This document shows positions 1 to 52,521 of a DNA stretch of 52,521 bases, one piece after another. This DNA is from Ardenticatenales bacterium. GTDB lineage: Bacteria > Chloroflexota > Anaerolineae > Epilineales > Epilineaceae. A program made the translations under genes and the position numbers. Location: positions 1-52,521 of the forward strand of contig JADYYS010000069.1 of assembly GCA_020853525.1 (NCBI GenBank), read 5' to 3'. The first letter of the stretch is position 1; each line of letters begins with the position of its first letter. Under the pieces are notes generated by a model. It saw nothing but the letters and a program-made list of their open reading frames with translations, had not been told where the DNA came from and searched no databases.

Positions 1-75
1 ACCCGCGCTTTGATCGAGCATCTCCCAGCATGAACCCATCCCTCCGGCCTGCGAGCCGCTCAATCCCAACCGCTG

Positions 76-114
76 TGTTACCCATGTCCTGAGGTCGATC
101 TGTTACCTTTGTCC
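76..114. repeat. Two 14-bp direct repeats, possible insertion-sequence end
   Basis: Two near-identical copies of TGTTACC-NNN-GTCC lie 25 bp apart (76-89 and 101-114). Paired direct repeats of this look are seen, from memory, at ends of some IS481-like elements. No transposase is visible here, so this may be a solo or decayed end. The rest of 1-141 shows no gene. Confidence 0.3.
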
Positions 115-141
115 CCAGGGTCAAACAACGGGGGCCCGCCC

Positions 142-1707
<1,566 letters not shown>

Positions 1708-1708
1708 G

Positions 1709-2863
1709 TCAATCGGCCTGCGCGCGGCGGAGAAGCTCGCGCGAGATGACGAGTCGCTGGATCTCGCTGGTGCCCTCGTAGATCGTCGTGATGCGAGCAT
1801 CCCGGAAGTGCCGCTCGACGGCGCACTCTTTGGAGTAGCCCATGCCGCCGTGGATCTGGATCGCCCTGTCCGTCACGAACTGGGCGGACTCCGAGGCGTA
1901 CAGCTTGGCCATCGAGGCCTCGAGCGAGTGCTTCTCGCCGCGGTCCATCATCGCCGCCGCGCGGAGCGTCAGCAATCGGGACGCCTCGATCCGGGCGTGC
2001 ATGTCGGCCAGCATGAACTGGATGGCCTGATGTTCCGCGATCGGCTTGCCGAAGGCGGAACGGTCCTTGGCGTACTGGACACTCAGCACGTACGCCGCCT
2101 GGGCGATACCGATCGCCTGCGAGGCGATGCCGATGCGGCCCTTGTCCAGGATCGACATCGCGATCTTGAAGCCGCCGCCCTCGTCGCCGAGGCGGGCGTC
2201 GACGGGCACGCGGCAGTCGTCGAACGTGAGCTCGCACGTCGCGCTGGCGCGGATGCCGAGCTTGGGCTCGGTCTTGCCGCGGCTGAAGCCGGGCAGCGCC
2301 GTGTCGACGAGCAGGCACATCGTCTGGTTGTGACCGCCCTTCGGGTCAAGCGTGCAAAAGAGGAGCACAGTGTCCGCCACCGGGCCGCTCGTCACCCAGC
2401 TCTTGCGGCCGTTCACGACGTAGTGGTCGCCGTCGCGGACGGCCGTCGTCTTCATATTGCCGGCGTCCGAGCCCGACTGCGGCTCGGTCAGGCTGTAGGC
2501 GCCGATCTTCTGGCCCGAAGCGAGCGGCTGGAGCCAGTCGCGCTTCTGCGCGTCCGTGCCGAACTTCTCGAGGCCGTAGTTCACGAGCGAGTTCTGGACG
2601 CTCATGATCACGCCGTGGCTGGCGCACGCCCTGCTGATCTCGATGACGGCCAGGACGTAGGTCACCGCATCCGCCCCGACCCCGCCGTACGCTTCGTCCG
2701 TCGTCAACCCGAGGAGTCCGAGCGCACCCATCTTCTTGACGGTGGCCATCGGGAACGCGCCACTCTCGTCGATCGCCGCGGCCAGTGGGGCGATCTCACC
2801 CTGCGCGAAGTCGCGCGCCAAGTCGCGGATCATGCGCTGCGATTCGTTGAGGTCGAAGTCCAT
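1709..2863 (-). CDS. Acyl-CoA dehydrogenase, short-chain type
   Basis: FAD-dependent acyl-CoA dehydrogenase, introducing the alpha-beta double bond into a short or branched acyl-CoA and passing electrons to ETF. The 384 residues equal the usual family length. Signature 1 is [13 protein letters not shown] (123-135) and signature 2 starts at [11 protein letters not shown] (336-346). The catalytic base is the Glu in [10 protein letters not shown] (about E363), at the position used by short-chain/butyryl-CoA dehydrogenases rather than long-chain or isovaleryl enzymes. It is the first gene of a minus-strand pair: its TGA is followed one base later by the GTG of the carboxyltransferase, so both likely act together in branched-chain amino-acid or odd-chain acyl-CoA breakdown. 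The exact substrate cannot be read from sequence. Confidence 0.93.
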
Positions 2864-3035
2864 CGGCGTGGCCGTTCTGGGGCGATCGGGCGAAGGGCGG
2901 CGGGTCCCTCGGCAGCCGGGCGAAGGGCGCGGAATGGTACCGCGACGGCAAACGGGGGGTCAACCGCCGATCGAGCGGCCGTGTAACCTCCGCGCCGGGC
3001 GATGCTGCATCCTGCGACGTATCAGGGCTGTCCCA

Positions 3036-3063
3036 TTGACCACCGCCGGGGCCGTCCTATGAT
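3036..3063 (+). promoter_or_regulatory. Sigma-70-type promoter of the broken P-type ATPase
   Basis: TTGACC (3036-3041), 16 bp, TATGAT (3058-3063). It lies about 60 bp before the chosen ATG at 3125, which has its own GGAGG (3115-3119). Confidence 0.6.
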
Positions 3064-3124
3064 CTCCCTCATCGCGGACGTCGGCCCGGTCGACGCGCCG
3101 ACCGACGAGGCGGTGGAGGGGGAG

Positions 3125-5596
3125 ATGGACCGACGGGTGGCACGACGCGTCGCCGGCGGGCAGGCCGCGGCGAACACGGACGGGCCGCCGCCGTGGTCGA
3201 TCGACGCCGACGGCGCGCTGGCAGCGCTGGCGACGAAGCGCCGCGGGCTGACGGCTGCCGACGCGGCCCTCCGCCTGGCGCGGCATGGCCCCAACGAGCT
3301 GCCCGCCGAGCGCCCGCTGCAGGCGTGGCGCCTCCTGTCGCGTCAGTTCGCCAGCCCGCTCGTGCTGCTGCTCGTCGCCGCCAGCGGGATCTCGTTCGCG
3401 CTGGGCGAGCACATCCAGACGACGATCATCGTCGTCATGGTGGCGCTCGGCGGGCTGCTGGCGTTCGTGCAGGAGTACCGCAGCGAGCGCGCCGTGCGGG
3501 CGCTCGGCGAGCGCTCGGCGAGCGCTTGGTGCGCCACGCGACGGTGCGGCGCGACGGAGCGACGGCGCGCGTCGACGCCCGTGCGCTCGTGCCGGGCGAT
3601 GTCGTCGAGCTCGTCCTCGGCTCGGTCGTGCCGGCGGACGTGCGGCTCCTGGAAGTGGACGATCTCGAGGTCGACGAGTCGACGCTGACCGGCGAGTCGC
3701 GGCCCGACGAGCTTCGAGCAGGGCATCGACCGCTTCGGCCGCTTCCTGTTGCAGGTGACGCTCGCGCTGACGGCCATCGTGTGCGTGGCGCTCGGCGTGC
3801 TGCACGGCGACTGGGCCGGCTCGCTGCTCTTCGCCCTGGCGTTGGCGGTCGGGATCGCGCCGGAGCTCCTGCCGGTCATCGTCACCGTCAACCTGGCCCA
3901 CGGCGCGCTGGCCATGAGCCGGCGCCACGTCCTGGTGAAGCGCCTGGCGGCCATCGAGGATCTCGGCAATGCCGACATCCTCTGCACCGACAAGACCGGC
4001 ACGCTCACGATGGGCCGGCAACGGGTGACGGGGGCCATCGACGCCGCGGGACGATCCGACGCCGCGCCGCTGGCGTGGGCGCGCCTGTGCCTGGCGACCG
4101 GGAGCGACGGCGGCGCGACGAACCCGATCGACCAGGCGATCCTCGACGCTGCGCCCCCGGACGATCGGCCCGCTCCGATCGCGCCGGCCGCCCCACCCTC
4201 CGACGGCGTCGAGCAGCTGGCGACCGTTGCATTCGACTTTCGTCGGCGACGGATGTCCGTCGTCGTTCGGCCGGCCGGCACCGAAGCGCGCTGGTTGATC
4301 GTGAAGGGCGCCGTGGCCGAGGTGCTGGCGGTCTGTCGCGACGTCGCCCTGCCGGACGCGGCGGCGACGCGCGTGCTCGACGCCGGCACGGCGGTCGAGC
4401 TGCGCACCCGCCACGCCGACCTCGAGAGGGCGGGCCATCAGGTCATCGCCGTCGCCCGCCGCGCCGTGCCGCCGCAACCGGACTACGGTGCGGACGACGA
4501 GCGCGACCTGACGCTGCTCGGGTTCGTCCTGATCGGTGACGCGCCCAAGGCGACGGCGCCGGAGGCCGTGGCGGCCCTCGGCCGACTCGGCGTCCGCGTC
4601 GTCGTGCTGACCGGCGACACCGCCGCCGTCGCCGACCACGTCTGCCGGCAGATCGGTCTCGTCGTGCGCGACATCGTCCCCGGCGAGACCGTGGATGCCC
4701 TCGACGACGCCCAGCTGGCGCGGCGGGCCGAATCGGCCGACGTCTACGCGCGGGTGACACCGGCGCAGAAGCTGCGGGTGATCGACGCGCTGCGCGCCGG
4801 CGGCCACACCGTGGCCTACATGGGCGACGGCGTGAACGACGCGCCGGCGCTGCGGGCGGCCGACGTCGGGATCTCGTTCGATACGGCCACCGAGGTGGCC
4901 CGCGAGGCGGCGAGCGTGATCCTGCTCGAGCGCGACCTCGGCGTCGTGGCGAACGGCATCCGCGAGGGTCGCCGGACGTTCGTCAACACCCGCACCTACC
5001 TCCTGGCCACGATCAGCTCGAACTTCGGCAACATGCTGACCGTCGCCGGCGCGGCGCTCCTCCTCCCGTTCATCCCGCTCCTGCCCGTGCAGGTCCTCCT
5101 GCTCAACCTCGTGAGCGATCTGCCGATGCTGGCGATCGCGACCGACCGGGTGGCCGACGAGGACCTCGCCCGGCCGACCCGCTGGGACGTCGACCACATC
5201 GCCGGGGCGATGTACTTCTTCGGCGTGATCTCGAGCATGGCCGACTACGCCACGTTCGCGCTCCTGCTGTGGATCGTGCGGGCGGACATGGTCCTGTTCC
5301 GGACCGGCTGGTTCATCGAGTCGTTGTTGACCGAGCTCGTCATCATCTTCCTCCTCCGCCGCTACGGGCCGAGCTGGCGCAGCCGTCCGAGCCGGGCGCT
5401 CGTCGCGGCGGCGCTGCTGACGCTCGGCCTGACGTGGCTGCTGTTCCGCTCCGCCCTGTTGCCGGCGCTCGGACTGACGGTCCCGCCCGCGCGCCTCGTC
5501 GTCGCCATCGTCGTGCTGGTGGGCGGCTATGCCGTGTTGACCGAGGCCGGCAAGGTGGCGTTCCGTCGCCTGCGGTCCTACGACGCGGGCCGCTGA
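3125..5596 (+). pseudogene. MgtA-like cation-transporting P-type ATPase, frameshifted and internally deleted
   Basis: Remnant or mis-assembled copy of a P-type ATPase closest to the MgtA Mg2+ importers. The N-terminal cation-ATPase domain and first two membrane segments are intact (3125 to about 3510). Then the units at 3500-3510 and 3511-3521 form an 11-bp tandem duplication that shifts the frame; dropping one copy restores ALGERLVRHATVRRDG. The actuator domain reads on to DESTLTGESRPDE, but at about 3711 jumps directly to FEQGIDRFGRFLL, again in another frame. By comparison with MgtA roughly 70 residues of the actuator domain are missing, including the region of the conserved FxGT motif. 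Downstream is complete: the phosphorylation loop CTDKTGTLT, the hinge MGDGVNDAPALRAADVG, and C-terminal membrane segments with the MgtA-like PTRWD. As written it cannot make a working pump. The alternative is an assembly error. Confidence 0.8.
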
Positions 5597-5692
5597 AGGC
5601 GCCGATCCGCAACCCGCTGCCCGTTGGATGCCCGTTACCGGCCCACACCTTGCTCACCGGCGGATGCGCCCCTCCCCCGCCGCGCGATGCGC

Positions 5693-5698
5693 TACGAT
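5693..5698 (+). promoter_or_regulatory. Candidate -10 element of the VanW-domain gene
   Basis: TACGAT within GCTACGATAG, about 50 bp before the ATG. No convincing -35 is seen at 16-18 bp; the flanking GC context resembles other -10 elements in this window. Confidence 0.35.
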
Positions 5699-5746
5699 AG
5701 CTCGGCGGGCCGGCACACGTCGCCCGTCATCCGCCAGGAGCCGCTG

Positions 5747-7555
5747 ATGCCCGACGCGCCCACCAGCCACCGCCCCCACCGCACCGTCGACCCCGATGCC
5801 GTCGCCGCCGGCCGCCGCGCCGCGGTCCGCACCGTGGCCATCGCCGCCGCGTCGGCCGTGGCGGGCATCGTCCTCATCGCCGCGGCGGTGCTGCGACCGC
5901 CGGGCGGCCGGATCGCGCCGGGCGTGACGGCCGGCGGGGTCGCCCTCGGCGGCCTGTCGCCCGACGAGGCGGCGGACCGCCTGGTCGCCGTCGCGCCGAC
6001 CGGTGACGTCTCGGTCACGCTGACCGACGCCGACACCGGGCGGACGTGGCAGCGGCCGGCGGCCGAGGTGGGGCTGCGGGCCGACCCGTCGTCGCTGGCG
6101 GAACGCGCGTACGCCGTCGGTCGCACCGGCGGCTGGCCGGATCGGGTGCGCGACGTCTGGCGGGCGCGCTTCGGGCCGGGGATCGATATCCCGCTCGGTA
6201 CGTTCGATCCCGACGTCGCCCGGGCGGCGCTCGAGGGATTGGCGGACGACTTCGTCGTCGCGCCGCAAGCTGCCGATCTCCGGATCGGGCCGGACGGCCA
6301 GCTGGAGGAACAGACGTTCGTGACCGGGCGCACGCTCGATGTCGACGCCAGCCTCGGGGCGTTGGCGGAGGCGGCGCGGACGGGCGCCCGCGTGATCCCG
6401 CTCGTCGCCGGCCAGACGATGCCGCGCGTGTTCGACCTCAAGCCGGTCACGGACGCCTACAAGCTGATCATGTCGGCGCCGGTCATCCTGCGCTGGCGCG
6501 GCGGGCAGAGCTGGACGGTGTCGACCGCCGAGCTCGCCAAGTGGGCCCGCGTCGAGGACCGGCCGAACGAGGCGGGCGATCCGGTGCCGACGATCGTCCT
6601 CGACAACGCCGCCGTGACGGAGTGGCTCGCGCCGATCGCCGCGGTCGTCGCGTCGCCGTCCGAGCCGGCGCGCTTCGGCGTCGAGGCGAACCGCGTCATC
6701 CTTCGCCAGCCGGCCAAGCTCGGCTACGCCCTCGACGTGCCCGGAACGATCGAGCGGCTGATCGAGGCGGCATACTCCGACGGCCGGACGAACGAGGTCG
6801 CCGTGACCGAGCATCCGTCCGATTCGCAGGACGGCGCGCTGGCCGCGCTTGAGCTCGCCGCGCCGCGGGTGAACGCCGCGACGAGCCTCACCGGGATGCC
6901 GGACGGGATGCGGACGAACGTGCGTGTGGCCGCCGCCAAGCTCGATGGGCTGGCGATCGAGCCCGGTGCGACCTTCAGCATGCTGGAGCACCTCGGCGCG
7001 GTGTCGGCCGAGAGCGGCTACCAGATGCTCTTCATCGACCCACTCGGCGCGGCCGCCGACGGGCTCGGCGGCGGGGTGAACCATGCGGCCACGACGCTGT
7101 TCCGGCTGGCCGTGCTCGCCGGGCTGCCGATCGTCGAGCGCCACGCCCATCCGGTGCGGATCGGCTGGCTCGAGCCGCCCGTCGGCCTCGACGCCACGGT
7201 CGGCCCGCCGGAGCGGGACCTGCGCTTTGCGAACGACACCGGCGACACCGTCATGGTCCTCGCCCGGATCGATCCCGTGCGCGACGCGCTGCTGATGACG
7301 CTGTACAGCGCGGGCGAACGGCGGCAGGTCGTGCTCGGCGCACCGGACGTTCGCGACGTGACCGCGGCCGCACCGCCCGTCGAGCGCGGCGCGGTCGGGC
7401 TTCCGGCGGGGACGCGCGCCCAGATCGGATGGGCGCGCGAAGGGGCGGTCGTGCGCATTCAGCGTATCGTGCAAGGGCCGGGCGGCGAGCGGCGCGACAC
7501 GTTCGAGAGCCGGTACGCGCCGGCGGCCGACGTTTTCGTGGTCGCCCGCAACTGA
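5747..7555 (+). CDS. VanW family membrane-anchored envelope protein
   Basis: Predicted single-pass membrane protein of 602 residues with a large extracytoplasmic part. Residues about 28-49 form one hydrophobic segment after a basic N-terminus. Residues about 85-350 look like two repeats of the putative peptidoglycan-binding domain often paired with VanW. The VanW domain covers about 375-510 ([36 protein letters not shown]). A short beta-rich tail follows to about 602. Known VanW proteins are found in vancomycin-resistance clusters and widely in Gram-positives and Chloroflexota, but their biochemical role is unsettled. In most homologues the central motif reads GGGICQxSTTL; here the Cys is replaced by Asn. 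I chose the ATG at 5747, preceded by AGGAG, over an upstream start lacking one. Confidence 0.85.
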
Positions 7556-7590
7556 GGGAGCACACGATCGGCAAGTTCTTGCCAAAGGTC

Positions 7591-7618
7591 TTGACGCCGA
7601 CCCGCGGACCCGTATAAT
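7591..7618 (+). promoter_or_regulatory. recA promoter, near-consensus sigma-70
   Basis: TTGACG (7591-7596), 16 bp, TATAAT (7613-7618). It is the best promoter match in the window and sits about 105 bp before the recA ATG. Confidence 0.8.
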
Positions 7619-7625
7619 CCCCCTA

Positions 7626-7637
7626 GAACAAATGTCC
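7626..7637 (+). promoter_or_regulatory. Candidate LexA (SOS) box overlapping the recA transcription start
   Basis: GAACAAATGTCC matches the Gram-positive-type LexA core GAAC-N4-GTTC at all but one base. It begins 8 bases after the -10 element, where a bound repressor would block initiation. Confidence 0.6.
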
Positions 7638-7724
7638 ACAGCGCAGACATGTTCCATTTCACAGACCGCCGTCACGCGCACATCGAACAGCCGACCCACG
7701 TACAAACAGGAGGCATGGGACATC

Positions 7725-8855
<1,131 letters not shown>

Positions 8856-8963
8856 AGCGTGGCGTGTCGGGAGGCGGGTGGCGGGAGACGGCCAGGCAGG
8901 CTGCATCGCCCACCCCCTCCCCGCTGCCCGCTCCGGCCAACCGCGCCCCTCCCCCGCCGCACC

Positions 8964-9659
8964 ATGCCGCGCATTTCCCACCTCCAGCTCCAGCGTCGAC
9001 GTACGGACCGCGTCAACGTGTTCTTCGGCGGCGAGTTCGCATTCAGCCTGCTACTCGACCTTGCCGTGCGGCTGAAGGTCGACCAGAACATCAGCGACGC
9101 CGAGATCGCGGCACTGCAGGCTGAGGACAGCTACCGCGTGGGGCTGGACCGCGCACTGCGCTGGATTGCAGTGCGGCCCCGCAGCCGCCTCGACGTCGAG
9201 CGCTACCTCGCGGACAAGGAAGTCCCGCCGGACGTCGCGCTGCGCATCCTCGCACGGCTCACGGAGCTCGAGTACTTGGACGATCGCGCGTTCGCGCAGT
9301 GGTGGGTGGACAACCGCTCCGCGAAGCGGCCGCGCGGCCGACAGGTGCTGCGGCACGAGCTCTCCACGCATGGCGTCCCACCCGAGATCATCGCCGCCGT
9401 CACCAGCGCCGTGGATGAGCCGAACGCCGCCGTCGCACTGGCGTTGACGCAGGCGCAGCGCTACCGGACGGAGGATCGGGCCACATTCAACCGACGCCTC
9501 GGGGGCTACCTGAGCCGGCGGGGCTTCGACTACGGGGCGGTGCGGGAGGCGTTGGCGGCCGCGTGGCAGGCGGTATCGGCCGACAGCGCAGCGGGCGACG
9601 ATCAGGCAGCCGACGATGGCGCGTTCGGCGACCTCGGCTTCAGCGACTCGGACGGATGA
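8964..9659 (+). CDS. recX: Regulatory protein RecX
   Basis: RecX binds RecA filaments and restrains RecA activity. The 231-residue product has the three-helix repeat architecture of the family: a first repeat around VGLDRALRWIAVRPRSRLDVERYL, a second around LTELEYLDDRAFAQWWVDNR, and a third around FNRRLGGYLSRRGFDYGAV. The N-terminal MPRISHLQLQRRRTDRV resembles the short beta-strand segment seen in Firmicutes/Chloroflexota RecX. I use the ATG at 8964; upstream codons encode only Pro/Arg-rich sequence. It lies 108 bp after recA, probably in the same transcript. No clear Shine-Dalgarno precedes it, only a C-rich stretch. Confidence 0.88.
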   Translation: MPRISHLQLQRRRTDRVNVFFGGEFAFSLLLDLAVRLKVDQNISDAEIAALQAEDSYRVGLDRALRWIAVRPRSRLDVERYLADKEVPPDVALRILARLTELEYLDDRAFAQWWVDNRSAKRPRGRQVLRHELSTHGVPPEIIAAVTSAVDEPNAAVALALTQAQRYRTEDRATFNRRLGGYLSRRGFDYGAVREALAAAWQAVSADSAAGDDQAADDGAFGDLGFSDSDG

Positions 9660-9687
9660 CCGGGGGATCGGGACGGCGCGGGAGCGG

Positions 9688-9716
9688 TCGACGGATGTCC
9701 GTCGCTGTGCTATAGT
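9688..9716 (+). promoter_or_regulatory. Promoter of rny
   Basis: TCGACG (9688-9693), 17 bp, TATAGT (9711-9716), about 63 bp before the rny ATG. Confidence 0.55.
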
Positions 9717-9779
9717 CGACAGCTGACCGTGGATCGGTGCGTCTGCGCGTCGATCCTGATGAAGGGAACGCCCCCGAAT

Positions 9780-11309
9780 ATGGATCTAGTCCCCCTCCTC
9801 CTCAGTGGGATGGTGGGCCTGGTCATCGGAGCGGTTGTCGGTTATCTCGGGTACCGCGTAGCAGTCTCTGGCCGCATGGCCGCCGCGCAGCAAGCCTCCT
9901 CGGAGATTCTCGCCGAGGCCGAAGGCAAATCGCGCGAGATTCTGCTCGAGGCCAAAGACGAAGCGTTGGAGCTCCGCAATCAGACCGACAAAGATATCAG
10001 CCGCCGACGGCGCGAGTTGGACCAGGAGTTGGAACAACTCAACCAGCGACGCGAGAAGCTGGATCGCCGTGTTGACCAGGTCGAGAACCGGGCCCGCAAC
10101 TTGGACGAAAAAGAAAAGGAAGTCGAGCAGCGGACGCAACGGCTGCAGGAACTCGAGGTCGAGCGAGACCAAGAGTTGTCGCGGGTTGCCCAGTTGACGC
10201 GTGACGAAGCGCGCCAAGAGCTGCTGGCCAAGGTGGCCGACGGCGCGCGCAACGACGTCGCAAAGGTGATTCGAGACATCGAGCAGGCGGCGCGTGAAGA
10301 GGGCGAGGAGCGCGCGCGCGACATCATCATCACGTGCATTCAGCGCATGGCGTCGGATGTCGTGAACGACGTCGTGAGCAGCACGATCATCCTCCCGTCC
10401 GACGAGCTCAAGGGCCGGATCATCGGCCGGCAGGGCCGCAACATCCGTGCCTTCGAGCAGGCCACCGGAGTCGACGTCATCGTCGACGACACGCCGGAGG
10501 CGGTGACGATCTCGAGCATGGACCCGGTGCGCCGCGAGGTTGCCCGTCGTTCGCTTGACGCGCTCATCGTAGACGGCCGGATCCATCCGGCACGCATCGA
10601 GCAGATCGTGCACAAGGTTCGCGAGGACCTCGACAAGCAGATGGTCCAGTTCGGTGAGGAAGCGGCCTTCGAGGCCGGCGTGCCGCGGCTCAACAAGGAG
10701 CTGGCGCGCTATCTCGGGCGCCTCAAGTTCCGCACGAGCTACGGCCAGAACGTCCTCAACCATTCGATCGAGGTTGCCCATCTGGCGGCGATGCTCGCGG
10801 CCGAAGTCGGGGCCGACGTCCAGCTGGCGCGCACCGGCGGGTTGCTGCACGACATCGGCAAGGGTCTGACGCACGAGGTCGAAGGGCCGCACGCGCTGAT
10901 CGGTGCCGACCTGGCAGCGAAGTACGGCATGCCGCGCAACGTCGTCAACGCCATCGGTGCGCACCACCACGAGATGGAGCAGGAGACGCTCGAGGCGATG
11001 CTCGTCGAGGCCGCGGATGCGATCAGCGGCGCTCGACCCGGCGCGCGGCGCGAGTCTTTGGAGCTCTACATCAAGCGGATCAAGTCGCTCGAGAACATCG
11101 CGCTCGGCTTCGCGGGCGTGCAGGAGACGTACGCCATCCAGGCCGGACGCGAGATCCGGATCCTGGTGCGGCCCGACGAGGTCGACGACCTGGCAGCGAC
11201 GGAGCTGGCGCGCGACATCGCCCGGAAGGTGGAGGACACGCTCGAGTACCCGGGCCAGGTCAAGGTGACCGTCATCCGCGAGATGCGGGCGGTCGACTAC
11301 GCAAAGTAG
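9780..11309 (+). CDS. rny: Ribonuclease Y
   Basis: Membrane-anchored endoribonuclease that starts mRNA turnover. The 509 residues contain, in order: one N-terminal membrane helix (about 4-26), a long charged coiled coil (about 35-190), a KH RNA-binding domain with GRIIGRQGRNIRAFEQATG, and an HD metal-dependent catalytic domain with the HD pair in LLHDIGKG and the later GAHHHE. The C-terminus VTVIREMRAVDYAK is typical. The ATG at 9780 places the hydrophobic helix at the very N-terminus; AAGGGA lies 11 bases upstream. In Bacillus subtilis rny is also near recA and spoVS, so this order is ancestral-looking. A RicT homologue, a partner of RNase Y in Bacillus, lies just beyond spoVS. Confidence 0.97.
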   Translation: MDLVPLLLSGMVGLVIGAVVGYLGYRVAVSGRMAAAQQASSEILAEAEGKSREILLEAKDEALELRNQTDKDISRRRRELDQELEQLNQRREKLDRRVDQVENRARNLDEKEKEVEQRTQRLQELEVERDQELSRVAQLTRDEARQELLAKVADGARNDVAKVIRDIEQAAREEGEERARDIIITCIQRMASDVVNDVVSSTIILPSDELKGRIIGRQGRNIRAFEQATGVDVIVDDTPEAVTISSMDPVRREVARRSLDALIVDGRIHPARIEQIVHKVREDLDKQMVQFGEEAAFEAGVPRLNKELARYLGRLKFRTSYGQNVLNHSIEVAHLAAMLAAEVGADVQLARTGGLLHDIGKGLTHEVEGPHALIGADLAAKYGMPRNVVNAIGAHHHEMEQETLEAMLVEAADAISGARPGARRESLELYIKRIKSLENIALGFAGVQETYAIQAGREIRILVRPDEVDDLAATELARDIARKVEDTLEYPGQVKVTVIREMRAVDYAK

Positions 11310-11321
11310 GCGCTGACGTTT

Positions 11322-11356
11322 GCCGGCCCTGCGGACGTAACGTCCACCGGGCCGGC
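11322..11356 (+). terminator. Hairpin after rny
   Basis: GCCGGCCC (11322-11329) pairs perfectly with GGGCCGGC (11349-11356); the loop holds a second short pairing (GGACGT/ACGTCC). No T-run follows, so termination strength is uncertain. Confidence 0.5.
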
Positions 11357-11396
11357 AGCGTCGGTGTCGTCGTGACTGCGGCATCCCGTTCATGAA

Positions 11397-11422
11397 CGGA
11401 TCGCGCTGGCGCGCGCGATCCG
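11397..11422. terminator. Second hairpin between rny and spoVS
   Basis: A 10-bp perfect inverted repeat, CGGATCGCGC / GCGCGATCCG, with a 6-base loop. It has no T-tract and could be a terminator or a leader structure of spoVS. Confidence 0.35.
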
Positions 11423-11555
11423 ATTCGGAATCTGGGCATGTGCTCCGGCTTCTTGAGTCGGGACCGTGCTATCGTTACGGGTGCCGTGGCTGCGACGGGG
11501 GGGGACGCATTTCCAACGGACCGGTCCAGCACGTGCAACACAAAGGTCGTGGGAC

Positions 11556-11939
11556 ATGACGGACATGATCAAGGTTTCGGCAAACTCGCTCACCACCGCC
11601 GTCGCCGGCGCAATCGCCGGCGTCATGCGAGATCACGGCAAGGCGGACGTACAGGCGATCGGCGCCAGCGCGGTCAACCAGGCGGTCAAGGCCATCGCGA
11701 TCGCCCGGGGCTACCTCGAGGGCGACATGATCGACATCGCGTGCATCCCGCACTTCGTCGAGGTCGACATCAACGGCCAGGAGCGCACCGCGCTTCGCTT
11801 CACGATCGAGCAGCGCCCGCCCGGCGCGGCCCCGGTCGCGATGAACGCGAACGGGGTGCACGCCAGCCATCATCACAGCGTGACGGACCGCGTTATGGCG
11901 GCCGACGAACCCGCAGGCGCGGATCCGGCCGGCGCCTAG
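11556..11939 (+). CDS. spoVS: Stage V sporulation protein S family (SpoVS)
   Basis: Small Alba-like fold protein. The first 85 or so residues are a canonical SpoVS domain (IKVSANSLTTAVAGAIAG, then SAVNQAVKAIAIARGYL, and a conserved C-terminal beta-strand region ending TALRFTIEQR). Unlike Bacillus SpoVS (about 86 residues), this one has an extra tail of about 40 residues rich in Ala, Asn and His. Family members occur in many non-sporulating lineages, so the name should not be read as evidence of sporulation; nucleic-acid binding is plausible but unproven here. ATG at 11556. The gene follows rny, as in Bacillus and Clostridia, and ends at a strong hairpin terminator. Confidence 0.93.
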   Translation: MTDMIKVSANSLTTAVAGAIAGVMRDHGKADVQAIGASAVNQAVKAIAIARGYLEGDMIDIACIPHFVEVDINGQERTALRFTIEQRPPGAAPVAMNANGVHASHHHSVTDRVMAADEPAGADPAGA

Positions 11940-12033
11940 CGGCCGACCGCGGCGGGAGATCGGCATCCAGGCGGCCGACAGACCCCGTTCCGCCGGAGGC
12001 GCAACCGACGGTCACAGCCGGCAGACGGTGTGG

Positions 12034-12072
12034 TCAACTGGGGCGATCAACTGGGGCGATCAACAGGGGCGG
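12034..12072 (+). repeat. Three 13-bp tandem repeats at a terminator
   Basis: TCAACTGGGGCGA occurs exactly at 12034-12046 and 12047-12059, then with two changes (TCAACAGGGGCGG) at 12060-12072. The third copy forms most of the left arm of the terminator hairpin. Confidence 0.8.
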
Positions 12073-12094
12073 ACGGAACACGTCCGCCCCTGTT
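12062..12094 (+). terminator. Rho-independent terminator of spoVS, probably bidirectional
   Basis: A 14-bp perfect stem (AACAGGGGCGGACG / CGTCCGCCCCTGTT) with loop GAACA, followed on the plus strand by TCCTTGTTCC. It lies between the convergent spoVS and ricT genes. Confidence 0.8.
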
Positions 12095-12131
12095 TCCTTG
12101 TTCCGTTGCTTCCACCACCCCACGCGGACGG

Positions 12132-13685
12132 CTACGTCGCGGCGCCCTCGCCCGGCGCACCGCCGCCACCGCCCCCGCGCCTGCGCCGGCGCTGTCGCCG
12201 CGGCCGCACGGGCTCGCTTGCACCGGGCGGCGGCGGGACGGCGGCGCGGTCGCCGCGGGGGCGCGGGGGCCGATCATCGCGCGGCCGCGGGGCGCGGTCA
12301 TTCCGAGGGCGCGGGGCGCGGTCGCGGCGATCGGAGCCGTCCGGGCGATCCGGTCGATCGCTCGGCCGACCGTCACCGACGGGCCGCGGCGTTCGATCGA
12401 CGGACGGGCCGGTCGAGGGCGGCCGGGACGATGGTGGGCGCCGGCTGGCGCCATCGAACGCGGCGCCCTCATCGCCGGACTGCTCCTCTTCCCGCTGCAT
12501 GTAGAACCGCCGCGGGCCGTGCTCTACGGGCGCCGCAGGCGTGGTGGGCCGGGCGTCCGGCGGTAGGAACTCGGGCGGCACCTCGCCGCCGCCGAAGGCC
12601 TTCATCAGCCGGTCCTGCTGCTCGGCGAACGCCTCGGCATCCACCTCGACCCGCGAACCGGTCTCCCAGATGATCGTGATCTTGCGCGTGATCACGTTCA
12701 CGTCGATGACCTTGCCCTTGCCGACCGCGCTCGTGAGCTTGGCGCCGACCTTCGGCAGGCCCTTGCGCATCTCGCGGTACTGGTCGTCCTCGAAGGCCAG
12801 ACAGCACAGCAGCTTGCCGCAGACGCCGCTGATCTCGCTCGGGTTGAGCGGCAGGCCCTGATTCTTGGCCATGCGGATCGAGATCGGTTGGAACTCGGGC
12901 ATCCAACTGGTGCAGCAAAGCTCGCGACCGCAGCGGTCGATGCCGCCGACGAGCTTGGCCTGATCGCGCGGACCGATCTGGCGCAGCATCACCCGGGAGC
13001 GCAGCTCGCGCGCCAGGTCCCGCACCAGGTTCCGAAAGTCGACGCGCATCTCGTCGCTGGTGAAGTAGATCGTCAGTCGGCTGCCGTCGTAGTTGTACTC
13101 GGCCAGGACGGCCTTCATCGGCAGATCCTGGCGCCGGATCTCGGCGCGGGCCTCCATCAACGCCGCCGGCTCACGAAGGCGCAGGTCGGCCTGTCCGCCT
13201 CGATCGGCAGCGGTGGCCACGCGCACGATCGGCGTCAGGTCGCCGAGGTTGGCGTCCTGCACCTGGCCGGGGGCGATGACGACCCGTCCGAGCTCGCGCC
13301 CCCTGATCGTCTCGACGATCACCTGCTCGCCAACGCCCGCCTGCAAGCACGCCGACGCATCGAACCAGTAGACCTTGCCCGCGCGCCGGAAGCGCACGCC
13401 GGCCACATGGTCGCGCGGGACGCGGCGCGAGCTGCGCGGGCGCGCGGGCGGCGGCTCGTCGTGGACGGCGAGATCCTCGTCGAAGGGCACCTCGGGCTCG
13501 TCGCCCGCCTCGGTCTTGTCGCTCATCTCAGGCCCGTCGCTCACTTCGTCCTCGTCATCGACCTGGAGGGCGAGCATCTCGTCGTCGGGGTCGTCGCCGA
13601 ACGCCGACGCATCGACCGCCGAAGCATCGATCAGCTCGGGCGCGTCGTCGGGCAGCGGCAGAATGGAGGGGTCTGATTCGGTCAT
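12132..13685 (-). CDS. ricT: RicT/YaaT-like PSP1-domain protein with long basic tail
   Basis: Homologue of Bacillus YaaT/RicT, a member of the RicA-RicF-RicT complex that carries iron-sulphur clusters and works with RNase Y in mRNA maturation. The PSP1 core spans about 90-360 of 517 residues. Six cysteines sit in two clusters: CGRELCC (252-258) and CGKLLCC (289-295), the expected cluster ligands. Residues 1-85 are acidic and low in complexity. After about 375 comes a disordered tail rich in Arg, Pro and Asp, with near-repeats RAPRPRNDR, APRPRDDR and PPRPRGDR, ending in a poly-Arg then poly-Gly stretch. This tail is absent from Bacillus RicT and suggests RNA binding. The gene is 33 bp behind holB, an order shared with Bacillus (holB-ricT). 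Confidence 0.88.
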   Translation of the reverse strand: MTESDPSILPLPDDAPELIDASAVDASAFGDDPDDEMLALQVDDEDEVSDGPEMSDKTEAGDEPEVPFDEDLAVHDEPPPARPRSSRRVPRDHVAGVRFRRAGKVYWFDASACLQAGVGEQVIVETIRGRELGRVVIAPGQVQDANLGDLTPIVRVATAADRGGQADLRLREPAALMEARAEIRRQDLPMKAVLAEYNYDGSRLTIYFTSDEMRVDFRNLVRDLARELRSRVMLRQIGPRDQAKLVGGIDRCGRELCCTSWMPEFQPISIRMAKNQGLPLNPSEISGVCGKLLCCLAFEDDQYREMRKGLPKVGAKLTSAVGKGKVIDVNVITRKITIIWETGSRVEVDAEAFAEQQDRLMKAFGGGEVPPEFLPPDARPTTPAAPVEHGPRRFYMQREEEQSGDEGAAFDGASRRPPSSRPPSTGPSVDRTPRPVGDGRPSDRPDRPDGSDRRDRAPRPRNDRAPRPRDDRPPRPRGDRAAVPPPPGASEPVRPRRQRRRRRGGGGGGAPGEGAAT

Positions 13686-13718
13686 GGGGGCCTCGTGCGC
13701 CGTCGGCGCGGGGGAGCG

Positions 13719-14780
13719 TCAGCGCTGGGGTGCAGGGAGCGCCAGCGTCAGGACGTCGAGTACCAGTTGGGGGTTGGCGTGCGCGGCGAGCTGGCCGAGC
13801 GCGGTTTCGGTTGCCCGGGCGCCATTGGCAGCCTGGGCGGGGGTGAGCGACGCGGCCAGACGGTGGAGATCCGTCAGCCGGTCGCGGTTCGTCACGGGTT
13901 CGTTCAAGCCATGTTGGAGCAGCAGGACGTCGCGGAACGAGCCGAGCCAGTGGGCGATGCCTTCGGCGAGCCCGCTCCGCGCACGCGCAACCTGCGCGGC
14001 GACGGCCAGGCGTCCGGCGCGGTCGGCGTCGACGAGGGTGAACAATCGGTCAAGCCATGCGGTCCGGTCGGCCAGGGCCGCCTCGTCGGCGTCCAGCCAA
14101 GCCAGCGCCCGGCCGAGCGCACCACCGGACAGCCGCGCCAGCAGGTCGGCCCGATCCGCCGGGACGCCGTGGTGCTCGGTCAGCGCCGCCGCCGCCTCGG
14201 CCGGCGGGAGCGGCTTGATGTCCACTCTCCGGCAGCGGGAGCGGATCGTCGGCAGCACGTTGGCCTCTTGGACGGCCGTAAGGATGAGCACGGCATGCGG
14301 CGGCGGCTCTTCGAGGGTCTTGAGAAGGCTGTTGGCCGCGCCGCTCGACGCCAGGTCGACGTCCGGCAGCACCGTGACGCGGACCCGTCCCTCGACCGGT
14401 GAGAGCGACAACCCGGACTGCAGCGCCCGAGCCGCATCGATCCGCAGCGGCGCGGGCGTCGTCACGACGTCCGGATGACCGCCGTTGGCCACCAGTCGGC
14501 AGGCCCGGCACCGCCCGCACGGCCGGTCGTCCGCATCGGCCACGCACACGAGCAGCTGCGCCAGCGCGCCGGCGAGGGTCCGCTTCCCGACGCCCGCCGG
14601 ACCGACGATGAGCACCGGCTGCCCGACATGACCGTCGCGGCCGAGCCGCGCCAGCACGCGCCACGCGACGGCATGCCCGATGACGCGGATCCGGTGATCC
14701 GCGGCCGGTTCAGGCATCGACAGCGCAGCGTCTACGCGCGCCGGCAGCTCGAAGAGCGCCGGTGCGTCGGGGGTGTCCAT
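13719..14780 (-). CDS. holB: DNA polymerase III subunit delta'
   Basis: Clamp-loader subunit of the replicative polymerase. The 353 residues carry a P-loop GPAGVGKRT (60-68), a four-Cys zinc module (C79 and CGRCRAC at 88-94), the sensor region SSGAANSLLKTLEEPPPHAV (147-166), and the SRC motif (181-183), so it is recognisable as delta'/gamma-tau-type AAA+. The intact P-loop is more usual for gamma/tau than for delta', but length, neighbour and overall pattern favour delta'. The ATG at 14780 is chosen because the frame upstream gives only low-complexity sequence. It heads a two-gene minus-strand unit with ricT. Confidence 0.87.
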   Translation of the reverse strand: MDTPDAPALFELPARVDAALSMPEPAADHRIRVIGHAVAWRVLARLGRDGHVGQPVLIVGPAGVGKRTLAGALAQLLVCVADADDRPCGRCRACRLVANGGHPDVVTTPAPLRIDAARALQSGLSLSPVEGRVRVTVLPDVDLASSGAANSLLKTLEEPPPHAVLILTAVQEANVLPTIRSRCRRVDIKPLPPAEAAAALTEHHGVPADRADLLARLSGGALGRALAWLDADEAALADRTAWLDRLFTLVDADRAGRLAVAAQVARARSGLAEGIAHWLGSFRDVLLLQHGLNEPVTNRDRLTDLHRLAASLTPAQAANGARATETALGQLAAHANPQLVLDVLTLALPAPQR

Positions 14781-14882
14781 GGGGGCAAGGCTACCACGTA
14801 ACAGGGGTGGGGACAATGGGAACCGCTTTGGATCGGCGGTCGTCGGCGTGTTGGATAGACGGTGGTCGGCTTGTCGGGCTGC

Positions 14883-14888
14883 TATGAT
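14883..14888 (+). promoter_or_regulatory. -10 element placing the transcript start at the ATG
   Basis: TATGAT in GCTATGATCGG ends 6 bases before the ATG at 14895. If used, the mRNA would be leaderless. No good -35 is visible. Confidence 0.45.
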
Positions 14889-14894
14889 CGGACG

Positions 14895-15902
14895 ATGCGA
14901 TTCGCAATGAAGACCCCCCGATCCACGGCGCGCCACGCCCTCGCCACGGCCCTCCCGCTCGCCCTCGCCGCCTGCACGCCTGCCGGCCCGACGCCCGAGC
15001 CGGAGGCCACGCTGCTCGCCGCGCCGTGGACGTCCGTGGCGGCGACGGCGGAGCCGACGGTCGAAGCACCGGCGATGGGAACCGTGACGGTCGGTACCCC
15101 CGCGACACCCGGCGACGCGGCCGCGACGATCGACATCGCGGCGTTCGCGACCGAGCTGAGCGCGACGATCGCGGCGATGGGGTCGCCCGTGCCGACGTTC
15201 GCGCCGCGGGTGGCGGTGAACACGGCGGTGCCGATCGCGGGGTGTGTGGTGCCGAAACGCCCCTTCGACACCAACGTGGCCCTCGCCGGCGACGTACCCG
15301 ACGGCATCCGGGCGTGGTGGTACTCCGATTCGTCAGACCCGCGAACGTTCGACGGCGAGGTTGTGGAGCACGCGCGCGGCGCCGGCGTGACACACCTGAG
15401 GGCAACCCGCGACGGTGACGCGTTCGAGGCAACGATCACGACGGATGGATCGCTCGGGCTCGAGCCGGGACAGCGCGTCCACGTCGCGTGGCAGCACGTC
15501 GGGGCCGGGACCGCCGGACTTGAGAGCTTGGGGTTCGCCCTCCTTGTCTCAGACGACGCGGGCCTCGTGGCTCATGTCCTGTCACGCAAAGCGGATCTTC
15601 CCGCCGACGAGCCCCTGCTGGGCGGTGACCGCGCGGGGTGGACGATCGAGCAGCTCCGATCGCCGTGTATGACGCCTGAACGCGTATGCGGCGTCGCGCT
15701 GTACGCCGCGCCGGTACGCTTCGCGTTGGGCGATGCCACGCTTGTCGTCGATCCCGGGGCCGGCGACGTGCTCCAAACGGTTGACGGCACGCACACGTTC
15801 GACATCGCGGTAGCCACGAGCCACGTCGCCGTCGCCGAAGGCGCGATCACTTGCCCTGACGGGGTATCGTGGCCGCTGTCCTATCGAATCGTCCGGCGCT
15901 AG
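14895..15902 (+). CDS. Predicted lipoprotein of unknown function
   Basis: I do not recognise a family. The 335-residue product starts with a lipoprotein signal: basic n-region, hydrophobic ALATALPLALAAC with the lipobox LAAC (modified Cys about 27), then a Thr/Pro/Ala-rich stretch to about 110 suited to an extended spacer. The rest (about 115-335) is a compact, beta-rich domain with several Cys (for example GCVVPKRPF and CMTPERVCG) that could form disulphides outside the membrane. A -10-like TATGAT ends only 6 bases upstream of the ATG and there is no Shine-Dalgarno, so the gene may be leaderless. It ends 10 bases before moeA, whose AGGAG lies at its stop codon, so cotranscription with the molybdenum-cofactor genes is likely. 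Confidence 0.75.
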   Translation: MRFAMKTPRSTARHALATALPLALAACTPAGPTPEPEATLLAAPWTSVAATAEPTVEAPAMGTVTVGTPATPGDAAATIDIAAFATELSATIAAMGSPVPTFAPRVAVNTAVPIAGCVVPKRPFDTNVALAGDVPDGIRAWWYSDSSDPRTFDGEVVEHARGAGVTHLRATRDGDAFEATITTDGSLGLEPGQRVHVAWQHVGAGTAGLESLGFALLVSDDAGLVAHVLSRKADLPADEPLLGGDRAGWTIEQLRSPCMTPERVCGVALYAAPVRFALGDATLVVDPGAGDVLQTVDGTHTFDIAVATSHVAVAEGAITCPDGVSWPLSYRIVRR

Positions 15903-15912
15903 GAGAGTCACG

Positions 15913-17196
15913 ATGCCCCCCCTCCGAGCTCCGCACGCCCCCACCCCCGAGATCCCCGTCGACGACGCCCTCGCCCTCATCCTCGCGTCCGTCGCCCCCC
16001 TCCCTGCCGAGCGCATCCCCTTCACGCAGGCCGCCGGCCGCGTGCTGGCCGCGCCCGTCACGGCGCGCGAGGCGATGCCGCCGTTCGCGGCGTCGTCGCG
16101 GGACGGGTACGCCGTCATCGCAGCGGATGGGATCGGGACGCGGCGGGTGATCGGCGAGGCGGTGGCGGGCGGGGCCGGCGGCCTCGTCGTCACGGCGGGC
16201 ACGGCAGCGCGGATCACGACGGGGGCGCCGTTGCCGGCGGGGGCGGACGCGGTGGTCATGGTGGAGGACACGGAACGCAACTTCGTCGCGCGCGGGCCCG
16301 ACGGCGGCGGCGATGTCGGGGGCGCGGGCGACGACGTCGTCGTGCTTCGCGCCGTCGAGGTGGGTGAGAACGTGCGGCCGGTCGGACAGGATTACGCGGC
16401 GGGCGATGTCCTCCTCGCGCCGGGCGCCGTCCTCGGTCCGGCCGAGATCGGGCTGCTCGCGTCGGGGGGCGCCATCGAAGTCGACGTGTTCCGGCGACCC
16501 CGCGTGATCGTGTACTCGACGGGCGATGAGCTCGTCGAGCCGGACAGGACGCCCGGGCCGGGGCAGATTCGCGACTCGAACCGGTTCGCGATGGCCGAGG
16601 CCGTGAAGGAGGCGGGCGGCGAGGTCGTGTTCGCGGGCCGGTTGGGCGACAACGCGGACGATGTCGACGCGCTGGCGGCCGCGGTGACGTCGGCGGACGT
16701 CGTCGTCACGAGCGGCGGCGTGTCGATGGGCCACATGGACCTCGTCAAGCCGTGGCTGGCGGCCAACGGGACGCTCGTCTTCGGGCGGGTGCGCACCAAG
16801 CCGGGCAAGCCGGTCACGTTCGCGCGCGTCGGCGGTACGCCGTGCTTCGCGCTGCCGGGCTTCCCGGTCAGCACGCTGGTGTGCTTCGAGCTCTTCGTCC
16901 GCCCGGCGCTACGGGCGATGGGCGGCCACATCGACGTTCGCCGCCCGCTGTGGCCCGTCACGCTGGTCCACGACGTCGCGCACGCCGGCGACCGCGTCGA
17001 GTTCGCGCGAGCGGTCGTGAAGCTCGGTGCGGACGGGCGGCCGGTGGCGAGGACGACGGGATTCCAGGGCAGCGGGCGGCTCCTGTCCATGGCGGGCGCG
17101 AACGCGCTGCTGCGGCTCGAGGGCGCTGAGGGGCTCGCGCGGGCGGGCGACGTCGTGCCGGCGCTGATCATCGCGCCGGTGGGCGGTGGGTCATGA
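15913..17196 (+). CDS. moeA: Molybdopterin molybdenumtransferase MoeA
   Basis: Inserts molybdate into adenylylated molybdopterin, the last step of Moco synthesis. The 427 residues cover all MoeA domains: MPPFAASSRDGYAV (about 56-69), the domain II segment with TGAPLPAGADAVVMVED, the MogA-like domain III with STGDEL, GQIRDSN, SGGVSMGHMD and KPGKPVTFA, the GTPCFALPGFPVS motif, and the small C-terminal domain IV (GSGRLLSMAGANALLRL). AGGAGAG precedes the ATG. Its TGA overlaps the moaA ATG (ATGA), so the two are translationally coupled. Confidence 0.95.
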   Translation: MPPLRAPHAPTPEIPVDDALALILASVAPLPAERIPFTQAAGRVLAAPVTAREAMPPFAASSRDGYAVIAADGIGTRRVIGEAVAGGAGGLVVTAGTAARITTGAPLPAGADAVVMVEDTERNFVARGPDGGGDVGGAGDDVVVLRAVEVGENVRPVGQDYAAGDVLLAPGAVLGPAEIGLLASGGAIEVDVFRRPRVIVYSTGDELVEPDRTPGPGQIRDSNRFAMAEAVKEAGGEVVFAGRLGDNADDVDALAAAVTSADVVVTSGGVSMGHMDLVKPWLAANGTLVFGRVRTKPGKPVTFARVGGTPCFALPGFPVSTLVCFELFVRPALRAMGGHIDVRRPLWPVTLVHDVAHAGDRVEFARAVVKLGADGRPVARTTGFQGSGRLLSMAGANALLRLEGAEGLARAGDVVPALIIAPVGGGS

Positions 17197-18260
17197 CGAT
17201 CACCTTGCACGACGGCGCGCGCGACGGCACGCCCGACGGACTGCACGACGGTTTCGGCCGGCGGATCGACTACCTGCGGATCTCACTGACGGACCGCTGC
17301 AACCTGCGCTGCCGCTATTGCATGCCGACGCACGGCCTCGCGTTCGCGCCCGACGACGCGCTGCTCTCGGCCGCGGAGATCGAGACCGTCGTGCGGGCGG
17401 CGGCGAGCGTCGGCTTCCGCAAGGTGCGCCTGACGGGCGGCGAGCCGACGCTGCGGCGGGACGTCGTGGACATCGTCGGCCGGATCGCGGCCGTGCCGGG
17501 CATCCGCGACGTCTCGATGACGACGAACGGCATCCGGCTCGTCGCGTTGGCCGGCGAGCTGAAGGCCGCCGGGCTGACGCGCGTGAACATCCACGTGGAC
17601 AGCGTCGACCCGTCGCGGCTGGCGGACCTCATGCGCTGGGGGAAAGCGGACGATCTCTGGGCAGGCGTGGCCGCGGCCGAAGCCGCCGGGCTCCTGCCGA
17701 TCAAGCTGAACTGCGTCGTGGCCAGGGGCTACAACGAGGCGGACATCGTCCCGCTGGCGCGCCTGACGATCGAGCATGACTGGACGGTGCGCTTCATCGA
17801 GCTCATGCCGTTGGGCAGCGGCGCCGAGGCGCAGTTCAGCATCGACCGCTACGTCTCGAACGCCGACATCGCCGTCCGGATCGAGGCGGCGCTCGGCCCG
17901 CTCACGCCGCTGGCCAACGCCGACGCGTCGGACGAGGCACGGAACTTCACGCTACCGGGCGCCTGCGGCCGGGTCGGCTTCATATCGCCCGTCAGCGAGC
18001 CCTACTGCGGCAACTGCAACCGGATGCGCCTGACCGCCGACGGCAAGTTCCACCTCTGCCTGCTGCACGACGACGAGATCGACGTGCGTGCGGTGTTGCG
18101 GGAGGTGGGAACGGGGGACGGCGCCGTCGGCGAAGTCGGCGATGCCGTCGAGCGGGTGGCGGCCGTGCTGGCGCGGGCCGTCGCGATGAAGCCGATCGGG
18201 CACGCGCTGGCGGCGGGGGTGCACACGGAGGGGCGGCGGATGCATGCGATTGGGGGGTGA
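17193..18260 (+). CDS. moaA: GTP 3',8-cyclase MoaA
   Basis: Radical SAM enzyme that, with MoaC, converts GTP to cyclic pyranopterin monophosphate, the first step of Moco synthesis. The 355 residues show the N-terminal cluster motif CNLRCRYC (Cys 36, 40, 43), the SAM-binding TGGEPTLRRD, and the C-terminal second cluster in PYCGNCNRMRLTADGK plus the later Cys of FHLCLL. The chain ends in Gly-Gly, needed for MoaA activity. MoaC is not in the window. The ATG overlaps the moeA stop. Confidence 0.96.
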   Translation: MTITLHDGARDGTPDGLHDGFGRRIDYLRISLTDRCNLRCRYCMPTHGLAFAPDDALLSAAEIETVVRAAASVGFRKVRLTGGEPTLRRDVVDIVGRIAAVPGIRDVSMTTNGIRLVALAGELKAAGLTRVNIHVDSVDPSRLADLMRWGKADDLWAGVAAAEAAGLLPIKLNCVVARGYNEADIVPLARLTIEHDWTVRFIELMPLGSGAEAQFSIDRYVSNADIAVRIEAALGPLTPLANADASDEARNFTLPGACGRVGFISPVSEPYCGNCNRMRLTADGKFHLCLLHDDEIDVRAVLREVGTGDGAVGEVGDAVERVAAVLARAVAMKPIGHALAAGVHTEGRRMHAIGG

Positions 18261-18567
18261 CCCCTATCCGTCAGCGCCTGCGGCGCTGCCACCTTTCCCC
18301 ACCGGAGGTGGAGAAAGGATGCGACCTTGTTGACGTTGGTAGCGGAGCTTGACACGTCGGAGTCCGAGCGCAGCACACGAGCACACCACGTGCGCCAACG
18401 TGAAGCCCGCTAATCGGCAGCCAGCTCCTCGGGCACAATCCGTTGGTCCTCTCCAGCGACAGCTGGGGAGGACAGGCCGCGCGGAGCGCGGCCGGGAGGG
18501 GTTCCCCCGCTCCAGCCAACGCATTCGGCAACCGCAGAGGCGGTTCTCCAGAAATGAGAGTCTCCCC
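18261..18567. other. Intergenic region with three triplet-loop hairpins
   Basis: No gene is credible in these 307 bases. Three inverted repeats with 3-base loops are present: 18272-18288 (7-bp stem CAGCGCC/GGCGCTG, loop TGC, just after moaA), 18292-18318 (11 of 12 pairs, loop GGA) and 18475-18493 (8-bp stem GGCCGCGC/GCGCGGCC, loop GGA). The first two could terminate moaA. The style resembles dispersed extragenic repeats. Confidence 0.5.
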
Positions 18568-19182
18568 ATGACCCGAAGCCGGCGCTCCGTCGCCCCACAC
18601 ACTGTCTTTGTCCTATCCTGGTCCCTTACCCTCGCCCTCGCCACCACCGCCTGCAACGCCGACCCCACCCCTTCCGACCCGGCCGCCATCGACGCCGCGA
18701 CGTCCGAGGCGCTGCAACAGACCGCCGTCGAGACCGCCGACGCGCTGAGCAAGCTGGACAGCGCCCCGGCGCCGACGAGCGCGCTGGCGGGGACGCAGAT
18801 CGCGCTGGCGGCCACGGCGGCCATCTCGTCGCCGACCGGCGCGTACGTGCCCACCGGCGGCGCGTCTGACCCGGCGGCGGTCCTGGCGGCGGCCGAGGGG
18901 CGCGTCGGCAAGCCGGTGGCGGTGTGGTTCTGGGCGGAGGACTGCGCGGGGTGCGACGAGATCGGCGCGGCCTGGGACGCGCTCCGCGCCGCCAACGAAG
19001 ACCGGGTGGTGTTCGCCCGGGTCGACGTCGCGGATCCGGCGGCGGCGGACGCGGTGCTGCGCTACCGGATCGCCGAGGCGCCGGCGTTCGTCGTGTTCGC
19101 GTCGGACGGGCGGCCGGTGGCTAGCGTGGCGGAGTGGCCGGGGGCTGAGGTGTTTGCGGGCTACCTGACGCAGGCCAAGTAG
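18568..19182 (+). CDS. Thioredoxin-fold lipoprotein
   Basis: A 204-residue exported protein with a basic start (MTRSRRS), a hydrophobic segment ending at a lipobox-like ALATTAC, and an Ala/Thr spacer to about 105. The C-terminal 90 residues read as a thioredoxin fold: KPVAVWFWAEDCAGCDEIG holds the redox pair CAGC where thioredoxin has WCGPC, then VVFARVDVAD, and the cis-Pro strand EAPAFVVFASDGR. It may reduce, oxidise or shuffle disulphides outside the membrane, which fits the Cys-rich secreted proteins encoded nearby. The partner is unknown. ATG at 18568; earlier in-frame codons translate the hairpin region. Its last 62 bases overlap the convergent gene on the other strand. Confidence 0.75.
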   Translation: MTRSRRSVAPHTVFVLSWSLTLALATTACNADPTPSDPAAIDAATSEALQQTAVETADALSKLDSAPAPTSALAGTQIALAATAAISSPTGAYVPTGGASDPAAVLAAAEGRVGKPVAVWFWAEDCAGCDEIGAAWDALRAANEDRVVFARVDVADPAAADAVLRYRIAEAPAFVVFASDGRPVASVAEWPGAEVFAGYLTQAK

Positions 19183-20506
19183 GATCACGCGGCCACGCCC
19201 ACGCGTCGGCGATCCAGGTCACGATCATCCCGAGCACCGCGGCGACGACGGCGAGCACCGCAATGACGATGAAGGCCATGGCCTTCCCGTAGCCGTAGTT
19301 CGTCAGGTGTGCGAACGGGGTGACGGCGTCCGGCGCTGTGACGACAAGCCAGCCGGCCACGGCGACCGCCGCCCCCCACGCGACCCCGTTCACCACGCTG
19401 ACCATGAAGCGGCGGGGCCAAGGGCGCATCCCTCGGCGCCGGCCGATGCGCCAGCACAACCGCGCGCCGGCGATGAGGACGAACGCAAACAGGGCGCGCG
19501 ACAGCCAGCGCGCCGCGATGCGCCACGCGCCTTCGGCCGGCTGGACGGACAGCGTCAACGCGTCGGCTGGAACGCCTTCGAAGTGCGCGGTGAGCCGGTC
19601 GCCGCGTCGTTCGAGGGCCGGCTCGCTCCAGGCGCGCCACCCGGGTGGGACTTCGACCGCGACGTCGAGCGTGCCGAAACCGGCCCAGCTCCGGGCGGGC
19701 GCAAGGATGTAGGCGAACTGGCGGACGATAAGCGGTTCGACCAAGTACGTGCCCGCGACGGCGCGGTAGCGGACGGTCAGGCGCGACGGGCCGGGAGGCA
19801 GCGACGCGTGAAACGTCGAAGGGCTTGGAGAGATCGTGTCATCACCGAACATCCCCGAGTACAGGTAGCTCTCCGGTCCGTCCGGCCCGGGTGCATAGAG
19901 AGGCGGGCGCCACTCGGGTTGCAGGTCCAAGTCGAGACGCCTGGCAGTGACCGGCCGATCGTCGACCGCGACGCGGAAGTCCCGGACGCGCTCGACGCCG
20001 TGGGCAAAGTGCAGGTCGACGATGCGGCCCGCACCGCCGTTCGCAAGGAAGTACGTGGCGGTGACGATCGCCGAGGAGCCCAAGTCAACCAGTCGTCTGC
20101 TGTCGTCGCCGAAATCGTCCGACGCGCCTGCGACTGCGGTGCTGCTGTCCACCGGCCGCAGATCGATCGCCAGCGTCTCGCTGACGATGCGGATCCCCGC
20201 CAGCCCGCCGACCTCGCCGACCGGCACGCCGCCGAAGCTCGGCACGCCCGCGTTGGCGACGGCGGGATTGGGGGCGGCGGCGAGGAGGGATGCGATGGTG
20301 CAGGCGAGAATGGTCGCGGTGCGGAGACGGACGATGGCCGGCAGCTGAAGCTGGCCGGCTGAAGGCGGCCCTGGCGGGCCGCCATGGTGCCCGCCTACGC
20401 GGGCACCCAGCAGTCGGCGGCGCCCGCGAAGGCGGGCGCAGTGGCCACAGGCCCCCAGCCGGCCGGCTTCAGCCGCCGGCTCTTTCGGCCCAACGTCATC
20501 GTCCAA
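19121..20506 (-). CDS. Membrane-anchored envelope protein of unknown function; start uncertain
   Basis: No family recognised. The body has a signal-peptide-like segment (RLRTATILACTIASLLAAA), a beta-rich extracytoplasmic part of about 270 residues, then three membrane helices near the C-terminus (for example RALFAFVLIAGARLCW and AMAFIVIAVLAVVAAVLGMI) and a Pro-rich tail. The start is odd. No ATG, GTG or TTG lies near the signal peptide; the first is a TTG at 20506, overlapping the stop of the upstream VWA gene, and the intervening 57 codons are the 144-bp palindromic repeat. A CTG at 20338, the last codon of the repeat, would give a short normal signal peptide. I list the longest frame; the real start may be 20338. 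It may be cotranscribed with the VWA gene. Confidence 0.65.
   Translation of the reverse strand: MDDDVGPKEPAAEAGRLGACGHCARLRGRRRLLGARVGGHHGGPPGPPSAGQLQLPAIVRLRTATILACTIASLLAAAPNPAVANAGVPSFGGVPVGEVGGLAGIRIVSETLAIDLRPVDSSTAVAGASDDFGDDSRRLVDLGSSAIVTATYFLANGGAGRIVDLHFAHGVERVRDFRVAVDDRPVTARRLDLDLQPEWRPPLYAPGPDGPESYLYSGMFGDDTISPSPSTFHASLPPGPSRLTVRYRAVAGTYLVEPLIVRQFAYILAPARSWAGFGTLDVAVEVPPGWRAWSEPALERRGDRLTAHFEGVPADALTLSVQPAEGAWRIAARWLSRALFAFVLIAGARLCWRIGRRRGMRPWPRRFMVSVVNGVAWGAAVAVAGWLVVTAPDAVTPFAHLTNYGYGKAMAFIVIAVLAVVAAVLGMIVTWIADAWAWPRDPTWPASGSPQTPQPPATPPR
20337..20480 (-). repeat. 144-bp palindromic MITE-like element, copy 1
   Basis: Ends CCGGCAGCTGAAGCTGGCCG... and its inverse, with two mismatches over 24 bp. 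A central hairpin GTGCCCGC-CTAC-GCGGGCAC is present. It matches the reverse complement of copy 2 (33031-33174) at 128 of 144 positions with no gaps. It lies across the 5' end of the 19121-20506 gene. Confidence 0.9.
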
Positions 20507-22493
20507 GCACCACCCCGCCCGGACACGGCAGCTCCCCCGCCAGCCCCTCGTAGATCCCGGCCAGCGCCGAGGCGTCGGCGGCGCGGTGGAAGCCGTCCGG
20601 GTCGGCGATGGCGCGCAGGAGCGGCTCGTCGATCGTGTCGCCGAGGCCGATCGTGTAGATCCGGATGCCGCGGGCGCGCGCGTCGGCGGCGGCGGCGAGG
20701 GCGGAGGCTGTGTCGGTGTCCGGGTCGGACAGGCCGTCGGTCAGGAGGATGATCGACTGGCTCCAGAAGGCGGGATCCCGGCTGAACGAGCCGACGATCG
20801 CCTGCATCGCCCGGTCGATCCGCGTACCCGGCGCCGTCGTCAGGCCGTCGATCGCCGCGTCGAGCGTCGCCAGTACGGCCTGCGCATCTGTGCCGCCGGC
20901 CCACGTGAAGGCCCCCGCGCCGCTGTTGAACGAGTCGATCCCGACGGTATCGCGCGTAAGGTCGAGCAGCCGGATGAAGCGCTTGGCGGCGGCCTTGGCC
21001 GCGTCGAGCTTCGTCAAGCCGCCGCTGACGTCGAGCATGCTCTGGGACGTGTCGATCGCCAGGACGACCTCCTTGGGTCGATCGACCACCTTGCACACCG
21101 CCTTCATCGCCAGCGGCAGGTACGCGCGCCCCGGCTCCGTCGTCGCCGTCGCGCTCGCCGTCGGCGTCGCGGTCGACGTCGCCGTGGCTGCGGGCGTCGG
21201 TGTGTCGGTCGGCGTCGGCGTGTCCGTCGGCGACGCCGTCGCGGTGGGCGTGGCGGTCTCGCGCAGGCAGGCGCTGACGTCGATCCGGCGGGTCGGGAGC
21301 GGGACGGGCCCCCACTTGCGGCCGAGGCTGTCCTCGAACTCGACGGCGGCGCCGGGGAGGCGGAGGTCGAGGCGGCCGGTCGCGACGGCGGTGATGCCGT
21401 ACGTGACGGTCAGGGCGGCGCCGCTCGAGAGGTCGGCCGCTTCCCACCGCTGCGTCGTGCCCGCGGTCACGCGGTTGGGCGTCGGGCGGGCGGAGCCGGG
21501 GAGGACGCGCCACAGCGGGGCGACGGAATCGACGAGCGTCAGCTTCTTGACGGTGAGCTTGCCGGCCTTCGTGATGAGGTCCTGGATGGCCGGGCCGACC
21601 TTCGTGGACTGGCCGAGGTCGAAGTAATAGCCGCGGCTGGCCATGTCGCGGATGTCGTTGCAGTGCGTGGCGGGCAGGACGAACGGCAGTCCGAACGGGC
21701 GGGCGCGCGGGTTGCAGACGCCGATGACCGTGATCCCGCTGCCCTGCGCCTTGTTCGCGCTGCCCTTCTGGCGGTTGCAGTAGTCCGGGAAACCGGTCGG
21801 ACAGCCCGTGCTGTAGAGGACCATCACGTCGATCGGCGGGACGACCTCCGATCGACGGCCCTCCTCGATCATCTGCGTGCCGCGGCCGAGCCAGTCGTAG
21901 TACTGCAGGAACGGGTTGACGGAATCGAGCGAGATCCCGCCGATCGCCCCCATGACCGATCCTTGGTCGCTCGTCAGCTCGAGATCGGAGTAGGCCTGCA
22001 CGGACAGGCTGATCACGCCGGCCTTCGTACCGGTGATGAACTTCAAGCTCTTCACAGCGTCGCGCGCCGCGCTCTTCACCTCGGCCAGGTGATCCTCCAT
22101 CAAGAGGTGCTTGGCCACCAGGAAGACGACGTGAACCGGCACGGCCTGCACGCACGTCACGCCGACGGTGACCGTGACGGCGTTCGTGTCGCAGATGCGG
22201 TGGGATCCGGCGCGCACGGTGTCCGTGACGAGGGCCCGGCAGCCGCTGGGTGAGGACGGGTCCCCGGCCAGGGCGCGGGCGGCGGGGCGAAGGCCGCCGG
22301 CGGCAGGTATGAAGCGTTGCGCTTGGGGCGCGGGCGCCGCTTGGGCGGCCGCAGGCGTTGGCACCCGGGTAGCGACCGCCAGCAGAGTGACGGCAAGGGC
22401 GGCGAAGGCCGCAGCCGCGGCCAGTGCTCCGAGACGCCGGTCGACCCGGCAATGGAACGGCCGCACAATCGGATGCAAGAAGGGTTCACCCAT
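20496..22493 (-). CDS. Secreted VWA-domain protein with Thr/Pro linker
   Basis: A 665-residue exported protein. After a signal segment (about 20-50) comes a first, degenerate VWA-like domain (about 115-305; its metal-site Ser residues are absent) and a beta-rich region. A linker of Thr/Pro/Ala repeats (about 411-456) is followed by AYLPLAMKAVCK and a complete VWA domain (about 475-650) with the metal-binding DTSQS and LLTDG motifs. VWA domains bind protein ligands through a Mg2+ site, so a surface adhesion or assembly role is likely. The YLP motif before the second VWA matches the tag at the ends of other secreted proteins here. ATG at 22493; it shares the palindromic CATG with the divergent gene, so one of the two starts may be elsewhere (a GTG at 22535 is the alternative). 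Confidence 0.8.
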   Translation of the reverse strand: MGEPFLHPIVRPFHCRVDRRLGALAAAAAFAALAVTLLAVATRVPTPAAAQAAPAPQAQRFIPAAGGLRPAARALAGDPSSPSGCRALVTDTVRAGSHRICDTNAVTVTVGVTCVQAVPVHVVFLVAKHLLMEDHLAEVKSAARDAVKSLKFITGTKAGVISLSVQAYSDLELTSDQGSVMGAIGGISLDSVNPFLQYYDWLGRGTQMIEEGRRSEVVPPIDVMVLYSTGCPTGFPDYCNRQKGSANKAQGSGITVIGVCNPRARPFGLPFVLPATHCNDIRDMASRGYYFDLGQSTKVGPAIQDLITKAGKLTVKKLTLVDSVAPLWRVLPGSARPTPNRVTAGTTQRWEAADLSSGAALTVTYGITAVATGRLDLRLPGAAVEFEDSLGRKWGPVPLPTRRIDVSACLRETATPTATASPTDTPTPTDTPTPAATATSTATPTASATATTEPGRAYLPLAMKAVCKVVDRPKEVVLAIDTSQSMLDVSGGLTKLDAAKAAAKRFIRLLDLTRDTVGIDSFNSGAGAFTWAGGTDAQAVLATLDAAIDGLTTAPGTRIDRAMQAIVGSFSRDPAFWSQSIILLTDGLSDPDTDTASALAAAADARARGIRIYTIGLGDTIDEPLLRAIADPDGFHRAADASALAGIYEGLAGELPCPGGVVLGR

Positions 22494-24567
22494 GCCAGCC
22501 ACCCGCCTGTTCGCATGCTGCCTCGGCAACGACACATGTTCCGTGCGTCGCAGTATGCCGCCGACACGCGGTTGTGGCCACCACGCGCCACGGATTGTCC
22601 TTCGTCAGGCCATCGTCGCCGCCGTCGCGATGTCCGCACTCGTTGCCGCGGCGCCCGACACGCGCCCCCTCGCCGCGACCGACGCCGCCCCCGCCCCGAT
22701 CGTCCACGGTCACGTCCTGTCCAAGCGCTGGGTCTACATCCAGAACAACTTCCAGGTGGCCGCCAACATCCGGCGCGTGACGGACATCCTGGACGCCGCC
22801 AGGGCCGCCGGCTTCAACGGCGCCGTCTTCAGCGACGTGAAGTTCGACCGGCTGGACGACGGCTCGCTGATCGACGACTACTACACGAACCTGCGCGCCG
22901 TCCTGGACCATGCGCGCTCGATCGGGATGACGGTGCTGCCGAGCACGGCCAACTTCGGCTACTCGTCGTCGCTGCTGTGGCACGACCCGGACCTGGCCGA
23001 GGGGCTGCCGGTGAAGGATGCGCCGTTCCGGGTCGTCGCGGTCAGTCCGACGGTGCCGCCAAACCACTTCAACGCCAAGCTCGTCCCCGTCGACGACGGC
23101 GTGCGGCTGGCGAACGGCGACTTCGAGCAGTTGCCCGCCTCGGGCGACACGTTTCCCGGCTGGGCGTTCCAGGACGCGCCCGGCACGGCCACGTTCGTCG
23201 ACCGCATCGTGAAGCGCTCCGGCGCGGCATCGATCCGCATGACGGACCTCGGCACGACGAATCCGGGCAGCGGCAACGGGCGTGTGTATCAGCGCCTGGC
23301 GGTCGAGCCGTTCCGGTACTACCACCTCTCGGTGTGGATCCGGACGCAGAGTCTCAGCGGCGGCGAAGTACGAGCGCTCGTCCTGGCGCAGAACCCGTCG
23401 CGCACGCTGCAGTGGAACCCCGTACCCGTCGCCGCCAACCAGGAATGGACGCGCTTCGACGCGACGTTCAACACGCTCACGCACCGCGAGGTGCTCGTGT
23501 ACCTGGGCGTCTGGGGCGGCGCCGCGGGGACGATCTGGTGGGACGACGCGTCGATCGAGCCGGCCGGATTCGTGAACCTCATTCGCCGTGGAAGCACGCC
23601 GCTCATGCTGATGTCACCCGACAAGGGCATCGAATACGAGGAATCGCGCGATCTGCCCGAACTGCGCGACGTCGCGATGGGCCGCGTGCCCTACAACGGC
23701 GTCTACGACCTCTGGCACGAGCCTCCACAGGCTTTCGTCTACGCCGACATGCCGGGATCGCGCCTCCACGTCGACGACATCATCCTCGCCAGCTACCACC
23801 ACGTCGCCGCCGTCTACGGCGACCAGGTCACCGCCAGCCTGACCGTCCCGAAGGTCTTCGACCTCCTCGACGTCATGCTGCGAAGCACGCACCGCGAGTT
23901 CGCCGCCGCCGGCGCGTTCGGCGGCTGGATGTTCAACCACGACGAGATCCGCGTGCAGGGCTGGGACGAGAGCCGCGGCTTCGGCGACGGCTCGCCGGGC
24001 GCCGATCTGGCCGGCAACGTGTCGCGGCTGCGCGACATGGCGCGCGCAATCGACCCTGCGGCGCCGGTCTACGTCTGGTCGGACATGTTCGACCCGTTCC
24101 ACAACGCCGCCGACACCGCCGACCCGTACTACCTCGTAAACGGCAACTGGTCCGGCAGCTGGGAGGGCCCGGCGCCCGACATCACCGTGCTGAACTGGAA
24201 CCACGGCCCCAAGGCCCGCGCGTCCGCCGCGTTCTTCAGCAGCCGCGGCCACCGCCAGATCCTGGCCGGCTACTACGACACGCCGCCCGCGCGCTTCAAC
24301 GACCGCCAGTGGCTGGCGGCGCTCGAGGGCGTGCCCGGCATCGACGGCGTGATGTACACGCAGTGGGGCAGCGGCTACGACCGGCTGGCGGCGTGGGCGG
24401 AGCACGTCTGGGGCGGGGCCGCGTGGGTGTCGCCGCCCCCCGCTTCCACCGGAACGCCCGCGTCACGCGAGACGCCCGGTCCCGCGCCGACGCTGACGCC
24501 GACCACACCGCCGATGTCGCCTTCCCGGGCGCCGCTGTGTCTACCATGGGCAGCGCGAGGGCGATAG
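22492..24567 (+). CDS. Secreted GH20-like glycoside hydrolase with inserted CBM-like domain
   Basis: A 691-residue exported protein. A TIM-barrel-like fold starts at about 75 (VYIQNNFQVAANIRRVTDIL, GFNGAVFSDVKFD) and is interrupted at about 205-357 by a jelly-roll resembling CBM4/9 (NGDFEQLP, WAFQDAPGT, RYYHLSVWIRT, IWWDDASIEPAG). The barrel resumes with GGWMFNHDEIRVQGW; the Asp-Glu pair (about 484-485) is placed like the GH20 hexosaminidase dyad, followed by PVYVWSDMFDP and GVMYTQWGSGYDRL. A Pro/Thr linker leads to the end LCLPWAARGR. Likely substrate is an amino-sugar glycan, but this is inference. Start: ATG 22492 has AAGGG upstream but overlaps the divergent start; ATG 22555 would still leave a signal peptide. 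Confidence 0.65.
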   Translation: MPATRLFACCLGNDTCSVRRSMPPTRGCGHHAPRIVLRQAIVAAVAMSALVAAAPDTRPLAATDAAPAPIVHGHVLSKRWVYIQNNFQVAANIRRVTDILDAARAAGFNGAVFSDVKFDRLDDGSLIDDYYTNLRAVLDHARSIGMTVLPSTANFGYSSSLLWHDPDLAEGLPVKDAPFRVVAVSPTVPPNHFNAKLVPVDDGVRLANGDFEQLPASGDTFPGWAFQDAPGTATFVDRIVKRSGAASIRMTDLGTTNPGSGNGRVYQRLAVEPFRYYHLSVWIRTQSLSGGEVRALVLAQNPSRTLQWNPVPVAANQEWTRFDATFNTLTHREVLVYLGVWGGAAGTIWWDDASIEPAGFVNLIRRGSTPLMLMSPDKGIEYEESRDLPELRDVAMGRVPYNGVYDLWHEPPQAFVYADMPGSRLHVDDIILASYHHVAAVYGDQVTASLTVPKVFDLLDVMLRSTHREFAAAGAFGGWMFNHDEIRVQGWDESRGFGDGSPGADLAGNVSRLRDMARAIDPAAPVYVWSDMFDPFHNAADTADPYYLVNGNWSGSWEGPAPDITVLNWNHGPKARASAAFFSSRGHRQILAGYYDTPPARFNDRQWLAALEGVPGIDGVMYTQWGSGYDRLAAWAEHVWGGAAWVSPPPASTGTPASRETPGPAPTLTPTTPPMSPSRAPLCLPWAARGR

Positions 24568-24686
24568 GATTCCCATCGGCGGGTGCTAACGGTCAGTGTG
24601 TCGTCTGCGTTGGTGGCGCCGATTCGGACGATACTCTCGTCATCCGCGAGCGTCACCGCCATCTTCACCGCATCGGAGGCATCACC

Positions 24687-27600
24687 GTGGCCACCTCGAT
24701 TCGTACACCCCTTTCAAACCCCCTCCACCCGCGATTCGGCCGCCCGCTGCTGTTCACCGCCACCCTCGCCGTCGCCGTCGCTCTGGCCGCCGGCTGGGTC
24801 GGAGCGCGGTCGGCGATGCCCAGCGTGTCCGTGGTACCGGCCCCACACGTCGTCCGCGCCCAGAATCCCGCGTCGTCCGGCCCGGCCTACGCCCTGCCGG
24901 TGCTGAACTTCTTTCATCAGGACGACGTCTGCGAGTCCTGGGTGGCCGTCCAGAACGCCGGGGATCGGCCGGGGCAGCCGGTCATCGCGTTCCTCATCGA
25001 GCCTTCGACCAACGGCACGGTCCGTCCTTCGGATCGGATGGACCCGTGGCCGGGCACTCCGGGCCGGGTGAGCTGCGGCGGCCTCCTCCGGCCGGGCGCC
25101 AGCTGGAACTTCTACGGCGCCCAGATCGCCACAGGCAGCCGCTCCGGCATCGTGCTCAGCCTCGCCGGCACGACGCTGACGGCGGCCGTCGCCGACACGA
25201 GCGCCGGCGACGACGTCGTCGGCGGCCGACTGTGCGAGCTCATCCGCACGCGCGTCGCGGACGACCCGGCCCGCTGGCGGGCATTCGTGGCGGCGTGGCA
25301 GTCCGGCGCCGCGTGGGAGGGCGTGCCCCTCGGGCGCGTCGCCGGTCCGCCGTTGAACGTCCACGTCCATCGCAGCTGCCCCGGCCAGGCGTCGCCCGGG
25401 ACCGACACCACGGATGCGTATGCCGCCCCGCGGATCGTCCCGCGTTCCGCCGGCAGCCACCGCGCCGTCTTCGCCCCGCTGTCCAAGCCGGTCGTCATCC
25501 GGACGCAGCCGCGGGGCGGCACGCTCTATGTCCAGAACACGGGCGTCGTGACCGGCACGTACCGCGTGCGCTACCAGGCGGCCGATGCCTGCGCGCCGCC
25601 GCCGCCGGCCGAGACGCTCGTGCTCGGGCCGCTGGACGCCGCCGACTTCGACCTCATGCGCGCGCCCGACGGCTGGCGCGGCCAGGCGATCGTCGAGGGC
25701 GATGCGCCGTTCGCACTCGTCGGAGAGCCGGCGGCCGACGACGTGTGCGCGGCCGAAGCGGTCGTCTCCACACCGGACGGCGCCGTCGCCGGCGACCGCG
25801 GCCCGCTGGCGGCCGTCGTCCCGCTCGTCGCCGGCGCGCATCGGCTGACGGTCGACGTCGTGAACACCGGCCGGAGCCCGTTCACGCCGCGCGTCACCGT
25901 GTACGGACCGGCCGGGCGGACCGCTGCGCCGATCGCCCCGCCCATCACCGGCGGCAGTCTCTGTCCCGGCGGCCACTGGTCGACGGCGGACATCATCGTG
26001 GCGGACGGCCGGCTGGACGCATACCTCGTCTGGATCGAAGGACCGTCCGCGGACGGCGCCGGCGCGCTGGCCGCGATGGTGCAGGTGGAAGCCGTCCGCA
26101 CCGGCGGTTCGAACGTTCCCGGCGTCACGGTCCGTGCGTCCTACGACGTCACGGCACGGCCGGCGAACGGCACGGCGCGGACGGCCGACGTCCGCCCGAT
26201 CGGCCTGCCGGCCACGTTCAACGATCTCGAGAACTCGGGCATCGGCCACGTGATCGCCGTGGCCCGAACCGGTTCGGGTACCGGGCAGCTGGATTATGTC
26301 GTGCAGCTGTACGATCGGAACGGTCTCGTCGATCGGATCTGCCGGACGGTGATGGATGCCGCCACGGATATCGTCGACCTGTCGGCCGGGGCCGGCCCGC
26401 TGGACGGCACGAAAGCGTCGGCCCTCGTCGCGGCCGTCGGCTGGAGCGGCGCCGAGCCGCCCGGCGATCTGGCGGTCACGGTGCTGTCGGTCAAGGGGAC
26501 GCACATCACCAGCGATGCGCCGGGCGATACGCACTCGGCCGTTGCCGGCACGCCGTTGGACGTGGCGTGGTCGCAGGTGGCGGCGGCCGGGCCGTGCGGG
26601 CCGCAGGTCGAACCGGCGCCGCGGCCCGTCCTGGACGCCACACCGCTGCGCGCCGCGCTGTTCGTGCCCGTGGTGACGTACGTCGGTCAGGACATGGTGT
26701 GCACGGCCGAGGTGCGCGTCACGAACGACGGCGCTGCGCCGGCCGAGGTCGTCCGGATCCTGTGGGGCGAGCCCGGCTTCTGCGAGCCCGACTGCGCGCC
26801 GCCGATGGCGATCCGGTGCTCGCCGCTCATCGCCCCGGGCGCCGGCTTCACGTTCGTGGAGCAGCCGGACCCGAACAGCGGCGTCCTCCTCAGCCTGGAC
26901 GGCCGCTCGCTCGACGCCCTCGGCATCGCGCCGGGCGACGCCCGGACCGCGGCGTCGGTGCTGTGCGCCAGCGCCGCGCTGGCTGAGAGCTGCAATGGCT
27001 GGCGTCGGCTTTGGCTGGCCTGGCAGACCGGCGGCACGTTCGCCGGCCTGCCGCTGGACCGTGTCATCGGCGGCAGAGTGGCCGCCGTCGTGACGCGCAC
27101 CTGTCCGGAGACGCCGCGCACGCCGGCCCTCGGACCGGCGAGCTACCCGGCGGTCCAAGCCGCCGATGCGCTGGCCGGCGAAACCCAGCCGGACCGCTTC
27201 GTCTACAGCGCCGCGGACGTCCGCGTTCCGGACAACATGCGGTCGGCGAGATCGGATGATGGGGTCATCGCCTACATCCAGAACGCCGGGACGCGCTGCG
27301 CCGCCGTCACCTTCACGTTCGTTTCAGCGACGGCACCGACCGGGCGCTGCGACATCGCCACGCTCAGCCCCGGCGAGACGTACCCGCTCGATGTCGAGGA
27401 TTGCATCTCCGGCCCGTGGCACGGCATCCTCATCTTCTCGTCCGACGAGCCGCTGGCGATCACGATCGACCACATCGCGAACCCGATGACGAGCAGCGTC
27501 GTCGTTCGCGGCGCGTTGCCGCCGCCGACCGTCGATCCGCTCGAGACGCCGGGGGCCACGAGCACGAGCCGGCAGCCGACGGCCACACCGACCGGCGTCG

Positions 27601-27698
27601 CCCCGACCCCCGAGACGCCGACGCCGGTGCCATCGCCGACCGAGGACGCTCAGGAGCGACTCTTCCTGCCGCGATTGCTGCGGCATCCGCTGCCGTAG
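24687..27698 (+). CDS. Large secreted repeat protein (paralogue A) with Thr/Pro linker and FLP tail
   Basis: A 1003-residue secreted protein of no named family. GTG start at 24687 with GGAGG 7 bases upstream. After a signal peptide (about 18-40) come a first half with DDVCESWVAVQNAG (about 77) and LYVQNTG (about 280), a middle module around NDLENSG...YDRNGLVDRICR...VKGTH (about 512-605), and a second half with DMVCTAEVRVTN (about 668), CSPLIAPGAGFTF, SLDALGIAPGDA and AYIQNAG (about 862). The halves share a VC-x-VxN and QN-x-G pattern, so the protein looks built from duplicated beta-domains with paired Cys. It ends in a Thr/Pro linker and RLFLPRLLRHPLP. The next gene encodes a full-length paralogue; a third member is at the right edge. 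Location outside the cell is inferred; function unknown. Confidence 0.8.
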   Translation: MATSIRTPLSNPLHPRFGRPLLFTATLAVAVALAAGWVGARSAMPSVSVVPAPHVVRAQNPASSGPAYALPVLNFFHQDDVCESWVAVQNAGDRPGQPVIAFLIEPSTNGTVRPSDRMDPWPGTPGRVSCGGLLRPGASWNFYGAQIATGSRSGIVLSLAGTTLTAAVADTSAGDDVVGGRLCELIRTRVADDPARWRAFVAAWQSGAAWEGVPLGRVAGPPLNVHVHRSCPGQASPGTDTTDAYAAPRIVPRSAGSHRAVFAPLSKPVVIRTQPRGGTLYVQNTGVVTGTYRVRYQAADACAPPPPAETLVLGPLDAADFDLMRAPDGWRGQAIVEGDAPFALVGEPAADDVCAAEAVVSTPDGAVAGDRGPLAAVVPLVAGAHRLTVDVVNTGRSPFTPRVTVYGPAGRTAAPIAPPITGGSLCPGGHWSTADIIVADGRLDAYLVWIEGPSADGAGALAAMVQVEAVRTGGSNVPGVTVRASYDVTARPANGTARTADVRPIGLPATFNDLENSGIGHVIAVARTGSGTGQLDYVVQLYDRNGLVDRICRTVMDAATDIVDLSAGAGPLDGTKASALVAAVGWSGAEPPGDLAVTVLSVKGTHITSDAPGDTHSAVAGTPLDVAWSQVAAAGPCGPQVEPAPRPVLDATPLRAALFVPVVTYVGQDMVCTAEVRVTNDGAAPAEVVRILWGEPGFCEPDCAPPMAIRCSPLIAPGAGFTFVEQPDPNSGVLLSLDGRSLDALGIAPGDARTAASVLCASAALAESCNGWRRLWLAWQTGGTFAGLPLDRVIGGRVAAVVTRTCPETPRTPALGPASYPAVQAADALAGETQPDRFVYSAADVRVPDNMRSARSDDGVIAYIQNAGTRCAAVTFTFVSATAPTGRCDIATLSPGETYPLDVEDCISGPWHGILIFSSDEPLAITIDHIANPMTSSVVVRGALPPPTVDPLETPGATSTSRQPTATPTGVAPTPETPTPVPSPTEDAQERLFLPRLLRHPLP

Positions 27699-27976
27699 TC
27701 GTCGGGCGCTGCCCTGCCTACGCAAGTGCGCAGACCCATGCACAGGAAAGTCCTTTCCCCCAACCCGTGATCCTCCCCCTCCCCCAGACTGTTCGACGGG
27801 GTCCCCGCCGCACCGAAGGTGCGGTGGGGTTCGGGAGGGGGTCGGGGGGTGAGGGCCTTGGGCCGGACGGCTGCGCGATCTTCGCCGGTTCGCCTGGCAT
27901 CCTTTCCCATCCGTCGTGTGTCGAATCACCAGCACCAAGCCGCGCACGGCCGCCCACCCGCCCAGGAGCCCCGCCG
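27699..27976. other. Intergenic region with a triplet-loop hairpin
   Basis: There is no credible gene in these 278 bases. A hairpin at 27803-27829 has 12 pairs (one G-T) around loop GAA, flanked by C-rich and G-rich runs that could extend the pairing. It may terminate the upstream gene. Its build is like the hairpins at 18272-18493. Confidence 0.5.
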
Positions 27977-30900
27977 ATGTCGACCCGACGCCCGCTGCTC
28001 GCCGCGACCGCCCGCGCCGCCGTCGCCACCGCTGCGGTCGCCGCCGCCGCCGGGTTCACGGCCGGCCGCCACGTCGGACGCCGGCCGCTCGACGACGCCG
28101 AGCGGCACAGCGTCGCGGCCCAGGGGGAGCCGGGCCCGGTGTACGCGGTCCCGGTCCTCGAAAAGCTTGGAGACGACGACGTCTGCGAGTCCTGGCTGGC
28201 CGTGCAGAACGTCGGCGGGGAGGCCACGCAGGGCGTGCTCGTCGTCCTGGGCGGCGCGGCGCCGGGCGCGGCGGGCGATCCGCTGCACAGCTTCCCGATC
28301 GGGGTGATGTGCACCGGGCTGATCCAGCCCGGCAGCAGCTGGCACTTGGTCGGCGCGCTGATCCCCGACGGCGTGGACCCGAACGCCCCGCCGACGCCCG
28401 GCGGCTCGCTCACGGCCCGCCAGCGCACCACGCCCAACCGCGTCGGCCGCCGCGCCGCGCTCGTCTTCAGCGTCGCGCCCGACCGCCTGGCGGACATCCT
28501 GGACCACTCGGAAGGTGCGGCCGAGGACGACATCGCCGCCAACCGGCTGTGCGAGCTCCTGCACGACCACGCCCGCGCGAGCAGTGCCGCGTGGTCGGAG
28601 TTCCTGGCGGCGTGGTGGAGCGGCGGCCCATGGCACGGCCTGCCGCTCGGCGCCGTCGCCGGCGCGCCGCTGCGGGTCCAGGTCCACCGCACCTGTCCGG
28701 GCCCGGAAACGCCCGGCGTCGACGCGACCGGCAGCTATGACGCGCCGCGCGTGCCGGCTGCAGGCGCCGGCGCATGGCGGTCGGTCGTGGGCGGGTTGCA
28801 CAGCGTCCGCACCGGCCGGGGCCGCGTGTCCGTCCTCTACTTGCAGAACGTCGGTCGCCACCGGGCCGCCGTGAGCGTCCGCTTCCAGGCCCAGGGCGCG
28901 TGCGCGCTCGACCCGTCCACCAGGACGTTCAGCCTCCAGCCCGGTGATGCCGGTTACGTCGAGATCGGCGATGCCGTGGACGACGGCTGGCACGGCAGCG
29001 CGCTGGTCGAGGCGGACCAACCCGTCGTCGTCGCCGCCGAGGACGTGCATGGCGACAGCATCCGGCTCGACGTCTCGCCGGCCGCCGCGGTCGGCGCACC
29101 CGAGCCCGCCGGACCGCGCTACGCCAGCGTGCTGCTGGCGCAGGATGCCCACACCGTTTCGGCGCACGTCGTCAACGCGGGCACGATGACCCTGCGGCCG
29201 CGCATGACGATCCACGATGCAGAGGGCGACCTCGAAACGTCGCCGGTCGAGGGCGAGCCGCTCTGCCCGGGCGGCAGCGCGACCCTCAGCCTGCCCGTCA
29301 CCCCGTCCGACCCGGCGGGAGGCGCGTACCTCGTGACGGTCGACGCCGTGGGCGACGGCGCGGGCGCCGCCCAGCTGCCGGCGACGATCGAGGTCGCGCG
29401 GCCCTCGCCGCTCCTGGGCGCCGGCGCGCTCCAGGCCTACACCGTGGCCGCACGCACGATCCCTCCCGCCGCCGGCGTCGCCGGGATCGCACCGCTGGCC
29501 GTTCCCGCGGCGATGCACGCGCTCGAGACGTTCGGCCGGGACATCGAGCTCAGCATCTCGTTGACCGGCGACATCGCGGGCACGCTGGAATACGCCGTCC
29601 TGGCGTACGACCACAACGGCCTCGTCGGCGGCGCCTGCCGAACGTTCGCGACCGGCCACAGCGATGTCCTGTCGATCGCCGACCTGCCCGGCCTGCCGAC
29701 GAACATGCTCGGCGCCGCCCTGATCGTCGCCACGGCGTGGTACCCCGCGCCCGACGCGCTCGGCCCGCCGGGCGGCCTCGTGGCCTCGGTTCTCACACGC
29801 CACGGCACGTTCGCGGGCGAGGAAGCGCCGGGCGACGAGATCGCCGCCGCCCTCGCGCTGCCCGTCGAGGGCGGAACGGCGGCGATCGTCCCGGCGCCGC
29901 CGTGCGCCCCGGTCGTGGAGCCGCCGCCGGTCGCGGCGTCCGAGGACGCGCTGGCCCAGGCGGTGCTGTTCGCGCCGACCGTCAGCTACGCCGGGCTGGA
30001 CAACGTCTGCCTGGCCGCCGTGCGCGTCACGAACCGGTCCTCGGCGCCGGGCCAGTTCGTCGCCCTCACGTTCTACGAGCCGGGGTTCCTGGATCCCGAA
30101 TGCTCCGGCCCGCTCAACGCGGTCTGCACGCCACTGATCGCCCCGGGCGCAAGCTGGGACTTTCTTGACCCCGACGTGGGCGGGAGCGCATCGGCCGTCA
30201 TCGTCGGCTTGAAGGGCTCCTCGCTCGACGCCCTCGGCCTCGTGCCGGGCGAGTCGCGATCCGCGGCCGACATCCTGTGCGAGGAAGGCACCCTGATGGG
30301 CGAGTGCGCGGCCTGGCGCCGCTTCGCCCTCGCGCTGCGCACCGGCGGCCCCGTGCACGGCTTCCGCCTGGCCGACGTCGCCGCGCCGATCTCGGCCGTC
30401 GTCGCCCGCAGCTGCGACAACGTGGCCGACATCCGGGTGAAGGACGTGGCCAACTACGCCGCCGTACCGCTGGCCGACGTCGTCCGCGGCCGGACGCGAC
30501 CGGAGCGCTACGTCTACACCGTCGCCCGCGCCCTCGGCTCGGTCGCCGACCCGGCCGACCCGGTCGATCCGGACAAGCCGCACGAGGGCGTGATCTACCT
30601 CCAGAACGCCGGCGAGCGCAGCGTCAGCATCGGGTTGACGTACCACGGCGACGACGGAACCGTTTCCGGCTGCTCCGTGTTCGCCCTCGCCTCGGGCGAG
30701 ACGTACGCCCACTACGTGACGGACTGCCTGAGCGAGCCGTGGGTGGGCTGGTTGTCCATCGCCGCCGACGGGCCGCTGGCGGTGATGACGGACGTCGAGA
30801 TCGATCCGGTGACCAGCCGCGCCGCGACGGCCGGCGGCGACCGGTGCGACGTGAACGCGGACGGCGCGGTCGATGCGATGGACGTGAGGTCGGTCTACAC

Positions 30901-31189
30901 CGCCAGGAACAGCGCCCCCGGCGGCCGCCGCTGGAACCCGCGCGCCGATCTCGACCTCTCGGGCCATGTCGACACGGTCGACGTCGAGTTGGTCGCCGCG
31001 TGCATCGCACCGATCCCAAGACCCACCGACATCCTCCTCTTGCGCCCGACCGATCCGACTCCGACGCTCTGGTCGCCGTTGGAGACACCCGGCGCGGACG
31101 GCACGCCGGGGCCGGATCCGACGGCGACGACGGATGGGCGGAGCGGAGCGATCTACCTGCCCTACGGCGTCTCCAACCGCCGGCGTTGA
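27977..31189 (+). CDS. Large secreted repeat protein (paralogue B) with dockerin-like domain and YLP tail
   Basis: A 1070-residue tandem paralogue of the preceding protein, alignable over its whole length: DDVCESWLAVQNVG (about 66), YLQNVG, the middle module HALETFGRDIELSISL...YDHNGLVGGACR (about 512-610), DNVCLAAVRVTN (about 674) and YLQNAGERS. It differs by an added dockerin-like domain at about 955-1010: two calcium-loop repeats, DVNADGAVDAMDV and DLDLSGHVDTVDV. A Thr/Pro-containing spacer and the end AIYLPYGVSNRRR follow. Dockerins bind cohesins to dock proteins on scaffolds; no cohesin is visible in the window. ATG at 27977 with AGGAG 8 bases upstream; the N-terminus has a twin-Arg-free signal peptide. 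Confidence 0.82.
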   Translation: MSTRRPLLAATARAAVATAAVAAAAGFTAGRHVGRRPLDDAERHSVAAQGEPGPVYAVPVLEKLGDDDVCESWLAVQNVGGEATQGVLVVLGGAAPGAAGDPLHSFPIGVMCTGLIQPGSSWHLVGALIPDGVDPNAPPTPGGSLTARQRTTPNRVGRRAALVFSVAPDRLADILDHSEGAAEDDIAANRLCELLHDHARASSAAWSEFLAAWWSGGPWHGLPLGAVAGAPLRVQVHRTCPGPETPGVDATGSYDAPRVPAAGAGAWRSVVGGLHSVRTGRGRVSVLYLQNVGRHRAAVSVRFQAQGACALDPSTRTFSLQPGDAGYVEIGDAVDDGWHGSALVEADQPVVVAAEDVHGDSIRLDVSPAAAVGAPEPAGPRYASVLLAQDAHTVSAHVVNAGTMTLRPRMTIHDAEGDLETSPVEGEPLCPGGSATLSLPVTPSDPAGGAYLVTVDAVGDGAGAAQLPATIEVARPSPLLGAGALQAYTVAARTIPPAAGVAGIAPLAVPAAMHALETFGRDIELSISLTGDIAGTLEYAVLAYDHNGLVGGACRTFATGHSDVLSIADLPGLPTNMLGAALIVATAWYPAPDALGPPGGLVASVLTRHGTFAGEEAPGDEIAAALALPVEGGTAAIVPAPPCAPVVEPPPVAASEDALAQAVLFAPTVSYAGLDNVCLAAVRVTNRSSAPGQFVALTFYEPGFLDPECSGPLNAVCTPLIAPGASWDFLDPDVGGSASAVIVGLKGSSLDALGLVPGESRSAADILCEEGTLMGECAAWRRFALALRTGGPVHGFRLADVAAPISAVVARSCDNVADIRVKDVANYAAVPLADVVRGRTRPERYVYTVARALGSVADPADPVDPDKPHEGVIYLQNAGERSVSIGLTYHGDDGTVSGCSVFALASGETYAHYVTDCLSEPWVGWLSIAADGPLAVMTDVEIDPVTSRAATAGGDRCDVNADGAVDAMDVRSVYTARNSAPGGRRWNPRADLDLSGHVDTVDVELVAACIAPIPRPTDILLLRPTDPTPTLWSPLETPGADGTPGPDPTATTDGRSGAIYLPYGVSNRRR

Positions 31190-31213
31190 TCGACGATCGC
31201 CGGGTCGTCGATC
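31188..31213 (+). terminator. Hairpin at the stop of paralogue B
   Basis: GATCGACGA (31188-31196) pairs with TCGTCGATC (31205-31213), loop 8 bases. No T-run follows. Confidence 0.35.
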
Positions 31214-31321
31214 CACCGGGGGCGTTGTTGCCGTCCACGTCTATCGGACATCGACTGCGTCGCGTTCTGCCCTGCGTCGAGATGTGGCAGCGCCTGTGAT
31301 GCGCCGAACGGGAGGTCCGCC

Positions 31322-32998
31322 ATGAACTGTCGACAACCGTCGCTGTGCCGCCGCGTGATCGGCACCGGCCTGACATTCGCCGCCGCCCTCGCCTGCATCC
31401 TCGCGATCGACAGCGCCTTCGGTGCGACGCTGCGTTCGGCGAAGCGCCTCGCCCCGTCTGCTGGCGCCGCCCCCCTCGCCGACTGTGCCGGCACCTCCAC
31501 CGGCCTGATCCCGATCGACGCACTCGGCGCCGCCGGCTATCAGGGCTTCGCCGGCGGCCTGTACGGCCGGGGCGCCAACGTTCCGCCGCCCGCCCACGTC
31601 GCGCTCGCCGCCGCCCGCGCCGCCGCCATCGTGCCGCGCGGGGCGGACGGGACGCCGGCCGCCGACGGCACCGTCGTGCTGCTCAGCCTCGGCATGTCGA
31701 ACGCGACCCAGTCGTTCAGCCGGTTCATCCAGCTGACGCAAGGCATCGGCGGACTCCACCCGCGGCTCAGGATCGTCGACGGGGCGCAGGGCGGACAGAC
31801 GGCGGCCGTGATCCGCGACCCGGCCGCCAACTTCTGGCGCGTCGTCGACCAGCGGCTGCAGGCGGCGGGGGTCACGGCCGCCCAGGTGCAGGTGCTCTGG
31901 ATCAAGGAAGCCGATGCCGGCCCGCGCAACGGCTTTCCGACGTACGCTCAGACGCTCGCCGACGAGCTCGGCGACGTCGTCCGCCTGGCCGCGACGCGCT
32001 TCCCGAACGCCCAGCTGGCGTACTTCAGCAACCGCACGTATGCCGGTTACGCGTCGACGACACTCAACCCAGAGCCCTACGCCTACGAGTCGGCGTTCAG
32101 CATCCAGTGGCTCATCCGCCGCCAGATCGACGGCGACGCATCGCTCAACGCCGATTCGGCCGCCGGTGCCGTCGTCGCTCCGGTCCTCCTGTGGGGCCCC
32201 AACCTCTGGGCCGACGGCCTTAACGCCCGCACCGACGGACTGTGGTACGCCTGCACGGACTTCGTCGACGACGGCACGCACCCCTCGCCCGACGGCCGCC
32301 TCAAGGTGGCCACGCTGCTGGACGCTTTCTTCCGGCGTGACGCGACGGCCCGCCCGTGGTTCGTCGCCGACCCCGCCGACCCGCTCCCGCCGCCGCCTTC
32401 CTGGCCGCCCCCGCCGACGCCCGGTCCGACGGCCACGCCCGGCGGCGCGACACCCGCCCGCCCGACGCCGACGGCCGGCACCCCCCGCCCGACGCCGCCG
32501 CCCCTCACCCCCGGCGCACCCCACAGCTTCCGCGTGCACGAGCGGCCGAGCGGCGCGACGATCTGGATCGTGACCGACACCGACCTCCTCCTCCGACGGC
32601 TGCGGATGCTGGACGGCTCGCGCGCGGCATGGCTGTGCGGCACGATCGCCCCGCAAAGTTGGGAGGGCGGTTTCACGCTCGAGGATCCGAACCGGACGCT
32701 CGAGCTCGCCCCCCCGCCGGCCGACCGGCAGTCGACGGTGCGCGCGATCTACGGCGACCGGACGGCGCTCACGGGACAGGTCCGCTGCATCCAGATCGAC
32801 CGGATGTCGGACGAGTCGCTGCGGTCGCCGCCCGGCGTGCCGCCGACGGACACCCCGCCGGCCGGAACCGCGACGGCGAATCCGTCCGCGACGCCGTCCG
32901 CCACACCCACCGTACACGCCCTTTCGACGCCTACGCGATCCGATCTGCCGGGGCCGGCGCTCACCGTATTCCTGCCTGTCGCGCGGCGCGACTGGTAG
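31322..32998 (+). CDS. Secreted SGNH-like hydrolase with Thr/Pro linkers and FLP tail
   Basis: A 558-residue exported protein. After the signal peptide (about 10-35), residues about 115-345 look like an SGNH/GDSL-type esterase: block I is LLSLGMSNATQS with the likely nucleophile Ser in GMSN, and block V is DDGTHPSPDG with the Asp-x-x-His pair. The substrate could be acetylated glycans, but that is inference. A Pro/Thr linker (about 353-398) separates a second beta-rich domain (about 400-515). A second Thr/Pro linker and the tail TVFLPVARRDW close the protein. GGGAGG lies about 8 bases upstream of the ATG. Confidence 0.75.
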   Translation: MNCRQPSLCRRVIGTGLTFAAALACILAIDSAFGATLRSAKRLAPSAGAAPLADCAGTSTGLIPIDALGAAGYQGFAGGLYGRGANVPPPAHVALAAARAAAIVPRGADGTPAADGTVVLLSLGMSNATQSFSRFIQLTQGIGGLHPRLRIVDGAQGGQTAAVIRDPAANFWRVVDQRLQAAGVTAAQVQVLWIKEADAGPRNGFPTYAQTLADELGDVVRLAATRFPNAQLAYFSNRTYAGYASTTLNPEPYAYESAFSIQWLIRRQIDGDASLNADSAAGAVVAPVLLWGPNLWADGLNARTDGLWYACTDFVDDGTHPSPDGRLKVATLLDAFFRRDATARPWFVADPADPLPPPPSWPPPPTPGPTATPGGATPARPTPTAGTPRPTPPPLTPGAPHSFRVHERPSGATIWIVTDTDLLLRRLRMLDGSRAAWLCGTIAPQSWEGGFTLEDPNRTLELAPPPADRQSTVRAIYGDRTALTGQVRCIQIDRMSDESLRSPPGVPPTDTPPAGTATANPSATPSATPTVHALSTPTRSDLPGPALTVFLPVARRDW

Positions 32999-33028
32999 CC
33001 CGTCACATCTCGATTTGCGGACGACGAA

Positions 33029-33176
33029 CCACCGGCAGCTGAAGCTGGCCGGCTGGTGGCCTTCGGCCATTGCGCCCGCCTTCGCGGCCGCTTCGGACTT
33101 CTGGGTGCCCGCGAAGGCGGGCACCATGGCGGCCCGCCAGGGACGCCTGCAGCCGGCCAGCTTCAGCTGCCGGTGG
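33029..33176 (+). repeat. Palindromic MITE-like element, copy 2 (perfect 27-bp inverted ends)
   Basis: The ends, 33029-33055 and 33150-33176, are perfect inverted repeats of 27 bp. The core unit of 144 bp is 33031-33174. Inside is the hairpin GTGCCCGC-GAAG-GCGGGCAC. It is the inverse-orientation partner of 20337-20480 (89% identical, ungapped). It sits between the SGNH gene and the nadC stop. No clear target duplication. Confidence 0.92.
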
Positions 33177-33202
33177 ATTGCGCCTCGCCGTCATCCGCAG
33201 AT

Positions 33203-33214
33203 CGTCACGTGACG
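33203..33214. repeat. 12-bp palindrome
   Basis: CGTCACGTGACG, between the palindromic element and the nadC stop. It could be a protein-binding site or part of a terminator; nothing else in 33177-33287 is recognisable. Confidence 0.3.
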
Positions 33215-33287
33215 GCCTGTCGATCACGGCGGACGGCCGGCAGCGCTGGTCCTCGGGCGGTCAGCGTTGACCGCCGTCAACGCGACC

Positions 33288-34178
33288 TCACGCCACCACC
33301 ACGTCCAACGCCACATCCAACACCGGCGCGCTGTGCGTCAACGCCCCCACCGACAGGTAGTTCACGCCGGTCGCCGCCATCTCGTGCGCCGTCGCCAGCG
33401 TGATCCCGCCGGATGCCTCGGTGACGAACCGCCCGTCGATCCGCCGCACGGCCTCGCGCAGCGTCGCCGTGTCCATGTTGTCCAGCAGCACGACGTCGGC
33501 GGTCCTTTGCGCGGGCATCGCCAGCAGCTCGTCGATCTGATCGAGCGCCGTCACCTCGACGCTCACGACGACCATGTGGCCGACGTGCGCCCGCGCCCGC
33601 CGCACCGCCTCCCCCACGCCGCCCGCCACGGCCACGTGGTTGTCCTTGATCAAGACGGCGTCGTCCAGCCCGAAGCGGTGGTTCGAGCCGCCGCCGCACA
33701 AAACGGCGTGCTTCTCGATCGCGCGCAGGAGCGGCGTCGTCTTGCGCGTGTCCGTGATCCGCGCCCCCGTCCCGGCCACGGCCTCGACGAACGCGCGCGT
33801 GAGCGTCGCGATGCCGCACAGCCGGCCCAGGACGTTCAGCGCCACCCGCTCCGCCGCCAGGACGCCCCGCGCCGGCCCATCGACGGCGGCCAGCAGCGCG
33901 CCGGCTTCCACGCTGTCACCGGCGCCGGCGTCGAGGGAGACGCGAATCGACGGGTCGACGATCCTGAACACTGCCGCCGCCACGTCGAGCCCGGCCACGA
34001 CGCCTGCGCGACGCGCCACGATCCGCGCGCTGGCCGTCGCCGCCTCCGGGATCACCGCCGCGGACGTGATGTCGCCCGCCCGCCCGAGGTCTTCGGCCAG
34101 CGCGGCGCGCAGCACCGGCTCGTAGACCAGCGGCAGGAGCAACGGGACTCCGTCCTGCCCTGTGATCCTCGCGCTCAT
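33288..34178 (-). CDS. nadC: Nicotinate-nucleotide pyrophosphorylase (carboxylating)
   Basis: Converts quinolinate plus PRPP into nicotinate mononucleotide, the third step of de novo NAD synthesis. The 296 residues show DTRKTTPLLRAIEKHAVLCG, GGSNHRFGLDDAVLIKDNH, VEVT, LLDNM and EASGGI, all quinolinate phosphoribosyltransferase signatures, and the expected length. The ATG at 34178 overlaps the nadB stop (ATGA), so translation is coupled; an upstream start would add residues lacking homology. Last gene of nadA-nadB-nadC. Confidence 0.96.
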   Translation of the reverse strand: MSARITGQDGVPLLLPLVYEPVLRAALAEDLGRAGDITSAAVIPEAATASARIVARRAGVVAGLDVAAAVFRIVDPSIRVSLDAGAGDSVEAGALLAAVDGPARGVLAAERVALNVLGRLCGIATLTRAFVEAVAGTGARITDTRKTTPLLRAIEKHAVLCGGGSNHRFGLDDAVLIKDNHVAVAGGVGEAVRRARAHVGHMVVVSVEVTALDQIDELLAMPAQRTADVVLLDNMDTATLREAVRRIDGRFVTEASGGITLATAHEMAATGVNYLSVGALTHSAPVLDVALDVVVA

Positions 34179-35887
34179 CGCACGCCGTCCCCGCTCGCCA
34201 GCACGACGAACTGCCGCCGCGCCCACCGCGCATCGTCCGGCAGCGGGAAGTCGCTCCGGTAGTGCGCCCCGCGGCTCTCCTCGCGCGCCGACGCGGCCTC
34301 CGCCACCAGGCGCCCGACGAGGGCCAGGTTCCGCGCCTCGATCGCGCCAACGGTGATCGCGCCGTCGTAGGCGAGTGCTGCCTCGGCGGCCGAGAACGCA
34401 CGCTCGGCGGCGCGCAGTCCGACCGCATCGCGCACGAGGCCGACGTCGTCCCAGGCGGTCTGGCGAATGCGGGCCGTGCGGGCGTCAACGTCGGTCGTGT
34501 CGGTCGGGTCGGCGATGGTCAATGGGGTGCGAGCGACCACGTGATCGGAGGACGCGGGATCGAACGCGGGATCGAAGGTCGCGCGCGTCGGCCACGGGCC
34601 CGCGCCGCCGCCGGCGATGTCGTCGGCGACGTGGCCGCCGAAGGCGATCGCCTCGAGGAGCGAGTTCGAGGCGAGGCGGTTCGCACCGTGCACGCCGGTG
34701 CTCGTCACCTCGCCGCATGCCCACAGGCCGGGCATGGACGTCCGGCCGCGGCCGTCGACGGCGATGCCGCCCATGTGGTAGTGCGCGGCGGGGGCCACCG
34801 GGATCCGGTCGCGGCGCGGGTCGAGGCCGTACGCCCGGCAAAGACGGAAGACCGTCGGGAAGCGCGTCGGGAAGCGGTCGCCGACAGCGGTGCGCGCGTC
34901 GACGTAGACGGTGCGGCCCTCGGCCAGCTGGCGCCAGATCGACCGGGCCACGACGTCGCGCGGCGCGAGCTCGGCCAGCGGGTGCTCGTCGACGAGGAAG
35001 CGGCGATCCCGCTCGTCGACGAGGACGGCGCCCTCGCCGCGCAGCGCCTCGGTGAGGAGCGGCAGCGGGTCGGCGCCCGGCGCGGCCAGCGCGGTCGGGT
35101 GGAACTGGACGAACTCGAGGTCGGCCAGCACGGCGCCGGCGCGGGCCGCCATCGCCAGACCGTCGCCGGTGTTCTCGGGCGGGTTCGTCGTGTTCGCAAA
35201 GAGGTGGCCGATGCCGCCCGTGGCCAGCACGACGGCGGGCGCGCGCAGCGTCGTCACCCGGCCGCTCGGCCCGACGACCCGCACGCCGCCGACCGCACCG
35301 GCTTCCACGTGCAGCGCAAACGCCGCGTGCTCCGTCCGCTCGTCCACCCCCGGCGCCTCCAGCACCGCGCCGGCCAGCGTGCGGACGATCGCGCCGCCCG
35401 TCGCATCCCCGTCCGCGTGCAGGATCCGCCGCTGGCTGTGCGCCGCCTCACGCCCGAGGAGGAGCGTCCCGTCCGCGTCCCGGTCGAACGGCGTGCCGAG
35501 CGCCAGCAGACGCGCCACGACGCCCGGCCCCTCGGCCGTGAGCGCCTTGACGACGTCCGGCACGGCGATCCCGCCGGCCACCGAGATCGTGTCGGCCGCG
35601 TGCTCGGCCGGCGTATCGCCCTCCCCGACGGCGGCCGCCAGCCCGCCCTGGGCGTAGACGCTCGACCCGCCGACGAGGGTCGCGGTCTTCGTGACGACGG
35701 CGACGCGGCGCCCGTGCGCGCCGGCCAGGCCGAGCGCGGCGGTCAGCCCGGCAACGCCCGCGCCGACGATGATCACGTCGAACGTCGCGGACGCATCGTC
35801 GTTCCCGCGGTCGTCGCTCGTCGACGTGCCGACCGTCAGCGTCGCATCGGCCCCCGGCGTCGCATCCGGGTCCGAAGCGTCAGCCAC
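34175..35887 (-). CDS. nadB: L-aspartate oxidase
   Basis: FAD enzyme that oxidises aspartate to iminoaspartate, feeding NadA. The 570 residues include the dinucleotide-binding [12 protein letters not shown] (about 41-52), [15 protein letters not shown], the active-site region [37 protein letters not shown], and [22 protein letters not shown] followed by [14 protein letters not shown]. The GTG start overlaps the last bases of nadA. The first 35 residues are acidic and nonconserved, so a later start is possible. The C-terminal helical domain is complete. Confidence 0.96.
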
Positions 35888-36929
35888 GCGTGCCGCGCCC
35901 GACGGCCAGCATCCGCTCGACCGCCTGTCGCGCCCGCGCAGCCACGGCCTCGTCGACCGTCACGCGGTGCGTCATCGTCTCGAGGCTGACGCGGACCTTG
36001 GGCAGCGTGATCCGACCCATGTGCGGGCAGAGCTGGCACGGCCGGATGAACTCGAGCTCCGGGAACTCGGCGGCCACGTTGTCGCTCATCGAGCACTCCG
36101 TCATCAGCGCCACGGAAGCGGGACGGCGCGCGGCCACCTGCTTGATCATCGCGCTCGTCGAGCCGACGAAGTCGGAGGCCGCAAGCACCTCGGGCGGGCT
36201 TTCGGGGTGGGACAGGATGAGGACACCGGGCCGGGCGGCACGCAGTGCGTCCAGATCGGCGGCGGTGAAGCGCTCGTGGACCATGCAGTGGCCCTTGTAA
36301 TCAATGATCTCGACGGTGGTCTGCGTCGCGACCCAGGCGGCCAAGTACTCGTCCGGCAGGAAGAGGACGCGGTCGCTGCCGAGGGACTCGACGACCTCGA
36401 CGGCGTTGGCCGAGGTGCAGCAGATGTCGCTCTCGGCCTTCACCTCGGCCGACGTGTTCACGTACGTGACGACCGGCACGCCGGGGTGCTCGGCCCGCAG
36501 CCGGCGGACGTCGGCGCCGGTGATGCCCTCGGCCAGCGAGCAGCCGGCGCGCAGGTCCGGGATGAGGACGGTCTTCTCGGGGTTGATGATGGCGGCCGTC
36601 TCGGCCATGAAGTGGACGCCGCACAGGACGATCACCTCGGCGGCGGTCTCATTGGCCATCTGCGCCAGCGCCAGCGAGTCGCCCCTGAGGTCCGCCACGC
36701 CGTGGTAGATCGTGGGCGGCATGTAGTTGTGGGCCAGGATGATCGCGTTCCGCTCGCGCTTCAGCTCGTTGATCCGCGCGATGAGCGGTGCGACGATCGG
36801 CCACTCGATGTCGGGCACGCTCTCGCGGAGCCGCTCGCGGACGTCGGCGGTGGCGGCGGCGACGGCGGCGGTGTAGGGCAGCGGGCGGTTGTCGAACAGC
36901 GTTGGGGGGGCGGGGGTTGTCGTCGTCAT
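35880..36929 (-). CDS. nadA: Quinolinate synthase
   Basis: A [4Fe-4S] enzyme that condenses iminoaspartate with dihydroxyacetone phosphate to quinolinate. The 349 residues contain [21 protein letters not shown] (Cys 103), [10 protein letters not shown] (Cys 170/171), and [12 protein letters not shown] (Cys 301 probably the third ligand), plus the SHPESPPEV and GSTSAMI repeats. The ATG at 36929 has AAAGG 9 bases upstream; a longer start at 37031 would cross the promoter. First gene of the nad operon. Confidence 0.97.
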
Positions 36930-36984
36930 GCGCTGGGCCTTTGCAGAGGGGAATTGCGGGGCCGTCGTCGGCGCCGCATGCGCC

Positions 36985-36990
36985 ATTATA
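36985..36990 (-). promoter_or_regulatory. -10 element of the nadABC operon
   Basis: TATAAT on the minus strand, 55 bp before the nadA ATG. The -35 region is GC-rich and not recognisable. Confidence 0.5.
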
Positions 36991-37053
36991 GGCCGGTGGG
37001 GAGAGGGGGACCGGTCCGTGGTCCCTTGCACGCTGCCTGCGTGGGTGCTCCGC

Positions 37054-37059
37054 TATGAT
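37054..37059 (+). promoter_or_regulatory. -10 element of the subtilase gene
   Basis: TATGAT within GCTATGATCCG, 45 bp before the ATG and divergent from the nad promoter. No good -35. Confidence 0.45.
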
Positions 37060-37104
37060 CCGCGCTCACAATCCCCCTCCATCCGGCGCCTCCAGGAGCC
37101 TCGC

Positions 37105-40100
37105 ATGTCGACCTCGCATCCCTTCCGTCCGTCGGCCGTTGCGCGCGTCGGATTCGTCGCGCTGTGGTTCGCGTGGGCGGCGCCCGCCGCCGCCGCGCCC
37201 GACAGCGCGTCCCGGCCGTCCAACGCCCCGCCGACGACGTCGATCGCCTCCGGCGCCCGCTACATCGTCCAGCTGGCCGACGCCCCCCTCGCCGTCCGCC
37301 CCGCCCGCACCGTCCCGATGCGCGCCGCCGCCAAGGCCGCCCGCCTCGCGCCGCCCGACGGCGCCTACCGGGCGTCCCTCCGACGCGCCCAGGATCGCTT
37401 CGTCGCATCACTGCAGGCCGTCGCGCCCGGCGCGACCGCGCTGTACCACTACGACGTCGTCTTCAACGGCGTCACGGTGCGCCTCACGCCCGAGCAGGCC
37501 TCCGCCGCGAGCCGCCTGCCGGGCGTCGTGGCCGTGACGCGCGAGCAGGCCGTGGAGCCGCTCATGGACGCCAGCCTGCCGCTCATCGGCGCGCCGAGGG
37601 CATGGGCCGATCCGCGCGTCGGCGGGCAGATGCGGGCCGGCCGCGGGATCCGGATCGCCGTGATCGACAGTGGGATCACCGCCGCCCACCCGTTCTTCGA
37701 CGACGGCGGCTTCACGGCGCCCGAGGGCTTCCCGCGCTCCACCGTGACGGTCGGCGACAAGGTCATTCCGTACGCGGCCGACAAGGTGGCCGCGTTCACG
37801 AACGACAAGGTCATCGTCGCCCGGACGTACGCCAACCCGGAGAACGTCGCCGCCGGCACGGACCCGACGGTCGACTACGACCCGCTGGCCAAGGGCCTCA
37901 GCGGCTTCCACGGGGCGCACGTCGCCGGCACGGCGGCCGGGGTCTCGATCTTCGGCGCGCCGGGCACGGCCGGCACCGGGCAGCTCGAGCTCTCGGGCGT
38001 CGCGCCGGGCGCCTACGTCATGGCCTACAAGTTCAGCGATGCCTACACCCCCGAGATCCTGCGGATGATCGACGACGCCGTGCTGGACGGGGCGGACGTG
38101 ATCAACAACTCGTGGGGCACGGCGCTGATGAACATCTACCAGGCGGCGCACCACCCGGTGGCCGTCGCGTTCAAGAACGCGCACGACGCCGGCGTCGTCG
38201 TCGTCGCGGCCGCCGGCAACGCGGGCGCGAACGGCGAGGCGACACTCGGCGGGCCGCACCAGATGATCCCCGAGGTCATCACGGTGGCCAACAGCGAGAC
38301 CGGGCGCGGCTTCGCGTACTACGTTTTCGCCAAGGACGCGGGCTTGCCTGTTGAGCTGACGAAGCACCCGGCGGCCTACCAGACGTTCGGCAAGGCCGTC
38401 GCCCGGCTCGAGCGCCCGGCGTTCAAGACGGACATGTGCAACCTGATCGAGATGGGCCTCGGCGGGCGCGGCAAGATCCTCCTCGGCCCGTGGGACGGCG
38501 CGTGCGCCACGCAGTCGCCGCTCATCCCGTTCCCGCTGCCCGCGCAGCTGGCCTTCGTCACGAAGATCGTCAACGCCGCCACCGTCCAGGCCGAAGCCGT
38601 CGTCTTCCACACGGAGGGCGATCTGCAGACCACGGCCGCGCTCGTCGAGCTGATGGGCCAGCTCCTGCCGCTCATCGCCGGCCAGCTGCCGGCCGGCGTC
38701 ACGCTGCCGCCGATCGCGATCATCGGCGGCCAGGGCGCAATGGACCTCGTGGCCTACGCCGAGACCCATCCCTCTCTCCAGCTGATCTACGACACGACGC
38801 CCGAGGCGACGATGGACGCGGCGCGGATCGACGTCGTCAACGCCTCGTCGAGCCGCGGCCCGGCCCCGGACGCGACGACCGGTCTCGCCCCGCTCAAGCC
38901 CGACCTGGCCGCGCCCGGCACGAACATCCTCTCCACGAGCACGGACGCGATCACCGGCGCCCCGGCCGGCTTCACGACCGCCTCCGGTACCTCCATGGCC
39001 AGCCCGCACGTGACCGGCGCCGTGGCGGTCGTACGGCAGGCTTGGCCCGAGTGGACGCCCGACCAGGTGAAGGCCGCGCTGATGATCACGACGCGGATCT
39101 CGGGCACGGTCGACGTCGCCGTCGGCGCCGGCACGGTCGGCGCGCTCGCCCCGGCCACCGAGCAGGGCGCGGGTCGCCTCGATGTGGCCGCGGCGATCAA
39201 CCCGCAGCTCCTCATCGACCCGCCGTCGTTCGACCTCGGCACGCTCACACCGCCTGACGACGTCCCGCCGGCCGCGGCTCGCGACGCCGGCACGGACGAG
39301 ACGGCGTCGACGATGGCCACGCGATCCCTCCGCCTCCACCTGACCGACGTCCGCCTGGCCGCCGAGGGCGCCGCCGAATGGACCGCCGCCCACGCGCCGG
39401 GCACCGGCCCGGCCCCGGTGCCGGTCTCGTTCCCGGAGGGCGCGACGATCGCGGTGCCGGAGGGCGGCGCCGCGGACCTCGCGGTCACGCTCGACCCGAC
39501 CGGCCTCGCACCCGGTGCGTACGACGGCCGGATCGTCCTCACGCGCGGCGATCGAAGCGTCCACGCCACGTACCGCCTGCGCGTCGCACCGCGCGTCGAA
39601 GATGTCCTCGTCGTGAACGTCCGCCGCAAGACGCGGCCGGGCGGCGGCGGCCTCCCGGGCCTCCCGGGCCTCCCCGGCCTGCCGGGCGCCGGCGGCGGCT
39701 TCGACGACGGCGCGGACAACAGCCGCTACTGGACCGCGGCGCTGGACTCGCTGGGCTTGAGCTACGACGTCTGGACGGTCGCCGCCGGCGAGCGTCCGGG
39801 TACGCCGCCGCTGTCCGTCCTCCAAGGCTACCGCCTCGTCATCGTGGCCTGCGGCGACGGCGACGCGCCGCTCGACCGGCTGCCGGGCGGGATGACGGCC
39901 CTCCAGATGTACCTGCTCGGCGGCGGACGAATGCTCGTCAGCGGGACGGGCTACGGCCACGGCCTCGGCACGGCGCTGGACGTCCAGAACAGCGGCGCGA
40001 TGGTGCTCCTGTCCCGCTACTTCGCCGGCTTCGACCTTCGCACGGACAACGCGCCGCTGTCCGGCCGCCTCCGGAGCGTCCGCCTGTTCGACAAGCCGAT

Positions 40101-40788
40101 CCGCCTGTCGAGTGTCGCCAGCCCCGACGCCGCCGGCCTCGGCGCCGTGGTCGACCTCGGCGTGCCGCTGGCCACGCTCCGCACGCAGGCCGTCGGCAAT
40201 CAGCAGCCGCCCGACACCGGCCTCGGCGCCGTCGGCGTCGCCGATCGGATCTTCCCGTACGTCCAGAGCTTCATCGAGATCGACGGCGGCGGCAGCGCGC
40301 TGACCGGCGTCACGGCCGACGCCACACTCGAGCAACCGACGCGCGCGCCCGGAATCCGGTGGCGGGCGATGTTCGCCGGCTTCAGCGTCGAGGCCGTGGC
40401 CACCGGCGACGACACACTCACGCGCGCCGAACTCCTCGGCGACATCGTCGGCTGGGCAAACGAGCCGGACGACGGCCACGTCCTCGTCTCCACGATGCCG
40501 GTCGACGGCCGGCCGGAAGCGCTCAGCGTCACGGCCAATATGCCGTTCGACGGGACGGACTGGATGGCGGGGATCCGCCGCTGGCGCTGGGACGCCGGCG
40601 ACGGCCGACCGTTCGTCACCACGACGGCGCCAGGGACGACGCTGGCCTACACGCGCCCCGGCCGCTACACCGTCCGCGCCGAGGCGATGACGGCCAACGG
40701 GCACACGTTCGTCGGTGAGACGGTGGCCGTCGTGACGGGCGGGCGGACGACGGTGTATCTGCCGGTGGCGCGGCGGTTGGTGGATTGA
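37105..40788 (+). CDS. Secreted subtilisin-like serine protease (S8) with PKD-like domain and YLP tail
   Basis: A 1227-residue secreted protease. Signal peptide 1-31; inhibitor I9 propeptide about 51-155 (RYIVQLADAP); the S8 catalytic domain with Asp188 in AVIDSG, His269 in HGAHVAGT, the oxyanion Asn372 in AAGNAG, and Ser630 in ASGTSMASPH. A protease-associated-type insertion lies about 430-570. After a beta-rich region, GLPGLPGLPGLPG (about 853) is a collagen-like run, then a domain with a possible alpha/beta fold (YRLVIVACGDG), and a PKD-like domain (RWRWDAGDGRP, YTRPGRYTV). The end is TVYLPVARRLVD. AGGAG lies before the ATG. The Cys-poor catalytic part and propeptide suggest export and self-maturation. 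Confidence 0.92.
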   Translation: MSTSHPFRPSAVARVGFVALWFAWAAPAAAAPDSASRPSNAPPTTSIASGARYIVQLADAPLAVRPARTVPMRAAAKAARLAPPDGAYRASLRRAQDRFVASLQAVAPGATALYHYDVVFNGVTVRLTPEQASAASRLPGVVAVTREQAVEPLMDASLPLIGAPRAWADPRVGGQMRAGRGIRIAVIDSGITAAHPFFDDGGFTAPEGFPRSTVTVGDKVIPYAADKVAAFTNDKVIVARTYANPENVAAGTDPTVDYDPLAKGLSGFHGAHVAGTAAGVSIFGAPGTAGTGQLELSGVAPGAYVMAYKFSDAYTPEILRMIDDAVLDGADVINNSWGTALMNIYQAAHHPVAVAFKNAHDAGVVVVAAAGNAGANGEATLGGPHQMIPEVITVANSETGRGFAYYVFAKDAGLPVELTKHPAAYQTFGKAVARLERPAFKTDMCNLIEMGLGGRGKILLGPWDGACATQSPLIPFPLPAQLAFVTKIVNAATVQAEAVVFHTEGDLQTTAALVELMGQLLPLIAGQLPAGVTLPPIAIIGGQGAMDLVAYAETHPSLQLIYDTTPEATMDAARIDVVNASSSRGPAPDATTGLAPLKPDLAAPGTNILSTSTDAITGAPAGFTTASGTSMASPHVTGAVAVVRQAWPEWTPDQVKAALMITTRISGTVDVAVGAGTVGALAPATEQGAGRLDVAAAINPQLLIDPPSFDLGTLTPPDDVPPAAARDAGTDETASTMATRSLRLHLTDVRLAAEGAAEWTAAHAPGTGPAPVPVSFPEGATIAVPEGGAADLAVTLDPTGLAPGAYDGRIVLTRGDRSVHATYRLRVAPRVEDVLVVNVRRKTRPGGGGLPGLPGLPGLPGAGGGFDDGADNSRYWTAALDSLGLSYDVWTVAAGERPGTPPLSVLQGYRLVIVACGDGDAPLDRLPGGMTALQMYLLGGGRMLVSGTGYGHGLGTALDVQNSGAMVLLSRYFAGFDLRTDNAPLSGRLRSVRLFDKPIRLSSVASPDAAGLGAVVDLGVPLATLRTQAVGNQQPPDTGLGAVGVADRIFPYVQSFIEIDGGGSALTGVTADATLEQPTRAPGIRWRAMFAGFSVEAVATGDDTLTRAELLGDIVGWANEPDDGHVLVSTMPVDGRPEALSVTANMPFDGTDWMAGIRRWRWDAGDGRPFVTTTAPGTTLAYTRPGRYTVRAEAMTANGHTFVGETVAVVTGGRTTVYLPVARRLVD

Positions 40789-40873
40789 TCCCCACCCGTC
40801 GGATTGCGCGATGGGCCGACGCCTGCATGTCGCCGAAATTGCGCCCCGGCTGTCTACCACCCAGGAATCTCAA

Positions 40874-40901
40874 CGCACGGCACCGGGGGCGGTGCCGTGC
40901 G
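40874..40901 (+). promoter_or_regulatory. 12-bp perfect hairpin between the subtilase and the next gene
   Basis: CGCACGGCACCG / CGGTGCCGTGCG with loop GGGG, ending 19 bases before the ATG at 40921. There is no T-run, so it may be a weak terminator of the protease gene or a 5' structure of the next. Confidence 0.5.
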
Positions 40902-40920
40902 CCGCTGTAAAGGCTTCCGC

Positions 40921-43900
40921 ATGGCCGCGCGCCATCGCCACAACTTGAGACTCGCGATGCCGGCGGTCTTCATCGCCTGCGTCGGCGCCGCCGCCGTCGC
41001 GCCCGCCGGCCCGGCGCCCCGCGCCCGCCCGCTCGGCATCGCCGGCAGCGGCCAGACGACGCTCGCGCTCGTCGACGCGCACTGGGTCGGCGGCGCGCAG
41101 CCGGCGGCCGGCGGCGACCTGCGGTTGTACCGCCCGGCCACCGGCAGCTTGGCGTCGACGACGACGCATGAAGTGCCCAAGCGCGGCTGGGTCAACGTCG
41201 TGCCCGGGGCGCCAAGCGACGCCGAGGCGGGCGCGTACAGCGGTCGGCTGCTTGGGAGCGAGCGCGTCGTCGCGCGCGCGCAGCACCGCTGGCCGGAGAG
41301 CGGCGGTCGGGCGGCGGACGTTGTCGGATCGCCCCTCCTGGATCGGATCGGCGACGTCTGGGTGCCGCTCGTCGTGGCCAGCCACCGCGGGGAAACGACC
41401 GTCGTTTCACTCCAGAGCAGGAGCCCGTCGACCGCAACGTTCGAAGTCACCGTGATGCCGCTCGGCGTCGCCCTCCCGGAAGCCACGACGACCTATTCGG
41501 TCGCCCCCAATGCCGCCGTGGCCATCGATCTCGGCCTTGACCCCGCGTTCATCGCCCTGCGGCCGAACGCGCCGGACGGCTTCATCGGGACGATGCGCAT
41601 CCACCCCGTCGGAGACGCGATCCCCGTGGTCCACGCCCTCGTGGATGTGGCCGAGACCGCGGCGGTGTACGACTTCGCCGGCATGCCGGCCGAGCGCGGC
41701 ACCACCGCCCTCTTCGTCCCGCTCGTCCACGCCGCGCTGCCCGACGACCCGTCGCTCGGCCCGGAAGCCACGCGCCTCGCCGTCGTGAACGTCGGCGACG
41801 ACGGCGGCGGCGTGCGCGTGAGTTATGTCGGCTTCGGTGGGACGTGCGCGGGGCAGACGATCGCCCATCCGCCGTTCCAGCTTGCGGCCGGTGCGATGAC
41901 GGTCGTCGATCAGGGCGACGGCGCCGGCCTGCCGACCGGTCCGAGCGGCCTGCCCGCAGGCTGTCTGGCGACGGCCCTCATCAGTGCCGATCAGCCGGTG
42001 GCCGCCACGCTCATCGCCCGCCAGACGCGCGACGATCGAACGCTGGCCGCCGCCACGAACGCGCTCCGGCGCGACGACGGCGCCTCGTCCTTCGCCGAGT
42101 TGGCCGTCCCGTGGTTCGCCGCCGACGACGACGGCACGGCGCTCGACAGCGATCTGTTCATCATGAACCTCGAGGGCACGTTCGCCTCGGCGACGGTCCA
42201 TCTCGCGACGGCCGACGGCACGCTGCTGGACTGCGGCGAGCCATGCCGCCGCGTCATCGCCCCGTTCACTACGTGGCGGCTGCGTGCGGCGGCCCTGCCC
42301 GCGGAGCTGCGCGCCCAGGCCGGCGGCGCCGTCGTCGCCGCGGATGGGGCGCGCATCGTCGCGATCGTCCGCTCCGCGCCGGCCGACGGCAGCGGCGACG
42401 CGGTCCTGTGGCCGGCGGTCTTCCGCCGGCTCACCACCACCGACGATGACACCGGTCCGGGAACATGGCTCCCCCTCGTCCTGCGCGCCGCCCCCCCCTC
42501 GGATGCCGCCACCGCGACGCCCCTGCCCAGCCCCGCGGTGCCCAGCGCGACGCCTGCGTCCACGCCCACCGTCCCGCCCTTCGCGCCCGGCGGCGGCACA
42601 GCCGGCGGCGCGCTGAGCACGCTTCTGCTGGCCAACCTCGAGGACCGCCCGGCGTTCCTGGCGGCCGATCTGTTCCTCGTCCAAGGCAGCGGCACCGTGA
42701 GCGGAACGAAGATCGGGCCGACGCGCATCGTCCGCGACCAGCCGCCGCTCCGGCCGCATGCGCTGGCGCTGGCCGCGCTGGAGGACGTCGGCCTCGGCCG
42801 GTACGCCGCCATCGTCGTCGGCGGTCACGCGGTCGGCGCCGTGGCGCGAACGGAGTGGACGGGCGGGGCCGCCGTCCTCGCCGAGCCCGCCGCCGAGGGA
42901 TTCGAGCTGGCCGTGCCGTTCGCGCCGCAAGGGGCGGCTGGTGAGACCGGCGTCCTGTCCATCCACAACCCGGCAACCACCTTCATTGTGAACGTGCACG
43001 CCGAGTTCCTCGATCGCGCCGGCCGACAGGTCGGCAGCCAGACCGTCGCCGTCGGGCCGAACGCCGTGTTCCGGCTGGCGGTCGCCGCCCCCGCGGCGTT
43101 CGACGGCTGGGCGCGGCTGACGAGCGACCGGCCGTTCGGCGCCCACATGCTCGTCGACGCCGCCGCGAGTGCGCGCGGGGCGTACGATGTCGGGGCGGTG
43201 CGCGTCTCGGACGCCGCCGCCAAGCTCCTCGCACCGCGCGTCGTGCGCGGCGTCGCGGCCGCCGGCCCGCTCGGGGGCGCCGGCAGCGGCGCACGGCGGA
43301 ACACGCGCCTCGTCGTCGCCAACCCCGGCGCGACGGCCGTCGTCGTCCGACCGGCCTACCTCGGCATGGCCGGCACGTGCGCCGGCTTCCGGCTGAGCGG
43401 CGCGCCGTTCGGCGTGGCGGCCGGTGCGAACCGCATCGTCGACGTCGGCGCCGAGCCGGCCATGCCCGCCGGCTGCACTGCGTCGGCCACGCTCACGACG
43501 CTCGACGGCGGGATCATCGGCATTGTCGTCGAATCCGTCTCGAGTGCGGCCGGTGGGTGGACCGTGGCGGCCGATCGGCTGATGACCGCTGCCGATGCCG
43601 GTGGCCGCTGGCTCGTGCCGCGCCTGCTGACGGGACGCGACGGTCGCGCGACGACCATCCACGTGATGAACGCGGGCGATACGGTCGTGAACGTCGCGCT
43701 CGGCGCGTACGACGCGGCCGGCGGCGCGCTTGCCTGTGTGGGCTGCAGCGCCGCGCTGTCCCCCGGCGCGGCGGTCGCCTTCGACGGCCGCGCGGTCGTC
43801 GGTGCCGCGGCAGCGCCGGGCGCATGGGCGGAGATCACCGCCGACGGGCCGGTCGTCGCCACGTACGCCGAGGCGTCCGACGACGGGCTGCACGACGACG

Positions 43901-44547
43901 CGATGGCCGCGGCGGTGCGCATCCTGCCGCGGCCGGCCGTCCCGCCGGCGCGGCTGCTCGTGCCGCAACTCGAGAAGACCGTCGATGCCGGCCCGGTGCC
44001 GACCGCCACCCGGACGCCGACCGCCACAGCGACGCGGTCCGTGGCCGGCACGGCGACGCCCGGCGGCGGCAAGGTCACGCTCCTCGCCGTGGCCGTCGTC
44101 AACGTCACGGGCAACGACGACCCAGCCTGCGCCGCATGCGACGGCACGTACGATGACGCCGACCGCGCCGCCGCGGCCCGATCGCCCTTGCCTACGCTGA
44201 CGTTCGTCGTCCGCAACGCCGCCGGCGTCGAGGTGGCACGCCAGCGCTCGATCACCGTCGATCGCATCGAGATCGCCCCGTTCAGCCTCGGCGCGCCGGA
44301 CGCCGGCGGCTACGACGTATCGATCGAGGCGCTGCCGGGCGCGTGGCTCGGCTGCCCGAACAGCCCGGCCGTGCGCCACCTCGCGGCGGCCGACTTCCCG
44401 CTCGGCAGCGCGAAGGTGGACTTCCACCTGTCCAACACGTGCCTGCCGAGCAACCGCCCGCCGCTCGAGCCGGTGCAGATCCCCGGCGCAACGCCGACGG
44501 CGGGCCTGGATCGGATGATCGCCTACATGCCGGCACTCCGGAGGTGA
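40921..44547 (+). CDS. Large secreted protein of two duplicated halves with internal WLP and terminal YMP motifs
   Basis: No family recognised. The 1208 residues begin with a basic start and signal peptide (about 12-35). Two similar halves follow: each has a segment of the form NxG/NPG...GTCAG...AGxxxxVDxG...PAGC (for example VNVGDDGGGVRVSYVGFGGTCAG and VANPGATAVVVRPAYLGMAGTCAG). The first half ends in GTWLPLVLRAAP and a Thr/Pro linker; the second ends in another Thr/Pro linker, a last domain with paired Cys, and IAYMPALRR. Thus the linker-plus-LP unit occurs once inside and a related one at the end, as if two surface proteins had fused. AAAGG lies about 8 bases upstream of the ATG at 40921. 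A secreted or surface location is inferred. Confidence 0.7.
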   Translation: MAARHRHNLRLAMPAVFIACVGAAAVAPAGPAPRARPLGIAGSGQTTLALVDAHWVGGAQPAAGGDLRLYRPATGSLASTTTHEVPKRGWVNVVPGAPSDAEAGAYSGRLLGSERVVARAQHRWPESGGRAADVVGSPLLDRIGDVWVPLVVASHRGETTVVSLQSRSPSTATFEVTVMPLGVALPEATTTYSVAPNAAVAIDLGLDPAFIALRPNAPDGFIGTMRIHPVGDAIPVVHALVDVAETAAVYDFAGMPAERGTTALFVPLVHAALPDDPSLGPEATRLAVVNVGDDGGGVRVSYVGFGGTCAGQTIAHPPFQLAAGAMTVVDQGDGAGLPTGPSGLPAGCLATALISADQPVAATLIARQTRDDRTLAAATNALRRDDGASSFAELAVPWFAADDDGTALDSDLFIMNLEGTFASATVHLATADGTLLDCGEPCRRVIAPFTTWRLRAAALPAELRAQAGGAVVAADGARIVAIVRSAPADGSGDAVLWPAVFRRLTTTDDDTGPGTWLPLVLRAAPPSDAATATPLPSPAVPSATPASTPTVPPFAPGGGTAGGALSTLLLANLEDRPAFLAADLFLVQGSGTVSGTKIGPTRIVRDQPPLRPHALALAALEDVGLGRYAAIVVGGHAVGAVARTEWTGGAAVLAEPAAEGFELAVPFAPQGAAGETGVLSIHNPATTFIVNVHAEFLDRAGRQVGSQTVAVGPNAVFRLAVAAPAAFDGWARLTSDRPFGAHMLVDAAASARGAYDVGAVRVSDAAAKLLAPRVVRGVAAAGPLGGAGSGARRNTRLVVANPGATAVVVRPAYLGMAGTCAGFRLSGAPFGVAAGANRIVDVGAEPAMPAGCTASATLTTLDGGIIGIVVESVSSAAGGWTVAADRLMTAADAGGRWLVPRLLTGRDGRATTIHVMNAGDTVVNVALGAYDAAGGALACVGCSAALSPGAAVAFDGRAVVGAAAAPGAWAEITADGPVVATYAEASDDGLHDDAMAAAVRILPRPAVPPARLLVPQLEKTVDAGPVPTATRTPTATATRSVAGTATPGGGKVTLLAVAVVNVTGNDDPACAACDGTYDDADRAAAARSPLPTLTFVVRNAAGVEVARQRSITVDRIEIAPFSLGAPDAGGYDVSIEALPGAWLGCPNSPAVRHLAAADFPLGSAKVDFHLSNTCLPSNRPPLEPVQIPGATPTAGLDRMIAYMPALRR

Positions 44548-44555
44548 GGGGGACG

Positions 44556-44723
44556 ATGCGCGCGGAACGGATCGCACGCCGGCGGTCGTCCGAACGAGGA
44601 CGGTTCGACCGAGGACAGTCCGAACGACGACAGGCCGAACGACGACTGTCCGAGCGACGACAGTCCGAACGACGACAGTCCGAACGAAAGCAGTCGGTGG
44701 TCAACGGCGGACGGAAGTGGTAG
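44556..44723 (+). CDS. Possible small basic protein made of SERRQ pentapeptide repeats
   Basis: A 55-residue frame starting 9 bases after the preceding stop, with GAGGGGG just before its ATG. Residues about 12-46 are seven pentapeptides of the form (S/A/L/F)-(E/D)-R-(R/G/K)-(Q/F/L), encoded by 15-bp tandem repeats. It is strongly basic and has no homologue I know. Translation is plausible because of the ribosome site and the in-frame repeats, but the repeat may simply be a non-coding minisatellite. Confidence 0.35.
   Translation: MRAERIARRRSSERGRFDRGQSERRQAERRLSERRQSERRQSERKQSVVNGGRKW
44589..44693 (+). repeat. Seven 15-bp tandem repeats
   Basis: Units near TCCGAACGACGACAG, seven in a row, diverging by 0-5 bases. 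They lie between the 1208-residue protein gene and the sigma factor gene. Confidence 0.9.
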
Positions 44724-44824
44724 CCTTGACTCTGTCGCCTGCCCGCGGCTGTCTGTTCGCGCCCGCGGGACTGCCGTGGGCAGCCGAGTCCGTACCGCCG
44801 CACCGAACGACGACGACACCGACG

Positions 44825-45481
44825 ATGGAGCCTGGCGGCCCCGTGAACACGATCGCACCGAGCGCACCCCTCGAGACATCGCACGTGCCGGAGTCTTCCC
44901 GCGTGCCGATCGATCTTGTGCGCCGGGCGGCGCAGGGGGACGCGCCGGCGTTCGGCCGGCTGTACGAGGCCACGGTCGACCGCATCCACCGCTACGTCTG
45001 GCTGCGCGTCCGCGACGCCGACATCGCCGCCGACCTTACGCAGGACATCTACGTGAACGCGCTGCGCGGCCTGCCCCGCCTCGACGCCCCGGAGCGCTTC
45101 GAGGCCTGGCTGCTGCGGATCGCCCACAACCGCATCGTGAACCACTGGGTGGGCGCCGAGCGGCGCGGATCCGAGGTCTCGATCGATGGCGACGATGACG
45201 AGGACGCCGACGGGCCGTCGTTGCGCAACCTCGCCGACCCGCATGCTGCCGCGCTGGACGACATCGCCGTCCGGCGGGTTCGGCTCGATGATCTGTCCCA
45301 GCACCTCGGCGTGCTGAGCGAAGCGCAGCAGGAAGTGCTGGCCCTGCGCTTCGGTGTCGGCCTCTCGTTGGCCGAGACCGCTTCCCAGCTCGGCCGGTCC
45401 GAGATGGCGATCAAACAGCTCCAGCGGCGCGCGCTCGTCACGTTGCGCGAACGGCTGCGGGCTGCGGAGGTGGAACGATGA
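44825..45481 (+). CDS. ECF-type RNA polymerase sigma factor
   Basis: A 218-residue sigma factor. Region 2 (about 30-105) contains DAPAFGRLYEATVDRIHRYVW and ADLTQDIYVNALRGLPR, with the RIAHNRIVNHW helix; region 4 (about 155-210) contains LSEAQQEVLALRFGVGLSLAETASQLG and the recognition helix SEMAIKQLQRRALVTLRERL. An acidic linker (IDGDDDEDADGP) joins them. Regions 1 and 3 are absent, as for ECF factors. The TGA overlaps the ATG of the next gene, so the large membrane protein is translationally coupled and is the likely anti-sigma partner. The ATG at 44825 is chosen; an earlier start would add low-complexity residues. Confidence 0.93.
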   Translation: MEPGGPVNTIAPSAPLETSHVPESSRVPIDLVRRAAQGDAPAFGRLYEATVDRIHRYVWLRVRDADIAADLTQDIYVNALRGLPRLDAPERFEAWLLRIAHNRIVNHWVGAERRGSEVSIDGDDDEDADGPSLRNLADPHAAALDDIAVRRVRLDDLSQHLGVLSEAQQEVLALRFGVGLSLAETASQLGRSEMAIKQLQRRALVTLRERLRAAEVER

Positions 45482-48400
45482 CCCAAGTCCCCCCGTCGGG
45501 GCGCGCGGCGCCGCAGCTGGACGACGCGCTCGAGTCGGCCATCGCCGACCTTCTTGCCGGCACCGCGGACGACCGCGCGCCTGAGCGCGCGACGAACGGT
45601 GCCGGGGACGGTGACGCGGCGCGCGCGCGTTCCCAGGCGCACGTCCTCGTACCCATCGCCGCGGCGCTGCAGACCGCACCGCCGCTCGACCCGACCCGCC
45701 GCGCCGCCCTCGGCGCGCTCCTGGAGCGGATCGCCGCCAACCCGACCGACGACCTGCCGCCGGGCGCGCCGGCCGCCCCGCCGTCCCTGACCGCCGCTCC
45801 GACCGCCGCTCCGACCGCCGCACCCCAACGCAACGGCGCCCGTCCGGCCGGCGCCGCGGCGGTCGTCGGCCTGCTGGCGATCCTGGCGCTCGGCGGCGCG
45901 CTCTGGCGAAGCCGCGGCGCAGCGGGCGGAGCGGATCCGTCGGCGGGATCGACGACGCCACCGGCGGCAGCCGTACCCGGCATCGGGCCGGGCGGCGCGG
46001 CGCCGTCGCCGGCGGACGACGCGACCGCGCGGGCGGCCACGGCAGCCGCATCGCGGCCCGGTTCGATGACGGGCGGGACGGATGCCGGGGCCGCGGCACG
46101 AGCCACATCCTTGCTCGGCATGCCGTCGCTCGGCAACACCGGCGCCGCGGCGACCGCCACGGCGCGGCAAGCCGCCCGGCAGCGTGCCGTCGCCGATGCG
46201 GGGTCGAAGGCCGTCGGCCCGTCCGGCGTCCTGCCCGGCGGTGCGTCGAACCTCGGAGCCGCGACGGTCGAGGCCGCACCGACCGACGTTCCGCCGGCCG
46301 CGACGCCGCGGCCGCAGCGGCGAACAGACGCCGATCAACCGACCCGGACCCCAGCGACGACCGCGCCGCCGACAACCGCGCCGGCGCCGACCGTCGACAC
46401 CTCGACGCCGGCCGGCGACCCGAACCATCCATGCCATGCGCTTGCGCAGCCGAACGTCCTCGTCGCACGGATCCTGGCGGACGACGGCGCGCCGATCGCC
46501 GATGCCGTCGTCACGCTGTTCCTGGTGGGCCAGATCGACTTCGCGTCGTTCGGCGCGACGGACGCGCGCGGCTGCGTGGCGATCGAGCAGGCCCCCGGCC
46601 GCTACGACCTCCGCGCGGAGGCCGCCGGCTTCGACGCGCGCTGGTACCCGGGCGCCGTCGATCGCGCCGCCGCCCAGGCGCTCGAGGTCGACGGGGCGGC
46701 GGCCCGCGCGCCGGTCGACGTCCGGCTGCCGCGCAGCGTGGCGGCACCGCCATCGCCGAGCGCCACCCTGCCCGCGGCGTCGTTCAACGCCACGCCGACC
46801 GCCGCCGAGCCGACATCGGCGGCATCGCCCACGGCGCCGCCGCCGGCGCCCGCCACAGCCCCGGCCGACGCCGACGCCGACGCTGACGCTGACGCTGACG
46901 CTGACGACCATGCAACGATCGATGTCGCGACGTCCGATGTCGCGGTGCGCGATGTCACGACGACCGACGTCGCAGCGCCCGATCTCGCAGCGCCCGGTCT
47001 CGCGACGAACGATGTCGCAGCGCCCGACCGTGCCGCAACGCTCGCCGGGCTGCCCCTCGATCGACAGCGTCAGCTCGACGGCTTGGCCGAGTTTTCCCAG
47101 GACGGCGGCACGGTCACCGCGGTCGCGCTCGACGACCGGATCGTTTGGGGCGTGGTCGGGCCACGCGTCCTCGGCTGGCCGCGTGACGCCGGCGGCGGTT
47201 CGAACGCGCCCGTGGCTTGGACGCCCGTGCTGCCGGAAGTGCCCGAGGCGATCGCGCTCGACGGGGATCGCCTCGTCGTGGCGACACCGGGCCGGGACGG
47301 TGCGCCGGCGACGGTCTGGATCTTCGACATCGCGCCGACGGGCGCGCTCGGTCATGTCGCGGCGCTGGGCGCATGCGACCTGACCGGATCGGGTGCGGCA
47401 GAGGTGATGGCGCTGGCCGCCGACGACACATGGATCTACGCGCTCACCGAGCGCGGCCTTTCGATCGTCGACGCCAAGCGCGCCGCGGCGCCGTTCGAGA
47501 TCGGCCATGCGGCGGCTGGGACGGCGCCGACCGCGCGCGCATCGGGCAGCTTGACGCTGCTCGGCGACGGCACGCACGCCCTGCTCGCCCGCCCCTCCGG
47601 CCTGCAGGTGATCGACGTGCGCGCACCGGCCGCGCCGCGCGTCGTCTTCCAGGGCGTCCCGCGCGACGTGCACGCCGTCGCGGCGGACGGCGGCACGGTG
47701 GCGGTGGCCATCGAAGCGGTGACCGGACGACTGGCCGGCACCGGCGGCACGCTCCGCCTGACCACGCTCGATGTCGCCGACCCGACGCGTCCGCGCGCGC
47801 TCGCCGCCGTGGCCCTGCCCGGGGGAGCGCATGCCGGGGGAACAGATGCCGGAGGAACGCTGCCCGACGGCGCCGGATCGGCCGCCGGTGGTGCGCGCGC
47901 CGTGACGGCGCTTGCGGGCGAGCAGGCGGCGGTCGTCGACGGCGACGGCCGGTGGCTCTGGATCGTCGATCTGTCCGATCCCGCCGCGCCCGTCGCCAGC
48001 GGCCGGATCCCGCTGTCGGCGGCACCGACCGGGGCTGCCGCTCTGGCGATGGATGCCGAGGGAACGGCCGCCGTGGCGCTTGGCGCCGCAGGGATCCGAT
48101 TGCTGACGGACGGCCTCGCGGCGCCGCACGGCATCGTGCCGCCCGTGGCGCAGCTGGTGCTCGGCACGGACGGCCGCGTCGGCTGGGGCGCCGCCGGCGC
48201 CGTCGGCCTCGTCGCGGTCGACCTCGTCGCGCGGCCCGATGCCGCGGCGCCGGGCGGACGGCTCCTCGGGAGCACCGCCGCCGCTGCGCCGGACGGGTCG
48301 GCGGCCGATGTGCACAGCGTGCTGGCCGCGGGGAACACGGTGTACGCCCTGACACGCCGCGGCGGGCTGATGGGATTCGATGGAACGGATCCGCACCGCC

Positions 48401-49812
48401 CGACACGGCTTGCGCTGACCGACGGCCGGCTGGCGGCGATCGACGGTGGCGCGGTACCGGTGCAGCTGGCGGCCGACGGTGGCCGGCTGTACGTGCCGGA
48501 CACGGCGGGCACGGTTCACGTCGTGGACGTGCGGCGGCCGGCGGACCCGCGGGTGGCGGGGCAGCTGACGGGGGTCGGCCGCGACGACGACCGGCTGGTG
48601 GCGCTGGCGGCGGACGGCTCGCGCTTGTATGCATTGACGACGGACGGCCGCACGAGCCGCGTGCACGCGCTGGACGTGGGCGATGCGTCGGCGCCGCGGT
48701 TGGTCGGGGCGGCGGTCGCGCTGGACCGGGCCTATCGCCGCGTCGCCATCTGGGGCGACCGCCTCGTCCTGTCGGGCGATCGAATCGCGCCCGGCCTCGG
48801 CACGATCGACCGCAGCCTGGACCCGGCGACGCGCGTCGAGGTGCCCGGGCTGGCGGCGGGCGCGGTCGGGCTGATCGAAGTTCCCGGCGGCGGGCGCCGC
48901 GCACTCGTGGCGGACGACGCCTTCCTGACCGCCGTCGACCTCGACGCCCTCGCCGACGCGGACGGCCGGATCAGCGGTCGATCCGTGCGGCTGCCGCTCG
49001 GCCACCGCGCCGCCGGTGGGTCCACCGACGTTCGGATCGTCGGCGACCGCGTCTACGTTGCCCGCCACGAGGCCGGGCTCTTCGCGCGACCGCACGGCGG
49101 CGGGTGGCTGCCGCAGGCGCCGTCGGCGGCGCCGCCCGGAAGCGGCGGACCGGGACCGTTGACGGTCCGGCTCTTCCTGCCGTCGGTCGTGAAGGGGCAC
49201 CCGACATGCGTGCTGCCCGGGCGGGTGCACGGCGTGCTGCTCGTCGACGGCGCGCTGGCGTCGTACGTCGATCGAAGCTCACCGTCCGGCACGGACGGCG
49301 CGTCGGCGCTGGCGCGCTTCCGGCCGGGCGTGGCATCGTGGCTCAGCGGGTTGGGCGTCGGGACGCGGCCCGGGACGGCCGCCAGCATCGTCCTGTGGGG
49401 CGAGCAGGCGAACTTCGTCGGCCAGGGCGCCGATGCCGGCGTGCTTGCGACGGCGTTCCCCGGCCGCATCGTGCCTCGCCCGGGCCGGCGCATCGATCTC
49501 GCGCTGCGGAGCGCCGAACAGCAGCTCGGCGTGCGCGCCGGGACGGCGTCGGCCGAGGTCGCCGGCCGTGTCGTCTTCGTGGCCACGGTCGGCTGGCCGG
49601 ATGACGTCCACACCAAGGCCGTGGCCGACGCAGCACGGCTGCGGGCGGCCGGCTGGCGGATCGAGGCCATCGCGCTCGGCGACGACGCGCCGATCGCACA
49701 GCTGGCGGACCTGACGGGCGACGCGACCGGCGTGGCGCGCGTGGCCACGCTGGCCGAGCTGCCGATGGCGATGGCGCGGGCGGGGCAGGCGGCTTGGCTG
49801 TGCGCGCGGTAG
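45478..49812 (+). CDS. Giant single-pass membrane protein coupled to the ECF sigma factor (putative anti-sigma/surface sensor)
   Basis: 1444 residues. The cytoplasmic N-terminus (about 1-122) is helical and could bind the sigma factor; no zinc anti-sigma motif is present. One membrane helix spans about 125-143. Outside follow a Thr/Pro/Ala spacer; a carboxypeptidase-regulatory-like beta-sandwich (about 320-420: NVLVARILADDGAPIADAVV, RYDLRAEAAGF); a (DA)n run (about 464-477); and eight pentapeptides of the DVAxx type (482-521). A long region of propeller-like repeats (about 540-1215) has strands of the form DxxWIYALTERGLSIVD and DGGRLYVPDTAGTVHVVDV. Next comes VRLFLPSVVKGHPTC and a degenerate VWA-like domain (about 1245-1440: VHGVLLVDGA, VVFVATVGWPDD). 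The overlap with the sigma gene suggests an outside-in signalling pair. Function is inferred; no such fusion is known to me by name. Confidence 0.8.
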   Translation: MTQVPPSGRAAPQLDDALESAIADLLAGTADDRAPERATNGAGDGDAARARSQAHVLVPIAAALQTAPPLDPTRRAALGALLERIAANPTDDLPPGAPAAPPSLTAAPTAAPTAAPQRNGARPAGAAAVVGLLAILALGGALWRSRGAAGGADPSAGSTTPPAAAVPGIGPGGAAPSPADDATARAATAAASRPGSMTGGTDAGAAARATSLLGMPSLGNTGAAATATARQAARQRAVADAGSKAVGPSGVLPGGASNLGAATVEAAPTDVPPAATPRPQRRTDADQPTRTPATTAPPTTAPAPTVDTSTPAGDPNHPCHALAQPNVLVARILADDGAPIADAVVTLFLVGQIDFASFGATDARGCVAIEQAPGRYDLRAEAAGFDARWYPGAVDRAAAQALEVDGAAARAPVDVRLPRSVAAPPSPSATLPAASFNATPTAAEPTSAASPTAPPPAPATAPADADADADADADADDHATIDVATSDVAVRDVTTTDVAAPDLAAPGLATNDVAAPDRAATLAGLPLDRQRQLDGLAEFSQDGGTVTAVALDDRIVWGVVGPRVLGWPRDAGGGSNAPVAWTPVLPEVPEAIALDGDRLVVATPGRDGAPATVWIFDIAPTGALGHVAALGACDLTGSGAAEVMALAADDTWIYALTERGLSIVDAKRAAAPFEIGHAAAGTAPTARASGSLTLLGDGTHALLARPSGLQVIDVRAPAAPRVVFQGVPRDVHAVAADGGTVAVAIEAVTGRLAGTGGTLRLTTLDVADPTRPRALAAVALPGGAHAGGTDAGGTLPDGAGSAAGGARAVTALAGEQAAVVDGDGRWLWIVDLSDPAAPVASGRIPLSAAPTGAAALAMDAEGTAAVALGAAGIRLLTDGLAAPHGIVPPVAQLVLGTDGRVGWGAAGAVGLVAVDLVARPDAAAPGGRLLGSTAAAAPDGSAADVHSVLAAGNTVYALTRRGGLMGFDGTDPHRPTRLALTDGRLAAIDGGAVPVQLAADGGRLYVPDTAGTVHVVDVRRPADPRVAGQLTGVGRDDDRLVALAADGSRLYALTTDGRTSRVHALDVGDASAPRLVGAAVALDRAYRRVAIWGDRLVLSGDRIAPGLGTIDRSLDPATRVEVPGLAAGAVGLIEVPGGGRRALVADDAFLTAVDLDALADADGRISGRSVRLPLGHRAAGGSTDVRIVGDRVYVARHEAGLFARPHGGGWLPQAPSAAPPGSGGPGPLTVRLFLPSVVKGHPTCVLPGRVHGVLLVDGALASYVDRSSPSGTDGASALARFRPGVASWLSGLGVGTRPGTAASIVLWGEQANFVGQGADAGVLATAFPGRIVPRPGRRIDLALRSAEQQLGVRAGTASAEVAGRVVFVATVGWPDDVHTKAVADAARLRAAGWRIEAIALGDDAPIAQLADLTGDATGVARVATLAELPMAMARAGQAAWLCAR
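46921..47040 (+). repeat. Eight 15-bp repeats encoding DVAxx pentapeptides
   Basis: Eight in-frame units beginning GATGTCGCGACGTCC and diverging from it. They encode DVATS, DVAVR, DVTTT, DVAAP, DLAAP, GLATN, DVAAP and DRAAT in the external stalk of the large membrane protein. A (GACGCT/C)n run encoding (DA)n precedes it. Confidence 0.85.
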
Positions 49813-49828
49813 GGTGCGGAGCGACGTA

Positions 49829-50650
49829 TCACCCCGCCCGGTCGACGACGAACACCGCCCGCCCGATGTGCCCATCCATGCCCAGATCGCCTTCCGCATC
49901 CAGCACGACAGGGTCCGGAAAGCCGGCGTCGGCGAGCGCGGCGAGGATCTCGGAGAGCTCGAAGCAGCGCTGCACGAGGGTCGTGTCCGTCCGACGCCAG
50001 GCGGTTGCGGGCGATGCCGGCGCATCGGGACGCAGCACGACGAAGTCGTAGCGCCCGAACAGTCCGTCGAAGCCGGCATTGACGACGCACACAAGATCCG
50101 TGTCCGCATAGCCGAGCGAACCCTCGAAGCGCGCCTCGAAGCCCGCGCGCAGGTTGACGTCGAACACGAACCGGCCGCCGGGGCGGAGCGCGCGGTGGAC
50201 GCGGCCGAGGACGTCCTCCAGCGCGGCGGCGTCCGGCAAGTGGTTCAGGCTGTCGAACGCGCAGATGACGACATCGAACGTCGGGTCCGCGCCGCTCTCG
50301 CCCGGCAGGACCGCGCCGACCGTGAGCGCGCGCATGTCCGACCGCACGAACGTGGCGGTCGGTGCGCGGCGGCGGGCGCGCTCGAGCATCGCCTCCGCGC
50401 CGTCGACGCCGACGACGGTCCAGCCGCGGTCCGTCAGGCCGGCGGCAAGCTGGCCGGTGCCGCAGCACAGGTCGAGTAGTCGACCGCGGCCGTCGGTCGG
50501 GGGGACGGACGCCAGCAGGCGGTCGAGCGCGCCGAGCATGGCGGGCGCCAGCGCGTCGCCCCAGAAGCGGTCGTACGCGTCGGCGACGCCGTCGTAGGCG
50601 TCGGGATGCTGGAACCGTTCAACGTGCGGCAGGCGATGATCCATCGGCAT
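49829..50650 (-). CDS. Class I SAM-dependent methyltransferase
   Basis: A 273-residue soluble enzyme with the Rossmann-type fold: motif I LLDLCCGTGQLAAGL, acidic loop VVGVDGAEAML, motif II/III region FDVVICAFDSLNHLP, and RVHRALRPGGRFVFDVNL. The YDRFWGD segment at the N-terminus is typical of small-molecule methyltransferases. The substrate cannot be told. It is convergent with the large membrane protein, 16 bp apart. ATG at 50650; a Met six codons later is also possible. No clear ribosome site. Confidence 0.85.
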   Translation of the reverse strand: MPMDHRLPHVERFQHPDAYDGVADAYDRFWGDALAPAMLGALDRLLASVPPTDGRGRLLDLCCGTGQLAAGLTDRGWTVVGVDGAEAMLERARRRAPTATFVRSDMRALTVGAVLPGESGADPTFDVVICAFDSLNHLPDAAALEDVLGRVHRALRPGGRFVFDVNLRAGFEARFEGSLGYADTDLVCVVNAGFDGLFGRYDFVVLRPDAPASPATAWRRTDTTLVQRCFELSEILAALADAGFPDPVVLDAEGDLGMDGHIGRAVFVVDRAG

Positions 50651-50730
50651 TGTCCAGGCGAGCAAGCGCCCACTGGGGCGCAGCAGAGGCGTCGCCTAGG
50701 ATAGGCCCAAAGGTTCTTCGAACGGCAGTT

Positions 50731-50763
50731 GCCGGACATGCGCCGGACATGCGCCGGACATGC
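50731..50763. repeat. Three exact 11-bp tandem repeats
   Basis: GCCGGACATGC at 50731, 50742 and 50753, exact. Confidence 0.85.
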
Positions 50764-50765
50764 AG

Positions 50766-50796
50766 CGGCCCCTGCCGCGCGAAGCAGCAGGGGCCG
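50766..50796. terminator. 10-bp hairpin
   Basis: CGGCCCCTGC / GCAGGGGCCG with an 11-base loop, between the methyltransferase start and the right-edge gene stop. No T-run. Confidence 0.4.
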
Positions 50797-50904
50797 GCCG
50801 AGCCAGTCGTGGTTGGCTCAGCGCCGCCGGCACGTTCCCATGCACCCTAGAGAGGACGACTGCGTGAGACCGTGCCGGAAGCCATGCCCTGGAGTCGGAG
50901 GTGG

Positions 50905-50966
50905 TCCGCCGGCGCTGGAGGCGCATGCCGCTTGGCTGCGCGGCATGCGCCTCCAGCGCCGGCGGA
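50905..50966 (-). terminator. 27-bp perfect hairpin downstream of the right-edge gene
   Basis: TCCGCCGGCGCTGGAGGCGC... (50905-50931) is exactly complementary to 50940-50966; the loop TTGGCTGC is 8 bases. It begins 26 bases after the stop of the minus-strand gene. There is no T-run on either side. Confidence 0.6.
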
Positions 50967-50992
50967 TCGAATCCTCGTGGGCCTGGCCCTGA

Positions 50993-52521
50993 CTAGTTCT
51001 CCGTGATCACGAAGCTGTAGTCACACGTGGCGGCGCTGAAGTTGTTGTGGAACATCAGCGTCCATCGCGCCGTTCCAGCCGGGATCGTGAACGAGAACGG
51101 CTGGGACAGGCTCGACCCGAGATCGCCGACGTAGACCGCGTCGCCGAGCTGGCAGGCGAACGCGCTGCCATCGGGGACCTCGCCGGCGAACGCGACACCG
51201 TGGATGTTCGTCGTGCACGTGCCGGTGTTCACCGTCACGGTGAAGCAGTGCTCGCCGAGGTCGCAGTTGTTGAAGTAGTAGAGGTCGAAGTTGCCACCGC
51301 CGCCGCTCGTGCCGGGGCACGCCTTCGGGGTGCACGTGCTGGCCACACCGTTGCGGAAGACGCGCGTGTTCGCCTGGTAGGTCACCCAGTCGGCATAGCC
51401 GCTGCCCTGGCCGCTCGTGGCTTCGAAGGTGTCGCCGAGCGGCGCCGAGACGCACGCCGGACCGTCGCCGGGCTGCGGTCGCGTGTCCGGGAAGCCCGGG
51501 CAGAGCGGCGCCGCTCCCATGAAGCAGAACTCGAAGACCGGCTCGCCCTCTTCGTCGAACGTCTGGGCGAACGGAATACCGCGGGCACCCGCCGACTCGT
51601 CGCCCGGCACGTCCTCGCCCAGGTGCGTCCCCTTGCGCTCGATCGAGACGGCGCCGAGGCCGACGAGGTTGCGCAGGAACACGCCCTGATCGTCGAAGAC
51701 GTCGTGCTCCCAGAACCAGGCGCTGATGACGGCCGAGCCCTTGAAGCCGTCGTTGATGTAGCCCCACGTCTGGAGATCGAGGTATTCGACCTGCTTCTCG
51801 TTCAGCTTCTGGCAGATGTAGTCCAGCAGGCCGTTCTGGTCGTAGAAGTAGATCACGAGGTCGGTGAAGCCGGGCTTCGGCACCACGTTCGCGATCGCGA
51901 TCTCCGACGTGAGGCCGCTGTTCTCGAGGTCGCGCAGGACGGACGGGATGGCGATCAGTCCGACACCGCTGTCCAGCCCGCCGCCGATCGAGCCGATCTG
52001 CCAGTCGTAGATCTTGTGCTCGGGCAGCATGTTGTAGGCGATCGCCTCGGTCTTCGAGGTCCGCGCCACGTCCGTGTACTTGATCAGCGTCACGATGCCC
52101 ACGATGTTGGGCGCGAGGACGTTCGGACCACCCGGCGTGATCCACTCCTGGCTCTCCGCGCGCGCGCTGCCGACCCAGTTCCCCGGCAGGTCATACACCA
52201 CCGGCAGGAAGAACGTCTGGCTGCCGCGCGGGCAGACCCAGTCCACCAGCGTCGTGACGATGTCGCCCGAGCGGTCCAGGAAGTAGATCTTCACCTTGGC
52301 GGCGAACACCGCGCTCAGGTTCTGCACCTGGATGCCGGCGTCCCAACCCTGGTACTCGCTGTACGTCAGGGGCGCGAACGCCACCTGGTTGCCGTCCTTG
52401 GTGGTCGAGTGGTCCGGATCGAACGTGTAGTTGATCTCACCCGGCTCGCCGACGTACGTCATCAGGACGTCGCCGCCGATGATGTCCACCGCGATCCCCA
52501 TCACCTGCGTCGAGCGGATCC
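50993..52521 (-). CDS. Secreted protein of the A/B surface family, 5' end beyond the window
   Basis: Partial: the frame is open to the right edge, and a GTG at 52504 or ATG at 52501 is unlikely to be the true start since no signal peptide follows. Visible: a module with DAGIQVQNLSAVFAAKVKIY (similar to WVAVQNxG of the paralogues), then PSVLRDLENSGLTSEIAIAN (about 188-207), YDQNGLLDYICQ, GFKGSAVISAW and ERKGTHLGEDVPGDE, which match the middle module of both large paralogues at 24.7-31.2 kb. A Cys-rich region follows, and the C-terminal 130 residues form a beta-sandwich resembling pre-peptidase C-terminal-type domains (FDLYYFNNCDLGEHCFTVTV, WTLMFHNNFSAATCDYSF). It ends without the YLP tail. Lower Arg/Ala bias and longer aromatic stretches than the paralogues suggest more constraint. 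Confidence 0.8.
   Translation of the reverse strand, partial: IRSTQVMGIAVDIIGGDVLMTYVGEPGEINYTFDPDHSTTKDGNQVAFAPLTYSEYQGWDAGIQVQNLSAVFAAKVKIYFLDRSGDIVTTLVDWVCPRGSQTFFLPVVYDLPGNWVGSARAESQEWITPGGPNVLAPNIVGIVTLIKYTDVARTSKTEAIAYNMLPEHKIYDWQIGSIGGGLDSGVGLIAIPSVLRDLENSGLTSEIAIANVVPKPGFTDLVIYFYDQNGLLDYICQKLNEKQVEYLDLQTWGYINDGFKGSAVISAWFWEHDVFDDQGVFLRNLVGLGAVSIERKGTHLGEDVPGDESAGARGIPFAQTFDEEGEPVFEFCFMGAAPLCPGFPDTRPQPGDGPACVSAPLGDTFEATSGQGSGYADWVTYQANTRVFRNGVASTCTPKACPGTSGGGGNFDLYYFNNCDLGEHCFTVTVNTGTCTTNIHGVAFAGEVPDGSAFACQLGDAVYVGDLGSSLSQPFSFTIPAGTARWTLMFHNNFSAATCDYSFVITEN

Follow-up and report, generated by a model that had tools for sequence, protein, structure and literature searches.

The window analysed here, a stretch of 52,521 nucleotides on contig C69 of a 4.27-Mb draft genome in 76 contigs, carries two inverted copies of a repeat of about 144 bp, and the question it raises is what this repeat is and which enzyme may have moved it. 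The match between the two copies, described in an earlier sequence-only reading, was reproduced: a gap-free alignment of copy 1 (20337-20480) with reverse-complemented copy 2 (33031-33174) gives identity at 128 of 144 positions, compared with 75 matching positions in the best of 200,000 random 144-bp pairs taken within the window. The 27-bp perfect inverted ends reported for copy 2 were also borne out, their length depending on the edges chosen (25 bp for 33031-33174; 27 bp for 33029-33176), and copy 1 has perfect inverted ends of 6 bases only. Folding of both copies is far stronger than that of shuffled sequence (z -10.2 and -7.7). Both are intergenic, copy 1 lying just beyond a stop codon, with 16 bases separating it from the final base (20496) of a VWA-domain gene on the minus strand. 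At copy 2 the repeated unit extends past 144 bp, to about 32996-33219. Minus-strand NAD biosynthesis genes follow in succession just beyond copy 2 (33288-37031): quinolinate phosphoribosyltransferase, an FAD-binding oxidase (likely nadB), and quinolinate synthase.

Alignment of 46 copies resolves the repeat into a core of 142 bp (range 139-147) that consists of six hairpins in the order end, second, inner, and then inner, second, end in inverted orientation (three plus three inverted). The features in the window are listed below, the hairpins without strand.

20338..20479, minus strand (reverse relative to copy 2): copy 1, 142-bp core only, no clear outer arms
20338..20358: copy 1, left end hairpin, A-T version (sequence and hairpin model)
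20364..20383: copy 1, left second hairpin (sequence and fold)
20386..20407: copy 1, inner hairpin, GTG...CAC version (fold)
20420..20439: copy 1, inner hairpin, GCG...CGC version
20443..20453: copy 1, right second hairpin (sequence and alignment)
20459..20479: copy 1, right end hairpin, G-C version (alignment)
32996..33219, plus strand: family A unit holding copy 2, 224 bp, with outer inverted arms
32996..33031, plus strand: left outer arm of this unit
33032..33173, plus strand: copy 2, 142-bp six-hairpin core
33032..33052: copy 2, left end hairpin
33058..33068: copy 2, left second hairpin, GGCC-TTC-GGCC
33072..33091: copy 2, inner hairpin, GCG...CGC version, one stem base broken in this copy
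33104..33125: copy 2, inner hairpin, GTG...CAC version
33128..33147: copy 2, right second hairpin
33153..33173: copy 2, right end hairpin
33174..33219, minus strand: right outer arm of the family A unit

Of the palindromic 144-bp unit proposed earlier, the inverted match thus stands; the single long palindrome, and the one internal hairpin per copy, give way to six local hairpins, and at copy 2 the 144 bp are only part of the unit. Under the local hairpin model, standard pairs fill 99.3% of cells over the 46 copies, and changes on both sides of a pair affect 11 pairs and 51 cells, against 4.1 pairs and 11.4 cells in shuffles. The end-to-end palindrome model yields 94.7% standard pairs, and its 3 pairs and 6 cells with changes on both sides are not above shuffles. 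At one position of the end hairpin the left and right sides differ in 29 of 45 copies, and each side is paired with itself in all but one copy. Because covariation lies within hairpins and not end to end, constraint, or templated correction, acts on single hairpins rather than on one long palindrome; templated correction within hairpins could be an alternative source of the compensatory changes. The inverted ends are near-perfect because two similar hairpins face each other, and more generally long 'perfect inverted ends' can arise as a by-product of such an arrangement. The former view of selected, perfect ends around diverged interiors is not supported: compensatory changes run within each end hairpin rather than between the ends, and the inner hairpins are conserved about as well as the end hairpins. 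A conserved GT[AG]G (GTAG) foot was not found at the core ends in a flank profile of 29 armless ends. We do not claim the excess of GAAC near the core (6 of 29 ends), since distant windows reach up to 5.

The two window copies belong to a large family. BLAST of the genome scored at least 40 candidates and listed at least 81 matches (both strands counted), and the genome-wide search suggested earlier, run with the 22-base end motif at up to 3 mismatches, gave 66 forward and 66 reverse matches, compared with 4 and 0 for the motif read backward; the family is thus not limited to the two copies in the window. By pairing of end-motif matches we tally about 75 to 80 core copies, many of them cut at contig ends, in genomic surroundings that are mostly unrelated. 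The repeat is a main cause of the draft's assembly breaks. Draft contigs that start or end within a copy include C7, C11, C18, C21, C32, C33, C35, C41, C47, C50, C57, C64, C66, C70, C72 and C74, in addition to others. The element was absent from all 40 relatives searched, with short partial matches in three; given this absence and the distance of the nearest genomes, comparison between genomes supplies no empty sites. An Rfam search returned no match, and copy orientation followed no signal in local GC skew (13/30, p 0.58). A check of the flanks for target duplication had also been proposed; none was evident when the flanks of core-only copies were read, with boundaries placed without empty sites to fix them.

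Two groups of cores are embedded in larger units. Family A, to which copy 2 belongs, is a 224-bp unit with outer inverted arms, of which 50 arm ends were found, and among those listed all adjoin a core; family B has arms with GGCGTGTYTGCAAAC and 20 arm matches, all next to a core. Both families terminate at CTAG-like 4-mers in mostly unrelated surroundings. For the unit holding copy 2 the left border reads CTGG and the right one is degenerate, and in only one of ten full family A copies do the two borders agree (4-mers read by eye). Coreless A or B ends were not found in the genome, so empty sites within the genome are lacking as well. Core identity is 96% within A and 97.5% within B, compared with 83% for core-only copies, which argues that A and B carried their cores along as they were amplified, and that this happened more recently. 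A unit of 142 bp at every copy does not hold for these two families, which spread as larger units. Ten copies are armless on both sides and end abruptly at the core, including the two beside the transposase gene described below. Some other armless flanks are weakly similar to A or B arms (Mann-Whitney p 0.0013), and part of the armless set may therefore be decayed units. On contig C8 (L073:1-330), at a contig end, an A unit directly abuts a B unit, with one CTAG common to both. Family C, a third kind of repeat (71 bp; for example L068:6427-6497, L062:2081-2151 and L154:325-395, with other sites), has inverted ends TACYCYRYCACTG and CTAG borders, lacks the hairpin core, and occurs alone or chained to A or B units via shared CTAG.

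The earlier statement that no transposase is nearby holds for the window, but a candidate TnpA is present elsewhere in the genome. Two Y1 transposase genes were found:

C9:35232-35678: IS200-like HUH TnpA gene, 148 aa
C59:59073-59573 (L067:1074-1574): second Y1 gene, relative of REP-type transposases, Y---NP

The motifs of the C9 TnpA are intact (DHVH, WQ, YIRSQKTHH), its score with the IS200/IS605 transposase family model is 65.5 bits (cut-off 55), and its PDB relatives, among them ISHp608 TnpA, are annotated as transposases. The tail of the protein differs from that of Acidobacteriota homologues; as it resembles the tails of the nearest relatives, the gene looks intact. The nearest named relatives are Chloroflexota. 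By the motifs printed in Table 1 of PMC6006769, rather than by the published profile, the protein fits subclass 1.2 (DH[IV]H, WQ, Y---Q--HH, about 148 aa). The survey characterises that subclass by DH[IV]H, WQ and YIKNQKEHH, with 148 aa as the median length, and lists no REP association for it. An inverted pair of core copies, 95% identical to each other, brackets the gene at a distance of 95 bp on its upstream side and 504 bp on its downstream side. The joint chance of two flanking copies is about 1.5e-5 by copy density, or about 1e-3 when only intergenic DNA is taken as open to copies. The guess of a RAYT-like enzyme pointed in the right direction. Between TnpA and the downstream core (L066:1259-1700) sits an apparent broken remnant of a longer gene, possibly DUF72-like, although a Pfam scan of one frame gave no match. 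Imperfect 31-base tandem repeats are found upstream of the second Y1 gene.

The same layout recurs in other genomes. The gene is flanked by a pair of inverted repeats, one on either side (within 300 bp of it, E <1e-3), at 32 of 49 homologous loci, a sample collected with peptide patterns and hence not random, compared with 0 of 144 controls (same-geometry placements in the same loci). At the homologous loci inspected in other phyla, hairpin arrays face each other across the gene. An Acidobacteriota genome (ACE_ACI1) holds two gene-less dimers of hairpin arrays, and a Terriglobia genome has 26 array matches, mostly single arrays. Among class-level relatives, inverted repeats are present at a minority of the homologous loci (11, the window genome's own not counted), and a search for gene-less copies in one of these genomes (G054) found none. 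The two Acidobacteriota dimers (L195, L196) are themselves enclosed by inverted outer arms that carry GTGTGATTCAAAGTGCGACACA, an arrangement reminiscent of families A and B.

We consider it fairly probable, judging from these sequence comparisons, that the core is a REPIN- or PATE-like, gene-less and non-autonomous derivative of the C9 TnpA element that partly rides in CTAG-bordered MITE-like units. The core would correspond to an IS200/IS605-type element reduced to its two ends, each a hairpin array, minus the transposase gene. IS608 TnpA and TnpA_REP recognise hairpins on single-stranded DNA; the C9 TnpA would recognise the core hairpins in the same form, and would cut and move the core in trans. 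Families A and B would add a second route of spread as whole units, probably via a second, CTAG-directed enzyme. We infer the binding, cutting and moving of the core by TnpA, as well as the second enzyme for A and B, since no transposition was observed. The observations in favour are the copy family, the hairpin covariation, the gene between copies, the same layout at homologues, and the gene-less dimers elsewhere; the family and the candidate gene also support the earlier notion of a dispersed, MITE-like, non-autonomous repeat in need of a trans-acting enzyme. Against the TnpA reading, the C9 gene is flanked by two complete cores and its homologues by two half-arrays, 504 bp and a gene remnant separate it from one core, few class-level loci have inverted repeats, and G054 is without gene-less copies. 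Moreover, recent copying may not be the work of TnpA, as the groups amplified last, A and B, spread as larger armed units.

One rival is an ordinary DDE-type MITE, in which the whole A or B unit is mobile via an IS5-like transposase in trans, the core is a passive passenger, and core-only copies are old units with decayed arms. Families A, B and C do resemble the MITEs of DDE insertion sequences (IS5-like, CTAG targets) in being short, with inverted ends and CTAG-like borders, and this rival would accommodate the constant company of A and B ends and cores among the matches listed, the tight A and B cores, the weak arm similarity in some armless flanks, and a CTAG-bordered family that has no core at all. 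It sits badly with the ten copies that end abruptly at the core on both sides and with family A borders that seldom agree, and it leaves both the TnpA gene between two armless copies and the hairpin covariation unexplained. Nor did a search of one DDE family (DDE_Tnp_1) find an autonomous relative with A or B ends, or any other matching transposase: the sole DDE_Tnp_1 gene found has unrelated ends and was rejected as the driver of A and B. On balance we regard the DDE-type explanation as unlikely. The DDE gene itself (C35:22815-23291, L167), which we read as putative ISH3-like, is inserted in a helicase-like gene and has ends like CAGTAGTTCCCGACAG.

The hairpins might instead be kept for a role in the host (as transcription ends, in RNA stability, or as sites bound by proteins) and have spread through recombination, the adjacency to a transposase being due to chance. 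Constraint on hairpins would serve RNA functions too, and the intergenic position of both window copies, with copy 1 just after a stop codon, would suit such a role; the low chance of two copies flanking the transposase, the same layout at homologous genes, and the mobile appearance of the amplified A and B groups make it improbable all the same. The idea that the core is moved by the second Y1 gene rather than by the C9 TnpA has in its favour that the former is a relative of REP-type transposases. No core copy adjoins it, however, and its only neighbour of this kind, about 280 bp downstream, is a member of family C, so that we give this idea hardly any credence.

Returning to the core as a gene-less derivative of the C9 TnpA element, its closest parallel is the REPIN or REPtron with its TnpA_REP (RAYT) (PMC3116915, PMC6006769), which likewise combines an inverted palindromic pair, many copies, a flanked HUH Tyr transposase gene, and compensatory hairpin changes. 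The core appears to work like a REPIN. It differs in having three hairpins per arm instead of one and core ends without a GT[AG]G foot, and the C9 transposase is of class 1 (Y---Q--HH), whereas TnpA_REP is of class 2 (Y---NP); as the foot and an adjoining class 2 transposase are absent, the core is not a REPIN in the strict sense. PATEs, the palindrome-associated gene-less derivatives of IS605-type elements in Haloquadratum (PMC3119063), are similar in being too short for a transposase and in near-terminal palindromes related to IS200/IS605-type ends. PATEs also lack target duplication; at core-only copies none was evident with boundaries placed without empty sites. In contrast to PATEs, the core is bacterial and has inverted three-hairpin arrays at its ends, some copies are nested in CTAG-bordered units, and a whole transposase gene is flanked by full gene-less copies. 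TIRtrons, with their TIRYTs, also have a Tyr transposase gene between long inverted repeats, some of them self-complementary, in repeated families or dimers, according to the accessible part of PMC3733652, in which six-hairpin units are not described; known TIRYTs are assigned to subclasses 2.1, 2.2 and 2.5 (PMC6006769), unlike the subclass 1.2-like C9 TnpA.

For this branch of TnpA, no report of a transposase between hairpin repeats was found in the open-access literature searched. Possibly, though we propose this only tentatively, a class 1 (subclass 1.2-like) TnpA lineage forms REPtron-like systems of its own across several phyla, with multi-hairpin ends and multiplying gene-less dimers that in some genomes ride in CTAG-bordered units, and thus with two routes of spread. 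If true, such a system would represent a surviving halfway stage from an IS200 element to a REPIN. In 2011 REPINs were proposed to have arisen from the palindromic ends of an ancestor resembling IS200 (PMC3116915). This proposal becomes testable, because the C9 transposase, which is closer to IS200 than to the known REP transposases, is found among gene-less hairpin-array copies, and because both states, gene-bearing and gene-less, are seen among its homologues in other phyla.

Follow-up and report, generated by a model that had tools for sequence, protein, structure and literature searches.

In the BldN-RsbN system of Streptomyces, RsbN is a membrane-anchored anti-sigma factor and the founder of class III (PMC8103513). 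Clostridial RsgI proteins respond to the binding of an external ligand with stepwise proteolysis that leads to sigma factor release, and those of Clostridium thermocellum carry large modular extracellular sensors with carbohydrate-binding, PA14, glycosidase or peptidase-like domains (PMC12203970). In the PorA/SigP case, which belongs to the type IX secretion system, a surface-exposed protein signals to an ECF sigma factor (PMC7712824). Our literature search found no paper on DUF5667 and none on LVIVD together with an anti-sigma factor, nor did it find a description of what the RsbN-related membrane anti-sigma factors of Anaerolineae sense.

The window analyzed here, 52,521 nucleotides in length, is contig C69 of the multi-contig draft genome G000 (4.27 Mb) of an uncultured Anaerolineae bacterium. 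On its forward strand, an ECF sigma factor gene (44825..45481) is followed by an open reading frame of 1444 codons (45478..49812), and the TGA stop of the former shares 4 bp with the ATG of the latter, an overlap already described in an earlier note on this DNA. The sigma frame is open from 44717 to 45481, with a plausible ATG at 44825; the giant reading frame shows coding-type codon-position GC along its full length. We compared this locus with four related loci from two genomes, which belong to two further genera of this family: one in G001 (C112) and three in G002 (C120, or locus A, which continues on C143; C324; and C427). From its sequence, we consider that the window locus follows the known pairing of an ECF sigma factor with a membrane anti-sigma factor, in a form that is new and specific to its lineage.

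The sigma factor contains Sigma70_r2 and Sigma70_r4 domains above the Pfam cut-offs and has no region 3, as in ECF sigma factors. Its best match among 105 NCBIfam families is TIGR02952, the BldN family, at 107.9 bits; as this score lies below the equivalog cut-off of 206.45, we call the protein BldN-like rather than BldN. Consistent with this assignment, BldN is the closest of the solved sigma factors (PDB 6dxo_A, E 1.7e-22). Within the family, the closest homologues are the sigma factors of G001 C112 (53%) and G002 C120 (51%), followed by those of G002 C427 and C324 (45–46%), and the five sigma factors with this architecture form one clade (support 99/97). The window genome appears to have a large sigma repertoire, sigma-70 region 2 having been matched at 33 places.

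The earlier note had proposed that the giant protein has one membrane helix behind a head of about 120 residues, and the hydropathy profile agrees: there is a single strong helix, best placed at residues 124–142 (45847..45903; maximum 2.26 over 19 residues), which leaves a predicted cytoplasmic head of about 123 residues (residues 1–123, 45478..45846). In a structure model of low confidence (pLDDT 50), the head forms three helices (10–39, 45–66 and 72–87), as predicted for an anti-sigma domain, and the membrane helix spans residues 126–148. The head is very rich in alanine and matched no Pfam family. Residues 1–125 contain no cysteine, so that the Hx3Cx2C motif of the zinc-type class I anti-sigma domain is absent from the head; the zinc variant is not the sole form of the class I domain.

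Throughout the class, most close homologues of the sigma factor have as their downstream neighbor a single-helix protein whose head measures 90–130 residues, and a 4-bp overlap between sigma and anti-sigma genes is a common arrangement among the closest of them. Most of these partner proteins carry DUF5667 on the outside (9 of 10 class relatives); Pfam detected no DUF5667 after the membrane helix in the window. A class-wide profile of the heads matches those of G001 C112 (1.5e-12), G002 C120 (1.2e-6) and G002 C324 (3.2e-6); with this profile, the head of G002 C427 was not significant and the window head was not found directly. A profile built from the relatives' heads does match the window head (E 1.8e-5, best shuffle 0.011), and the latter is thus, via intermediate sequences only, best regarded as a diverged member of the class-wide anti-sigma heads that follow BldN-like sigma factors.

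Searched against the whole PDB, the head profile scored best with chain D of 6dxo, at a non-significant E of 0.23. From the entry, we take this chain to be RsbN, the anti-sigma factor of BldN; it is a 91-residue chain labelled BldN that appears to be RsbN, and the file names may be swapped. Since the sigma factor and the head profile, each weak evidence alone, both point to 6dxo, an RsbN-type head is likely. The membrane protein, a putative anti-sigma factor, probably restrains the sigma factor. The window locus resembles BldN-RsbN in having an adjacent membrane-anchored partner with a short N-terminal head, probably of three helices; it differs in that its sigma factor stays under the TIGR02952 cut-off, its head similarity is below significance, and its ectodomain is much larger and of a wholly different kind. 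Likewise, it shares with the DUF5667-type anti-sigma factors of Anaerolineae a homologous head, one membrane helix and the 4-bp overlap after a related ECF sigma gene, whereas its ectodomain consists of CarboxypepD_reg, propellers and VWA.

This predicted extracytoplasmic part begins with a linker rich in alanine, proline, threonine and glycine (residues 143–320, 45904..46437), which is found in the same place in the separate-gene anti-sigma factors described below. It is followed by a CarboxypepD_reg beta-sandwich (Pfam PF13620; residues 331–397, 46468..46668), where the anti-sigma factors of the relatives end; the match to residues 331–392 of the window protein (E 3.7e-6) lies just under the Pfam gathering score, which is exceeded in three of the relatives' anti-sigma factors. 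Beyond a low-complexity stretch (residues 432–540), residues 541–1235 (47098..49182) make up a tandem LVIVD-type beta-propeller region, as indicated by (i) an LVIVD repeat above the Pfam gathering score; (ii) regular blades; (iii) homology to separate secreted proteins; and (iv) an AlphaFold model of the propeller-VWA part, which matched tandem propeller/WD40 proteins best in the PDB. This last model is also of low confidence (pLDDT 45), since only two sequences qualified for it, as for the head model, and its fold matches were used solely as support for the propellers.

Searched directly, the last 205 residues matched no Pfam family. However, a profile of homologous C-termini, canonical VWA domains included, matches residues 1240–1444 (49195..49809) with an E of 2.8e-22, the best of 300 shuffles reaching 0.003. 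The beta-sandwich, propeller-like repeats and VWA-like domain that had been suggested from the sequence alone were therefore all recovered by profile matches. In the window VWA domain, the MIDAS motif (DxSxS) is degenerate (VLLVDGALAS), whereas the G002A homologue has DTSDS. Because the MIDAS is missing, metal-dependent adhesion by this domain is unlikely, and any binding would have to fall to the propellers or to another face.

The earlier note had stated that anti-sigma factors usually have small ectodomains; large sensory ones nevertheless have precedent in clostridial RsgI (PMC12203970). The window protein is like RsgI in combining a one-helix anti-sigma factor with a large modular outer part, proteolytic activation being a feature of RsgI (PMC12203970). 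It is unlike SigI/RsgI in its sigma group, its head and its propeller/VWA ectodomain, and in that, in the relatives, the outer domains form a protein of their own; Pfam and NCBIfam searches of the window proteins gave no match to an RsgI N-terminal domain or to a SigI-type sigma factor.

In all four relative loci, the sigma gene is directly followed by a gene for a single-helix protein with head, helix and CarboxypepD_reg, whose stop codon comes soon past the CarboxypepD_reg domain, and the next gene encodes a separate propeller protein with a signal peptide of its own. In G002 C324 and C427, the two loci that could be read through unbroken, these two genes overlap by 4 bp (ATGA). The propeller protein of G002 C427 exceeds the Pfam cut-offs for both LVIVD and VWA; in G001 C112, the contig ends within the propeller gene, so that no VWA domain is visible. 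At G002 C120, the end of the anti-sigma gene sits on contig C143, and the join, hence the linkage of locus A, is a presumed one. The proposal that sigma factor and giant protein form a sigma/anti-sigma pair must accordingly be modified. The pairing of the sigma factor with a membrane protein is kept in the relatives, and the head belongs, through intermediates, to the class-wide family; however, the giant protein is an atypical partner, since in every relative found the beta-sandwich is the last domain of the anti-sigma factor, and a separate secreted protein supplies the propeller(-VWA) part.

A class-wide search of 396 genomes revealed no full-length relatives outside the family; weak matches in G152 and G198 were rejected, as no related sigma factor was present within the stretches examined. 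The window protein had no relative among the named genomes scanned, a search with the G002 C427 propeller protein matched only its own record, and the plasmid collection gave only generic matches, in cyanobacteria. The five propeller proteins are too diverged for their alignment to serve as a search profile.

Two further loci of related sigma factors are arranged differently. In the window genome itself, contig C52 carries a second such locus (L048 9719–13775), in which a propeller protein that has a membrane helix at its C-terminus is encoded immediately upstream of the sigma factor and an anti-sigma factor with CarboxypepD_reg downstream; in this anti-sigma factor a stretch resembling the start of DUF5667 (SRPGDVLYPIRRGVE) precedes the CarboxypepD_reg domain, and the locus has the appearance of an evolutionary intermediate. 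In G001 C341 (L053 932–6280), the gene directly upstream of the sigma factor encodes a secreted protein that carries five copies of the CarboxypepD_reg repeat, and the downstream neighbor looks like an anti-sigma factor with a similar beta-sandwich at its end.

Because the relatives make the window protein from two adjacent genes, we interpret it as a gene fusion, the only fused case among the five loci. The junction, about 110 residues of low complexity between CarboxypepD_reg and the propellers (residues 432–540, 46771..47097), consists of (AD)n and DVA-rich repeats. The separate genes are likely the ancestral state, as outgroup sigma factors are followed by anti-sigma factors without a propeller. 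The fusion suggests that the secreted propeller-VWA protein belongs to the signalling system, and argues that it acts together with the anti-sigma factor. Furthermore, the comparison of one fused genome with three intact separate-gene loci, and a fourth split by a contig break, would name one secreted partner and also a specific contact, the CarboxypepD_reg domain. It would add propeller/VWA ectodomains to the anti-sigma repertoire, and the steps from DUF5667 to CarboxypepD_reg, to a separate propeller partner and to the fusion would provide a graded series for rebuilding ECF input in evolution.

We consider it fairly probable that the locus encodes a BldN-RsbN-like pair of ECF sigma factor and membrane anti-sigma factor, the latter fused to a formerly separate, co-transcribed secreted propeller-VWA protein that acts as a sensor. 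The head would keep the sigma factor at the membrane, while outside, the propeller-VWA part, a separate secreted partner in the relatives and covalently attached here, would bind a ligand or a surface-protein assembly. Binding would alter the tension on, or the access to, the membrane-proximal anti-sigma factor, which would then be cut by regulated proteolysis, and the released sigma factor would direct transcription of the operon and probably also of the neighboring secreted-protein gene. Genes of the site-2 protease family are present in the window genome; as all 14 control genomes have such genes as well, their presence is permissive only. We infer that the ectodomain senses a surface signal. 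A more specific version, in which a dedicated secreted tandem-propeller-VWA co-sensor docks on the CarboxypepD_reg domain of an RsbN-like anti-sigma factor, forming a three-component ECF system whose interaction is recorded in the fusion, is put forward tentatively, our confidence in it falling a little short of even. Like PorA/SigP, such a system would have a surface protein feeding an ECF sigma factor; there, the route runs through the PorXY two-component system (PMC7712824), while in the window the surface protein is fused to, or in the relatives encoded beside, the predicted anti-sigma factor.

The fusion itself might be questioned, as the genome is a multi-contig metagenomic draft, there are short tandem (AD)n repeats at the junction, and, given the 4-bp overlap in two relatives, one frameshift could join the genes, so that an error of sequencing or assembly in the low-complexity junction would have produced the giant reading frame. 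A single indel, however, would have kept the start and signal peptide of the second gene within the reading frame. No signal segment was found at the junction in a hydropathy scan of the three forward frames, where the best 12-residue hydropathy is 1.14, compared with 1.7–2.8 in the signal peptides of the four relatives; neither is there a stop codon, and the coding-type codon bias runs on across the junction. With no remnant of a signal peptide, we judged an assembly artefact very unlikely. Only slightly less improbable is that the giant protein is no anti-sigma factor at all, merely a surface protein co-transcribed with the sigma gene. The alanine-rich head without a Pfam family and its weak RsbN match would fit this reading, which must contend with the significant matches of the relatives' heads to the class-wide profile (1.5e-12 to 3e-6), with the match of the window head to theirs (1.8e-5), and with the gene overlap and membrane helix that are common to sigma partners across the class.

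A serious rival, though in our judgement an unlikely one, is that the propeller-VWA part is an output rather than an input, namely a sigma-controlled surface or adhesive protein tethered by the membrane anchor of the anti-sigma factor. The operon layout fits an output role of the propeller protein as well as it fits a sensor role: in the relatives, its gene is the last of the operon and has its own signal peptide, as expected of a regulon member, and these genomes encode many similar secreted VWA/propeller proteins. On the other hand, if an abundant surface protein were attached to a regulator of low copy number, every surface molecule would become a sigma inhibitor, and the fusion, together with an adjacency kept in a single sigma clade, suggests a stoichiometric partner.

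The surrounding secreted proteins had been proposed as regulon candidates of this sigma factor, and one type among them is conserved next to the sigma gene. Homologues of the secreted protein sec_40804 (40804..44547, forward strand), encoded upstream of the sigma gene in the window, lie immediately upstream of the sigma genes in G002 C120 and C324, the latter being its best match in all of G002; sec_40804 is therefore the best candidate for a regulated output gene. The subtilase at 36889–40788 has no match in the relatives' loci, and a shared promoter motif, for which the earlier note had suggested a search, did not emerge, as counts of bipartite motifs upstream of the five sigma genes were no higher than in shuffles. 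Upstream of the G001 C112 sigma gene are a dehydrogenase-like gene and genes for two large secreted proteins with VWA domains, of which one also has NHL repeats (L046 4856–11352).

A few additional features of these loci were observed. In the window, the interval that separates the sigma gene from the secreted gene upstream of it contains an array at 44588–44687, in which a 15-bp unit (GTCCGAACGACGACA) is repeated about 6.7 times; the array may represent SERRQ repeats in a short reading frame or a minisatellite. Weak homologues of a secreted protein encoded at the contig end (50993–52504) occur next to two further loci of these sigma families (L048 14330–14539; L051 9143–9337). Finally, a short YLPL/FLPS-like motif (AYMPALRR, RLFLPSVVKG, RVYLPLASHAG, RVVYLPVAHQ) recurs in secreted proteins, either C-terminally or directly ahead of the VWA domain (window 44520–44547; residues 1231–1240 of the giant protein; L047 about 2500–2539; L051 7346–7400) and may be a sorting or structural signal.
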